Shown in pieces: positions 1 through 50,282 of a stretch of 50,282 nt of DNA. The DNA lies in contig JAIQEV010000024.1 of the NCBI GenBank assembly GCA_020073585.1, forward strand, positions 1 through 50,282, given 5' to 3'. The notes under the pieces were generated by a model, which made no database searches, was not told the origin of the DNA, and was given only the letters and a program-made list of their open reading frames with translations. The position numbers were made by a program, and so were the translations under genes. The number at the start of each line of letters is the position of its first letter. Positions within the stretch are counted from its first letter, which is position 1. This stretch comes from Terriglobia bacterium. Its GTDB lineage: Bacteria; Acidobacteriota; Terriglobia; Acidiferrales; UBA7541.

Positions 1-179
1 ATCTTTAATATTTCGATTGCTTTTACCCGGTTCCCCTCCGCCCTGAACACATGCAGCCTGATGACGCCAGATGAAAGATACTCTTCAACGCTGAATGAAG
101 ACGGTTTGCCCTGTACCTCACTTGACATAAGGGTTGTACAATCAAGATACTCAAGGTTCTTAATAAACTCTGATGAGCG
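1..179 (-). pseudogene. 3' fragment of a KaiC/RadA-like RecA-fold ATPase, joined artificially or by recombination
   Basis: Read on the minus strand from 179 towards 1, a 59-codon frame stays open and runs off the window edge. It encodes a stretch with the elements NLEYLDCTTLMSSEV, FSVEEYLSSGVIRL and NRVKAIEILK. This matches the C-terminal part of KaiC/GvpD/RAD55-type ATPases, where a late beta strand with TTLxTSE, an F-x-VEE-x-x-x-x-GVI segment and an RAIEIxK end are characteristic. There is no start codon, and a TAG at 180-182 lies immediately upstream, so the frame is cut there. The fragment has clearly lower GC than the DNA to its right. I infer a foreign piece, probably archaeal, joined at about 173-180. 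Confidence 0.6.
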
Positions 180-310
180 CTAAGCGGCCAGATGCGGTCG
201 ATCCCCGGGGGAGCAAGTCCCCCGAAGTCCTGGGAGCGGCTGCGCCCGACGCCGCGGGAATCGACGGCAGTAGAAGCTTCAACACGGCACGGGCCCGGCG
301 CGCTTCGCTG

Positions 311-820
311 ATGCAGGAACCTGTCCTGGTCCTCAACGCTACCTTTGAACCCATCAATGTGACCGCGGTGCGGCGCGCCATGGTGCTGCTGCTGAAGGGC
401 GTGGCGCAGGCCGAAGAACTGCACGCCAGCGAAGTGCATTCCTCGTCGCGCGCGCACAAGGTCCCATCGGTGATCCGCCTGCTAGCCTACCGGCACATCC
501 CGCAGCAGAGCCGCGCGCTTTCCCGCAAGAACATCCTGCTGCGCGACCGCAACACCTGCCAGTTCTGCGGAAGGATCTTTTCCAGCGGGGAGCTGACCCT
601 GGACCATGTGATGCCGCGTTCGCGGGGCGGGCGCTCCTCGTGGGAGAACCTGGTGGCCTGCTGCTACCGCTGCAACAACCAGAAGGGCGACCGCACGCCG
701 GAAGAGGCGGGGTTGAAGCTGGCGCGGCGGCCGCGGCCCTTCACCCTGCACACCTCGCGACAGCTGATGCGGCTCATCGGGCATCGCGACGAGCGCTGGC
801 GCAAGTACCTGTTCTACTGA
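311..820 (+). CDS. HNH endonuclease (McrA-like)
   Basis: Predicted 169-residue HNH nuclease. The C-terminal half has the complete motif set: a CQFCG zinc knuckle, [11 protein letters not shown] carrying the catalytic His, SWENLVACC, then [14 protein letters not shown]. Family members commonly begin with a segment like [23 protein letters not shown], so I chose the ATG at 311. The frame is open back to an ATG at 173, but the first bases of that extension lie at the junction with the foreign KaiC fragment, and the added 46 residues look low-complexity. Stand-alone copies of this family are common in Acidobacteriota and other phyla; whether they act in defence or repair is not known. A strong terminator follows at 924-964. 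Confidence 0.85.
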
Positions 821-923
821 GGCCTGGCCCGCCGGCCCGGCCGCATTTCCCGTGGCCGCGGGCCGGAGCAACCTTTTCCGCCGGCGCACATCTAATCCTG
901 TAATTCACTTCAAGGACACCCCG

Positions 924-964
924 GGAAGCAGCGATGGTTCGCCCAAGCTGCTTCCTTCCTTTTT
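924..964 (+). terminator. Rho-independent terminator after the HNH gene
   Basis: The 9-bp arms GGAAGCAGC (924-932) and GCTGCTTCC (947-955) enclose a 14-nt loop and are followed by TTCCTTTTT. It lies between convergent genes and serves the plus-strand HNH gene. Confidence 0.75.
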
Positions 965-1020
965 CGGCCGCTTTTTTCTCGGAAATCCTTCCACCCATAC
1001 ACGGGCCGCTTACCGGGCGT

Positions 1021-2499
1021 TCACTGGCGCATGACGATGCGCAGGCCGCGGCGCCAATTTTCCGCGACGCCGACGCGGTGCACTTCGATTTCTGGGGAGA
1101 GGAAACGCAGCAGGGTGTCCGTGGAGGGATGGAAACGGATGGCGGGGGCCAGCAGATAGACGAGGGGCGGGGCCTGCTGCAGCTCGATCCCGGGGAAGTA
1201 GCCGTAGCGGGCGAAGTCGCCCTGCAACTGATGGCGGCGGACGCGCAGCCAGTAGTCGGCGGCCTGCAGCGGCAGGTGGATGTGCTCGCCGGCTTTGAGC
1301 TCGAGGATGGCCAGGCGGCCGGTGCGGGTGACGCCGAGAAGATCGAGCACGCCGCGATCGGTGGCGGTGGCGGCGAAGACCTGCGCGTAGACGAAGCGCG
1401 GATCGAGCGCGGGGTCCACGCGGGCGATGTCCGCGGCGACCTGGGCTTCCAGCCAGCGCTCGGCATGCGCGCGGTAGAGGGCGTGGCGGGTCTCGCTGGC
1501 CAGGGGGTGGCGGTAGAGTTCGAGATCGCGCAGGAGTTTATCCAGCACCGGGCGGGTGGCGGGGGTGAGTTCGGTGCGCGCGCCGTCCGCGCCGAAGTAG
1601 ACGCGGCCGTCTGCCCAGCGCGCGAAGGCCAGGCCGCGGAAGCGCAGCAGGACCTCGCGGGTTTCCGGTGCGGGGTGCACGGTGATAGCTGCGGGAGCCT
1701 TGGCGAGGAGCGCTTCGAGGGCGGGCCGGGCCTGGGCGACGAGCGATTCGGCTTCGCGCGCGGGGACCAGCCAGAAGTGCAGATTGGCGGCCTGTTGCGG
1801 ATCTACTTTTTCCAGGGTTTCGCGGCCGGCGTCGTGCTCGTAAAGCTCGACGGGGAGCCGTGGGTCCAGAGCGGCCAGGCGGTGGGCCACGGCGCCGGCG
1901 GCTTCGCGCGGGAAGATCAGCCGCAGGCTTTCCACCGAGCCGCGGCGATTGCTCTGGCGCACGCGGTCGAGCCATAACAGGGCAAAGGTCAGGGCCTCCT
2001 CCGCGGAACCCGGGGATTCCACGTCCGGCACGCCGAGCACAGCGCGGTGCGCGCTGCCGCGGCGCAGAATGCCGCGGGCGTACTTGCCGGAGAGGGAATG
2101 CTCGAGATCCGCGGCGATGGTCAGTGATTCGACTTTTTCATCGGGAAATTGCTGGGCCAGCAGGCGGGCAAGGCGCTCGCAGAACTCCTCGCGGCCCAGG
2201 ACGCGCGGCGAGAGGGCAAAGTCCAGGCGCAGAAATTCCAGGCGCTCGGGTTTGGCGCGGCCGAAGCGCTGCACGGAAAATACCAGGCGCTCGCGGGAAT
2301 TTTCCGGGATGGCCAGGACGCGGCGGGTGAGATTGCAGTGCTCGGACCAGAGATGCAGGAGCGGTTCGCCGGGGGCGCCGCGCACTTCCCAGGAGAGGCC
2401 GTCGAGGGTGGCCAGGCGCGCGCCGCCCTCGCGGACTTCCGCGGGACCCGCCGCGGCAAATGCGCGGAGGCAGCGTTCCAGCTCCGCCCCGAGAGGCAT
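1021..2499 (-). CDS. Hypothetical protein with a C-terminal PD-(D/E)XK nuclease-like domain
   Basis: A 492-residue protein with no confident family name. The C-terminal third contains VLDLLGVTRTGRLAILELKA, an Asp in one strand followed by an E-L-K strand. This is the sequence pattern of the PD-(D/E)XK nuclease core as in NucS/RecB-like domains, and a Q-A-A-D-Y-W helix follows as in many such folds. The rest is rich in Arg, Ala and Leu and shows no signal peptide or membrane segment, so it is probably cytoplasmic. It is the most distal gene in a possible minus-strand run with the two genes to its right (gaps of 49 and 44 nt). Function beyond a possible nuclease or DNA-binding role is unknown; the domain call rests on motif reading only. 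Confidence 0.6.
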   Translation of the reverse strand: MPLGAELERCLRAFAAAGPAEVREGGARLATLDGLSWEVRGAPGEPLLHLWSEHCNLTRRVLAIPENSRERLVFSVQRFGRAKPERLEFLRLDFALSPRVLGREEFCERLARLLAQQFPDEKVESLTIAADLEHSLSGKYARGILRRGSAHRAVLGVPDVESPGSAEEALTFALLWLDRVRQSNRRGSVESLRLIFPREAAGAVAHRLAALDPRLPVELYEHDAGRETLEKVDPQQAANLHFWLVPAREAESLVAQARPALEALLAKAPAAITVHPAPETREVLLRFRGLAFARWADGRVYFGADGARTELTPATRPVLDKLLRDLELYRHPLASETRHALYRAHAERWLEAQVAADIARVDPALDPRFVYAQVFAATATDRGVLDLLGVTRTGRLAILELKAGEHIHLPLQAADYWLRVRRHQLQGDFARYGYFPGIELQQAPPLVYLLAPAIRFHPSTDTLLRFLSPEIEVHRVGVAENWRRGLRIVMRQ

Positions 2500-2548
2500 G
2501 CGGGGATTATAAGAGATTACCGTGGCGAAGAGTATACGAGGCTGAAAG

Positions 2549-3037
2549 TCAGGCGAATTTCAGGCCGCTGACGCGGACGGTGGGGGTGCGGCCGTCCCAG
2601 ATGGCCGGGAGGCGCTCAAAGGAGAGCACAAAAGAGCGCTGCTGGCCGGGGCCGAGGGCTCCGGTGCCGGCGCCGGGGATGCGGCGGGTCTCGCGGAGAA
2701 CCACCTGGTTGAGGGCATCGTGGAATTCCACGGTGACTTCGATTTGCAGGAGAGCGCGGTCACCGGAGTTGCCCACTTCGCCCGAGAGTATGGTCACTTC
2801 CTGATGAACAAAATTCTCGGCGCGGCTCATGGAAAAATTGCCGAGGGTGATGCGCGAGGCGTAGGCCTGCTCGGCGGCGGCGAAGGGCAGGCGGCCCGCC
2901 TGATTGGAGCCGCGCTGCGGTCCCGAAGAGAAGAGAAAGAAAAAGAGCAGGATGACCAAAGCCAGGGCCACGGCAGCCACAGGCGCGACGGGGATGCGGC
3001 GGCGTTCTTCGTCTTGGTGGAGTGGCTGATCCTGCAT
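2549..3037 (-). CDS. Membrane-anchored protein with an extracytoplasmic beta domain
   Basis: A 162-residue protein with a charged N-terminus, one strong transmembrane helix at about residues 18-38 (VAAVALALVILLFFFLF) and an extracytoplasmic domain. The domain has alternating hydrophobic strands (LQIEVTVEFHDALNQVV, RSFVLSFERLPAIWDG) typical of an Ig-like or FxLYD/DUF2393-type fold, members of which are frequent in Acidobacteriota. It lies 44 nt downstream of the metallophosphoesterase and 49 nt upstream of the nuclease-like gene, in the same orientation, so a shared transcript is likely. No catalytic motif is visible; the family resemblance is from pattern only. Confidence 0.6.
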   Translation of the reverse strand: MQDQPLHQDEERRRIPVAPVAAVALALVILLFFFLFSSGPQRGSNQAGRLPFAAAEQAYASRITLGNFSMSRAENFVHQEVTILSGEVGNSGDRALLQIEVTVEFHDALNQVVLRETRRIPGAGTGALGPGQQRSFVLSFERLPAIWDGRTPTVRVSGLKFA

Positions 3038-3081
3038 GGGCTGTTCTCTCGTTCGTCTGTGCAGCGGGCGCGCGCCGGGCG

Positions 3082-3825
3082 TCAGCGGCCGAAGGCCAGA
3101 CGCTGGGCCAGAGCTTCCGGCAGGCCGGAGGCGCGCATACGCGCCTGTACGGCAGCAATATCGTACGGAACGCGGAAGAATTCAATGACCCCGTGCGCGA
3201 GATCGGCAATGGCAAAGCCGGCGCGGGGATCGGCGTCGCGGGGCTGCCCGATGGAACCGGGATTCAGGAGGTAGCGGCGCGCGGGCTCGATGCGCAGCGC
3301 GGCGAGGCTCTCCTTGTCGCGGGGGCGCAGCGCGAGGACTTCCAACTGCGAGTCGTGGAAGCAAAATCCGCCCTGGTGATGAGTGTGGCCGAAGAAGGTG
3401 ATGAGGCCGCTGGAATCGAGCAGGCTTTCCAGTGCCTGCGAGGGCGTGAAGACGTATTCGTCTTCGTCGTGAAACGCGCCGTGCACCAGAACCAGGCCTT
3501 CCGTTTCCAGAGGGCCCTGGGGCAGCGCGCGGAGATAATCCAGATTTTCGGGAGTGAGGCGCGCGCGGGTCCAATCCACGGCGGCACGGGCCGCGGGATT
3601 GAAATCGTCCACGGAGACAAGATCACAGACGGCCTTGTCGTGATTGCCGCGAATGGTGGCGGCGCCGAGCTCGCGTATTTTGGCCACCGCTTCGTTGGGA
3701 TCCGGGCCGTAGCCGACCACATCGCCGAGACACACCGCGCGGTCCCAGCGGCCTTGCGCCGCAGCCAGGGCGGCGTCCAGGGCCGTGCCGTTCGAGTGCA
3801 GATCGCTGAGTACGAGGATGCGCAT
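3082..3825 (-). CDS. Metallophosphoesterase (calcineurin-like, YfcE/MJ0936 type)
   Basis: A 247-residue enzyme with every metal-binding signature of the family in order: D-L-H-S-N near residue 8, GDVVGYGPDPNE near 38, GNHD near 63 and GHTHHQ near 150. The GDVVGYGP variant is typical of predicted phosphodiesterases acting on small substrates. ATG 3825 (MRILVLSDLHSN) puts the first strand directly at the N-terminus as in homologues; an ATG four codons upstream is possible. No signal peptide is present, so it is cytoplasmic. The substrate cannot be told from sequence. The gene heads the run that continues with the membrane-anchored protein. About 200 nt upstream lies a minus-strand terminator hairpin that could attenuate its leader transcript. 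Confidence 0.88.
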   Translation of the reverse strand: MRILVLSDLHSNGTALDAALAAAQGRWDRAVCLGDVVGYGPDPNEAVAKIRELGAATIRGNHDKAVCDLVSVDDFNPAARAAVDWTRARLTPENLDYLRALPQGPLETEGLVLVHGAFHDEDEYVFTPSQALESLLDSSGLITFFGHTHHQGGFCFHDSQLEVLALRPRDKESLAALRIEPARRYLLNPGSIGQPRDADPRAGFAIADLAHGVIEFFRVPYDIAAVQARMRASGLPEALAQRLAFGR

Positions 3826-4214
3826 TCCGTGTGCCAAAACGCGAAGGGCTGATTATAGATGAAGCCCTCGGGAATTGCCCAGCGGCGATGGAGCGCCACC
3901 CCTTGAACTCCGCCGTCGGCGATCCCGATACCCAAGGCCGAAAAATTTTCCGCCGGGCAGGAAACATTCCGCCCCCAGGCTTCGTCTATACGGGTGCAGC
4001 CGAGTTTCCGGCGGCTGGCGTTGAACAGAAAAAAACCCCGCGGTTGCAGCCGCGGGGCAGTGACACGCAATCCTTATCCGGGTGTTGGCCAGGAAGAGGT
4101 CGGTGTCGTCGGGTGCAGACTACCCGCGCCCGTCCTGCGTGTCAATCCTGTTTCCCCGCGCAGCAGCTGGCCCCTCGGCGCATTCGATCCTCACGCAAAG
4201 GAGCATTGACACGC
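3826..4214. other. Gene-free region between divergent genes
   Basis: A 389-nt stretch without a convincing gene. It holds the minus-strand terminator at 4029-4057 and a weak TTGACA-N17-TAGTCT match for the minus strand at 4117-4145. Near its right end is the ribosome binding site AAAGGAGC of the exported-protein gene starting at 4215. Frames open across it are GC-driven shadows. Confidence 0.6.
4029..4057 (-). terminator. Minus-strand intrinsic terminator with no gene directly upstream
   Basis: An 8-bp perfect GC stem (4036-4043 with 4050-4057), a 6-nt loop, and seven consecutive A on the plus strand (4029-4035), which are seven U in a minus-strand transcript. It faces leftwards and lies 200 nt upstream of the metallophosphoesterase start, so it may be an attenuator or the 3' end of a small RNA. 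Confidence 0.6.
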
Positions 4215-4547
4215 ATGAAAAACCAAACCTTACTCCGCAGCGCCGCGTTGCTGGCGGCCATCGCCCTGGCGGTTCCGGTGTTTGCAAAACCCGTTTCCAA
4301 GACCGTCCAGATCGCCCGAAACGCCATCATTGGCAAATCCGAACTGAAGGCCGGGGAGTACCGCCTGCTGATCGATGGAAACAAGGTGACCATTCAGAAG
4401 GGCAAGAACACCATGGCCGTCGCCGAAGGCCGCTGGGAAGAGCGCGCCGCAAAGGCGCCGTACGACTCCGTGCTGCTCGGCCCCGAGGGCCAGGTCAAGG
4501 AAGTGCGTTTCTCCGGAGAAAAGCGCGTCCTGGTTCTCAGCGAGTAA
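4215..4547 (+). CDS. Small exported protein, acidobacterial type
   Basis: A 110-residue protein with a clear Sec signal peptide (K-N-Q-T then LLRSAALLAAIALAVPVFA, cleavage likely after AFA-like VFA at about residue 24). The mature part is about 86 residues and strand-rich (YRLLIDGNKVTIQKGKNTMAVAEGRW, VRFSGEKRVLVLSE). An AAAGGAGC ribosome binding site lies about 10 nt before ATG 4215, which fixes the start. Short exported proteins with this GEYRLLIDGNKVT core occur often in Acidobacteriota with no assigned function. The gene stands alone, with its own terminator at 4588-4630. Confidence 0.8.
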   Translation: MKNQTLLRSAALLAAIALAVPVFAKPVSKTVQIARNAIIGKSELKAGEYRLLIDGNKVTIQKGKNTMAVAEGRWEERAAKAPYDSVLLGPEGQVKEVRFSGEKRVLVLSE

Positions 4548-4587
4548 GCCTGCTCCGGTGCAGCGATGACTCTTCCCGCAGGGATCG

Positions 4588-4630
4588 AGAGGAGGCTGGC
4601 GTTGCGCTCAGCCTCCTCTTTCTCCTTTTG
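4588..4630 (+). terminator. Rho-independent terminator after the small exported protein
   Basis: Ten-bp stem AGAGGAGGCT (4588-4597) with AGCCTCCTCT (4610-4619), a 12-nt loop, then TTTCTCCTTTT. Confidence 0.75.
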
Positions 4631-4686
4631 CGAAGGAGGATTGTCCGCGCCGCCGCGCAGCGCCCGGTGAATGGCGCGGGGGGAGC

Positions 4687-5784
4687 TCAGCGGATCAGCA
4701 TGCAGTCCCCGTAGCTGTAGAAGCGGTAGCCGGCTGCAACGGCGTGGCGATAGGCGGCCAGAACGTGCTCGCGCCCGGCAAAGGCGCAGACCAGCGCCAG
4801 CAGCGTGGAGCGCGGCAGGTGAAAGTTGGTCAGCAGCGCATCCACGACGCGAAACTGAAATCCCGGGGTGATGAACAGCCGCGCTTCGCCCGCGCCGGAA
4901 CACACCAGCATCTCCGTAGAGGATTGCGCGGCGCGCAGAGCGGCGTCTTCGAGAGCGCGCACGGCGGTAGTGCCCACGGCAAGAATCGGACGTTTGGCCG
5001 CGCGCGCGGCCTGAAGGCGCGCGGCGGTTTCTTCGGGAATTTCGTAGGCCTCGGCATGCATGGTGTGCTCTTCGAGGGTCTCGCCGCGAATGGGCTGAAA
5101 CGTTCCCAGGCCGACGTACAGCGTGAGCTCGCAGATCTCCGCGCCGCGGGCGCGAACCCTTTCCAGAATCTCCGGGGTGAAGTGGAGGCCGGCGGTAGGC
5201 GCCGCCACCGCTCCGGTGCGCGTGGCGAAAATCGTCTGATAGCGCTCGCGGTCGCTCGCTTCGTCTTCGCGCGCGATATACGGCGGCAGGGGCACGTGGC
5301 CGAGCCGCTCGACATGTTCGGCCAGGGGCCGCCCGTCGCGCGACTGGAAGCGCAGCGTGCGCAGGCCATACTCCCCGCGCGAGACAACTTCCGCTTCCAG
5401 CTCGCCCTCCCCAAAGCGCACGCGCTCGCCCGTGCGCATTTTCTGCCCGGGGCGCACCAGTGCCTCCCACAGATCGCCCGCGACCTGGCGCACCAGCAGG
5501 ACCTCGATGCGCGTCCGCAAATGTTCGCGGCGCGTGGCCTTGCTGGGCGCCTGGGCATAGACGCCCAAGCGGTGCCCGAACAGGCGCGCCGGAAAGACCC
5601 GCGCGTTGTTGACCACCAGAAGTTCATCGCCACGCAGCAGATCGGGGAAGTCGCGGAAGGAACGGTCCTGGAGGTGGCCGGTGCCGCGCTCCAGGAGCAG
5701 CAGGCGCGAGGCGCTGCGGTCCGCGAGGGGACGCTGAGCAATGCGTTCCGGGGGAAGCGCGTAGTCCAGTTCTTCGAGACGCAT
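4687..5784 (-). CDS. queA: S-adenosylmethionine:tRNA ribosyltransferase-isomerase QueA
   Basis: A 365-residue enzyme that transfers and isomerises the ribosyl moiety of SAM onto 7-aminomethyl-7-deazaguanine in tRNA, giving epoxyqueuosine at the wobble position. The start MRLEELDYALPPERIAQRPL is the usual QueA N-terminus and decides ATG 5784 over longer frame extensions. Further signatures are DELLVVNNARVFPARL, GAVAAPTAGLHFTP, YVGLGTFQPIRGE and HAEAYEIP, and the C-terminal LPRSTLLALVCAFAGREHVLAAYRHAVAAGYRFYSYGDCMLI is fully present. Length is normal. It is monocistronic here and divergent from hsp20, with 215 nt between the two starts. Confidence 0.97.
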   Translation of the reverse strand: MRLEELDYALPPERIAQRPLADRSASRLLLLERGTGHLQDRSFRDFPDLLRGDELLVVNNARVFPARLFGHRLGVYAQAPSKATRREHLRTRIEVLLVRQVAGDLWEALVRPGQKMRTGERVRFGEGELEAEVVSRGEYGLRTLRFQSRDGRPLAEHVERLGHVPLPPYIAREDEASDRERYQTIFATRTGAVAAPTAGLHFTPEILERVRARGAEICELTLYVGLGTFQPIRGETLEEHTMHAEAYEIPEETAARLQAARAAKRPILAVGTTAVRALEDAALRAAQSSTEMLVCSGAGEARLFITPGFQFRVVDALLTNFHLPRSTLLALVCAFAGREHVLAAYRHAVAAGYRFYSYGDCMLIR

Positions 5785-5936
5785 CAGGAGTGAGTCTAGC
5801 AGGAAATCGGAAAAGAGGAGGATTCGGGCTGTAGCGGCGTGGCGCATGGCGATAAGTTGCGAATAAATGGAAGGAAATACATGTAACCTAAAGAAAGTAC
5901 AAGATATAAGTGACATTTATTTTGACTAGCTTCATT

Positions 5937-5957
5937 CTTGACTGTATTTCACTCATG
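5937..5957 (+). promoter_or_regulatory. HAIR-like inverted repeat (candidate HspR operator)
   Basis: CTTGACT-N7-ACTCATG matches the HspR-associated inverted repeat CTTGAGT-N7-ACTCAAG at 12 of 14 arm positions with the exact 7-nt spacing. It overlaps the -35 element of the hsp20 promoter, the position expected for a repressor. HspR controls clpB and hsp20-type genes in actinobacteria and Deinococcus; here both genes follow directly. Confidence 0.5.
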
Positions 5958-5966
5958 TTTTATCAT
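5938..5966 (+). promoter_or_regulatory. Sigma70-like promoter of hsp20 (and probably clpB)
   Basis: TTGACT (5938-5943), a 17-nt spacer, and TATCAT (5961-5966): 5/6 and 5/6 matches to the housekeeping consensus with ideal spacing. The expected start is near 5973, giving a leader of about 27 nt that contains the TAGGAGG ribosome binding site. Confidence 0.65.
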
Positions 5967-5999
5967 GTGCACGCAGTCACTTATAGGAGGGCTTCTACC

Positions 6000-6452
6000 A
6001 TGAGAACTCTTTCCCGCTGGGAACCTTTCCGGGGCGTTGGCTCCCTTCAGGAGCAAATCAACCGGGTTTTTGACGAAGTGGTCGGACGCACGACCGATGA
6101 ATCCGCGCTGTCCACCTGGGTACCAGCCGTAGACATCTACGAAACCGAGCACGAACTGGTGGTGAAGGCGGATCTTCCGGATGTGGATCCCAAGGATCTG
6201 GACATCCGCGTGGAAAACAACCTGCTAACCATTCATGGGGAGCGCAAATTCGAGAAGAAGGTCTCGGAAGAGAACTACCTGCGCGTGGAACGGTCCTACG
6301 GCACGTTCAGCCGCAGCTTCTCGCTCTCCAACACCGTAAATCCCGAGGCCATCAAGGCCGATTATCAGAATGGCGTGCTCACGCTGAGCATTCCGAAGCG
6401 TGAGGAGGCCAAGCCGAAGCAGATCAAGGTGAACGTCAGCGCGGCCAAGTAA
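6000..6452 (+). CDS. Small heat shock protein, Hsp20/alpha-crystallin family
   Basis: A 150-residue ATP-independent holdase chaperone. It has a short N-terminal arm (LSRWEPFRGVGSLQEQINRVFDEV), then an alpha-crystallin domain at about residues 40-140. This begins WVPAVDIYETEHELVVKADLPDVDPKDLDIRVENNLLTIHGER and includes the conserved GVLTLSIPKREE strand before the C-terminal KPKQIKVNVSAAK. The ATG at 6000 follows TAGGAGGGCTTCTACC, a strong ribosome binding site; longer frame extensions cross the promoter. The gene is followed after 90 nt by clpB in the same direction, giving a holdase-disaggregase pair. A HAIR-like operator overlaps the promoter, which suggests HspR-type heat repression. Confidence 0.96.
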   Translation: MRTLSRWEPFRGVGSLQEQINRVFDEVVGRTTDESALSTWVPAVDIYETEHELVVKADLPDVDPKDLDIRVENNLLTIHGERKFEKKVSEENYLRVERSYGTFSRSFSLSNTVNPEAIKADYQNGVLTLSIPKREEAKPKQIKVNVSAAK

Positions 6453-6542
6453 GCCGGGAACACCGAAAAACAAAGAGAGCTGCGGGGCCGGCGCTTGTCC
6501 GGCCCTGTGTGCTCTGCAGAACGCGGGGATTTGAGGTAAAAG

Positions 6543-9167
<2,625 letters not shown>

Positions 9168-9247
9168 CTATAAGACAGGCGCTGCTGGACGGGCTGCGCA
9201 CGCCTTGTCATACTTGTTTTGGAGATAGGTGAAAGAGGGCACGAGCG

Positions 9248-10111
9248 ATGAAATTCTTCCGCACGACATTTCTGCTAGTGGCGCTGACGCTGCTGCTGCT
9301 GTTTCTGGGGCAGTCTTTCGGCGGGCGGCATGGCATGACCCTGGCGCTGGGATTTGCCGTGGTCATGAACGCGTTCGCTTATTTTTTCTCGGACAAGATT
9401 GCCCTGATGTCCAGCGGGGCGCAGCCGGTGACGCGGGAAGAGCTGCCCCGGCTCTATACGGTAATGGAGCGGCTGGCGGGCAAGGCCAATCTGCCGGTGC
9501 CCAAGCTGTACGTGATTCCGGAAGCCGCGCCGAATGCCTTTGCCACCGGGCGCAATCCCCGGCACGCCTCGGTCGCGGTGACCCAGGGGCTGCTGCAGTT
9601 GATGGACGATGAGGAACTCGAGGGCGTGATCGCCCACGAGCTTTCGCACGTGCGCAACTACGACATTCTGATCAGCTCCATTGCGGCCACCATTGCCGGC
9701 GCGATCACCTATCTGGCGCGCATGGGCTACTGGGCCAGCCTGTTCGGCTATGGCGGGGGCCGCGACGACGACCGCGAAGGCGGCGGAATAACCGCGCTGC
9801 TGATGCTTATCCTGGCGCCCTTTGCGGCGATGCTGCTGCAGTTGGGGCTCTCGCGGCAGCGCGAATACGCCGCGGACGAAACCGGGGCGCGCATGGTCGG
9901 CCATCCCTATGGTCTGATCCGTGCGCTGGAAAAACTCGGGGCGTACAACAACCGCATCCCCACGACCACCCTGACGCCGACGACCTCCGCGCTGTGCATC
10001 GTCAAGCCACTCTTCGGCGGCGGCGGTTTCTCTTCGCTCTTCAGCACGCACCCGCCGCTGGCCGATCGCATCGCGGCGCTGCGGCAAATGACCGTGCTCC
10101 CCAACCGCTGA
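9248..10111 (+). CDS. htpX: Membrane zinc metalloprotease HtpX
   Basis: A 287-residue inner-membrane M48 protease involved in quality control of membrane proteins. Two N-terminal transmembrane helices (about 6-22 and 31-48) are followed by the zinc motif HELSH at residues 130-134. Two further hydrophobic segments come at about 140-165 and 181-200, and the third ligand is Glu206 in SRQREYAADE. The C-terminal FSTHPPLADRIAAL is typical. Length matches the family. It follows clpB by 80 nt in the same orientation, forming a stress and proteostasis cluster; co-transcription is plausible, as no terminator is seen between them. Confidence 0.96.
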   Translation: MKFFRTTFLLVALTLLLLFLGQSFGGRHGMTLALGFAVVMNAFAYFFSDKIALMSSGAQPVTREELPRLYTVMERLAGKANLPVPKLYVIPEAAPNAFATGRNPRHASVAVTQGLLQLMDDEELEGVIAHELSHVRNYDILISSIAATIAGAITYLARMGYWASLFGYGGGRDDDREGGGITALLMLILAPFAAMLLQLGLSRQREYAADETGARMVGHPYGLIRALEKLGAYNNRIPTTTLTPTTSALCIVKPLFGGGGFSSLFSTHPPLADRIAALRQMTVLPNR

Positions 10112-10387
10112 GCCTCGCGAAGCACCGCGGCGTTGCAGGCGGTATTTTTCCGCGACAAGCATCTCCCGTCCAAGATCCCAGAACGGCTTTCCGGGATTGG
10201 GATGGAGGCATGTAAAGTTTTCAACCGGAGAGTTGAAACAAATGGTGCCCTCAGACCGTTAACTGCAACAAGTGTTCCTTTTTTCAATGGCTTACCGAAT
10301 TGGAACATTTTAATGACTTCTGGCTCGCCAATTGCACCTATAAATGCCGGGCGGAGTTTGAAGTCTTGGTTCTGGGGGATGAAGGCG

Positions 10388-10588
10388 ATGACTTGCAGAG
10401 ACACTATCCATTTGATTTGTTGGTACTTAGAGGGAAAACTGGCGCCTCCGGCGGAAACGGCGATCAAGCGCCACCTGGATCGCTGTCCGGACTGCCATGT
10501 AGTTTTGGAAACGGCCATAACAACTTTGGATCAATATTTTGACATGGGTCACCACTCCAAAATCGAAGCACCAACCCCTCTTGCCTGA
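10388..10588 (+). CDS. Small putative zinc-finger (zf-HC2, anti-sigma-like) protein
   Basis: A 66-residue protein with the zf-HC2 arrangement: an N-terminal Cys (M-T-C-R-D), then HLDRCPDC (H-x3-C-x2-C), the zinc site of ZAS-type anti-sigma factors. A GGGGGATG stretch lies 7 nt before ATG 10388. The upstream extension of the frame to 10133 shows no protein-like character. No sigma factor gene is adjacent and there is no transmembrane helix, so it is an orphan soluble ZAS-like protein. It may bind an ECF sigma factor encoded elsewhere, but that is inference. Confidence 0.6.
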   Translation: MTCRDTIHLICWYLEGKLAPPAETAIKRHLDRCPDCHVVLETAITTLDQYFDMGHHSKIEAPTPLA

Positions 10589-10891
10589 GCTATTACAGCT
10601 AATCAACTGACAATTAATCACTTAAGCTGCCATTGAGGATTGCTGTCTGCGCACTCTGGGCTGCAGGAGTGCCGGCGACCGGTACAAGGCAAAATTTGCC
10701 GGGTATGCAGGGAGCGCGTAAAATTTATAGGTACTGGTACTATTTTCGGATAATTCTCCCTTATTCCCTTCCGGGAACTATCTCCTTGGGACAGACCAGG
10801 TTGCAGAGTGGCCGGGATGAGCGCGCCATTTGGTGCTTCGGATGCACTTCTGGTACAGCGCAGGGCGCTACGCCAAAAGGAGATTAAAGCA
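10589..10891 (+). other. Gene-free region upstream of the coiled-coil protein
   Basis: A 303-nt region that is more AT-rich than its surroundings. The only supported element is the promoter-like pair at 10696-10724. An 84-codon frame inside it has no homology-like features and no ribosome binding site. Confidence 0.5.
10696..10724 (+). promoter_or_regulatory. Candidate sigma70 promoter
   Basis: TTGCCG, 17-nt spacer, TAAAAT (5/6 at -10, 4/6 at -35), about 170 nt before the coiled-coil membrane protein. Confidence 0.4.
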
Positions 10892-11734
10892 ATGAGCGAC
10901 TTTCAAGAAGCAAATGTGCAGGAAACGGCTGGAACGCCCCGCTGGATCGGATTTGCAGTGGCGGCACTGGCTGGAGTCTCGCTGCTATCCCTGGGAGTGG
11001 GCTGGTCGGCGAGCAATCATGCGCGGAGCTTGGAGCAATCCACGCAGACGGCGCTGAAGCAGAGCAACGATGCAGTGGCGCAGCGTCTGGCGCGCACGGA
11101 AGAAGAGAACCAGATGCTGCACAGCGACCTGAAGGTGGTCACCGACAAGCTGCAGGTGACGCAAGGGGAGCTGATTGCCGCGCGCAAGCAGACCAAGGCG
11201 GCTTCGGTGAATTACGACAAGAAGCTGACCGGGCTGGAGACCTCGGTGAAGGGCGAGCTGGCGACGAAAGCCAGCGCGGAGGACTTCAACCGGCTGAACG
11301 GCGACGTGTCGGGCGTGAAGAACGACCTGGACGCGACGAAGGGTAACCTGCAGATGGCGCGCAGCGAGATGGGCACGCTGATCGCGCGCAACCACGACGA
11401 AATCGACCAGCTGCGGCGGCAGGGGCAGCGCGATTATTTCGAGTTCACGGTCACACGCAAGGGCGGAGCGCAGCACGTGGGCGCGGTGCAGATCCAGCTC
11501 AAGGACGTCAACACCAAGAAGAACCAGTACACCATCAACGTTCTCGCCGATGATCAGAGCTTCGAGAAGAAGAACCGCTCGGTAAATGAGCCCATCTTCT
11601 TCTACACCGGCGGGTCCCGTGCGGCGCTGGAGCTGGTGATCAACAAAGTGTCGAAGACGCAGGCCTCGGGCTACCTGAGCGTTCCGAAAACCGGCAGTGC
11701 GGCCCCCAGCAGCGCAGCTTCCTCCGGAAAGTAA
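10892..11734 (+). CDS. Membrane-anchored coiled-coil protein
   Basis: A 280-residue protein with a short cytoplasmic N-terminus, one transmembrane helix at about residues 19-38 (IGFAVAALAGVSLLSLGVGW) and a long coiled coil (about 45-190) with heptad-like Leu, Ala and Glu runs. A compact C-terminal domain follows (about 180-265, DYFEFTVTRKGGAQHVGAVQIQLKDVNTKKNQYTIN onward) and ends in a Ser/Ala tail. AAAAGGAGA lies 8 nt before ATG 10892, which decides the start. I do not recognise a named family; similar proteins occur in Acidobacteriota. The strand-rich end could bind envelope components. A near-perfect terminator follows at 11773-11805. Confidence 0.75.
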   Translation: MSDFQEANVQETAGTPRWIGFAVAALAGVSLLSLGVGWSASNHARSLEQSTQTALKQSNDAVAQRLARTEEENQMLHSDLKVVTDKLQVTQGELIAARKQTKAASVNYDKKLTGLETSVKGELATKASAEDFNRLNGDVSGVKNDLDATKGNLQMARSEMGTLIARNHDEIDQLRRQGQRDYFEFTVTRKGGAQHVGAVQIQLKDVNTKKNQYTINVLADDQSFEKKNRSVNEPIFFYTGGSRAALELVINKVSKTQASGYLSVPKTGSAAPSSAASSGK

Positions 11735-11772
11735 ACCCGGCACGGCGTTTCTCAGGAGGCAATGCATCCACG

Positions 11773-11805
11773 AAAAGGGAGAATCCGAAAGGGTTCTCCC
11801 TTTTT
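11773..11805 (+). terminator. Strong Rho-independent terminator
   Basis: A 14-bp stem with one G-U wobble (11773-11786 with 11791-11804) closed by a GAAA tetraloop; the descending arm itself ends in the U tract. Confidence 0.9.
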
Positions 11806-11938
11806 CATCCGGCAACTGTTCGTGATTTCCTCACTACCAGGACAACGGATTATGGACAGCAGGAATCCGGTGTGCCAAGCTACTGTGCGATTCGGCGTAG
11901 TATTTAAAAAGCCGGCATCTGCCGGCGAGGAGAAGACG

Positions 11939-12295
11939 ATGAAATTCTGGATTTCGACGGGAGCAGCGGTGATTCTTCTGGCGGCGGGCGTGGCATTTGC
12001 GGCCGAGGGCAGCTGGACAGGTTACATCTCCGACAGCCAGTGTGGCGCGAAGGGCGCGAATGACCAAGCTGGGGAATGCACGACAAAGTGCGTCAAGGAA
12101 CATGGCGCGAAGTACGTGTTCGTGAACGACGGCGACAAGAAAGTGTATGCCATCGACGCGCAGGATAAAGTCGCGGGACACGCCGGGCATCACGTGACCA
12201 TCAAGGGCACGGCGGAGGGAGACTCCATCAAGCTGGCCAGCATCGACATGGCCGCCAAGGCGGAAACGAAGGAAGCTCCGAAGAGCAAGCAATAG
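11939..12295 (+). CDS. Exported DUF5818-like small protein
   Basis: A 118-residue protein with a signal peptide (FWISTGAAVILLAAGVAFAAEG, cleavage after AFA at about residue 21). The mature domain carries GYISDSQCGAKGANDQAGECTTKCVKEHGAKYVFVNDGDKKVYAIDAQDKV and then AGHHVTIKGT. The two or three Cys in the first half and the GHHVTxxG strand recur in small exported acidobacterial proteins annotated as DUF5818. A GAGGAGAAG ribosome binding site supports ATG 11939. The C-terminus is a Lys/Ala-rich tail. Function is unknown; the fold looks like a small OB or beta sandwich. It has its own terminator at 12318-12351. Confidence 0.75.
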   Translation: MKFWISTGAAVILLAAGVAFAAEGSWTGYISDSQCGAKGANDQAGECTTKCVKEHGAKYVFVNDGDKKVYAIDAQDKVAGHAGHHVTIKGTAEGDSIKLASIDMAAKAETKEAPKSKQ

Positions 12296-12317
12296 TCCGC
12301 AGCAAAGAATTGCGGAA

Positions 12318-12351
12318 ACGGGCGGGATTGCGATCCTGCCCGTTTTCTTTT
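12318..12351 (+). terminator. Rho-independent terminator
   Basis: Eleven-bp stem ACGGGCGGGAT (12318-12328) with ATCCTGCCCGT (12333-12343), one G-U pair, TGCG loop, then TTTTCTTTT. Confidence 0.85.
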
Positions 12352-12389
12352 GTGAGCGCCGCGCATTTCCGCTACGATGTTGGCCTGCC

Positions 12390-13565
12390 ATGAATACAAC
12401 TTTGCTGCACATCGGGCGCGCGTTTACCCCGACCAAGGAAATAGCCGACGCGGGGATTCTGATCCGCGAGGGCGTGATTGAGGCCATCGGGCCGCGCGAG
12501 GCGCTGCAACTGCCCGCGGGGGCACAGGAGATCCACGACGCGGAGGCCACGGCGGTGCCGGGCTTCGTGGACGTGCACATCCACGGGGCGGGCGGGCACG
12601 ACGTGATGGAGGGCACCGGGGAAGCGCTCCGGGCCGTCAGCGGGACAGTGGCGCGGCACGGCACGACCTCCTTCCTGGCCACCACGGTCACGGCGAATCC
12701 GGAAGAGACCTGCCGCAGCGTGGAGGGGATCGCACGCTACCGCGCCCGGCAACACGAAACGGACGCGGCCCACGCGGAAGTCCTGGGCATTCATTTTGAA
12801 GGACCGTTCATCAGCCCGGCGCGGCGCGGCGTGCATCCGCCGGAGTGGCTCAAGCTGCCGTCGGCGGAGCTGCTGGAGAAATTTCTGGCGGCGGCGCGGG
12901 GCGCGGGGCGGATCCTGACCCTGGCGCCGGAACTGCTGGGGGCCGTGCCATGCATGGACGCGGCGCGCAAAGCCGGTCTGGTGGTGGCCATGGGGCACAC
13001 CGACGCGACCTACGAGCAGGCGCGGGCGGCGATTGCGCGCGGCGCGCGGCACGCGGTGCACGTGTACAACGCGATGCGCCCGTTTTCGCACCGCGACACC
13101 GGAGTAATCGGGGCGGTGCTGACGGCGCCGGAGGTGACCGCGGAACTCATCGCCGACGGCGTGCACGTGGACGAAGCGGCCATGAAGCTGCTGCTGCAGG
13201 CCAAGGGCGTGGAGCGCGTGATCCTGGTGAGCGACGGCACGTCGGCCACCGGCATGCCCGACGGAAAATACATGCTGGGCTCGTTCGAAGTGACGGTGAG
13301 CGGGGGCGTCTGCCGCAACGCCGAGGGCAAGCTGGCCGGCAGCACGCTGACGCTGGACCGGGCGCTGCGCAACATCGTGGCGCTAGGCCTGCCGCTGGCG
13401 GATGCGCTGCGCATGCTGACGCTGAACCCGGCAACCCTGGTGGGAGTGGAGTTCAAGAAGGGCGTGCTGCGGGCGGGGGCGGACGCGGACGTGGTCCTGC
13501 TGGATGCGGGGCTGCACGTGACGCGAGTGTGGACGCGCGGGATCGAAGCCAAACTGCCGGCCTGA
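12390..13565 (+). CDS. nagA: N-acetylglucosamine-6-phosphate deacetylase
   Basis: A 391-residue amidohydrolase that converts GlcNAc-6-P to GlcN-6-P in amino-sugar recycling. Visible family signatures are PGFVDVHIHGAGGHDVMEG near residue 55-70 (metal-binding HxH), HFEGPFISPARRGVH near 135, MGHTDATYEQA near 200, VYNAMRPFSHRDTG near 225, and the catalytic Asp in LVSDGTSATGMPDG near 275. The C-terminal GTLxxGxDADVVLLD-like strand is present as GVLRAGADADVVLLD. Length is typical. It stands alone, with a terminator before it and a convergent glutaredoxin gene after it. No nagB or transporter is adjacent. Confidence 0.95.
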   Translation: MNTTLLHIGRAFTPTKEIADAGILIREGVIEAIGPREALQLPAGAQEIHDAEATAVPGFVDVHIHGAGGHDVMEGTGEALRAVSGTVARHGTTSFLATTVTANPEETCRSVEGIARYRARQHETDAAHAEVLGIHFEGPFISPARRGVHPPEWLKLPSAELLEKFLAAARGAGRILTLAPELLGAVPCMDAARKAGLVVAMGHTDATYEQARAAIARGARHAVHVYNAMRPFSHRDTGVIGAVLTAPEVTAELIADGVHVDEAAMKLLLQAKGVERVILVSDGTSATGMPDGKYMLGSFEVTVSGGVCRNAEGKLAGSTLTLDRALRNIVALGLPLADALRMLTLNPATLVGVEFKKGVLRAGADADVVLLDAGLHVTRVWTRGIEAKLPA

Positions 13566-13586
13566 AGGCCGGCCCTGCACCTGGAA

Positions 13587-13841
13587 CTACGGGTTCAGCG
13601 GGATGCCCAGCTCGGCGGCAAGCTGTTCGGCATTGAAGGGGCTGCAAGAGAAAAACCGGCCGGCGACTTCCAGCGTGGGCACCTTGCGGCGGCCCTGATT
13701 GGCCTTCAGCACGAGTTCCTCGGCGTCGGGATCCTCGTCGATATTCACTTCCTGAAACGCTATGCTGCGTTCCTTGAGAAAGGTTTTTACGCGGCGGCAG
13801 TCGACGCACCAGGTCGTGCTGTAGATGGTAATAGGGTCCAT
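13587..13841 (-). CDS. Glutaredoxin-like protein
   Basis: An 84-residue thioredoxin-fold protein with the redox motif C12-V-D-C15 after ITIYSTTW. It has the cis-Pro motif KVPTLEV and a C-terminal helix (NAEQLAAELGIPL). CVDC in place of CPYC is common in the NrdH/mycoredoxin-like branch. It is encoded 101 nt downstream of atpC in the same direction; no clear terminator is seen between them, so read-through from the ATP synthase operon is possible. The likely role is dithiol-disulfide exchange in the cytoplasm; the partner is unknown. Confidence 0.85.
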   Translation of the reverse strand: MDPITIYSTTWCVDCRRVKTFLKERSIAFQEVNIDEDPDAEELVLKANQGRRKVPTLEVAGRFFSCSPFNAEQLAAELGIPLNP

Positions 13842-13942
13842 GCGGGCCGCTCCAGGATACCTGCTCGCGAATCCACCTGCGTGCGAGCCAAAGCCCTCCC
13901 CGGCAAAATATTGGATGCCCTGGCAGGCGGAAAGGTTCGGGC

Positions 13943-14377
13943 TCAGGGGTTGGAGGCGGAGACGGTGTGCTTTCTGGCCACCTGCAGGCGGATGAGTGCG
14001 CGCTGCAGGGAGACCGCTGCACGGTCCCAGTCGATTTCGGGGGCCATCGCGGCCAGGCGCTTTTCGGCGCGGGCCTTGGCCGCCTCCGCGCGGGTGACGT
14101 CGATCTCCTCGGCGGGTTCGGCGATCTCCGCAAGGATGGTGACGCGGTCGGAGAGAACTTCCGCGAAACCGCCGATGACCGCGAGGTGCACGGTCTCTTT
14201 TCCGGCGGCGCTGCGGCAGGTCAATTCTCCGATGCCCAACTCGGTCATGAGCGGGGCGTGGCCCGGCAGAATACCCAGGCAGCCGCCGGCGCCGGGAATC
14301 TGCGCTTCCACGACCGTTTCCCGGAGCAACTGGCGCTCCGGGGTGACCACCACGAGTTCAAAGGCGTCGGGAAGCAT
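13943..14377 (-). CDS. atpC: F1Fo ATP synthase subunit epsilon
   Basis: A 144-residue subunit of the F1 central stalk that couples rotation and inhibits ATP hydrolysis. The N-terminal beta sandwich is recognisable from FELVVVTPERQLL, GGCLGILPGHAPLMTELGIGEL and VIGGFAEVLSDRVTILAE. The C-terminal helical hairpin begins near residue 95 (ARAEKRLAAMAP). It lies 6 nt downstream of atpD, the normal last position of the operon. Confidence 0.95.
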   Translation of the reverse strand: MLPDAFELVVVTPERQLLRETVVEAQIPGAGGCLGILPGHAPLMTELGIGELTCRSAAGKETVHLAVIGGFAEVLSDRVTILAEIAEPAEEIDVTRAEAAKARAEKRLAAMAPEIDWDRAAVSLQRALIRLQVARKHTVSASNP

Positions 14378-14383
14378 GGGTCC

Positions 14384-16710
<2,327 letters not shown>

Positions 16711-16732
16711 GTTCCCTTATGCCCGTTGCCGC

Positions 16733-18256
<1,524 letters not shown>

Positions 18257-18269
18257 ACCCGGCTAGCTC

Positions 18270-18806
18270 CTATTCCGCTGCGAGGCGCGCGCGCAACGTG
18301 TCCAGCTGGTTGCGAAGCGAGCCGTCGTAAATCGTGGATCCGATGCGCACCACCGCGCCGCCCAGCAGCGCGGGGTCGAGCGAAAAGACGGGCTCAACCT
18401 TTTTGCCCGTCAGACGCTCCAGGGTTTTCGCAAGTTCGTCCTTCTGCGCCGGGCTGAGCTCCACGGCGGAGGAGATCTCCGCCTGGGCGATGCCCTGGCG
18501 CTGGCGGACCACTTCCTGGAACGCCGCAATCACTTCCGGCAGGATCTGCGTGCGCTGATGATCCGCCAGTACAAACAGGAAATTCCGGACAATCTTGCCG
18601 GCGCCCAGGCGCGCGGCGATCTTTTCGATCACGCCGTGCTTGGCGTCGCTCGTCACCGCCGGGTTGGCCAGGAAATTACGCAGGTCGCCGGCTTCGCCAT
18701 AGAGCGCGCCCAGGGCGGTGAGCTGCGTTTCGAGCGGCTCGGCCGCGCCCTGCGCCAGCGCGACATCCGCGAGGGCGTTCGCGTACTGCAGCGCCGCGGA
18801 CTTCAA
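18270..18806 (-). CDS. atpH: F1Fo ATP synthase subunit delta (TTG start, coupled to atpF)
   Basis: A 178-residue peripheral stalk subunit linking F1 alpha to the b subunits. It begins LKSAALQYANALADVALAQGA, carries FLANPAVTSDAKHGVIEKIA, VRNFLFVLADHQR and the C-terminal signature DPALLGGAVVRIGSTIYDGSLRNQLDTLR. No ATG exists near the expected N-terminus. The TTG at 18806 sits 5 nt behind a GGGGAGG ribosome binding site and overlaps the atpF stop as TTGA, so it is the likely start with translational coupling. The frame continues open upstream only as a GC-rich shadow of atpF. Confidence 0.92.
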   Translation of the reverse strand: MKSAALQYANALADVALAQGAAEPLETQLTALGALYGEAGDLRNFLANPAVTSDAKHGVIEKIAARLGAGKIVRNFLFVLADHQRTQILPEVIAAFQEVVRQRQGIAQAEISSAVELSPAQKDELAKTLERLTGKKVEPVFSLDPALLGGAVVRIGSTIYDGSLRNQLDTLRARLAAE

Positions 18807-19396
18807 TTGGGCCTCCCCGCGAGACTCTGACCGAGCTTCTGCACGAACTCGCGCACCAGCAATTCCTGGGTCTTGGGGGTGAGTTCTTTGGCGAGGAGCG
18901 CTTCCGCGCCCTCCACGGCCAGCTTCGCGGCCAGCGCGCGCAGCTCGATGTGCGCGCTGCGTTCGGCGGCTTCGATTTCGGCCTGGGCGGCGCTGGCGAT
19001 TTTTGCGGCGTCCTGGCGCGTGGCGGCGCGGATGCGCTCGCTCTCCGCGGCGGCGTCGCGCTGCGCCGCGGCGCGCAGCTCGGCCACTTCCTGCTGCAGG
19101 CGTCCCAGCCGGCTCTCGGCATCCTGCAACTGGCGGTCGGCTTCGCCTTTGGCGGCGGAGGCCTGGGTAATAGCGGCGCTGATCTGTTCGGCGCGCTCGC
19201 GGAAAAAACGCGGGCCGAACTTCCCGGCCAGATAACCGATGCCGCCGGCAACGACCGCGAAGTTGAGCCATTTGAAGATCTGGCCGGCGCGCTCCGCGGC
19301 GGGGCTGGCCTCTTCCGCGGCCTGCGCGTTCAGGACCGTGCCGAAGAACACGAGAAACAGAACCAGGACAAAAACCAGCCGGCGGGACCAGTTCAT
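18803..19396 (-). CDS. atpF: F1Fo ATP synthase subunit b
   Basis: A 197-residue peripheral stalk subunit. It begins with a signal-peptide-like hydrophobic stretch (RLVFVLVLFLVFFGTVLNAQA), followed by a second membrane-associated segment (FKWLNFAVVAGGIGYLAGKFGPRFF). The N-terminal segment before the usual FxWLNF motif is typical of longer b subunits. Residues 70-165 form the Ala/Glu/Arg-rich coiled coil. Its start overlaps the stop of the preceding b'-type gene by ATGA, and its stop overlaps the atpH start by TTGA. Confidence 0.93.
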   Translation of the reverse strand: MNWSRRLVFVLVLFLVFFGTVLNAQAAEEASPAAERAGQIFKWLNFAVVAGGIGYLAGKFGPRFFRERAEQISAAITQASAAKGEADRQLQDAESRLGRLQQEVAELRAAAQRDAAAESERIRAATRQDAAKIASAAQAEIEAAERSAHIELRALAAKLAVEGAEALLAKELTPKTQELLVREFVQKLGQSLAGRPN

Positions 19397-19866
19397 CGGG
19401 CTCCTCGCGCGGGGCTGGCCGGGGGCCGGGATTCCAGAATGCGCCGGGTGATTTCCGCCGCGAGCTGGCCGCTTCCGGCTTCCACGTCGCGGCGCGCCGC
19501 GGCGAACTCACCGGCGACGCGCTCTTTGGCCACGCGGACATCTTCGGCGGCGCGGGCCCGCGCCTCTTTCACCTGGGCGTTGCGTTCCTCGAGCAGCTTG
19601 CGGCGTGCGGCCTCCTGCTCGGCATAGACCTGGGTGCGGGCCTGCTTGAGGGCTTCCTGATACTGCTTGATCTTAGCGGCGGCGGCGGCCTGCGCGGCTT
19701 CGGCGCCCTTCTGCGCGCCGCGGGTGCGCTCATCGCGCTCGCGCATGACGCGCAGCAGCGGGGCAAAAAAGAGCGAACGGAGAACGAGAAAGAAAACGAA
19801 AACGATCAGGGCTGTGGGGACAGCCTGCAGGAACAACTCGCCCAATTGGTGAAGGATCTCTTGCAT
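19393..19866 (-). CDS. F1Fo ATP synthase second b-type (b') subunit
   Basis: A 157-residue protein with one N-terminal membrane helix (about 13-33, VPTALIVFVFFLVLRSLFFAPLL) and a continuous charged coiled coil to the C-terminus, the same design as the following atpF. The PLLRVMRERDERTRGAQ transition is typical of b and b' subunits. Two different b genes side by side imply a heterodimeric stator as in phototrophs. It is the first gene of the operon, about 85 nt downstream of the predicted start from promoter 19961-19989. Confidence 0.9.
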   Translation of the reverse strand: MQEILHQLGELFLQAVPTALIVFVFFLVLRSLFFAPLLRVMRERDERTRGAQKGAEAAQAAAAAKIKQYQEALKQARTQVYAEQEAARRKLLEERNAQVKEARARAAEDVRVAKERVAGEFAAARRDVEAGSGQLAAEITRRILESRPPASPARGAR

Positions 19867-19960
19867 CTAGTTGTCGCGCCTGAACCCGTGACGACGGCTG
19901 CACCGTGGTCCCGCCTGAAGAGCCCCACAGTGTGCCTGGAGATACCGAACGAAACTAAAA

Positions 19961-19989
19961 TTTATATCATCTGGAGGGCTTTCCGTCAA
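19961..19989 (-). promoter_or_regulatory. Promoter of the ATP synthase operon
   Basis: On the minus strand: TTGACG (19984-19989), 17-nt spacer, TATAAA (19961-19966). Five of six matches at each element with ideal spacing, in the only long gap upstream of the operon. Confidence 0.7.
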
Positions 19990-20051
19990 CGGAACCCGCG
20001 GGCTGGCGTGACTTTTGGTTCGTGATTCGCGCAAGAGCGGCGCGCTCCAGG

Positions 20052-21065
20052 CTAGGGGTTGGCCGGAGCGGGCGAGCTCACTGCGGGAGACGCCGGCAGC
20101 GAGAAATCCGGGCCGAGAGCCGCGAGGGAGGACTGGGCGAGGTCCCGGATGCGGCGGCGGCACTCGGCATCGCGCAGCGGTAGGGCCGCGGCTTTGCGGT
20201 ACCACGCAGCGGCTTCTTCTTTGCGGGCGAGTTTGGCGTTGAGGTCGCCGCGGAGCAGCGCGAAGAGCGGGTTGCCGGGGTACTGCGCGGTGAGCGGGGC
20301 GACGACCACGAGGGCGCGCTGGTAGTCGCGGTCGTAGTTGCGCAGGTTTTTCGCGAGGTAGAAGCGGGCTTCGGCGCGGGCCAATGTGCCCTGGGTCATG
20401 GCGCGCTCGAGTTGCTGCAGGCCGTCGCGCTTGCTGCCTCCGGGTATGCCCATGAAGAAGCGCAGCACCTTGGCCATGGCGGAGAGGGTATCCACGTAAT
20501 AGTTGTAGAGGCCCAGGCCGAGCTCGGCGTCGGCCAGGCTGCGGTCCAGGGCCAGCGCGCGGAGCAGATGCTCGCGGGCGCGCACACCGGCGCGCGCCGC
20601 GGGGCCCTTTTCCCAGCGCAGGCCGTAGAGACGCGCGGCCAGCGCTTCGCCCATGCCGGAATAGAACTGCATCTCGGCCGAGTCGCCCTGGCGGAGGCGC
20701 GCCTCGGCGAGCGTCACCACCTTCTGCGCCAGGTCCAGATAGGCGCGGTCTTCGGCCAGCGTGGCGGAGGATTTGGCGCGGTGCCAGGCGTCGGTCATGC
20801 CGTACTTGAATTCGGCGGAGGAGCAGTAGAGCTTCCACCAGCGCGCTTCGTCCTCGAGGAGATAGCCGAGGGGATGCTCGGGCTGGGCCTGCTGCAGAGC
20901 GCGGAACTCCGCGATGGCGGCGTCGGGATCGCCGGCGTACAGCGCTTCGAGGCCCAGGGAGGCCCCCGGCGGCAGGGACACGCCGGCGCGGGCGCTTCCG
21001 GCAAGGAAGAGCAGGCCAGCCAGCAGGGAAAGGCCCATTTTCGAAAGCGAGAAGGAGCGGCGCAT
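20052..21065 (-). CDS. Exported TPR-like protein
   Basis: A 337-residue protein with a signal peptide (SLSKMGLSLLAGLLFLAGSARAG, cleavage near residue 27) and helical repeats of the tetratricopeptide type. Visible units are LEALYAGDPDAAIAEFRALQQAQPEHPLGYLL, AREHLLRALALDRSLADAELGLGLYNYY and FYLAKNLRNYDRDYQRALVVVAPLTAQYPGNPLFALLRGDL. Similar periplasmic TPR proteins are frequent in Acidobacteriota, presumably as scaffolds. It is separated by 31 nt from the histidine kinase gene in the same orientation, suggesting co-expression. No enzymatic motif is seen. Confidence 0.8.
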   Translation of the reverse strand: MRRSFSLSKMGLSLLAGLLFLAGSARAGVSLPPGASLGLEALYAGDPDAAIAEFRALQQAQPEHPLGYLLEDEARWWKLYCSSAEFKYGMTDAWHRAKSSATLAEDRAYLDLAQKVVTLAEARLRQGDSAEMQFYSGMGEALAARLYGLRWEKGPAARAGVRAREHLLRALALDRSLADAELGLGLYNYYVDTLSAMAKVLRFFMGIPGGSKRDGLQQLERAMTQGTLARAEARFYLAKNLRNYDRDYQRALVVVAPLTAQYPGNPLFALLRGDLNAKLARKEEAAAWYRKAAALPLRDAECRRRIRDLAQSSLAALGPDFSLPASPAVSSPAPANP

Positions 21066-21096
21066 GGGTCGGCATCCGGCGTAGCGCTGCGCGCGC

Positions 21097-23682
21097 CTAC
21101 GGCCGATGCTGCACTAGTCTAATCTCTTCGAGGAGCGTGGCAAACGGAAATGGTTTCTGCAGGAATGTGGTGTTCGGGGGGAGTTCCGTTTCCGGGAGTT
21201 CCTCGGCGTAGCCGGACATGACGATGACGCGCACGCCCGGGTGCAATTCGCTGAGGCGGCGGGCAAGCTCGGTGCCGCAAAGATCGGGCATGACCAGGTC
21301 GGTCAGCAGAACATCCAGGGTGCCGGAAAAGTTGGCAGCCAGTTCCAGGGCTTCGCTCGCGCTGGTGGCTTCGAGGACGCGGTAGCCGGAGTCGCGGAGC
21401 ATTTCCATCAGGGAATGACGCAGCGCTGTTTCGTCATCGGCGATCAGTACCGTCCTGCCCTCCCCGCGGACGATCTCCGGAGCCGCGACCGAAAGCACGG
21501 ACGCGGAGGGTTGCGGGGGTTCCGCGGCCGGGAAGTACAGTTCGAAGCGCGCTCCCTGGCCGGGGGCGGATTCCACGCGGATGCACCCGCCGCTCTGTTT
21601 CACGATGCCGTACACGGTGGAGAGCCCGAGCCCCGTCCCTTTGCCCACGGGCTTGGTGGTGAAGAAAGGCTCGAAAATCTGCGCGCGGGTGGCTTCGTCC
21701 ATGCCCGAGCCGGTATCGGCGACTTCGAGGAGAATCCATCCGCGCGAACTGGCCCCCACCTCGGAAAAATTCTGGGGCAGGGCCACGGCGTTGCGCGTGG
21801 AAATTCGCAGGCGGCCCCCTTGGGGCATGGCGTCACGGGCATTGATGGCCAGATTGGCAACCACCTGCTCGATCTGCGACGGGTCGGAGAGAATCCAGGG
21901 GTCCGCGGCCTGGTGCGCAAACTCCAGTTGGATGTCGGAGCCGAGCAGCCGGGGCAGGATGGATTCGGTCTCGCACAGGGCATCGTGGAGATTGAGGCGG
22001 CGCAGTTCCACGACCTGCTTGCGGCTGAAGGCCAGAAGCTGCCGGGTGATCCCCGCGGCTTTCTCGGTGGTGCGGCGGATCTGCTGCAGATAGTTGCGGG
22101 CCGCCGAGCGGGGCGGGAGGGTTCTGTCGAGCAGCTCGGAATAGCCGCTGAGCACCATCAGCATATTGTTGAAGTCGTGGGCCACGCCGCCCGCGAGCCG
22201 CCCGAGCACTTCCATCTTCTGCGCCTGGCGCATCTGCGCTTCCAGTTGCTTCTGCTCTTCCTCGAGCTTTTTTTCTTTCAGGCTCTGCCGGTAGTTGTCG
22301 AAGAGCACGCCGGTGGCCTGGGACATGGTTTCCAGGGCCCGCAGCTCATTCGCGGAATAGCCGCCCGGCCGGTTGGCCACGGCGATCAAGCCGACGGCTT
22401 CGTGGCCCTTGAAGATGGGCACGCCGAGAAATGCATCCACTCGCGGATGGCCGGGAGGAAGTGCGCCGGAGCGCGGATCGCTGGCGCGGGAGTTGGCGAT
22501 GACCGGTTCGTGCTGGGTGATGACGTGGCCGAAAAGATTGTGAATGTGGGTTACATCGAAATAGCCCGTTGCGGCCTGCTGCTGCATTTTCTCCTCATAC
22601 AGGGCGCGGTTGAGGGTCTGATCCCAGACCGCGCCGTCGTGCGCGAGGACGCGCAGCACCGGGCCGTCCACCAGCACGCCGAGAAAGCCGCATTCGCTCC
22701 GCGTCTGGCGCAGGGCGAACTGCAGGAGATGCTGGCTGGCCCGGCTCCAATCGCCGCTATCCAGGAAGACGGTCAGTGCCTGCGTCACGGACGCCAGGGT
22801 GGCTGTCTTCTTCTGCAATTCCCGCTCGGCGCGCTTGCGGGCGCTGATATCCTCCACGCTCATCCGCAGGCCTTCGAGTTTGTCCTGATCGCTGTAAAAA
22901 GGCGCGATGGAGATGCTGGCCGGAAAGGGCGCGCCGTCGGCGCGCAGCCGCACGGTCTCGTATCCGGTGATCACTTCTCCGGCGTATGCTCTCCGCAGCA
23001 GATCTTCGTGCTCGGCCCTCAGGTCCCCGGGAACGACGCGTTTTTCCACCTCCGCGATGGTGCCGGGACCCTGGCCGAGCAGGCGCTCCGCGGCCGCATT
23101 CCAGGCGTTGATGCGCCCCTCGGTGTCCCAGCCGATGACGCCCATGGGCGCGGCTTGCATCATCGCGCGGAAGCGCTCATTGCCACGGCGTTCCGCGGCC
23201 TCTGCGGCGGCGCGCACGAAGACAAGTATCCTGTTTGCGCCGAGGAGCAGAGCGGCCGCGACGCCGAGCGAAGTCACTGCGGTGACCGTCACCAGGGCAG
23301 TTGCAAGCCAGTGCCCCTCCTTCCCGGCCATGACTACTTCCAGGAGGTGCAAGCTTCCGAAACCAAAAATTAAGATCCCAAAAGCCCAGAAGAAAACGGG
23401 GAAAGGAAGATCGCGGCCGGCGCGGCGGATCAGCCAGAACAGCGTAAGGGAAACGATCAGGAACGCGAGGCCGACAATCAGGTCGGCGGCCGTGCTCGCC
23501 CAAAGCACGCGCACCGGGCCGAGGTCGCCGTTTTCGCGCGGCAGGAAGCTGGGAGACGGGAGGGCCAGCGAAAACAGCCCCGGCACCGTGATCAGCGGAA
23601 TCAGGGAGGCGAGCGCAAAGCGCACGGAGCGAGGAGAAAGCCGTTTCCTCCGGACACCGCGGCCTCTGATCTTTGTGTCCAT
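21097..23682 (-). CDS. Hybrid sensor histidine kinase with an ethylene-receptor-like membrane domain
   Basis: An 861-residue membrane sensor. Four hydrophobic segments occupy about 22-42, 62-85, 94-117 and 126-150. The middle two match the ethylene-binding domain pattern: D67-L-I-V-G-L-A-F in helix 1 and H112 in helix 2, 45 residues apart. Phe108 replaces the Cys that binds copper in plant ETR1. Next come a PAS domain (about 170-285) and a GAF domain (about 300-465). The HisKA motif has the phospho-His in [10 protein letters not shown], and the HATPase has [20 protein letters not shown] and [11 protein letters not shown]-terminal receiver carries the phospho-Asp in LLTDLVMPD. It may phosphorylate an unlinked regulator; none is adjacent. 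Confidence 0.93.
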
Positions 23683-24001
23683 GAGTCTATTGCCGGCGCT
23701 CCGCCTGCGCCAGACTTTCGTGGCGGCACGCGCGCTCCTGTAACTTCCGAACGCTTGGGGGGCTTCGGGGCAATAGCGGAAGGGGATGAAACAAACGACT
23801 TGGCCCCGGAGAGTCCAGCAGAATCCAAAGCGAGAAGGGGGATCAGTCCCGCTGAATTTACCATTAAACTTATACCATTATTCTAGCCGGAGGAACAGGA
23901 CCTAGCGCGAAGGTTGGGGGCCGCTCTTTTCCGCGCTCCGCGTTAGGCGCGGCATAACCTTTTTGCTATCCTCACAGTTCCTGCGCGGAGCGCCCCTGCC
24001 A
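23683..24001. other. Gene-free region between divergent kinase and permease genes
   Basis: A 319-nt region with a short AT-rich patch at about 23857-23885 (TTTACC, AAACTTATACC). It could hold -10 elements for either direction, but no well-spaced -35/-10 pair is convincing. No gene or stable RNA is seen. Confidence 0.5.
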
Positions 24002-25393
24002 ATGCCTGCCCAACTCGAGCCCTCTACGCCGCACAGCGCCGCCCCATCCGGCCTGGAACGCGGGCTGGGCCTGCGCGAAGCGGTGGCCCTGAACATGATT
24101 GACATGGTGGGCATCGGCCCGTTCGTGGTGAGCGCGCTGGTGATCCGCGAGATGGGCGGGCCGCAGGCCCTGCTGGCGTGGATCGGCGGCGCGGTGCTGG
24201 CGCTGCTCGACGCCCTCGTCTGGTCGGAACTGGGCGCGGCCATGCCCCGCGCCGGCGGCAGCTACGTCTTCCTGCGCGAAGCCTTCGGCGGGCAGCGCTG
24301 GGGCCGGCTGATGTCCTTCCTCTTCGTGTGGCAGACGCTGATCCAGGCGCCCCTGGTCATCGCCAGCGGAGCCATCGGCTTCTCGCAGTACGCCACCTAC
24401 CTGCACCCGTTCCCGGCGTGGCAGCAGAAGGCCCTCTCCGGCGGCGTGGTGCTTCTCCTCGTCGTGCTGCTCTATCGCCGCATCACCACGGTCGGCAAGA
24501 TCTCCGTCCTGCTGTGGATCGGCGTGCTGGCCACCATGTTCTGGCTCATCTTCGGCGGGGCCACGCATTTCAACGCGCGCCTGGCCTTCACCTTTCCTCC
24601 GGGCGCCTTCCACCTCTCCTGGGTCTTCTTCGCCGCGCTGGGCGGCGGCATGGTCAACACCGTGTACACCTACTGGGGCTACTACAACATCTGCCATCTC
24701 GGCGGAGAGATGAAGCAGCCCGAGCGCAACATCCCGCGGGGCATCCTCATCTCCATCGCGGGAATCGCCGTGCTCTACCTGCTGATGCAGACCAGCATCC
24801 TGGGCGTGGTGCCCTGGCAGCAGGCGCAGAATTCGCCGTTCCTGGTGAGCACCTTCGTGGAAACCATCTACGGCACGCGCGCCGCCAACCTGGCCACGCT
24901 GATGGTGCTGTGGATTGCGTTCGGCTCGATCTTCTCCGCGCTGCTCGGCTATTCGCGCGTGCCGTATTCCGCAGCGCTCGACGGAAATTTTTTCCCGGTA
25001 TTCGCGCGCGTGCACCCGCAGAAGCACTTTCCGCACCTTTCCCTGCTCTTTCTCGGGGCCTTGGCCTTTCTCTTCAGCCTGTTCTTCCGGCTGGCGGCGG
25101 TGATCAAGGCCATCCTGGCGATGCGCCTGCTCGTGCAGTTCATCGGGCAGGCCGTGGGCGTGATGCTTCTGCGGCGGCGCTGGCCCGCGGAGCGTCTGCC
25201 GTTCAAGATGTGGCTCTACCCCCTGCCCGCGCTGCTCACCATGCTGGGCTGGGCGGGCCTCTTCTGGGCCACGGGACCGGCGCGCAAGTGGGGATTGCTG
25301 GTGATCGGTCTGGGCGTGGTGGCGTTTCTCCTCCGCGCCCGGGTAGTGAGAGAATGGCCTTTTGCGCAGGACAAGCAGCCGGAGGCCGTGTGA
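24002..25393 (+). CDS. APC-superfamily amino acid/polyamine permease
   Basis: A 463-residue inner-membrane transporter with about 12 hydrophobic segments. The first helix carries the conserved GLGLREAVALNMIDMVGIGPFVV, matching the unwound substrate-binding helix of LeuT-fold APC carriers (usually G-x-G-x-G). It is followed by WIGGAVLALLDALVWSELGAAMPRAGGSYVFLREAFG, the standard helix 2-3 signature, and TYWGYYNICHLGGEMKQPERNIPRGI of helix 6-7. ATG 24002 is chosen over an upstream TTG in frame. Substrate cannot be assigned. The next gene (PIG-L-like) starts 65 nt downstream in the same direction. Confidence 0.92.
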   Translation: MPAQLEPSTPHSAAPSGLERGLGLREAVALNMIDMVGIGPFVVSALVIREMGGPQALLAWIGGAVLALLDALVWSELGAAMPRAGGSYVFLREAFGGQRWGRLMSFLFVWQTLIQAPLVIASGAIGFSQYATYLHPFPAWQQKALSGGVVLLLVVLLYRRITTVGKISVLLWIGVLATMFWLIFGGATHFNARLAFTFPPGAFHLSWVFFAALGGGMVNTVYTYWGYYNICHLGGEMKQPERNIPRGILISIAGIAVLYLLMQTSILGVVPWQQAQNSPFLVSTFVETIYGTRAANLATLMVLWIAFGSIFSALLGYSRVPYSAALDGNFFPVFARVHPQKHFPHLSLLFLGALAFLFSLFFRLAAVIKAILAMRLLVQFIGQAVGVMLLRRRWPAERLPFKMWLYPLPALLTMLGWAGLFWATGPARKWGLLVIGLGVVAFLLRARVVREWPFAQDKQPEAV

Positions 25394-25458
25394 ATCATTT
25401 TTTGAGTGTGCCATCCCGACCGGAAGGAATCTCTCTTGGATCGCAGCTTAGCCGACAA

Positions 25459-27987
25459 ATGAAAACCATTGCGCTTCTGGCTGCAGCACTGACTCTGTGG
25501 CTGGCCGCGCCCGCGGCGGCGCAATTCCCGCCCGCGCCGGGCACCGGCACGGGCCTGGCCGAAACGGTCGAGGCTATAGACAGCGCCCGCGTCACCACCC
25601 GCATCCTCTACGTCACCGCGCATCCCGACGACGAATCCTCATCGGTGCTCACCTACCTGGCGCGCGGCCTGCACGCCGACGTGGCTCTGCTCTCCCTCAC
25701 CCGCGGCGAAGGCGGCCAGAACGCCCTCGGCCCGGAACAGGCGCCGCAGCTCGGCCTTATCCGCTCCCAGGAGCTGCTGGCGGCGACCCGCGGCTACGGC
25801 GTGCAGCTCTTCTTCACCCGCGCGCCCGATTTCGGCTTTTCAAAGACCCCGGAGGAGTCCGAGCGCATCTGGGGCGACCAGGTGCTCGACGATATGGTGC
25901 GCGTCATCCGCACCTTCCGCCCGAACATCGTCATCAACAACTGGGGCGGCGTGCACAGCGGCCACGGCCATCACCAGGCGGCGGGATTGCTCACACCAAA
26001 GGCCGTGCAGATGGCCGCGGACCCGAAAGCCTTCCCCGCACAATTGCAGGAGGGCCTCCGCACCTGGGGCGGCGCGGCGCATCCGGTGGAGATCCTCGGC
26101 CTCGAGCGCGGCGGCGACAATCCCAAGGGATATATCCTCCCGCTCGACGAAATTTCGCCGCTCTACGGCAAATCTTGGCGGCAGATCGGCCTCGATGCCT
26201 TCGTCAATCACCGCACCCAGGGTATTTCCGGTTTTATCGGCTCGCCCTACATCTGGCGCCCCATTGCCCTGACCCGCGAAGACGGCGCCAAGCTCGATCC
26301 CGCCATCCTCGCCCGGCCTCTCACAAGCCTCTTCGGAGAAGAGCAGGGACAACTTTGCAAATCGCACCCCGATTGGTGCGCAACCGTGAAGACCGCGGAC
26401 GAGAAAATCGCGAGTGCGCACGCCGCTGCGCTGAAACTGGATTGGCCGGCCGCGGCGGAATTTCTCGCGCAAGCCTCGGAATCGATGAGCAGTCTCTATC
26501 CCGCCGACGCGATCTCTTTCTGGGATCCGCTCAACCCCGCCTATCCCGTGGTGGGTCGGATTTCCCATGCGCTCCTGCTGGCATCCGGTTTTGAATTTAC
26601 GGCGGAAGCCGACCGCAGCGAGGCCGTCGTGGGCGAGCCCGTCACCGTCACGGTCCGCTATGGCTGCCGCCGCGCGGTGAAATGCCCGGTCACGGATGGA
26701 CCGCTGTACTTGACGGGCATGGAAAATGCCGCCAATGGCGAAGGCGACCCGCTGAAAGGCCTGAAATACACAATCACATTTAAAGCTCCCCCCGAGGAAC
26801 CCAGGGTCTGGGAAAAACTCCAGCCCGAACCGGAATCGGCGGCCCACGCAATGCTGAGTATCAGGGTCGGCGAGGGCCGGTCCAAGCCAGTGGTTGTTCC
26901 AGTAACCCACATTCAGGCGAATTCGACGCGCGTGGACCGCGTGCCGCTGCGCATCGTCCCCGCCTACACCCTGGCGGTTGAACCCAAGCAGAAGATCGAG
27001 GTGCTGGCCCAAGCGCGCAAGCCGTTCGACGTATACGTGCGCGTTCATTCGAACGCAATGAAAGCGGCCAAGGTACGAACCGGGCTGGACGTTCCGTCCG
27101 GATGGACCACCAGCGCGGAACAGGAGATCGAATTCACCGGCCAGGGCGACCGCTACGCGCGCTTCACCGTGACCCCGCCGGAAAAGCTCGCTGCGGGCCG
27201 CTACCCGCTCGCCGCCTACGCCCGGCGAGGAGAAGAAAAGTTCTCGGCCTCGCTCGAACCGCTGCCCACGCTGCCCACCCAGTTCTGGAGCGAGCCGGCC
27301 ATCTGCCGCGTGCACGCTTTCGACGTCAGCGTGCCGGAAAATCTGCGCGTCGGCTACATCACCGCCGAGAGCGAGCCGGTGCCCGAAGCCCTCGAACGCC
27401 TGGGCATCCGCGTCGAAATGATCAATCCAACCGAGCTGGCTTTCGGCAACCTCGCGCGCTTCGACGCCATCGTCGTCGGCGTGCGCGCCTACGAGTTGCG
27501 CTCCGACTTGCCCGGCGCGAACCAGCGCCTGCTCGACTACGCCGCCAAGGGCGGCACGCTGGTGGTGCAGTACAACCGCGATTTCATCTGGGACAAGCTG
27601 CAGCCCGCGCCCTATCCCGCGAAGGTCGACCCGGGCAAGCCCGGCAGCCCCCTCCCGCGCATCACCGACGAAACTTCTCCCGTGAAATTCCTGAAGCCCG
27701 ATGACGCCTTGCTCAACCGCCCCAATAAGATCACGCAAGCGGATTTCGACGGCTGGGTGCAGGAGCGCGGCCTCTATTACTGGAGCCAGTTCGATGCGCG
27801 CTACACCCCGCTGCTGGCCATGAACGACCCGGGCGAGCCGGAACTCAACGGCGGCCTGGTCTACACGCGCTACGGCCTGGGCGCCTACATCTATACCGGA
27901 CTGGCCTTCTTCCGGCAGATGCCCGAGGGTGTGCCCGGAGCGTACAGGCTTTTTGTGAATCTCCTCAGCGCATCGCGCTTGCCCTGA
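25459..27987 (+). CDS. Exported PIG-L/LmbE-family deacetylase-like protein
   Basis: An 842-residue protein with a signal peptide (TIALLAAALTLWLAAPAAAQ, cleavage near residue 22). The N-terminal PIG-L domain has the zinc motif HPDDE at residues 55-59 and the second ligand region HSGHGHHQ at 166-173, as in enzymes that de-N-acetylate GlcNAc-type substrates. A linker with Ig-like strands follows (about 380-600). The C-terminal domain (GYITAESEPVPEALERLGIRVEMIN to the end) looks like a glutamine-amidotransferase-fold domain seen behind PIG-L in Acidobacteriota. ATG 25459 is chosen because it begins the signal peptide. Substrate is unknown; a periplasmic glycan is likely. Confidence 0.88.
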   Translation: MKTIALLAAALTLWLAAPAAAQFPPAPGTGTGLAETVEAIDSARVTTRILYVTAHPDDESSSVLTYLARGLHADVALLSLTRGEGGQNALGPEQAPQLGLIRSQELLAATRGYGVQLFFTRAPDFGFSKTPEESERIWGDQVLDDMVRVIRTFRPNIVINNWGGVHSGHGHHQAAGLLTPKAVQMAADPKAFPAQLQEGLRTWGGAAHPVEILGLERGGDNPKGYILPLDEISPLYGKSWRQIGLDAFVNHRTQGISGFIGSPYIWRPIALTREDGAKLDPAILARPLTSLFGEEQGQLCKSHPDWCATVKTADEKIASAHAAALKLDWPAAAEFLAQASESMSSLYPADAISFWDPLNPAYPVVGRISHALLLASGFEFTAEADRSEAVVGEPVTVTVRYGCRRAVKCPVTDGPLYLTGMENAANGEGDPLKGLKYTITFKAPPEEPRVWEKLQPEPESAAHAMLSIRVGEGRSKPVVVPVTHIQANSTRVDRVPLRIVPAYTLAVEPKQKIEVLAQARKPFDVYVRVHSNAMKAAKVRTGLDVPSGWTTSAEQEIEFTGQGDRYARFTVTPPEKLAAGRYPLAAYARRGEEKFSASLEPLPTLPTQFWSEPAICRVHAFDVSVPENLRVGYITAESEPVPEALERLGIRVEMINPTELAFGNLARFDAIVVGVRAYELRSDLPGANQRLLDYAAKGGTLVVQYNRDFIWDKLQPAPYPAKVDPGKPGSPLPRITDETSPVKFLKPDDALLNRPNKITQADFDGWVQERGLYYWSQFDARYTPLLAMNDPGEPELNGGLVYTRYGLGAYIYTGLAFFRQMPEGVPGAYRLFVNLLSASRLP

Positions 27988-28049
27988 CGTATGATTCTTT
28001 CGCCGCTGCCGTCGGCAAGGAAAGACGGCCGGCGCGAGGGATACACCCC

Positions 28050-28670
28050 ATGCATGAAGTCAGCGTGAAACGGAAGCTGCGGGCTGCCGGGCTGCTGTTC
28101 CTATGCGGATGCGTGCTGCTGCTCGGCGCTCTGCCCGCCGCGGCGCAAAACGAAAAAAAGAAGAAGAAAGATAAAGGGCCGATCGAGACCGCTCCTCTGA
28201 CCCTGCCCCTCCCCGAGGAGAAACAGATTGACGTGGCCATCTCCGGGATGCTCGCCGCGTGGCAACTGGGGGACGTCGAGTTGCTCCACAAGGCCTATGC
28301 CGACGACGTGTCCATCGTCAGCGGCGCGTGGGAGCCGCCTATCCTCGGCTGGGCCAACTATCTCGCGGATTACCAGCGGCAGCGCGCGCGTGTGCAGCAG
28401 GTGCGCATGGACCGGCTGAACACCTTTGTGCACGTGAGCGGCGCCTTCGGATGGGCCTGCTACCAGTGGGAATTTTCCGGAGTCGTGGACGGGCAGCAGA
28501 GCGCGGCGCGCGGCCAGACCACGCTGCTATTGGAGAAGCGCAACGGGCAGTGGCTGATCGTGCACAACCACACTTCGCTCATTCAGGCGATCACGCCTCC
28601 CGCACCGGCCGCAGCCCCCGCGGGCGCGCCAAGCCCGGCACAGCCGGAGAGCAAACCCCCGTCGCCGTGA
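28050..28670 (+). CDS. Exported NTF2-like (SnoaL/DUF4440) protein
   Basis: A 206-residue protein with a signal peptide (AGLLFLCGCVLLLGALPAAAQ, cleavage near residue 33), then a Lys-rich linker. The NTF2-like domain lies at about 55-175: IDVAISGMLAAWQLGDVELLHKAYADDVSIVSG, followed by WANYLADYQRQRARV and LLLEKRNGQWLIVHNHTS, the classic SnoaL/DUF4440 end strand. A Pro/Ala tail of about 25 residues closes it. Catalytic residues are not identifiable; many members are small-ligand binders. It is downstream of the PIG-L gene by 62 nt, possibly co-transcribed. Confidence 0.82.
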   Translation: MHEVSVKRKLRAAGLLFLCGCVLLLGALPAAAQNEKKKKKDKGPIETAPLTLPLPEEKQIDVAISGMLAAWQLGDVELLHKAYADDVSIVSGAWEPPILGWANYLADYQRQRARVQQVRMDRLNTFVHVSGAFGWACYQWEFSGVVDGQQSAARGQTTLLLEKRNGQWLIVHNHTSLIQAITPPAPAAAPAGAPSPAQPESKPPSP

Positions 28671-28713
28671 GCAGCGTGCCAAGCGCCGCGGCGGCCTAGC
28701 AGCCGCCCCGCGC

Positions 28714-28998
28714 CTAGAAGTTCTTCAGCCCTTCGTACAGCCACACTCCGGCCATGGCCAGCAGGAGCACGCCGGAAGCGATGCCCGCGGTGGTGATGGG
28801 CCGGGAGAGCGCGCTGATCTTCGCCACGATCATGCGCTGCTCGGCGGCCATATGTTCTTCCGCGGCATCGATGAAGAGCTGATCATCCTCCTTATTGGTG
28901 AGCAGGCTCCGCCAGATCAGCAGCACGACGAATACGGCGGTGGCCAAACCCCAGGCAATCAGAAGGAATGTGAGAACATTCGGTTGCAGGGACTCCAT
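28714..28998 (-). CDS. Small two-helix membrane protein
   Basis: A 94-residue protein with two transmembrane helices, about 9-28 (LTFLLIAWGLATAVFVVLLIW) and 69-88 (TTAGIASGVLLLAMAGVWLYEG). A charged central region lies between them (KEDDQLFIDAAEEHMAAEQRMIVAKI). A good ribosome binding site (TGGGAGG) precedes ATG 28998. It is convergent with the NTF2-like gene. I do not recognise the family; small proteins of this design are often accessory to respiratory or stress complexes, but nothing here shows that. Confidence 0.7.
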   Translation of the reverse strand: MESLQPNVLTFLLIAWGLATAVFVVLLIWRSLLTNKEDDQLFIDAAEEHMAAEQRMIVAKISALSRPITTAGIASGVLLLAMAGVWLYEGLKNF

Positions 28999-29291
28999 GG
29001 TGACCTCCCAAAGGAACAGCCCCCAGGTGAACGAGCAGATGGAGCAGGCGGTTAACCCGCCTCTGCCCGGAGTTATAGCACTTTTCTCGCAGGAAGGGTA
29101 CCCTGGTGGCCATAGTAATCAAGGGGGGTCGGAGTCGCCCGCGGAACTTGTCCCGGCCCCTGTCGCCGCCCTCTGCGGAGGGCGATCTTTATCTTCCCTG
29201 CGCTCCCGCTCATCGCCCAGGTGCCGCCCGGCGCGTTGACAAAGCGCGGTGCGCCGGGCAAAATGAATTTACTGCATAACACCTCACCTGT

Positions 29292-29378
29292 GCCCAGGTG
29301 GCGGAACTGGCAGACGCGCTAGGTTCAGGACCTAGTTCTCGCAAGGGAGTGGAGGTTCGAGTCCTCTCCTGGGCACCA
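29292..29378 (+). tRNA. tRNA-Leu (anticodon CAG)
   Basis: The acceptor stem GCCCAGG (29292-29298) pairs with CCTGGGC (29368-29374) and is followed by an encoded ACCA. The anticodon arm is CTAGG-TTCAGGA-CCTAG with anticodon CAG. The D arm GGCGGAACTGGCAGACGC, a long class II variable arm around TTCTCGCAAGGGAG, and the T arm GAGGTTCGAGTCCTC complete it. All features fit a leucine isoacceptor reading CUG. Confidence 0.97.
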
Positions 29379-29664
29379 ATTTCTTCCTTCCGCAGCCGTA
29401 TCGCACGTTAACCCGGATCTTCGGCCTCCCCTCACGGAGGGCCCCCAGGCGCCGCCCTGCGCCGGCCCGCCCGCCCGGGCGGGCGCCTCTGGGCGCTTGA
29501 CAAACCCGCGGCAAGAGGCTAAATCTGCAGTCCCCGGCAAAATCAAACGGTTGTTTGGTGGGCCAGGGCGGGGAGCGCCGCTTCCGTTGGCGAAGCAGCC
29601 CCAGCCGGGCGGGCCGACCCGGAGCGGTCACGATTTCCCGGAACTCCAGAATGCGAGGACCATC

Positions 29665-30432
29665 ATGCGACTGAAGAACAAGCGGGCACTGATCACCGGC
29701 GGGGGCTCCGGCCTGGGCCGGGCCATGGCCGAGCGCTTCGCGGCCGAAGGCGCCGCCGTGGCCATCGCCGACATCAACCCGGCGGACGCCCAGGCGGTTG
29801 TGCGGCAGTTGACGGCCAAGGGGCACAAGGCCATGAGCACCATCGGCGACGTCTCCAAGACCGCCGACGCACAGCGCATGGTGCAGGAAGCCGTGGCTTT
29901 TCTGGGCGGGCTGGAGATCCTAGTGAACAACGCCGGCATCGAAACCGTCGGCTCGGTGACCTCCGCGGCAGAAGAGCACTGGGACCGCCAGATCAGCGTG
30001 AACCTGCGCGGCACGTTCGTGATGAGCCGCTTCGGCGTGCCGGAAATCATCAAGGCCGGCGGCGGCTCGGTGATCAACCTCGGCTCCATCGGCGGGCTGG
30101 TGGCGGTGAAGGAATATTCGGCCTACGGGGCCTCCAAGGCCGCCATCGTGCAGCTCACGCGCAGCATGGCCGCGGACTACGCCGCGCACAACATCCGCGT
30201 GAACAGCATCTGCCCGGGCCCCATCGACACGCCCATGATCCAGCGCGCCGCCGAGACCCTCAACCCCAAGGACCCCGAAGCGATCAAAAAATTGTACGGC
30301 AGCTACACCATGCTCAACCGCCTGGGCCGGCCGGAGGAGATTGCCAATTGCGCGCTCTTCCTGGCCAGCGACGAATCCAGCTACGTCACCGCGCACGCCC
30401 TGGTGGCCGACGGCGGATACACCGAGCAGTAA
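29665..30432 (+). CDS. Short-chain dehydrogenase/reductase
   Basis: A 255-residue NAD(P)-dependent oxidoreductase with the Rossmann motif TGGGSGLGRA (about residues 11-20). It also has NNAGIETVGS, the catalytic Ser in INLGSIGG, Y-x-x-x-K as YGASK, and NSICPGPIDTPM after the active site. ATG 29665 (MRLKNKRALITGG) is the standard SDR start; the longer frame runs back towards the tRNA. Asp in the second strand (ADINPAD) suggests NAD preference. It lies 47 nt upstream of the FAD oxidoreductase, and the two probably act in one pathway. The substrate is unknown. Confidence 0.93.
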   Translation: MRLKNKRALITGGGSGLGRAMAERFAAEGAAVAIADINPADAQAVVRQLTAKGHKAMSTIGDVSKTADAQRMVQEAVAFLGGLEILVNNAGIETVGSVTSAAEEHWDRQISVNLRGTFVMSRFGVPEIIKAGGGSVINLGSIGGLVAVKEYSAYGASKAAIVQLTRSMAADYAAHNIRVNSICPGPIDTPMIQRAAETLNPKDPEAIKKLYGSYTMLNRLGRPEEIANCALFLASDESSYVTAHALVADGGYTEQ

Positions 30433-30479
30433 GCACAGCAGCGGAAATCGCAGCGCACGGAGCGAAAGGGACAGGACCC

Positions 30480-31871
30480 ATGGCAAAGTACGACGTAGTG
30501 GTGATTGGAGCGGGAGCGGCGGGACTCAGCGCGGGCGCGATCCTGGCCAAGCAGGGCAAGAAGGTTCTGGTGATGGACCGGGACGAGTATCTCGGCGGCC
30601 GCGGCATGGCCATTCCCTATGAAGGCTACCGCCTGAATCTCGGCGGGCATCTCCTGGAAGATAGCGGTTCGGGTATCACCAAGATCATCGAATACATCGG
30701 CGGCAAGCTGGAGCACGGGCCGACCAGCAAGGGCATGCCGGTGTGGGTCGGCGACCGCTGGAAGCCGGTGCAGGAGCTCTACAACACCGACAAGGGCGAG
30801 TTGAAGAAGATCATCCAGATCCTCACGGACATCGACTTCAAGGAGTTCGACAACTACGACGACGTGCCGCTGCGCACCTGGCTGCGCAAGTACACCACCA
30901 GCGAGGGGGTCATCGCCCTTTTCGAATACATCACCGCGGCCGAGGCCATGACCGAGCACTGGTACGACCACGTCGCCAGCGACAACCTCTACGTCCGCAA
31001 GATGCACTACATGGAAAAGCGCATGGCCGGCTATTCCTTCTGGCCGGTGGGCGGCTGGGACGGCATGTTCCGGCAGATGGCCGATGGCGTGACGCGCCAC
31101 GGCGGCGAAATCTGGATGCGGACCACGGCGCAGAAGCTGCTCATCGAGAAAGGCCGCGTGGTGGGCGTGGCTTATGAGAAGGGTCCGCGCGCCATTCCCA
31201 ACGAAGCCTACAACTGGGAGGTGGTGGAGACGGAGTGCGTGATTTCCACGCTGCCGGTCTGGAACGTCCTGAATTTCGTGCGCGAGGAGGATCTCCCGGA
31301 CTGGTACGTGGCGCAGATCAAGCTCCTGGCGCAGGACCAATTCCGCGCCTGCTGGCTGGGCTTCTATGCGGCCACGCGCGAGCCGGTTTTTACCGGGGTT
31401 CATCCGACCGAGCTGGCGGTCTGGTTCGGCGCGCCCAACAGCAAGCTGGGCGGCTTCGGCTTCCTGGGCACCGGCTATGATCCGCAGATCGCGCCCCCGG
31501 GCATGCACCTGTACAACTGCGGCTTCGTCTACCAGGGCCTGCGCAGCCCGCAATGGGTGGAAAAGCACTTCGCGCTAGCCGAGCGCGACCTGCAAGCCTT
31601 CTATCCCGACACCTGGACCGACAAGAACATCATCTGGAAGAAACGCCACCTCGTGGCCCAGCCGGCTTTCGGCGTCATCCAGAAGCCCGGCCTCGTCGGC
31701 AAATACCGCCCGGACTATTCCGCGCCCAATGTCGACGGCCTGTACTTCGCCTCGGAAACTTTCCGCTCGCGCGGCATCGGCGTGGACCGCGCGGCGCGCG
31801 CCGGATTAACCTGCGCGGAGCGCGCCCTGGGCCGGCGCATTCCCGAGTTCAAGGACTCCTGGCACGACTGA
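30480..31871 (+). CDS. FAD-dependent oxidoreductase, phytoene-desaturase-like
   Basis: A 463-residue flavoprotein with the N-terminal dinucleotide-binding motif VVVIGAGAAGLSAGAILAKQGKKVLVMDRDEYLGGRG (GxGxxG at about 10-15). A C-terminal FAD-closing segment reads NVDGLYFASETFRSRGIGVDRAARAGLTCAERAL. The family covers phytoene desaturases, amine oxidases and other large-substrate desaturases. The Trp/Tyr-rich middle (FWPVGGWDGMFRQMADGV) with GG-WDGM resembles the PDS/CrtI substrate lid but does not identify the substrate. It starts 47 nt behind the SDR gene, so the two are likely co-transcribed and act on the same lipid or polyketide-like compound. Confidence 0.88.
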   Translation: MAKYDVVVIGAGAAGLSAGAILAKQGKKVLVMDRDEYLGGRGMAIPYEGYRLNLGGHLLEDSGSGITKIIEYIGGKLEHGPTSKGMPVWVGDRWKPVQELYNTDKGELKKIIQILTDIDFKEFDNYDDVPLRTWLRKYTTSEGVIALFEYITAAEAMTEHWYDHVASDNLYVRKMHYMEKRMAGYSFWPVGGWDGMFRQMADGVTRHGGEIWMRTTAQKLLIEKGRVVGVAYEKGPRAIPNEAYNWEVVETECVISTLPVWNVLNFVREEDLPDWYVAQIKLLAQDQFRACWLGFYAATREPVFTGVHPTELAVWFGAPNSKLGGFGFLGTGYDPQIAPPGMHLYNCGFVYQGLRSPQWVEKHFALAERDLQAFYPDTWTDKNIIWKKRHLVAQPAFGVIQKPGLVGKYRPDYSAPNVDGLYFASETFRSRGIGVDRAARAGLTCAERALGRRIPEFKDSWHD

Positions 31872-31908
31872 GCGGGTTGCCCAAAGAAGTCGAGCGAAGA
31901 GCAAAGTC

Positions 31909-32028
31909 TGTCATTCTGAGGCCCCGGCGGTTTTGGCCGGGAGCCGAAGAATCTCAACGCAAAATCCTGCAAGCACGGTCAGTTGAGATCTCTCGTCCCG
32001 GTAAGATACGCCGGGACTCCGGATGACA
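31909..32028. repeat. Intergenic inverted repeat element, TGTCATTCTGAG type
   Basis: Ends TGTCATTCTGAG (31909-31920) and CTCCGGATGACA (32017-32028) form imperfect terminal inverted repeats. Inside are two further hairpins, around CCCGGCGGTTTTGGCCGGG and around CCCGGTAAGATACGCCGGG. Elements beginning TGTCATTCTGAG followed by a GAAGAATCTC core are a familiar intergenic repeat class in Acidobacteriota. It lies between convergent genes. Confidence 0.6.
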
Positions 32029-32049
32029 ATGTTGCCGCCGCTTTGCTTT

Positions 32050-33342
32050 CTAGCGCACCGCAAACTCTTCCTTTCCGATGGCCGCCTGCCCCGGATGGTC
32101 TTCGTACAAGAACGGCACGTTGCGCCCGCGCAGCAGCACGTTCCAGTACAGCCACGGCAAACCGTATTTTTTCAGCAGCCACATGTCGTAGCGCTCGCGG
32201 AACGTATTGATCGCCGGAATTTTCGGCGCGGGTTTGCCCGTGTAGTCGAGTTCGCACAGCAGCATCTTTCCGTACCCGGTGATGATCGGGCACGCGATGT
32301 AGCCGTCGTAGCGGGCTTGCGGCTCCCGCCCCGCAAGGACCGCGAGAAGGTTGGCCGCCACCACCGGGGCCTGGCGCGCCACCGCCGCGCCGGTCTTGGC
32401 ATTCGGAGTGTTGCCCACGTCGCCCAGTGCAAAGACGTTGGCGTATTTCACGTGCTGCAGCGTCTGCTTATCCACCGCCACCCACCCTTCCTGGGGCTTC
32501 GCGGGGTCCGCCAGCGGGCTCTTGCGAATGAACTCCGGCGCGCTCTGCGGCGGAACCACGTGCAGCAGATCGTACGGGATGGTGACCTGCTGCTTCTCCG
32601 GAACGCTCTTCAACTGAAACACGGCTTCGTTCTTCTCCGCGCGAATCTCCACCAGTTCGTGCTGGAAGCGCGCGTCGATTCCGTAGCGCTCCACGACCCG
32701 CTCCAGCACCGCGGCGTACTCCTTCGCTCCGTAGATCGCGGGCAGCGCCGAGCCGTAGACCACCCGCGCCTGGCGGCCAATGCCAATGCGGCGGAAATAG
32801 TCGGCGGCGAGATACATGATCTTCTGCGGCGCGCCGGGGCATTTGATGGGCGTGCCGGGCATGTGGAAGAGCGCGGTGCCGCCCTGAAACTTGCGGATCA
32901 GCTCCCAGGTCTTCGGCGCGAGGTCGTAGTCGTAATTCGTGGAGGCGTTGCCCTTGCGGATGGCCTCCTGCAGACCGGGAATGGCGTCCCAGTTGAGCTG
33001 CGCGCCCACGGCGACGACGAGGAAGTCGTACCCGATCTGCGCGCCGGACTGCGTGGTGACGCGCTGCTGCTCGGGGGCCACTTCCGCGACCCGCTCCCGG
33101 ATCCAGCGCACGCCTTCGGGAATGTAGCGGGCTTCCTCGCGCCCGGTGGAGGCCTGCGCGACCGCGCCGGCGCCGACCAGCGTCCACAGCGGCTGGTAGA
33201 AGTGGCGCGCGGAAGGTTCGACAATGGCGATGTCGCTCTGCCCGGCGCGCCGCAGCAGGCTGGCCGTGATGATCCCCGCGGTACCGCCGCCGAGAATGAG
33301 AATCTTGTGATGTTCTTTCTTTGCTTTTTCCTGCTGAGACAT
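32050..33342 (-). CDS. sqr: Sulfide:quinone oxidoreductase-like FAD protein
   Basis: A 430-residue membrane-associated flavoprotein of the SQR/NDH-2 superfamily. The FAD motif GGGTAGIITASLL (about 18-30) and the GLQEAIRKGNASTNYDYDLAPKTWELI region are present. The SQR signature TPIKCPGAPQKIMYLAADYFRR carries one redox Cys; a second is in IACPIITGYGKMLLCELDY near 360. Conservation of both Cys segments favours sulfide:quinone oxidoreductase of the SQOR branch over NADH dehydrogenase, but only three of the usual Cys are clear. A GAAGGAGC ribosome binding site precedes the ATG. Electrons from sulfide would enter the quinone pool. Confidence 0.85.
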   Translation of the reverse strand: MSQQEKAKKEHHKILILGGGTAGIITASLLRRAGQSDIAIVEPSARHFYQPLWTLVGAGAVAQASTGREEARYIPEGVRWIRERVAEVAPEQQRVTTQSGAQIGYDFLVVAVGAQLNWDAIPGLQEAIRKGNASTNYDYDLAPKTWELIRKFQGGTALFHMPGTPIKCPGAPQKIMYLAADYFRRIGIGRQARVVYGSALPAIYGAKEYAAVLERVVERYGIDARFQHELVEIRAEKNEAVFQLKSVPEKQQVTIPYDLLHVVPPQSAPEFIRKSPLADPAKPQEGWVAVDKQTLQHVKYANVFALGDVGNTPNAKTGAAVARQAPVVAANLLAVLAGREPQARYDGYIACPIITGYGKMLLCELDYTGKPAPKIPAINTFRERYDMWLLKKYGLPWLYWNVLLRGRNVPFLYEDHPGQAAIGKEEFAVR

Positions 33343-33751
33343 CGGATGCTCCTTCGCTCTTTTTAAGATTTCGAAAACAACACGCCTGGAAATGGATGGA
33401 AACTTTGCCGCAGGGCGGCGGTTGCACTCTCAAAACGGGAACGGCTTACGAAGAAAAGTACGGCTTAGAGAAGAAACAGCGAGGTGTGGCTACACATGAC
33501 CATGTTGTGGAAGGGCTGCATGGAGACTGCAATCTACCATACCGCCGGGCGCCCAGAACAGGTTTTTTTAGCCGCCGGAAATTCCAAAATGTTCCACGGG
33601 GAACAATTGAGGATGCGAGCCCGGGTGTCCCGGCCGTCCGCGTGCCGGCCTGCGGGCAGAAAGCCCAGCCGCACGCGAAAAGTTGCGCCCAGCGGGCGAA
33701 TTGCCGTTAGAATCGCTGGAGAAGCGGGACGCCGCCGTGCCGCTTTCCGAC
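33343..33751. other. Gene-free region between divergent genes
   Basis: A 409-nt region. The only notable element is the inverted repeat TGTTCCACGGGGAACA at 33590-33605. The RNase R start lies at its right edge. Short open frames are low-complexity and lack ribosome binding sites. Confidence 0.5.
33590..33605. promoter_or_regulatory. 16-bp near-palindrome resembling a parS site
   Basis: TGTTCC-ACGG-GGAACA has perfect 6-bp arms. It differs at one central base from the palindrome TGTTCCACGTGGAACA, which resembles the ParB-binding parS sequence of several bacteria. The mismatch falls in the CACGTG core, so binding is uncertain. Confidence 0.3.
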
Positions 33752-36316
33752 ATGCCTCGCCCGGACACCATCCAGTACGCCGATGTCTTGCATTTTCTGC
33801 AAGATCGGGGAAGTCCTGCGAACACCAATGAAATTGCCGGCGGCCTGCGCCTGCCCAAGCATGCCCGCCGCATGTTGCACAAAATCCTCGCCAAGATGAA
33901 AAAACGCGGCGCCATCGAAGAGCTGCCCGGAGGACGCTACCGCGTCTTCGGCCGCAAGGGCCCCACCCCCGCCGAGGACCGCGAGCGGCACGCGCCTGCC
34001 GCAGCCGGCCGGGACACCGTGACCGGGCGCCTGGTGCTGCACCAGGACGGCTACGGCTTCGTCGTGCCGGAAATCCCGCTGCCGCATCTCGACGGCGACA
34101 TCTTCATCGGCCGCGACGCCATCGAGGACGCCATGCACTCCGACCGCGTCCTCGCCAAGATCACCCGCCTGAGCGGGATCCCCGGCGCGCAACGCGCCGA
34201 AGGGCGCATCCTGCGCGTGCTCGAGCGCGCCCACCCCACGATCGTGGGCCTCTTCCGTTACGGCGCGCGCGGCAACGTCGTCCTGCCCTACGACACCCGC
34301 ATCCAGCACGAAATCGAAATTCCCCCCGGCGAGGAGCTCACCCCCGCGCTGCGCGAGACGCTCGCGGAAAAGCTCGGGCTGCCTCCCGCGGAAGAGCATG
34401 CCGCGCGCGGCCGGCATCCCGCGCATCCGCGGCGCCTGCCGCGCCTGCCCGAACTGGACGGCGCGGTGGTGAACGTCGAGATGGTGCGCTATCCCCGCGG
34501 CGGAGCCGGCGCCACGGGCCGCGTGGTGGAAATCGTGGGCCGTCCGGGCGATATCGGCGTGGATACGGAGATCATCATCCGCAAGCACCACCTGCCGTTC
34601 GTCTTTCCCGGGGATGTGCTCGAGGAGGCCAACGAGCGCGCGCAGCCGGTGAGCGCCCACGACCACGCGGGGCGCGAGGATTTCCGCCACCTGCCCATCG
34701 TCACCATCGACGGCGAGACCGCGCGGGATTTCGACGACGCGGTGTACGTCGAGCGCCGCTCCGATGGCGGCTGGCACCTCGCGGTGCACATCGCCGACGT
34801 CTCGCATTACGTGCGCGCGGGAACCCCCCTGGACCGCGACGCGCGCCTGCGCAGCACCAGCGTCTATTTCCCCAGCCGCGCCGTGCCCATGCTGCCCGAG
34901 GAGCTTTCCAGCGGCATCTGCTCGCTCAAGCCGCACGAAGAGCGTCTGGTGCTCAGCGCCCTGCTCGAGCTGGACGCCGCGGGCCACATGCTCTCGGCGC
35001 GCTTCGTGCCCGGAGTCATCCGCTCCGCCGCGCGCATGACCTACACCAACGTCAACAAGGTGCTGCAGGGCGATGCGGAGACCACCGCGGAGTACGCCGC
35101 GCTGGCCCACCATTTCCAGGACATGCGCGAGCTGGCCCTGCTCCTCAACACGCGCCGCAGCGAGCGCGGCTCCATTGATTTCGACCTCCCCGAGCCGGTC
35201 ATCGAATTCGACGAGCAGTTGCGCATGACCAGCATCTCCCGCAGCGAGCGCAACGACGCCCACCGCCTCATCGAGGAATTCATGCTGGCGGCCAATCGCG
35301 CCGTGGCCGGCTACCTCGAGAATCGCGGCATCGCCTCCCTGCACCGCGTCCACGAAAAGCCGGACGCCAAAAAGGTCCTGGAGTTCGAGGAGCTGGCGCG
35401 GGCTTTCGGCTATTCCCTGGGCGTCGCGGGCCTCTTCGAGCGCGTACTGCCCGTGCGCCACGGGCGCGTACCCGCGCCCGCGCGGCGCGGCCGCCCCGAC
35501 TCCTACGGCCACGGCAGGGAGCGCCCGATGCGCGTGCCGCTCTCCGGCATGGGGGCGGACCCCGGCGCGGAGCTGCGCATCACCCCGCAGCACTACCAGC
35601 GCCTGGTGCAGAAGCTCGCCGGAAAGCCCGAGGAGCGCATCATCTCCTACCTCATGCTGCGCTCGTTGAAGCAGGCGCGCTATGCCGCCGACGCCCTCGG
35701 CCACTTCGCCCTGGGCTTCGACGAGTACACTCATTTCACCTCGCCCATCCGCCGCTATCCCGACCTCATCGTGCACCGCGTCCTGAAGTGGGCCCTGGCG
35801 CATCCGGATTCCGCTGCGCCCTCCTCGCGCGAAACCGCTCCCGCGCGCGGCGCGCCCCGCGGCGCGGAGGCCGCGGTGTACACCCGTCCGCACCTGGAAG
35901 AGCTGGGCACGGAAACCTCGGACGCCGAGCGCCGCGCGGACGCCGCCGAGCGCGAGTTGATGAACTGGAAGCGCGCGCAGTACATGGAAGGGCGGCTGGG
36001 CGATGAGTTCGACGCGCTGATTATTTCCGTGCAGAAGTACGGCTGCTTCGTCGAGCTCTTCGAGGTCTTCGTCGAGGGTCTGCTGCCGGTCAGCGCTCTG
36101 GAAGAGGCCGCGCAGGCCCGCTGCGTCTACCGCGAGCGCGACCACGCGTTGGTGGCGCTCGCTCCGCACGCCCACGGCCGCGCCCCCGCGCGCCACGCCG
36201 CGGCCAAGCCCGCGGCACGCGCCTGGCGCCTGGGCGACCGCGTGCGCGTGCGCGCGGAGCGCATCGATCCCATGCGCCGGCGTGTGGAATTCGCCCTGGT
36301 GAACGCGGAAGGTTGA
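33752..36316 (+). CDS. rnr: Ribonuclease R
   Basis: An 854-residue 3'-5' exoribonuclease degrading structured RNA. Domains in order: N-terminal winged helix (IQYADVLHFLQDRGSPANTNEIAGGL); cold-shock domains around LVLHQDGYGFVVPE; the RNB catalytic core with TARDFDDAVYVERR (catalytic Asp cluster), HIADVSHYVRAGTPLD and SVYFPSRAVPMLPEELSSGICSL; and the C-terminal S1 domain (VQKYGCFVELFEVFVEGLLPVSAL). An insertion of about 30 residues separates HFTSPIRRYPDLIVHR from the S1 region (AAPSSRETAPARGAPRGAEAAVYT). ATG 33752 starts just before the winged helix; a TTG at 33683 and a GTG at 33737 are alternatives. Confidence 0.95.
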   Translation: MPRPDTIQYADVLHFLQDRGSPANTNEIAGGLRLPKHARRMLHKILAKMKKRGAIEELPGGRYRVFGRKGPTPAEDRERHAPAAAGRDTVTGRLVLHQDGYGFVVPEIPLPHLDGDIFIGRDAIEDAMHSDRVLAKITRLSGIPGAQRAEGRILRVLERAHPTIVGLFRYGARGNVVLPYDTRIQHEIEIPPGEELTPALRETLAEKLGLPPAEEHAARGRHPAHPRRLPRLPELDGAVVNVEMVRYPRGGAGATGRVVEIVGRPGDIGVDTEIIIRKHHLPFVFPGDVLEEANERAQPVSAHDHAGREDFRHLPIVTIDGETARDFDDAVYVERRSDGGWHLAVHIADVSHYVRAGTPLDRDARLRSTSVYFPSRAVPMLPEELSSGICSLKPHEERLVLSALLELDAAGHMLSARFVPGVIRSAARMTYTNVNKVLQGDAETTAEYAALAHHFQDMRELALLLNTRRSERGSIDFDLPEPVIEFDEQLRMTSISRSERNDAHRLIEEFMLAANRAVAGYLENRGIASLHRVHEKPDAKKVLEFEELARAFGYSLGVAGLFERVLPVRHGRVPAPARRGRPDSYGHGRERPMRVPLSGMGADPGAELRITPQHYQRLVQKLAGKPEERIISYLMLRSLKQARYAADALGHFALGFDEYTHFTSPIRRYPDLIVHRVLKWALAHPDSAAPSSRETAPARGAPRGAEAAVYTRPHLEELGTETSDAERRADAAERELMNWKRAQYMEGRLGDEFDALIISVQKYGCFVELFEVFVEGLLPVSALEEAAQARCVYRERDHALVALAPHAHGRAPARHAAAKPAARAWRLGDRVRVRAERIDPMRRRVEFALVNAEG

Positions 36317-36392
36317 CCGCTTTGCGGTCACGCGTGAAATTGACCGCTTCGCGGTCACGCATGAAGTTGACCGCTTAGCGGTTACGCTTACC
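36313..36392. repeat. Three tandem copies of a palindromic repeat (27-bp unit)
   Basis: Units at 36313-36339, 36340-36366 and 36367-36392 each open with the palindrome TTGACCGCTT(T/C/A)GCGGTCAC and continue GCxTGAA. The first overlaps the stop codon of RNase R. The same core recurs singly at 37205-37223 and 39775-39793. Confidence 0.85.
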
Positions 36393-36404
36393 AAGGAAAG
36401 CGGA

Positions 36405-37196
36405 TCAGCGGAGAAGAGCGCTGGACGGCGCCAGCACGTGCAGTATGCGCCGCGCGGGGCGCGCCACACCGCTCGCCAGCCGCGTGAGCGTGTAGCCCAG
36501 GCTGCTGCGCCGGGAAAACTGCGCGATCAGCAGGCCCAGCATCAACTGCCCCGGCGAATCGAGATCGATGAGGCGGTTGCCGCGATATAGCTTCACGACC
36601 CGCCCGAGAATCTCTTCACGGCCGATGACGCCGTCGGCATGGGGATTGGCGTCGCCCTTGGCAAGGAAACGACGGGTAAGGCGCAGGCCTCGCTTCTCGA
36701 CGATCCGATGAACAAACAACCGGTCCCCGCGCCGGAAGAGAACCACGTCACCGCAGCGCACGGTCTCCGGCGAAGCGTTGTGAATCATCGCGATGTCGTC
36801 CGGCCGCACCCAGGGAAGCATGCTGGCGCCATAGACTCGCAGCGCCACTTGCCCGCGGTCTTGCAGCGCCTCAATCACGGCTTGGGTGTCGCTCGCGCGG
36901 CGCTCCCCGCTGATGCCGCTGGCGCCAGTGCGCCGTTCCACAAACGTTTTTCCACTCTCTTCGGCGCGCGAAAATCCGGGATCGCGCAGCGACGCGGCGC
37001 CCCATGCGGGAAAGGCCGGCCCTCCGGTCGCGAGCACCGGAACGGTGGAGCTTTCCGAAGCGGGCGGGCACAAAGACGCCGCGGAGTTCCCGGAGCGCAG
37101 GGCCGGCGCGGAAGCAGAGGACGCCCTCCGCCGCCGCACGCCTGCCGCGCGGCTGGAGCGCTCCAGCGCTTCGAAGGTTTGCTGTGATCCGGACAT
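36405..37196 (-). CDS. S26/S24-type signal peptidase-like protein
   Basis: About 263 residues. The core (about 110-215) has GASMLPWVRPDDIAMI with the catalytic Ser, CGDVVLFRRGDRLFVHRIV and FLAKGDANPHADGVIGREEILGRVV, the three boxes of S26 peptidases. The general base is expected at the His of FVHRIV, as in archaeal/ER-type enzymes (S26B, SipW), not a Lys. The first 100 residues are low-complexity Ser/Arg/Ala, so a later start (for example GTG 36878) is possible. It is the last gene of the minus-strand operon with kinase, PqqD, radical SAM and peptide genes, where it is a candidate for leader cleavage. A palindromic repeat lies just before ATG 37196. Confidence 0.75.
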   Translation of the reverse strand: MSGSQQTFEALERSSRAAGVRRRRASSASAPALRSGNSAASLCPPASESSTVPVLATGGPAFPAWGAASLRDPGFSRAEESGKTFVERRTGASGISGERRASDTQAVIEALQDRGQVALRVYGASMLPWVRPDDIAMIHNASPETVRCGDVVLFRRGDRLFVHRIVEKRGLRLTRRFLAKGDANPHADGVIGREEILGRVVKLYRGNRLIDLDSPGQLMLGLLIAQFSRRSSLGYTLTRLASGVARPARRILHVLAPSSALLR

Positions 37197-37204
37197 TTTC
37201 CCGT

Positions 37205-37223
37205 GTGACTGCGAAGCGGTCAA
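37205..37223 (-). repeat. Single copy of the palindromic repeat
   Basis: Minus-strand TTGACCGCTTCGCAGTCAC, one base off the unit at 36340. It lies directly upstream of the signal-peptidase start codon. Confidence 0.7.
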
Positions 37224-37403
37224 CGCTTGACCCTGCACCCAGCCGCAGCCGGCGCCCAAGCACCGTCGCGACGGCAAAGGAGCAGGTCCCCGCGAGTAGA
37301 GTGTTGCTTCCGGAGATACCGGTCAACAATCGGTTCTATCGGATTTGTCCAAAGTAACAGCAGGGTGGATGAGAACCAGCGCCGCTTCCCTGCGGCCCGG
37401 GAC

Positions 37404-37565
37404 TCAGGAAGTTTTGTTCCCCGGGCCTGAGCAGGTGCCTATGGAGTTCACCTTGTGGCACGCCAGGGCCTGGGTTTCGTAGATGGGCTCCGAGGAGACG
37501 CTGGGCTTGCTGTACGGCTTCTTGCCCGTGGGCGTTTCCGGCGGCGTCTTGTGATTTTCGGTCAT
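37404..37565 (-). CDS. Candidate RiPP precursor peptide (53 residues)
   Basis: An unannotated small gene. ATG 37565 overlaps the radical SAM stop as ATGA and follows AGGAAAGGA by 8 nt, so translation is likely coupled. The product has a hydrophilic N-terminus (T-E-N-H-K-T-P-P-E), a K-K-P-Y-S-K-P segment at 15-21, then E26-P-I-Y-E-T-Q-A-L-A-C36-H-K-V and a short Gly/Ser tail with C45, ending N-K-T-S. Two Cys nine residues apart, a conserved-looking leader-like middle and its position beside a radical SAM/SPASM enzyme fit a RiPP precursor with a Cys-containing core. A GGCCCGGG/CCCGGGCC hairpin spans its stop (37394-37427). Precursor status is inference. Confidence 0.65.
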   Translation of the reverse strand: MTENHKTPPETPTGKKPYSKPSVSSEPIYETQALACHKVNSIGTCSGPGNKTS

Positions 37566-38797
37566 GCGTCGTGTCCTTTCCTATAGAACGAATTGTCCGT
37601 GGTCACAAGAAAGTTTGTTTTGCAGGGCCCGACGGCCTGCCGCGCCGTAGCGCCCGGCGCATGCAGGGCGCTGAGCGGGTGGGCCACGCCCGCGAGACGC
37701 GCCTTTTGCTCGGCGAGCTCGCAGGCGCGCTCGTACGCACCCAGTACGTCGCCCCCTTCCATCAAAGCCAGCCCGGGACAGCGCTCGCAATAGCTGCGAA
37801 TCTCGCAGCTCCCGCAGACGGGCAACTGGCTGTCGCGCACCGCGCGCAGTTGCTCGAGCGACTCGGCGTGGTACCAGATGTCCCTGAAACGCTGGCGCCG
37901 CAAGTTGCCTGCAGGAACCGGCAACTGCACGCAGGGAAGAACATCGCCGTACGGAGAAATGTACACACTGTTGTGGCCGGCGCTGCACGGGATGTCCTCA
38001 TAGGCGGCAAATTCGAAACCGCTGGAGACGGCGCTGGTCAATGAAGGGACGGGCTTCCCGGAAGGCATGGCGGCATCCGTCTGGGCGGCGGGTCGCGGGT
38101 AGCAGGCGCTCAAGACGGGATCCTGCAGGACGGGCAAGAGCGCCGCGGTGGAGACGCGATGTATCAGCGGTCCGCCGGAGCCGTCCATCATGGGCGTGAT
38201 GGTGGGGTCGAAACTATAGGAAGCGCCAAGTTTTTCGGCGAGGGCCATGACCCCGCGGTAGGCCAGCAGGTTCTGCGGCATCAGCGGGCAGGCCAGCTTC
38301 ACCTTCAAACCCTGTGCAACGAGCAGCGGGACCGCGGCCAGGGTGCGTTCGTGCGAGCCGGGAATCTTGGTGATGGCGTCATGCACCGCCGGCTCGTCGC
38401 TATAGACGCTGATCTGGATGCTGCGCACGCCCGACTCGCGCAAGCGGGCGGCGTGTTCCGCGCTGATGAGCAGGGCGTTGGTCTTGAGGCTGATGTCGAA
38501 GTGCAACCGGCGCGCTGCGGCCAGAATTTCGAAGAAATCGGGACGCAGAAATATTTCGCCCCCGCTGAACGTCAGGGTGAGAATCCCGGCGGCCGCCAAT
38601 TCCTCCAGCACCCGGAGAATTTCCGCGGTGGTGAGTTCGCCGTGGTCCTCATGGTCGAGATAGCAATGCACGCAGCGCTCGTTGCAGCGGTAGGTGAGGT
38701 CAAAGTGCGCATTGAGCGGGTGGTGCTTGCGCGCGGCGCGCGAAGCCACGCGGTCCATCACGGAAGCAGCAGCGGCATGTGCCGCGGTGCTCAACAC
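37562..38797 (-). CDS. Radical SAM/SPASM peptide-modifying enzyme
   Basis: About 411 residues. The radical SAM cluster motif C38-N-E-R-C42-V-H-C45 follows HFDLTYR, then TFSGGEIFLRPDF (GGE motif). The C-terminal SPASM domain supplies auxiliary Fe-S ligands: CSAGHNSVYISPYGDVLPCVQLPVPAGNL, CGSCEIRSYCERCPG and a later Cys. Such enzymes install thioether or carbon-carbon links in peptides. GTG 38797 overlaps the pqqD-like stop by 7 nt and has GGAG 4 nt upstream; ATG 38758 is the alternative. It is translationally coupled to the small peptide gene at its 3' end. The PqqD-like protein encoded just upstream should deliver the substrate. Confidence 0.93.
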   Translation of the reverse strand: MLSTAAHAAAASVMDRVASRAARKHHPLNAHFDLTYRCNERCVHCYLDHEDHGELTTAEILRVLEELAAAGILTLTFSGGEIFLRPDFFEILAAARRLHFDISLKTNALLISAEHAARLRESGVRSIQISVYSDEPAVHDAITKIPGSHERTLAAVPLLVAQGLKVKLACPLMPQNLLAYRGVMALAEKLGASYSFDPTITPMMDGSGGPLIHRVSTAALLPVLQDPVLSACYPRPAAQTDAAMPSGKPVPSLTSAVSSGFEFAAYEDIPCSAGHNSVYISPYGDVLPCVQLPVPAGNLRRQRFRDIWYHAESLEQLRAVRDSQLPVCGSCEIRSYCERCPGLALMEGGDVLGAYERACELAEQKARLAGVAHPLSALHAPGATARQAVGPCKTNFLVTTDNSFYRKGHDA

Positions 38798-39087
38798 GCG
38801 GCTCCGTCCGCGGCTGCCGCGGTCACCAGCAGCGCGCTCGCGGCCAGTTGCTGCAGCAGCGCTTCGGTGTCGGCCAGCGCATCTTCCGGCGGTACTTCGT
38901 ATTCGGCGGCCAGCATCCCGGCGATCTCCGCGGCCGAGCAGCGCCCGTCGATCTGCCGCCAGATGAAGCTGCCCGTCTCGTTGAGTTCGTGCATCACGTT
39001 GTCGCTCGGCGAGATGATCACCGTTTCGCCGTCGATCGCCCGCCAGGCCACAATTGGATTCTTCTGCCAGCGAATCGTCTTCCTCAT
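38791..39087 (-). CDS. PqqD-family peptide chaperone (RRE domain)
   Basis: A 98-residue protein. The PqqD pattern is clear: W-R-A-I-D-G-E-T-V-I-I-S-P-S-D-N, then MHELNETGSFIWRQIDGRCSAAEIAGMLAAEYEV with the conserved LNETGSxIWxxIDG turn. A final helix (ALADTEALLQQLAASALL) follows. PqqD-like RRE domains bind the leader peptide and present it to the radical SAM partner. ATG 39087 overlaps the kinase-like stop as ATGA, and its own stop overlaps the radical SAM GTG. The Ala-rich C-terminal tail ends in Cys. Confidence 0.92.
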   Translation of the reverse strand: MRKTIRWQKNPIVAWRAIDGETVIISPSDNVMHELNETGSFIWRQIDGRCSAAEIAGMLAAEYEVPPEDALADTEALLQQLAASALLVTAAAADGAAC

Positions 39088-39908
39088 GCGGGCAGAACCT
39101 CCCAAACCGTTCTTTCTTTGCGGAATTCCAGATCGTGTCCGGGAATCTCTTCCGCCGCGCCGCCGAGAATCTCCAGGAGCCGCCGCTGGGCTGCGGGCTG
39201 CGCGGAAAAAAACAGCACATTCGGCAACAGCACGCGCAGCAGCTCCGCCTGGCGCAGCGGCGCCACGCGATTCTCCGGCGCCTGCACCAGCCGGAAAATG
39301 CCGGCCACCGGAGCGCTGGTATTCACGTCCCCGGCGCGAAATTCACCCCAGAACGGCGTGCCGTAGGCGCGCCAGCCGCCCTCCTCGCAACGCAGCAGCG
39401 AGATCTCGTCGGTCAGCACGCTGCCTTCCGGAGCCAGGGACGCCAGCGTGCTCTTCCCCGCGCCGGAACGCCCGGTGAAGACAAAGGCCCGGCCGTTCCG
39501 CACGACGGTGGCGGCATGCAGCAGGAACCCGCTGCGGGGCAGGAGAATCCACGAGAACAGCATGCGCAGCAGGGAATCGAACGCATACTCATGGCGCACC
39601 CCGCTGAAGACCGCTTCCCCGGCGCGGCAGTGCAGCCGGGCCTCCTGCCACTCGTAGGAAAAATCCGGAACGCCCTCTGCCAGCTCGTCCGAGTCCACAA
39701 CGCGGATGGCAAATGGCTCTCCATCCGCTCCTTGAAACGCCGCGTAGCGGGCCGCGGCTGAATGATAAAGAGTGTTGACCGCTTCGCGGTCGCTCATATA
39801 ATCGTTCGGAAAGAAGACACGGAAGGGCACGCTGCCGATGGAAAATTCAAGCGTTTGTGTCGGACGGCGAACTAATGCAACGTGCGGTACTCCCAAGTGT
39901 CTCCTCAT
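39084..39908 (-). CDS. HPr kinase-like (HprK-related) P-loop protein
   Basis: A 274-residue protein of the HprK-related kinase family that accompanies PqqD and peptide-maturation genes. Walker A GRSGAGKST lies at about 146-154, preceded by the characteristic SGFLLHAATVVRNGRAFVFTG. VLTDEISLLR and PFWGEFR downstream match the HprK fold. It lacks the rest of HPr kinase and no HPr gene is nearby. Relatives ThcoK and PadeK phosphorylate the C-terminal Ser of lasso peptides, and the peptide encoded here ends in Ser; that link is inference. Residues 39-45 (S-D-R-E-A-V-N) are encoded by a copy of the palindromic repeat. ATG 39908 is chosen because the frame gives a beta-strand N-terminal domain; ATG 39795 is possible. 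Confidence 0.85.
   Translation of the reverse strand: MRRHLGVPHVALVRRPTQTLEFSIGSVPFRVFFPNDYMSDREAVNTLYHSAAARYAAFQGADGEPFAIRVVDSDELAEGVPDFSYEWQEARLHCRAGEAVFSGVRHEYAFDSLLRMLFSWILLPRSGFLLHAATVVRNGRAFVFTGRSGAGKSTLASLAPEGSVLTDEISLLRCEEGGWRAYGTPFWGEFRAGDVNTSAPVAGIFRLVQAPENRVAPLRQAELLRVLLPNVLFFSAQPAAQRRLLEILGGAAEEIPGHDLEFRKERTVWEVLPA
39775..39793. repeat. Palindromic repeat copy inside the HprK-like gene
   Basis: TTGACCGCTTCGCGGTCGC, matching the 36340 unit except for one base. It falls in frame within the kinase-like coding region, adding about six codons. Confidence 0.75.
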
Positions 39909-40227
39909 CGCCTGCGGGCTGGCGCTCCCGAATGATGCCGGACGCCCCGCAAACGGACGCCCCCTGAGAAGAAAGCCGCCATATTAGGACTCAGAGGCGC
40001 CAGACGAGTCAAGCCGATTTCTCGGGCGCAAAGCTCCCTCTCCCTTCGCAAAAGCCGGGCTTCCGCCGCCGCCAATCCCCGGAAAAAAACGCGCCCCCCG
40101 GCGGCCCGCCAAACTCCGCCGGGAGAGAGGAGAACCGGCGATTTCTGCTACTCTATAGCGTGGAACGCATGGCGCAGCCGGCCCCTCCCGCCCACCGCCA
40201 CATTTCCACAGAGAGGATTCGACCATC
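39909..40227. other. Gene-free region between divergent genes
   Basis: A 319-nt region. On the minus strand TTGACT (40008-40013) and TAATAT (39982-39987) are 20 nt apart, too far for an ideal promoter of the RiPP-like operon. For serC only a GAGAGGA ribosome binding site is clear. Confidence 0.4.
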
Positions 40228-41346
40228 GTGAGTTTCCCCACAGTCAGTGCGCACAACGCCAAGCGTGTTTTCAATTTCAACGCCGGCCCGGGAGCCCTGC
40301 CGCTTCCCGTCCTCGAGCGCATCCGCGAGGAGCTGCTCGATTACCGCGGCTGCGGCATGTCCGTGATGGAGATGAGCCACCGCTCGCCGGAATTCGAGGA
40401 GATCAACGCCCGCGCGGAACAGGGGCTGCGCAAGCACCTGGGAATCCCCGGCGACTACGCGGTGATTTTCGTGCAAGGCGGCGGCAGCATGCAGTTCACC
40501 ATGGTGCCCATGAACCTGTGCCTCCCGGGCAAGCCCGTGGACGTGCTGCACACCGGCAGCTGGACCGCCAAAGCCATCGCCGAGCTGAAGAAAGGCGTGG
40601 CCCACCGCATCGCGGCGACCACGGAAGCCGAAAAATTCACGCGCGTGCCCCGTCCGGAAGAGATTTCGCTCTCCCCCGGCGCCTCCTACGTCTACCTGTG
40701 CACCAACAACACCATCGAGGGCACGCAGTGGACGGCGCTGCCGGAAACCGGCGGAGTGCCGCTGGTCGCGGACATGTCTTCGGATATCGCCTCGCGCCCC
40801 GTGGACGTCAAGAAGTTCGGCCTGATCTTCGCCGGCGCCCAGAAAAACCTCGGCCCCTCCGGCGCCACCGTGGTGATCGTGCGCAAGGACCTGGCCGAGC
40901 GCGCCGACAAAAATCTCCCGACTCTCCTGCAGTACCGCACGCACATCAAGGACAAATCGCTCTATCACACCCCGCCGACCTTCGCGGTCTACATCATCGG
41001 CCTGGTGAACGAGTGGATCGAAGCGCAGGGCGGCCTCGCCGGCATGGAAAAGCGTAACGCCGCCAAAGCCCAGGTGCTCTATGACGCCCTGGATGCCGGC
41101 GGCTTCTATGCCTGCCCGGTGGAAAAGGCCTCGCGCTCGAAGATGAACGTGGTCTTCCGCGTGGCCGGCGGAAACGAAGCCCTCGAAAAACAGTTCGCGC
41201 TGGAAGCCACCGCGGCGGGCCTCATCGGCCTGGCCGGGCACCGATCGGTGGGCGGCATGCGCGCCTCGCTCTACAACGCGGTATCGCTCGAAGCGGTGCA
41301 GGCGCTGGTCAGCTTCATGCGCGAGTTCCAGCGTACCCGCGGTTAG
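40228..41346 (+). CDS. serC: Phosphoserine aminotransferase
   Basis: A 372-residue PLP enzyme making 3-phosphoserine from 3-phosphohydroxypyruvate in serine synthesis (also used in pyridoxine synthesis). It has VFNFNAGPGALPLPVLERIREELLDYRGCGMSVMEMSHRSPEF at the N-terminus and VIFVQGGGSMQFTMVPMNL. The PLP Lys is in FAGAQKNLGPSGATVVIVRKDL, and GHRSVGGMRASLYNAV is near the end, all diagnostic of SerC. GTG 40228 follows GAGAGGA. Length is typical. It stands alone; serA and serB are not adjacent. Confidence 0.98.
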   Translation: MSFPTVSAHNAKRVFNFNAGPGALPLPVLERIREELLDYRGCGMSVMEMSHRSPEFEEINARAEQGLRKHLGIPGDYAVIFVQGGGSMQFTMVPMNLCLPGKPVDVLHTGSWTAKAIAELKKGVAHRIAATTEAEKFTRVPRPEEISLSPGASYVYLCTNNTIEGTQWTALPETGGVPLVADMSSDIASRPVDVKKFGLIFAGAQKNLGPSGATVVIVRKDLAERADKNLPTLLQYRTHIKDKSLYHTPPTFAVYIIGLVNEWIEAQGGLAGMEKRNAAKAQVLYDALDAGGFYACPVEKASRSKMNVVFRVAGGNEALEKQFALEATAAGLIGLAGHRSVGGMRASLYNAVSLEAVQALVSFMREFQRTRG

Positions 41347-41431
41347 CCTCTCTGCCAAGCACCCGCTCCCGTGGAGGGCGGCGCGATCTTTTCACGCGGC
41401 CCTCTGCGGATCGGCGCTCTCTCCCCGCAGC

Positions 41432-42130
41432 TCACGCCAGATCAAAGAGCAATACTTCCGCGTCCTGCACGCCGCTTAGCTCAACGGCCTTCTCGGCGGA
41501 AATCGCGGCGCCGTCACCCGCCGCCAGTTCCGTGCCGTTAACCTGCGCGCGCCCGCGCGCCACGTGCACCCAGGCGTGGCGCTCCGGCTGCAGTTCGTGG
41601 CGCACCGTTTCGCCGGCGCCCAGCAGCGCAATGTACAATTCGTCATCCTGGTGAATCGTCACCGAACCCTCCCGGCCGTCGGGGGACGCGATGAGTCTCA
41701 GCTTTCCGCGCTTTTCCGCTTCACCGAAGCTCTTCTGCTCATAACTCGGCGCTATGCCTTTCCGCTTCGGAAACATCCAGATCTGCAGCAGATGCACGGG
41801 CTCGCTCTCCGAGGCGTTGAACTCGCTGTGCGTCACGCCCGTGCCCGCGCTCATGCGCTGCACGTCGCCCGGGCGGATCACCGAGCCGTTGCCCATGCTG
41901 TCGCGGTGCTGCAGCGCCCCCTCCAGCACATAGGTGACAATCTCCATGTCCCGGTGCGGGTGCGTGGGGAAGCCCCCGCCGGGCGCCACGCGGTCCTCGT
42001 TGATCACCCGCAGCGTGCGGAAGTGCACGTGCCGCGGGTCATGGTAATCGGCAAAGGAAAAGGTGTGATAGGTGTCGAGCCAGCCGTGGTCGAAGTGCCC
42101 GCGCTCCTGGCTGCGTCGAAGCTGCATCAT
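41432..42130 (-). CDS. Pirin family protein (YhhW-like)
   Basis: A 232-residue bicupin. The N-terminal cupin has the metal-binding set [26 protein letters not shown] near residues 57-80, after [55 protein letters not shown] follows, as in pirins such as E. coli YhhW, which has quercetinase activity. The start ATG 42130 sits 5 nt after GGGAGG, which decides it over the upstream frame. The cellular role is unclear. It is divergent from citrate synthase. Confidence 0.93.
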
Positions 42131-42398
42131 GGAAACCTCCCGGGGCCGCCGCGCGCACGCCGCGGAACGGCACTCCGGCATATTACACGTTATAACGACT
42201 ATTGTCCAGAAGCCGCCTCTCCCGCCCCGCCGCCCCCTTCAAACACTCGTTTGAATCCTTTCCCCGCCTCGCCCATTCCCGCCGCGCCCCTCCTTGGTGT
42301 AAAGTGGTGGAGCACGCGGGCGCCAGCCGCTCCGCACGGGTACATCCATGAATCCTGTTCAGCCAGCATTGCCGACCAAGAACACTGAGGCCTCCTCC

Positions 42399-43688
42399 AT
42401 GCCGCGGGACACCCTGACCATCACCGACAATCGCACCGGAAAGAGCTACGAGGTGCCCATCACCCACGGCGCCATCCGGGCCATGGACCTCCGCCAGATC
42501 AAGGTGGATCCCAAAGAATTCGGGATGATGAGCTACGATCCGGCGTTCAACAACACCGCTTCGTGCGTCAGCAAGGTCACCTACATCGACGGCGACGCGG
42601 GCATCCTGCGCTACCGCGGCTATCCCATCGAGGACCTGGCCGAGAAGAGCACCTACCTGGAGACCGCCTACCTGCTGCTCAACGGGGAACTGCCCACCGC
42701 CGCGCAGCTCAAGAGCTGGACCTACCACGTTACGCACCACACCTTCATCCACGAGAGCATCAAGAAGTTTCTCGACGGCTTCCATTACGACGCCCATCCC
42801 ATGGGCATGACCATCTCGACCATCGCGGCGCTCTCCACCTTCTACCACGACGCCAAGGACATTTTTAACGCCGAGTCCCGGAAGAAGCAGACCTACCGTC
42901 TGGTGGGCAAGATGCCCACGATCGCGGCCTTCTCCTACCGGCACACCCTGGGGATGCCCTTCGTCTATCCGGACAACGAACTGAGCTACGCGGGCAATTT
43001 CCTGAACATGCTGTTCAAAACCTCGGAGACCAAGTACCGGCCGAACCCCACGCTGGAGAAGGCGCTGGACGTGCTCTTCATCCTGCACGCGGACCACGAG
43101 CAGAACTGTTCGGCGAACACCATCCGCGGGGTGGGCAGCTCGCACGTCGATCCCTATTCCGCCACGGCTGCGGCCATCGCCGCGCTCTACGGCCCGCTGC
43201 ACGGCGGCGCCAACGAAGAAGTGCTGCACATGCTGAAGGAGATCGGCTCGGTACAGAAGGTGCCGGACTTCATCAAGCGCGTGAAGGCCGGGGAAACCAA
43301 GCTGATGGGCTTCGGCCACCGCGTCTACAAGAACTACGATCCCCGCGCGCGCATCATCAAGCGCATCGCCTACGAAGTGTTCGAGCTGATGGGTAAGAGC
43401 CCCCTGCTGGAGATCGCCCTGGAATGCGAACGCATCGCCCTCGAGGACGAATACTTCGTGAAGCGCAAGCTCTACCCCAATGTGGACTTCTACACCGGGC
43501 TCATTTACCAGTCCATGGGCTTCCCGGTGACCATGTTCCCGGTGCTCTTCGCCATTCCGCGGACTTCCGGCTGGATCGCGCAGTGGGAAGAGATGCTGCT
43601 GGACCCCGAGCAGAAGATCGCGCGGCCCCGGCAGATCTATCTCGGCCATGACACGCGGAGCTACGTCCCGATCGACCAGCGCTCCTGA
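42399..43688 (+). CDS. gltA: Citrate synthase
   Basis: A 429-residue type II (hexameric) citrate synthase condensing oxaloacetate and acetyl-CoA at TCA-cycle entry. Catalytic His in LHADHEQNCS, His in GFGHRVYKNYDPR and Asp in NVDFYTGLIY are all present. The N-terminal TLTITDNRTGKSYEVPITHGAIRAMDLRQI is typical. I chose ATG 42399 over 42348 because homologues start just before TLTITDN and TGAGG precedes it by 9 nt. It is a stand-alone gene. Confidence 0.97.
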   Translation: MPRDTLTITDNRTGKSYEVPITHGAIRAMDLRQIKVDPKEFGMMSYDPAFNNTASCVSKVTYIDGDAGILRYRGYPIEDLAEKSTYLETAYLLLNGELPTAAQLKSWTYHVTHHTFIHESIKKFLDGFHYDAHPMGMTISTIAALSTFYHDAKDIFNAESRKKQTYRLVGKMPTIAAFSYRHTLGMPFVYPDNELSYAGNFLNMLFKTSETKYRPNPTLEKALDVLFILHADHEQNCSANTIRGVGSSHVDPYSATAAAIAALYGPLHGGANEEVLHMLKEIGSVQKVPDFIKRVKAGETKLMGFGHRVYKNYDPRARIIKRIAYEVFELMGKSPLLEIALECERIALEDEYFVKRKLYPNVDFYTGLIYQSMGFPVTMFPVLFAIPRTSGWIAQWEEMLLDPEQKIARPRQIYLGHDTRSYVPIDQRS

Positions 43689-43763
43689 GCTTTTCCGCCA
43701 CGGCGCGCGGGCAGGCCTCCGGCGCAGAATGGCCTAGTTGTATACCGAGTCGCGGCAAGGCCC

Positions 43764-43791
43764 TCGACTTTCCGGCTCCGCGGCGTATAGT
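43764..43791 (+). promoter_or_regulatory. Candidate promoter of the PilZ gene
   Basis: TCGACT, 16-nt spacer, TATAGT, about 19 nt before the start codon. Five of six -10 matches, weaker -35. Confidence 0.35.
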
Positions 43792-43809
43792 AGATTTGGA
43801 AGAAAAATC

Positions 43810-44208
43810 ATGGCTGAAAATCACACTCTTTCCTTGTCCGGCGGCTCCCGGCGCCGCAGTCAGCGTGTGTTGATGCAGGTAAGCGTACGGATCAACGGCA
43901 CGGACGTGCAGGGCCATGCCTTCGAGGAGCGCACGGACACCCTGGCGATCAATGCCCACGGCGCCCTGGTGCTGCTGAAAGCCAAGCTGCAGAGCGGCGG
44001 CAAAGTGCTGCTGAAGCACCTGCGCACGGAAGAAGAACAGGAGTGCTTCGTGGCTTTTCTCGGCCCGGTGCGCTCCGGCAAAGCCGAAATCGGTTTGGAA
44101 TTTTCCTCCGCCCGGCCCACCTTCTGGCGCGTGACCTTTCCCCCGGAGGATTGGTCGCCGAAGAGTCCCGAAGCGCGCACGGTCTCGAGCGTCCGCTCCG
44201 ACAAGTAA
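43810..44208 (+). CDS. PilZ-domain protein
   Basis: A 132-residue protein. The PilZ signature is visible as S-R-R-R-S-Q-R near residue 16 (RxxxR c-di-GMP motif), then a beta barrel with NAHGALVLLKAKLQSGGKVLLKH, in which the usual D/NxSxxG motif is changed to N-A-H-G-A. The second half carries GLEFSS before FWRV, as in many acidobacterial PilZ proteins. Altered motif residues make c-di-GMP binding uncertain. It lies between citrate synthase and the FDH operon and shows no operon partner. Confidence 0.85.
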   Translation: MAENHTLSLSGGSRRRSQRVLMQVSVRINGTDVQGHAFEERTDTLAINAHGALVLLKAKLQSGGKVLLKHLRTEEEQECFVAFLGPVRSGKAEIGLEFSSARPTFWRVTFPPEDWSPKSPEARTVSSVRSDK

Positions 44209-44299
44209 CTTTCCGGTTTCTACTTTCCCTTTCCAGGAACGGATCGTGGTGTGCCGCGCCGCGGCGCGGAGCTCTGCGTGAAGCTGCCTCTGCTTCAAA

Positions 44300-44471
44300 T
44301 AAAAAGGAGGTGAAAACCGCAAGGTTCTCACCTCCCGGGGTGGGGTGGGTGTTGCTGTTCCAAACCCTCCGGTGACGAGAACCTCCGCCTTTGCAGGCGC
44401 AACCGCTGCTTCGCTCGCGCCAGGCGCAACCTACGGCAGCTTGGGACTCAGCACCAAAGGGCCTTCTGTTG
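44300..44471 (-). ncRNA. Candidate small RNA (minus strand)
   Basis: A transcript from about 44471 to 44300 would be about 170 nt and end at the terminator below. The interior can be drawn as a long rod: GGUGCUG near the 5' end with CAG-CAA-CACC, then further short helices. Length and rod shape recall 6S RNA, but the conserved 6S and SRP sequence motifs are not evident. Speculative. Confidence 0.25.
44301..44335 (-). terminator. Minus-strand intrinsic terminator
   Basis: Stem GGAGGTGA (44306-44313) with TCACCTCC (44328-44335), an A-C mismatch, then AACC with GGTT around a GCAA loop. AAAAA at 44301-44305 is the U tract on the minus strand, followed by UAUUU-like sequence. It points to minus-strand transcription arriving from the right, where no gene is annotated. 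Confidence 0.65.
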
Positions 44472-44477
44472 CTCCCG

Positions 44478-44505
44478 ATAGTACACCCGCCGATATTGCT
44501 GTCAA
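44478..44505 (-). promoter_or_regulatory. Candidate minus-strand promoter for the small RNA
   Basis: TTGACA (perfect -35), 16-nt spacer, TACTAT (4/6 at -10), pointing to the terminator 44301-44335. Confidence 0.35.
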
Positions 44506-44763
44506 CGCCAAAAAGGTACCATGTCGCATGGCCAGTAGAATTTCATCGTCCGTTTACATTGCGGCGCTGCGCCCCAGCGGCGCGCGGCACAGCGCGGGGA
44601 GACTGCGCGCAAAGTTCGTCACCGCGCGCATGGACCCCTGCTAGAATGGCTTCCCGGAAGCGCCGGGTACAGGGCTGCGATGGCTCGCGGGCGGCGGCCA
44701 TGCCGGTTGGCCCTGGCTCGGCACGGCCGCGCGGCAAACCTTTGTTCTTGATGGAAAACGGCT

Positions 44764-46689
44764 ATGGCGACGCAAGACAAGCGGCTCTCTGCCCCGCTGG
44801 TCCGGGAGAACGGCAAGCTGCGTGCGGCCACGTGGGAAGAGGCGCTGGCACGCGCCGCCCAGGGCTTCTCCGGCGTCGTGCGCCAGCACGGCGCGCAGAG
44901 CTTTGGCCTATTCAGTTGCTCCAAGACCACCAACGAAATGAATTTCCTGGCGCAGAAGTTCGCGCGCGCGGTCGTCGGCAGCAACAACATAGACAGTTGC
45001 AACCGAACTTGACACGCCCCCAGCGTCGTCGGTCTGGCGACGGTCTTCGGGGCGGGCGGCAGCACCAGTTCCTATCGCGAGATGGAAGAGACCGATCTCC
45101 TGGTCCTGTGGGGCTCCAACGCCCGGGAAACGCACCCCATCTTCTTTCATCACGTGCTGCAGGGGATTCGCAACGGAGCCCGGCTCTTTGTCGTGGATCC
45201 GCGCCGCACCAGCTCCGCGCAATGGGCCGCGCAATGGCTGGGGCTGAACGTAGGAACGGATATCGCCCTGGCCAACGCCGTAGCCCGGGAGATTCTTGCG
45301 TGCGGCCTGGAAAACCGCGATTTCATCGAGCACGCCACCGACGGCTTTGAGGAATTCCGGCAGCACGTCGAGAAGTACACCCTTTCGTATGCCGCAGAGA
45401 TCTGCGGCATCCCCGCGGAAACCATCCGGGAATTGGCCCACGCCTATGCCCGCGCCGCCCGCGCGCAGATCTGCTGGACCCTGGGCATCACCGAGCACCA
45501 CAACGGCGTGGACCATGTCCTATCGCTCATCAACCTCGCCCTGCTCACCGGACACGTGGGACGTTACGGCTCCGGCCTGAATCCCCTGCGCGGGCAGAAC
45601 AACGTGCAAGGCGGCGGCGACATGGGGGCCCTGCCCGACCGTCTCCCGGGATTCCAGCACGTCGAAAACGATGCGCTGCGCGCAAAATTCGAAAAACGAT
45701 GGGGCGTGAAGATCCCGCCCAAAAAGGGCTGGCACTTGAGCGGCATGTTCGACGCCATGGAGCGCGGCGAGCTCAAGGCCCTGTACGTCATCGGCGAGAA
45801 TCCCGCGAACTCCGAAGCCGACCAGCACCGCACCATGCGCCTGCTGCAGGAGCTGGATATCCTGGTGGTCCAGGATATGTTCATGACTCAGACCGCCGCG
45901 ATGGCCGACGTGGTCTTCCCGGCGGCGGCCGGGTGGTGCGAATCCGAAGGCACCGTCACCAATAGCGAACGGCGCGTGCAACGCGTGCGCCGCGCGCTGC
46001 CCCCTCCCCCCGGGGTCCGCGACGATATTCAGATTCTTTGCGATCTCTCCCGCGAAATGGGCCGCGATCTCGGGAATCCCACCGCGGAGCAGCTCTGGAA
46101 CGAGTTGCGCGAACTGAGTCCCATGCATGCGGGCATGAGCTATGCCCGCCTCGAGACCGCGCAAGGCCTGCAATGGCCCTGCTACGACGAAACGCATCCC
46201 GGAGAACAGTACCTGCATGCGCGTTTGTGGGAACGTCCGGTCATTGGCCCGCTCGCGCCCTTCAGTTGCGTGGACTATGTCCCGCCAGTGGACGCCCTCG
46301 ACGCCGAGTTTCCGTTTCGTCTGACCACTGGCCGCCGTCTGGATTCCTACAATACCGGCGTGCAGAGTTCGCGCTACTCCTCGCCCCTGCGCCACGGTGA
46401 AACCATTGACCTCTCCCCGGAAGATGGCCGCGCCTACGGCTTGCGCGAGGGCGAGATCGTGCGCGTGCTCTCGCGGCGCGGCTCGGTGCAGGCTCCGGTC
46501 CGCTTCGATCCCGGCTTGCGCCCCGGACTGGCCTTCCTGACCTTTCATTTTCCGGAGCAGGTGGCCACCAACGAATTGACGGTGGACGCCGTGGATCCGA
46601 AGTCCGGCACTTCGGAGTTCAAGGCCACCGCCGTGCGCATTGAAAAAATCGGCACGAGCGAACCCGCCGGGAATCGTTCCGGGAACTGA
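44764..46689 (+). CDS. fdhA: Selenocysteine-containing formate dehydrogenase catalytic subunit (lacks N-terminal FeS domain)
   Basis: A 641-residue molybdopterin oxidoreductase oxidising formate to CO2. The in-frame TGA at 45010-45012 (codon 83) sits in the context N-R-T-U-H-A-P-S-V, where E. coli FdhF has Sec followed by the catalytic His; the frame continues unbroken. A SECIS-like hairpin follows. GHVGRYGSGLNPLRGQNNVQGGGDMGALP, PANSEADQH and the C-terminal MopB domain with TTGRRLDSYNTG are diagnostic. The protein starts at the point that normally follows the CxxCxxxC [4Fe-4S] domain, so that domain is missing or supplied by another subunit. A TGA stop would otherwise split it into 82 and 535 residues. 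It precedes a NuoEF-like subunit gene by 9 nt. Confidence 0.92.
45010..45052 (+). promoter_or_regulatory. SECIS element directing selenocysteine at UGA
   Basis: The TGA at 45010-45012 is followed by a stem 45024-45030 with 45036-45042 (7 bp including a G-U) closed by the pentaloop GGTCT at 45031-45035. An outer CCCC/GGGG helix (45017-45020 with 45049-45052) encloses it. The loop is 18 nt after the TGA, as in E. coli fdhF, and GGUCU is the SelB-contacting loop sequence there. Confidence 0.85.
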
Positions 46690-46698
46690 GCGCCCATC

Positions 46699-48489
46699 AT
46701 GGATCTTCATTTTACAAATGCGCTGGCCACGCCCGAGGAAAAAGCGGCCGTGGATCGCGCCGTTGCGTCCATCCCCGCCGGCGCCCCCAAACGCAGCTAT
46801 CTGCCGCCGGTGTTGCACGCCATTCAGAATGCCGCGGGCTGGATCAGCCCGGGTGCGCTGAACTACGCCAGCAGCCTGCTGGAGGTGCCGCCCGCCGATG
46901 CCTTCGGCGTAGCCGATTTCTACGGACTGTTCGCCACGCAGCCGCAGCCCCCGGCCGTGGCCCACATCTGCGACGACGTCGCCTGCCAGGTCCAAGGCTC
47001 CGCGCGCCTCTGTGCCGCGATGGAAGAAGCCTGCGGGCCCGCCGGATCGAGCAAGGATGGAAGAACCACCTGGCAGCGCAGCCCTTGCCTCGGCTTGTGC
47101 GAAAAAGCTCCCGCGGCTTTCGTGAAGGTTGCCGTCCCGCGTCCTTCCGAACAGGCGCTGGGATTCGCTCAGCCAGCCGACGTGCAAGCCGCATTGACGG
47201 GCCGGCCCATTCCGCAACGCCCGCTGCGCGTTTCCATTCCGCAGCTCGGGCAGAGCGGCCTGCAGTTGCTGCGCCGCATCGGGCAGGTGGATCCCGAGAG
47301 CTTCGCCGATTTTTGCGCCGCGGGAGGCTTTCTTGCTCTTCGCCGGGCCATCGCCCTGGGGCCCGCCGCGGTCATTCGCGAAGTCATCGAATCGAAATTG
47401 GCCGGGCGGGGTGGCGCCGCCTTCCCCACGGGTCAGAAGTGGGATGCGCTGCGCAATGCTCCCTCGCCGCGCTACCTCATCTGCAACGCCGACGAATCGG
47501 AGCCCGGCACGTTCAAGGATCGCGTGCTGCTGGAAGGCGATCCCTTTGCGCTGCTCGAGTCCATGACCATCGCGGCTTTCGCCACAGGCTGCGAACAGGG
47601 CTACCTGTACCTCCGCGGAGAGTATCCCGAGGCCCGGCGCCGCGTGGAGCACGCGATTCGCGAGTCGCGCGCCAATGGTTTTCTCGGCGACAACATTGCC
47701 GGCCTGGGCGTGCGTTTCGACATCGAACTGCGCATCGGCGCCGGCGCCTACATCTGCGGAGAAGAAACGGCCCTGCTGAATTCCATCGAGGGTTATCGCG
47801 GCGAACCGCGCAACAAACCCCCTTTCCCCACGCAAGCCGGCCTATTCGGAAAACCCACCATCATTAACAATGTCGAGACGCTTCTGAATATCCCGCACAT
47901 CATCCTGCAAGGCGGGAAGGCCTTCGCGGCTGTCGGCACGGAACGTTCCACGGGCACAAAGCTCTTCTGTCTTTCCGGCCACGTCGCCAAGCCCGGAGTT
48001 TACGAAGCGCCGTTTGGCATCACCCTGCGGCAGTTGCTGGATCTGGCGGGCGGCATCGCCGGTGCGGGAAAGCTGCAGGCGGTGCTCATCGGCGGCGCGG
48101 CAGGTGCTTTTCTGGGGCCGCACGAACTCGATACCCCGCTGACCTTCGAAGACCTGCGCGCGGCCGGCGCCGCGCTCGGCTCCGGCGTGGTCCTGCCCTT
48201 GGATGACAGCGTGGACCTGCGCCGCATGCTGCTGCGCATCGCCGCCTTCTTCCGCGACGAATCGTGCGGCCAGTGTGTTCCGTGCCGCATCGGAACCCTG
48301 CGCCAGCAGGAAATCGTGCAGCGCCTGGTTTCCGGCAAACCTTGGATCTCCGTCTCCGGCGAACTCCTGCTGCTAAGAGAGGTGGGCCAAGCGATGCGCG
48401 ACGCCTCCATCTGCGGCCTCGGCCAGACCGCTTCCAGCGCCATCGAATCGGCGCTGGCGAAATTCCCGGTTTTCGAGGGCCCGCGATGA
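46699..48489 (+). CDS. NAD-linked formate dehydrogenase NuoE/NuoF-like fusion subunit
   Basis: A 596-residue protein joining two complex-I-type modules. Residues 1-165 resemble NuoE: [2Fe-2S] Cys ligands in CDDVACQVQGS and CLGLCEKAP. Residues 200-596 resemble NuoF: FMN/NAD site (GRGGAAFPTGQKWDAL, NADESEPGTFKDR, GAGAYICGEETALLNSIEG) and the [4Fe-4S] ligands ESCGQCVPCRIGT plus a later Cys in SICGLGQ. It transfers formate electrons to NAD+ in soluble FDH complexes. Its stop overlaps the next gene by ATGA. Fusion of E and F modules in FDH operons is common and not unusual here. Confidence 0.95.
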   Translation: MDLHFTNALATPEEKAAVDRAVASIPAGAPKRSYLPPVLHAIQNAAGWISPGALNYASSLLEVPPADAFGVADFYGLFATQPQPPAVAHICDDVACQVQGSARLCAAMEEACGPAGSSKDGRTTWQRSPCLGLCEKAPAAFVKVAVPRPSEQALGFAQPADVQAALTGRPIPQRPLRVSIPQLGQSGLQLLRRIGQVDPESFADFCAAGGFLALRRAIALGPAAVIREVIESKLAGRGGAAFPTGQKWDALRNAPSPRYLICNADESEPGTFKDRVLLEGDPFALLESMTIAAFATGCEQGYLYLRGEYPEARRRVEHAIRESRANGFLGDNIAGLGVRFDIELRIGAGAYICGEETALLNSIEGYRGEPRNKPPFPTQAGLFGKPTIINNVETLLNIPHIILQGGKAFAAVGTERSTGTKLFCLSGHVAKPGVYEAPFGITLRQLLDLAGGIAGAGKLQAVLIGGAAGAFLGPHELDTPLTFEDLRAAGAALGSGVVLPLDDSVDLRRMLLRIAAFFRDESCGQCVPCRIGTLRQQEIVQRLVSGKPWISVSGELLLLREVGQAMRDASICGLGQTASSAIESALAKFPVFEGPR

Positions 48490-48969
48490 GCGCGAAAAAT
48501 ATTCCCGAAGCCACGATTCCCGTACCCCGTGGTCCCTTGCCAATCCTGCCGCCAGCGCCTCCTGCGCGCACCGTGGAGCTCACCATCGACGGCCGGCGCG
48601 TCTCGGTTCCCGAAGGCGCCACGCTGCTGGAAGCCGCGCGGGCCATCGGCGTGGAAACCCCCACGCTCTGTTTTCTCGAGACCCTGACTCCCGTGAACGT
48701 CTGCCGCATCTGCGTCGTGGAAGTGGAAGGCTCGCGGATGCTGGTTCCTTCCTGCTCGCGCAAAGCCGAACCGGGCATGGTGGTGAGGACCGATTCCGAG
48801 CGCGTGCGCCTGAGCCGCCGCTTGGTCCTGGAATTGCTCGCTTCCGCCGTGGACCTCTCCACCGCCCCGCAGATCCAGGAATACATGCGGCGTTACGCTG
48901 CCCAGCCCGCGCGATTCGGCCCCGCGGCGCCGCCGGCCGCGGCTGGCCAGCGGGATACGGCCCGGCCGG
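48486..48969 (+). CDS. Formate dehydrogenase FeS subunit (NuoG-type ferredoxin domain), truncated at a sequence junction
   Basis: The N-terminus of a ferredoxin-type subunit. A Pro-rich lead (about 1-25) precedes a plant-type [2Fe-2S] domain with C62, C73, C76 and C90 in TLCFLETLTPVNVCRICVVEVEGSRMLVPSC. Then comes the helix LSRRLVLELLASAVDLS, where NuoG-type proteins go on to a His-Cys [4Fe-4S] site. The reading frame is intact but the DNA changes character at about 48,970, after roughly 160 residues, so the rest is lost. In other FDH complexes this domain and the missing catalytic [4Fe-4S] domain are fused to the Sec protein; here they may be a separate subunit. Confidence 0.85.
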
Positions 48970-49410
48970 GACATCACCTTTGCATTAGGTTATCTTATTC
49001 CAAGACCTGGTGCCTATCTTGTCTTGGCATTTGATATTGTTTTAGCAGGATGTCTTGTTCCTCTAGTTTTTGGAACCTTTTGGAAAAAATCAACGGCATC
49101 TGGCGCTATTGCATCAATTGTAGTAGGTTCTCTCCTGCGACCAATCTTATTCTTCGTGATAACTATAGCTCCATCTGATAGTCCCTATTACCAATATGCT
49201 GGACTTGATACAATGATTCCTCCACTCATATCATTAGCAGTCTTCATACTAGTTAGTCTAGCAACACAAAAAAGAACACCACCAAGACACGATGTGGTTT
49301 ATCTTATTCCAAGTGATGCAGATGTGGTTAGCGGAGCTGATGTTGAGGAATGGACTAATCCTATAGACGTAAGACAAATTTCTCATAACAATAAAAAAGG
49401 ACCTGTTTAG
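48970..49410 (+). pseudogene. C-terminal fragment of a sodium:solute symporter, archaeal-type sequence
   Basis: An open frame (phase differing from the FDH gene) encoding about 146 residues with several hydrophobic helices: DIVLAGCLVPLVFGTFWKK, IASIVVGSLLRPILFFVIT and LISLAVFILVSLAT. A hydrophilic tail VYLIPSDADVVSGADVEEWTNPIDV follows. FW-K-K-S-T-A-S-G in the first part is the loop seen in SSS-family symporters. The DNA is AT-rich with codons ending in A and T, unlike everything to the left. The N-terminal half is missing because the sequence begins at the junction. Style fits Nitrososphaerota (ammonia-oxidising archaea), inferred. Confidence 0.6.
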
Positions 49411-49424
49411 GAATCTGAAACGAT

Positions 49425-49931
49425 ATGTCTAAAAATAGCCAAACTAAAAAACATGGGACGACCACATTCGAAGATTCTCATGTAACTATAAACAAAATAC
49501 TTGTTGCAATAGACAAATCTGGATACAAGAACAAGGCCACGGCATATGCGGTAACTTTGGCAAAATCATTAGGGGCTGAGCTAACTGTAATCCATGTAAT
49601 AGCAAAGTCATCATTTGGGGCTACAGGAGATTTGCTTTCATATTATAGAGGTGGAAAACTCAAGGCTTACCAAGATGCAATGAGAAATGAAGCCGAAAAA
49701 TTACTCAAAAAAGCAGTAGAATTTGGTGAGAAGGAAGGAATACAGATGCATTCTGAAGTTTTAGTGGACTCATCAGCCGAGAAAGCAATCATCGATTATG
49801 CTAAAAAACAGAAAATAGATTTGATTGTGGTTGGAACAAAAGGTATGACTGGAATTGAAAAATTCCTCATGGGAAGTGTTGCTAACGATGTTATAACATA
49901 TGCACATTGTCCAGTATTGGCCATCCGATAG
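49425..49931 (+). CDS. Universal stress protein UspA family, archaeal type
   Basis: A 168-residue single UspA domain after a 20-residue hydrophilic lead. INKILVAIDKSGYKNKATAYAVTLAKSLGAELTVIHVI is the first beta-alpha-beta unit. The ATP-binding motif is complete: VVGTKGMTGIEKFLMGSVANDVITYAHCPVLAIR (G-x2-G-x9-G-S). AT-rich codon use differs sharply from the GC-rich bulk of the window. It follows the symporter tail by 14 nt in the same direction, as in a tightly spaced archaeal operon. Intact. Confidence 0.9.
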   Translation: MSKNSQTKKHGTTTFEDSHVTINKILVAIDKSGYKNKATAYAVTLAKSLGAELTVIHVIAKSSFGATGDLLSYYRGGKLKAYQDAMRNEAEKLLKKAVEFGEKEGIQMHSEVLVDSSAEKAIIDYAKKQKIDLIVVGTKGMTGIEKFLMGSVANDVITYAHCPVLAIR

Positions 49932-49969
49932 TCAGATAGATTTGCAGTAGTTACAGTTCGATTGTCGAA

Positions 49970-50083
49970 CTAGTTGAGTCGTTTCGTAAGTATGTTTTTA
50001 ACATAGTCTGTGACTTCTAATCCGTTTTGAGAGGCTTGATCATTTAATTGATCCCACATTTTTTTGTAGAATTTCTTCTTTGG
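49970..50083 (-). pseudogene. C-terminal end of a small archaeal-style protein, fused to transposase by the junction
   Basis: About 37 residues reading K-K-K-F-Y-K-K-M-W-D-Q-L-N-D-Q-A-S and ending V-T-D-Y-V-K-N-I-L-T-K-R-L-N. AT-rich and Lys/Asn-rich like the UspA region. Its frame runs without a break into the transposase fragment upstream, which is accidental given the composition jump. An ATG lies at the M-W-D-Q position, so a very short complete gene is conceivable. Family not recognised; the end could belong to a ribbon-helix-helix-type protein. Confidence 0.4.
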
Positions 50084-50282
50084 CCGCGCGACACCCACCG
50101 AGTGCTTCCCCTTCTTCACAAAGCCCGTGTCGTCGACGATCCAGGCGACCAGGGGCCCGCGGTCCAGCATCGCCGGCAGCACGGTATCCAGCGCACGGTC
50201 CAACAACGCTTCGTCGTCCCACGGGGCATCGGCTACCAGGTGATGCAGCGACTGGTGCATCCGCCGCACGTTGTCCGGGGCC
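50084..50282 (-). mobile_element. IS701-family-type transposase fragment
   Basis: Minus-strand frame entering from the window edge: A-P-D-N-V-R-R-M-H-Q-S-L-H-H-L-V-A-D-A-P-W-D-D, then an A-L-L-D-R-A region and LVAWIVDDTGFVKKGKHSVGVAR. The DDTG(F)xKKGxxSxGVAR block is the first DDE region of IS701-type transposases (DDE superfamily endonuclease). The intact enzyme would continue beyond VGVAR, but the sequence switches to AT-rich DNA at 50083. GC-rich, like a bacterial host. Confidence 0.8.

Follow-up and report, generated by a model that had tools for sequence, protein, structure and literature searches.

The closest known system to the operon described here is that of the linear polyphosphorylated peptides (LPP) of Bacillota, represented by the lpp cluster of Paenibacillus alginolyticus (PMC13381572, Nat Commun 2026). 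LPP loci (LppB/LppK/LppS) combine an RRE (the recognition element of RiPPs, ribosomally synthesized and post-translationally modified peptides), an HprK-like kinase and an archaeal-type signal peptidase that cuts after F-E-T; the leader reads YxxPxV...FET, and the phosphosite is Ser3 of the core (FETxxS) (PMC13381572). In 2026 this kinase/RRE/signal-peptidase logic was reported as confined to Bacillota (PMC13381572). Additionally, the kinases PadeK, ThcoK and SyanK phosphorylate the C-terminal Ser of lasso peptides (PMC9266682).

We analyzed a 50,282-nucleotide stretch of DNA from a Terriglobia bacterium, the whole of which is called the window below. Positions 36405-39908 hold a minus-strand operon of five genes. 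Its products are a kinase of the HprK/PEPCK fold, an RRE of the PqqD type, a radical SAM/SPASM enzyme, a peptide of 53 residues and an S26 peptidase with a Ser/His core. The operon host is a soil bacterium. The features discussed below are as follows.

39084..39908, minus strand: HprK/PEPCK-fold kinase, predicted to phosphorylate the C-terminal Ser of the precursor
38791..39087, minus strand: PqqD-type RRE, predicted leader binder (PF05402, 5.3e-21; 4-nt overlap with the kinase gene)
37562..38797, minus strand: radical SAM/SPASM enzyme with a GTG start (domain matches and invariant Cys)
37404..37565, minus strand: precursor peptide, 53 residues (ORF, family conservation, dN/dS)
37473..37565, minus strand: predicted leader, residues 1-31, ending Y-E-T (comparison with the LPP cleavage site)
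37503..37514, minus strand: leader Y-S-K-P motif, predicted RRE-binding site (Y and P invariant in 69/69; published motif logic)
37407..37472, minus strand: predicted 22-residue core QALACHKVNSIGTCSGPGNKTS (core alignment of 69 precursors)
37458..37460, minus strand: Cys36, core position 5 (invariant in 69/69)
37431..37433, minus strand: Cys45, core position 14 (invariant in 69/69)
37407..37409, minus strand: Ser53, C-terminal, predicted phosphorylation site (conservation)
36405..37196, minus strand: S26 peptidase of the archaeal/Sec11 (Ser-His) type (start uncertain, ATG 37196 or TTG 37277)

The operon and its enzymes

An initial annotation, made from sequence alone, had described these five genes as a set packed by ATGA or GTG overlaps. 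The gene set held, and an ORF check found all five reading frames where that annotation had placed them. The packing held only in part, since three junctions overlap and the peptidase gene is set off by a gap: the kinase and PqqD genes share a 4-nt ATGA, the GTG start of the radical SAM gene overlaps the PqqD stop, and the radical SAM and peptide genes again meet at an ATGA, while the S26 frame starts with a TTG 126 nt past the peptide gene or an ATG 207 nt past it. Neither a transporter nor a propeller gene lies alongside the window operon. The genes on either side resemble rnr (33683-36316) and serC (40228-41346), identities that are tentative; a polysaccharide or anchoring locus was rejected on these putative flanks.

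The kinase displays His131, a P-loop (GRSGAGKST) and Asp167-Glu168, and its catalytic H, K, D and E are invariant among 38 aligned sequences. Its AF2 model (pLDDT 91.7) matches PEPCK/HprK structures, so that the predicted fold is shown; HprK/P was among the structural matches in one Foldseek search and missing from the 50 matches of a second search. No curated family cut-off was reached, and a kinase profile searched against PDB sequences gave only weak P-loop matches. As counter-evidence to our best explanation, lasso kinases are described as having Asp-Asp at the place where this kinase has Asp-Glu.

The radical SAM protein matched Radical_SAM (4.5e-24) and SPASM (8.9e-12), and C38xxxC42xxC45 plus seven more Cys are invariant in 31 aligned sequences. 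Its profile retrieved from the PDB SkfB (3e-25), PqqE (3.6e-20) and 5v1q (4e-14), the last of which we take to be SuiB.

The peptidase matched Peptidase_S24 (3.1e-6) and fell slightly short of the archaeal-type signal peptidase family TIGR02228 (48.2 bits; cut-off 51.85). Its Ser, His and two Asp are invariant in 28 sequences, and its best PDB matches are Sec11. The region common to relatives spans about 36405-36950, and the true start is uncertain. The initial annotation had called this a membrane peptidase, a claim that lacked support: we found no clear transmembrane helix, the largest 19-residue Kyte-Doolittle mean of the window protein being 1.11, and only 2 of 85 S26 hits reached a mean of 1.6.

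The precursor family and its neighborhoods

Between the window peptide and its nearest relative, dN was 0.11 and dS 0.49, indicating purifying selection. Together with the recurrence of the gene set in dozens of loci, this ratio indicates that the presence of the peptide in the operon is more than chance. We collected 69 distinct clean precursor sequences, the window's included, from Acidobacteriota and Pseudomonadota and in two gene orders. Every one carries Y-x-x-P, the motif [FY][EV][TVI]-x-[AS][LV]-x-C, exactly two Cys in the core and Ser as the last residue, while [FY]ET ends the leader in 53. The core is 22 residues long in 56 of the 69; in 57, nine residues separate the two Cys, whereas the window's core has eight. 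At position 3 of the core, 68 sequences have Leu and one has Val. Trp, Phe and Tyr are all absent from 47 cores; Trp or Tyr occurs in only three, the window's not among them. In 12 precursors the last Ser is the sole Ser/Thr of the core; this does not hold for the window, whose core has four others. These landmarks are shown directly by the sequences and define a recognizable precursor family for which neither Pfam nor NCBIfam holds a model, a single marginal match to actinodefensin (0.0064) aside. Within the window's own genome, the precursor search gave one real match and two others at E 0.23 and 1.17 only.

To sample gene neighborhoods, 109 loci were retrieved via the radical SAM protein, whose gene is therefore present by construction. 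A precursor of the window's family was found in 76 and was clean in 74, which yield the 69 distinct sequences described above. Within the retrieved stretches, the kinase accompanied 72 of these 74 and the S26 peptidase 64, leaving ten loci without the peptidase and two (L013 and L061, with identical precursor sequences) without the kinase. The conserved gene set that the initial annotation proposed to seek beside the small ORF in other genomes was thus found. Its reading was to be refuted if the ORF were not conserved beside the radical SAM gene, or if the set matched a polysaccharide or anchoring locus; this condition is unmet because the precursor is conserved in that position and LPP shares the kinase/RRE/peptidase logic. 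Searching 396 genomes with the precursor profile alone gave eight strong matches (E < 1e-14), six of which had both a radical SAM gene and a kinase nearby; the other two, L163 (frameshifted) and L166, had no radical SAM gene in the retrieved stretch.

Some loci fall outside this pattern. Five loci with kinase, PqqD and radical SAM genes (L038, L050, L056, L062, L096) yielded no clean precursor of the window's family despite plenty of flanking sequence, and L105 contains kinase, peptidase and radical SAM genes, yet its precursor ends in Val. Excluded before counting were L036 (an antisense chance hit), L058 and L163 (frameshifted) and L097 (truncated). The precursors of L210, L211, L212 and L226 were not identified although a kinase is present, and those of L102, L105-L109, L187, L213 and L214 were chosen by eye among Y-x-x-P ORFs, without the profile.

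An NTP transferase gene occurs in 35 of the 74 clean-precursor loci. Upstream sequence exceeded 1500 nt in 69 loci. The gene immediately upstream of the precursor encodes a propeller in 28 of these and an ABC-2 permease in 15; the Granulicella mallensis X5P3 locus (L064) is an example with the upstream propeller. The propeller profile of these relatives matches PQQ-type and BamB propellers. A Foldseek search with a propeller model returned many propeller families and is informative on the general fold only. The repeated pairing with secreted beta-propellers offers a lead to the role of such peptides.

Proposed maturation and rival explanations

That this is a RiPP locus we regard as very likely. 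Our best explanation as a whole, to which we assign a probability of about 0.75, is a RiPP modified by the radical SAM enzyme, phosphorylated at its C-terminus and cleaved by the S26 peptidase; the chemistry is untested and no product has been observed. The initial annotation had suggested such a peptide, perhaps phosphorylated, and the comparative evidence supports it. The PqqD-type RRE would bind the leader at Y-S-K-P, a role inferred by analogy with LPP and the phosphorylated lasso peptides, and present the leader-bearing precursor to the modifying enzymes. In the two-Cys core, the radical SAM/SPASM enzyme would most likely form one or two bridges that are Cys-based (thioether). One or more phosphates would be placed on the C-terminal Ser by the HprK-like kinase, and the S26 peptidase would then remove the leader after Y-E-T, freeing the 22-residue core.

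These steps are not equally secure. Cleavage after [FY]ET, which in the window's peptide would fall between Thr31 and Gln32, is likely by the same analogy, and the core QALACHKVNSIGTCSGPGNKTS is predicted because the leader ends Y-E-T and the LPP cut follows F-E-T. We had initially considered cleavage by a signal peptidase at A-x-A right before the Cys, and abandoned this because Ile, Arg or Phe precedes Cys36 in some relatives and because of that LPP site. Phosphorylation of the C-terminal Ser, also drawn from this analogy, is likely, although no phosphate was observed; only conservation speaks for the site, because the LPP site, Ser3, is Leu or Val in the window's family. All 15 acidobacterial genomes with a Ser/Thr-ended precursor and no kinase in the retrieved stretch encode a kinase elsewhere, and of four genomes with other precursor endings, three have none and one has a weak P-loop match. 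Shared ancestry confounds this link between kinase and C-terminal Ser, which stands without a baseline frequency for such kinases.

For the bridge, aromatic crosslink chemistry, of which streptide, cyclophane and PQQ are examples, is not family-wide, since 47 of 69 cores hold no Trp, Phe or Tyr; Cys-based bridging is the likelier for the same reason. Thioether chemistry on the core is nonetheless only weakly inferred, with no bridge observed, and could as well prove wrong as right.

A bolder reading, which we offer tentatively and consider less likely than not, is a 22-residue peptide with a radical SAM bridge through its two Cys and a (poly)phosphorylated C-terminal Ser, perhaps glycosylated in relatives, that in many of them acts with the secreted PQQ/BamB-type beta-propeller of the same operon. 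If true, it would be the first phosphorylated, radical-SAM-bridged RiPP as far as the literature searched shows: none was found in open-licence PMC literature (no preprints), where PMC4289311 mentions HPr kinase in a lasso-cluster context and the system of PMC8692599 differs from the window operon.

The best-surviving rival, though unlikely, is a plain sactipeptide-type RiPP, with Cys-to-alpha-carbon thioethers installed by the radical SAM enzyme and a kinase that is vestigial or active elsewhere. Two invariant Cys, few aromatics and SkfB as best PDB relative favor it; the invariant catalytic residues of the kinase in 38 sequences, its gene in 72 of 74 loci and the universal C-terminal Ser oppose it.

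We consider it very unlikely that the peptide is a PQQ-like redox-cofactor precursor for a secreted PQQ/BamB-type beta-propeller enzyme. PqqD and a SPASM enzyme do occur together, and the upstream propellers and their profile matches fit. However, only three cores hold Trp or Tyr, the permease replaces the propeller in 15 loci, and a propeller fold does not demonstrate a cofactor site; the window genome gave no propeller match at E 1, a search without a positive control that proves little.

Equally improbable is a true LPP family member with a merely accessory radical SAM enzyme: the RRE/kinase/SpI-type peptidase set is identical and the leader end nearly so, but Ser3 is absent from all 69 precursors, a radical SAM gene adjoins six of eight precursors found independently of it, and the loci lie outside Bacillota.

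Our preferred reading, the phosphorylated and radical-SAM-modified RiPP, makes two testable predictions: a phosphate on the last Ser and a cut after Y-E-T.

Comparison with known systems

PQQ biosynthesis crosslinks Glu and Tyr in the core of PqqA; the window core, without Tyr or Trp, does not meet this criterion. The SynChlorMet cassette (NCBIfam ScmC/ScmD/ScmE/ScmF) resembles the operon by its family names, which denote HprK-related, PqqD-related and radical SAM/SPASM proteins. It has two radical SAM proteins where the window has one, and scores fell far under the cut-offs (ScmC 47.2/125 bits, ScmD 32.8/100, ScmE 96.9/400, ScmF 71.4/400). Searches for SynChlorMet and HprK-related names in open-licence PMC literature (no preprints) gave only unrelated papers.

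The sactipeptide maturases (SkfB; StsB with the RRE StsC) resemble the operon in that a SPASM enzyme is paired with a core that contains Cys, and SkfB is the nearest relative in the PDB. Two invariant Cys and this similarity are consistent with a sactipeptide thioether, the bond itself being inferred. The window adds a kinase and an S26 peptidase, and the StsB family scored 90.6 bits against a cut-off of 625.

With the phosphorylated lasso peptides (paeninodin, pseudomycoidin; PadeK, ThcoK, SyanK, PsmK/PsmN; PMC9266682) the window shares an HprK-like kinase and a C-terminal Ser, and many relatives have a nucleotidyltransferase nearby. The window has an S26 peptidase and a radical SAM enzyme in place of the B2 peptidase and cyclase. 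The lasso leader peptidase PF13471 (transglutaminase-like B2) had no match in the window's own genome at E 0.01, while 3 of 14 control genomes matched, and none of the five operon proteins is an asparagine-synthetase-like cyclase. A lasso cluster was rejected on these grounds, and the earlier judgement that this is not a canonical one held.

LPP remains the closest. There, as in the window operon, a discrete RRE, an HprK-like kinase and an archaeal-type signal peptidase are encoded together, and the NTP transferase of 35 of the 74 clean-precursor loci is a further likeness. The leaders agree in part: Y-x-x-P occurs in all 69 precursors and [FY]ET in 53, but the Y-to-ET distance is two residues shorter in the window's family. 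In contrast to LPP, a conserved C-terminal Ser and two Cys stand instead of Ser3. LPP are linear, with no cyclizing or bridging enzyme, whereas the window's family has a radical SAM/SPASM enzyme whose gene overlaps that of the window precursor, so the criterion "linear" is not met. LPP occur in Bacillota and the window's family in Acidobacteriota and Pseudomonadota. The kinase/RRE/signal-peptidase logic, with an added radical SAM enzyme, thus extends beyond Bacillota to these two phyla.

The precursor family

Searching 101 genomes for the radical SAM protein (32 matched) and scanning genome contigs (79 loci kept) together yielded 109 loci, and profiles grown from the window proteins detected a precursor in 76 of them. 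After three hits were dropped, 76 intact ORFs of the window peptide's family (clean precursors) remained in 74 loci, representing 69 distinct sequences including the window's. Because the radical SAM protein served as the query, its gene is present in all 74 by construction; the loci are not all independent, since the two collections share certain species. No clean precursor was obtained from the other 35 loci, which include short stretches and distant radical SAM loci; eight of them carry a distant precursor type, and in five (L038, L050, L056, L062 and L096) the genes for the kinase, PqqD and the radical SAM protein are all present. The initial annotation had asked whether the small ORF is conserved beside the radical SAM gene. 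This held: a clean precursor occurs in 74 of the 109 loci, in two gene orders, the window's own kinase-PqqD-radical SAM-peptide(-S26) (21 loci) and peptide-S26-kinase-PqqD-radical SAM (53 loci, including some titled Lysobacterales, Thermomonas and Burkholderiales). Between the precursors of the window and locus L002, dN is 0.11 and dS 0.49; for the pair L003/L004 the values are 0.10 and 1.08. The 53-residue precursor is a real gene, as inferred from sequence alone.

Landmarks were counted over the 69 distinct precursors, with the window's numbering. Tyr18, Pro21, Cys36 and Cys45 are invariant, Lys38 is kept in 68, and all 69 match [FY][EV][TVI]-x-[AS][LV]-x-C. The leader end reads [FY]ET in 53/69, FVT or FVI in 11/69 and FEV in 5/69, and the stretch beyond it is 22 residues long in 56/69 (range 21-24). 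Nine residues separate the two Cys in 57 precursors and eight in the window's. The final residue is Ser in all 76 clean ORFs (69/69 distinct sequences); because every last codon is TCN, codon choice adds little. This Ser is the sole core Ser/Thr in 12 precursors, all of the LALACGKxPGQGG type, and the window core has four others. Cores lacking W/F/Y number 47 of 69, and the commonest core net charge (K+R-D-E) is +3. At E 0.01 none of the 69 matched in Pfam, and NCBIfam gave a single marginal match (0.0064) in one member.

Two loci contain the precursor twice, about 3 kb apart, with identical predicted cores:
L035, 7187-10289: duplicated precursor
L037, 7187-10378: duplicated precursor

Operon layout and enzymes

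36405-39908, minus strand: HprK-like kinase, PqqD, radical SAM/SPASM, precursor and S26 peptidase genes

The initial annotation had described five tightly packed minus-strand genes with overlaps. The genes and three junctions held: an ATGA overlap joins kinase and PqqD, the PqqD stop is overlapped by the GTG start of the radical SAM gene, and the radical SAM stop by the peptide ATG (ATGA). The S26 overlap failed. The S26 frame begins 126 nt (TTG) or 207 nt (ATG) past the peptide and the portion common to closer relatives starts even further downstream, so the S26 start is uncertain. In a Pfam scan of the operon proteins, PqqD, Radical_SAM/SPASM and S24 scored above cut-off; in family scans the kinase stayed below every curated cut-off, and no family matched the window peptide.

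In 38 kinase sequences His131, Gly146, Ser148, Gly151, Lys152, Thr154, Asp167 and Glu168 are invariant. In Foldseek the kinase AF2 model matched ATP-PEPCKs at 5.8e-8 and HprK/P of M. pneumoniae at 2.3e-4, and VIA-align superposed it on PEPCK with Z 14.5 and 4.8 A over 240 residues. The radical SAM protein retains CxxxCxxC and seven more invariant Cys (31 sequences), its solved near relatives being SkfB, PqqE and 5v1q. For the S26 protein, the predicted Ser-His type held: Sec11C is nearest (4e-11), and all 28 sequences compared keep the GxSMxP Ser, His83, Asp102 and Asp108. Its description as a membrane peptidase is without support, no clear membrane helix being found in the protein examined.

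A palindromic repeat with core GACCGCGAAGCGGTCAA, frequently in tandem 27 bp apart, occurs at:
36313-36385: palindromic repeat
37205-37223: palindromic repeat
39775-39793: palindromic repeat

The window holds 5 copies vs 0.06 expected, and the genome 193 (at most 1 mismatch), where the reversed pattern gives 0. The kinase gene contains one copy in frame, at a point where the window kinase has nine residues missing from the other 37 aligned kinases. Such an in-frame copy resembles Rickettsia palindromic elements.

The kinase, the last serine and the genomic neighbourhood

A kinase accompanies a Ser-ended precursor in 72/72 loci of the window's family, 8/8 of the distant type with -AVLGHCK- precursors, and 12/12 further acidobacterial loci (L142, L146, L148, L151, L154, L155, L160, L162, L164, L165, L167 and L168, the last duplicating L087), as well as in L109, L187 and L214. 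L105 is the exception, having a kinase and a precursor ending in Val. Precursors that lie near radical SAM genes but have no kinase beside them end in Cys (L106, L107, L108), Gly (L102) or Gln (L213). In fifteen acidobacterial genomes the precursors end in Ser or, in one case (L159), Thr, and the stretch examined has no kinase; all 15 encode one at another site (E 7.5e-15 or better), 10-20 kb off on the same contig in four (G131, G188, G249, G265). Among four genomes with other precursor endings (G490, G492, G494, G694), three lack the kinase at 1e-6 and the fourth gives only a weak P-loop match over 51 positions. The distribution is consistent with the kinase being the reason for the last Ser, which remains only a possibility, as phylogeny is a confounder and there is no background rate.

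PqqD/radical SAM loci of Methylococcaceae and Lamprocystis have a different precursor type, ...PCGC, and no kinase was found at them:
L107, 5040-5192: ...PCGC-type precursor
L106, 5440-5679: ...PCGC-type precursor

The precursor profile alone matched 27 of 396 genomes of the phylum at E 0.01. Eight matches fell below 1e-14, six of which (G000, G082, G169:C61, G217 and two in G180) have a radical SAM gene and kinase nearby; L166 (G360) and the frameshifted L163 lack that pair in the stretch examined. In other classes the profile's weak matches are short ORFs with Y-x-x-P, e.g. MKKPYEKPAIVHTEKIEARAVSCSKSNDACGTGPLTS. Other Acidobacteriota classes also hold short orphan precursors (MKKPYEKPAI...C...S) no more than about 3 kb from large repeat proteins, which by their looks we take to be FG-GAP/VCBS propellers:
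L143, 60-2525: orphan precursor and repeat protein
L147, 557-3151: orphan precursor and repeat protein
L153, 8645-11197: orphan precursor and repeat protein

This arrangement echoes the propeller pairing of other relatives. Directly upstream of the precursor, in 69 loci with more than 1500 nt available, lies a large secreted-looking protein (28), an ABC-2 permease (15) or neither (26); 21 of these 26 have the window's order, with the radical SAM gene ahead of the peptide. Two examples of the large protein had no Pfam match. Its family profile found PQQ-type and BamB propellers (designed Cake9 6tjh, 6e-20; 3hxj, 4e-7), and the AF2 model of one member is mostly strands (pLDDT 82.5), with Cake9 the top Foldseek match. 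Eleven loci in the window's order have a downstream protein from a different family; that of L103 contains CBM96 and PQQ_2 above cut-off, that of L033 CBM96 with a propeller match only below it. A PF14907 nucleotidyltransferase family member occurs in 35/74 loci; the window genome has one, on a different contig from the operon. For relatives, these neighbours suggest export and a role at the surface, without direct bearing on the window.

Comparison with known systems

In the linear polyphosphorylated peptides (LPP), stated to be restricted to Bacillota, the RRE LppB binds a YxxP leader, the kinase LppK places several phosphates on core Ser3, and the peptidase LppS cleaves after F-E-T, requiring LppB (PMC13381572). 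Neither 'radical SAM' nor 'Acidobacteri' occurs in the main text of that paper, supplements excluded. BsfK also acts on Ser3, and an RRE stimulates the kinase (PMC10368454). PadeK, ThcoK and SyanK act as kinases on the C-terminal Ser of the precursor, to which PsmN attaches hexoses (PMC9266682). RREs of lasso, PQQ and sactipeptide systems use W/Y/LxxP motifs (PMC12710340).

The F/Y-E-T leader end of most precursors of the window family (53/69) corresponds to that of LPP, with the distance from the leader Tyr to E-T two residues shorter, and by analogy it sets the predicted cut. In contrast, the LPP phosphosite is absent from the window family, since the 69 precursors have Leu or Val at core position 3, and the window operon carries a radical SAM gene in addition. 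We do not file the operon as LPP or lasso, because a tested feature fails for each, nor as a sactipeptide; Cys thioether chemistry lies beyond the sequence evidence. The operon is real and widespread and very probably a RiPP locus; by analogy, and with its chemistry inferred, it likely (about 0.75) combines an LPP-like mode with a radical SAM step.
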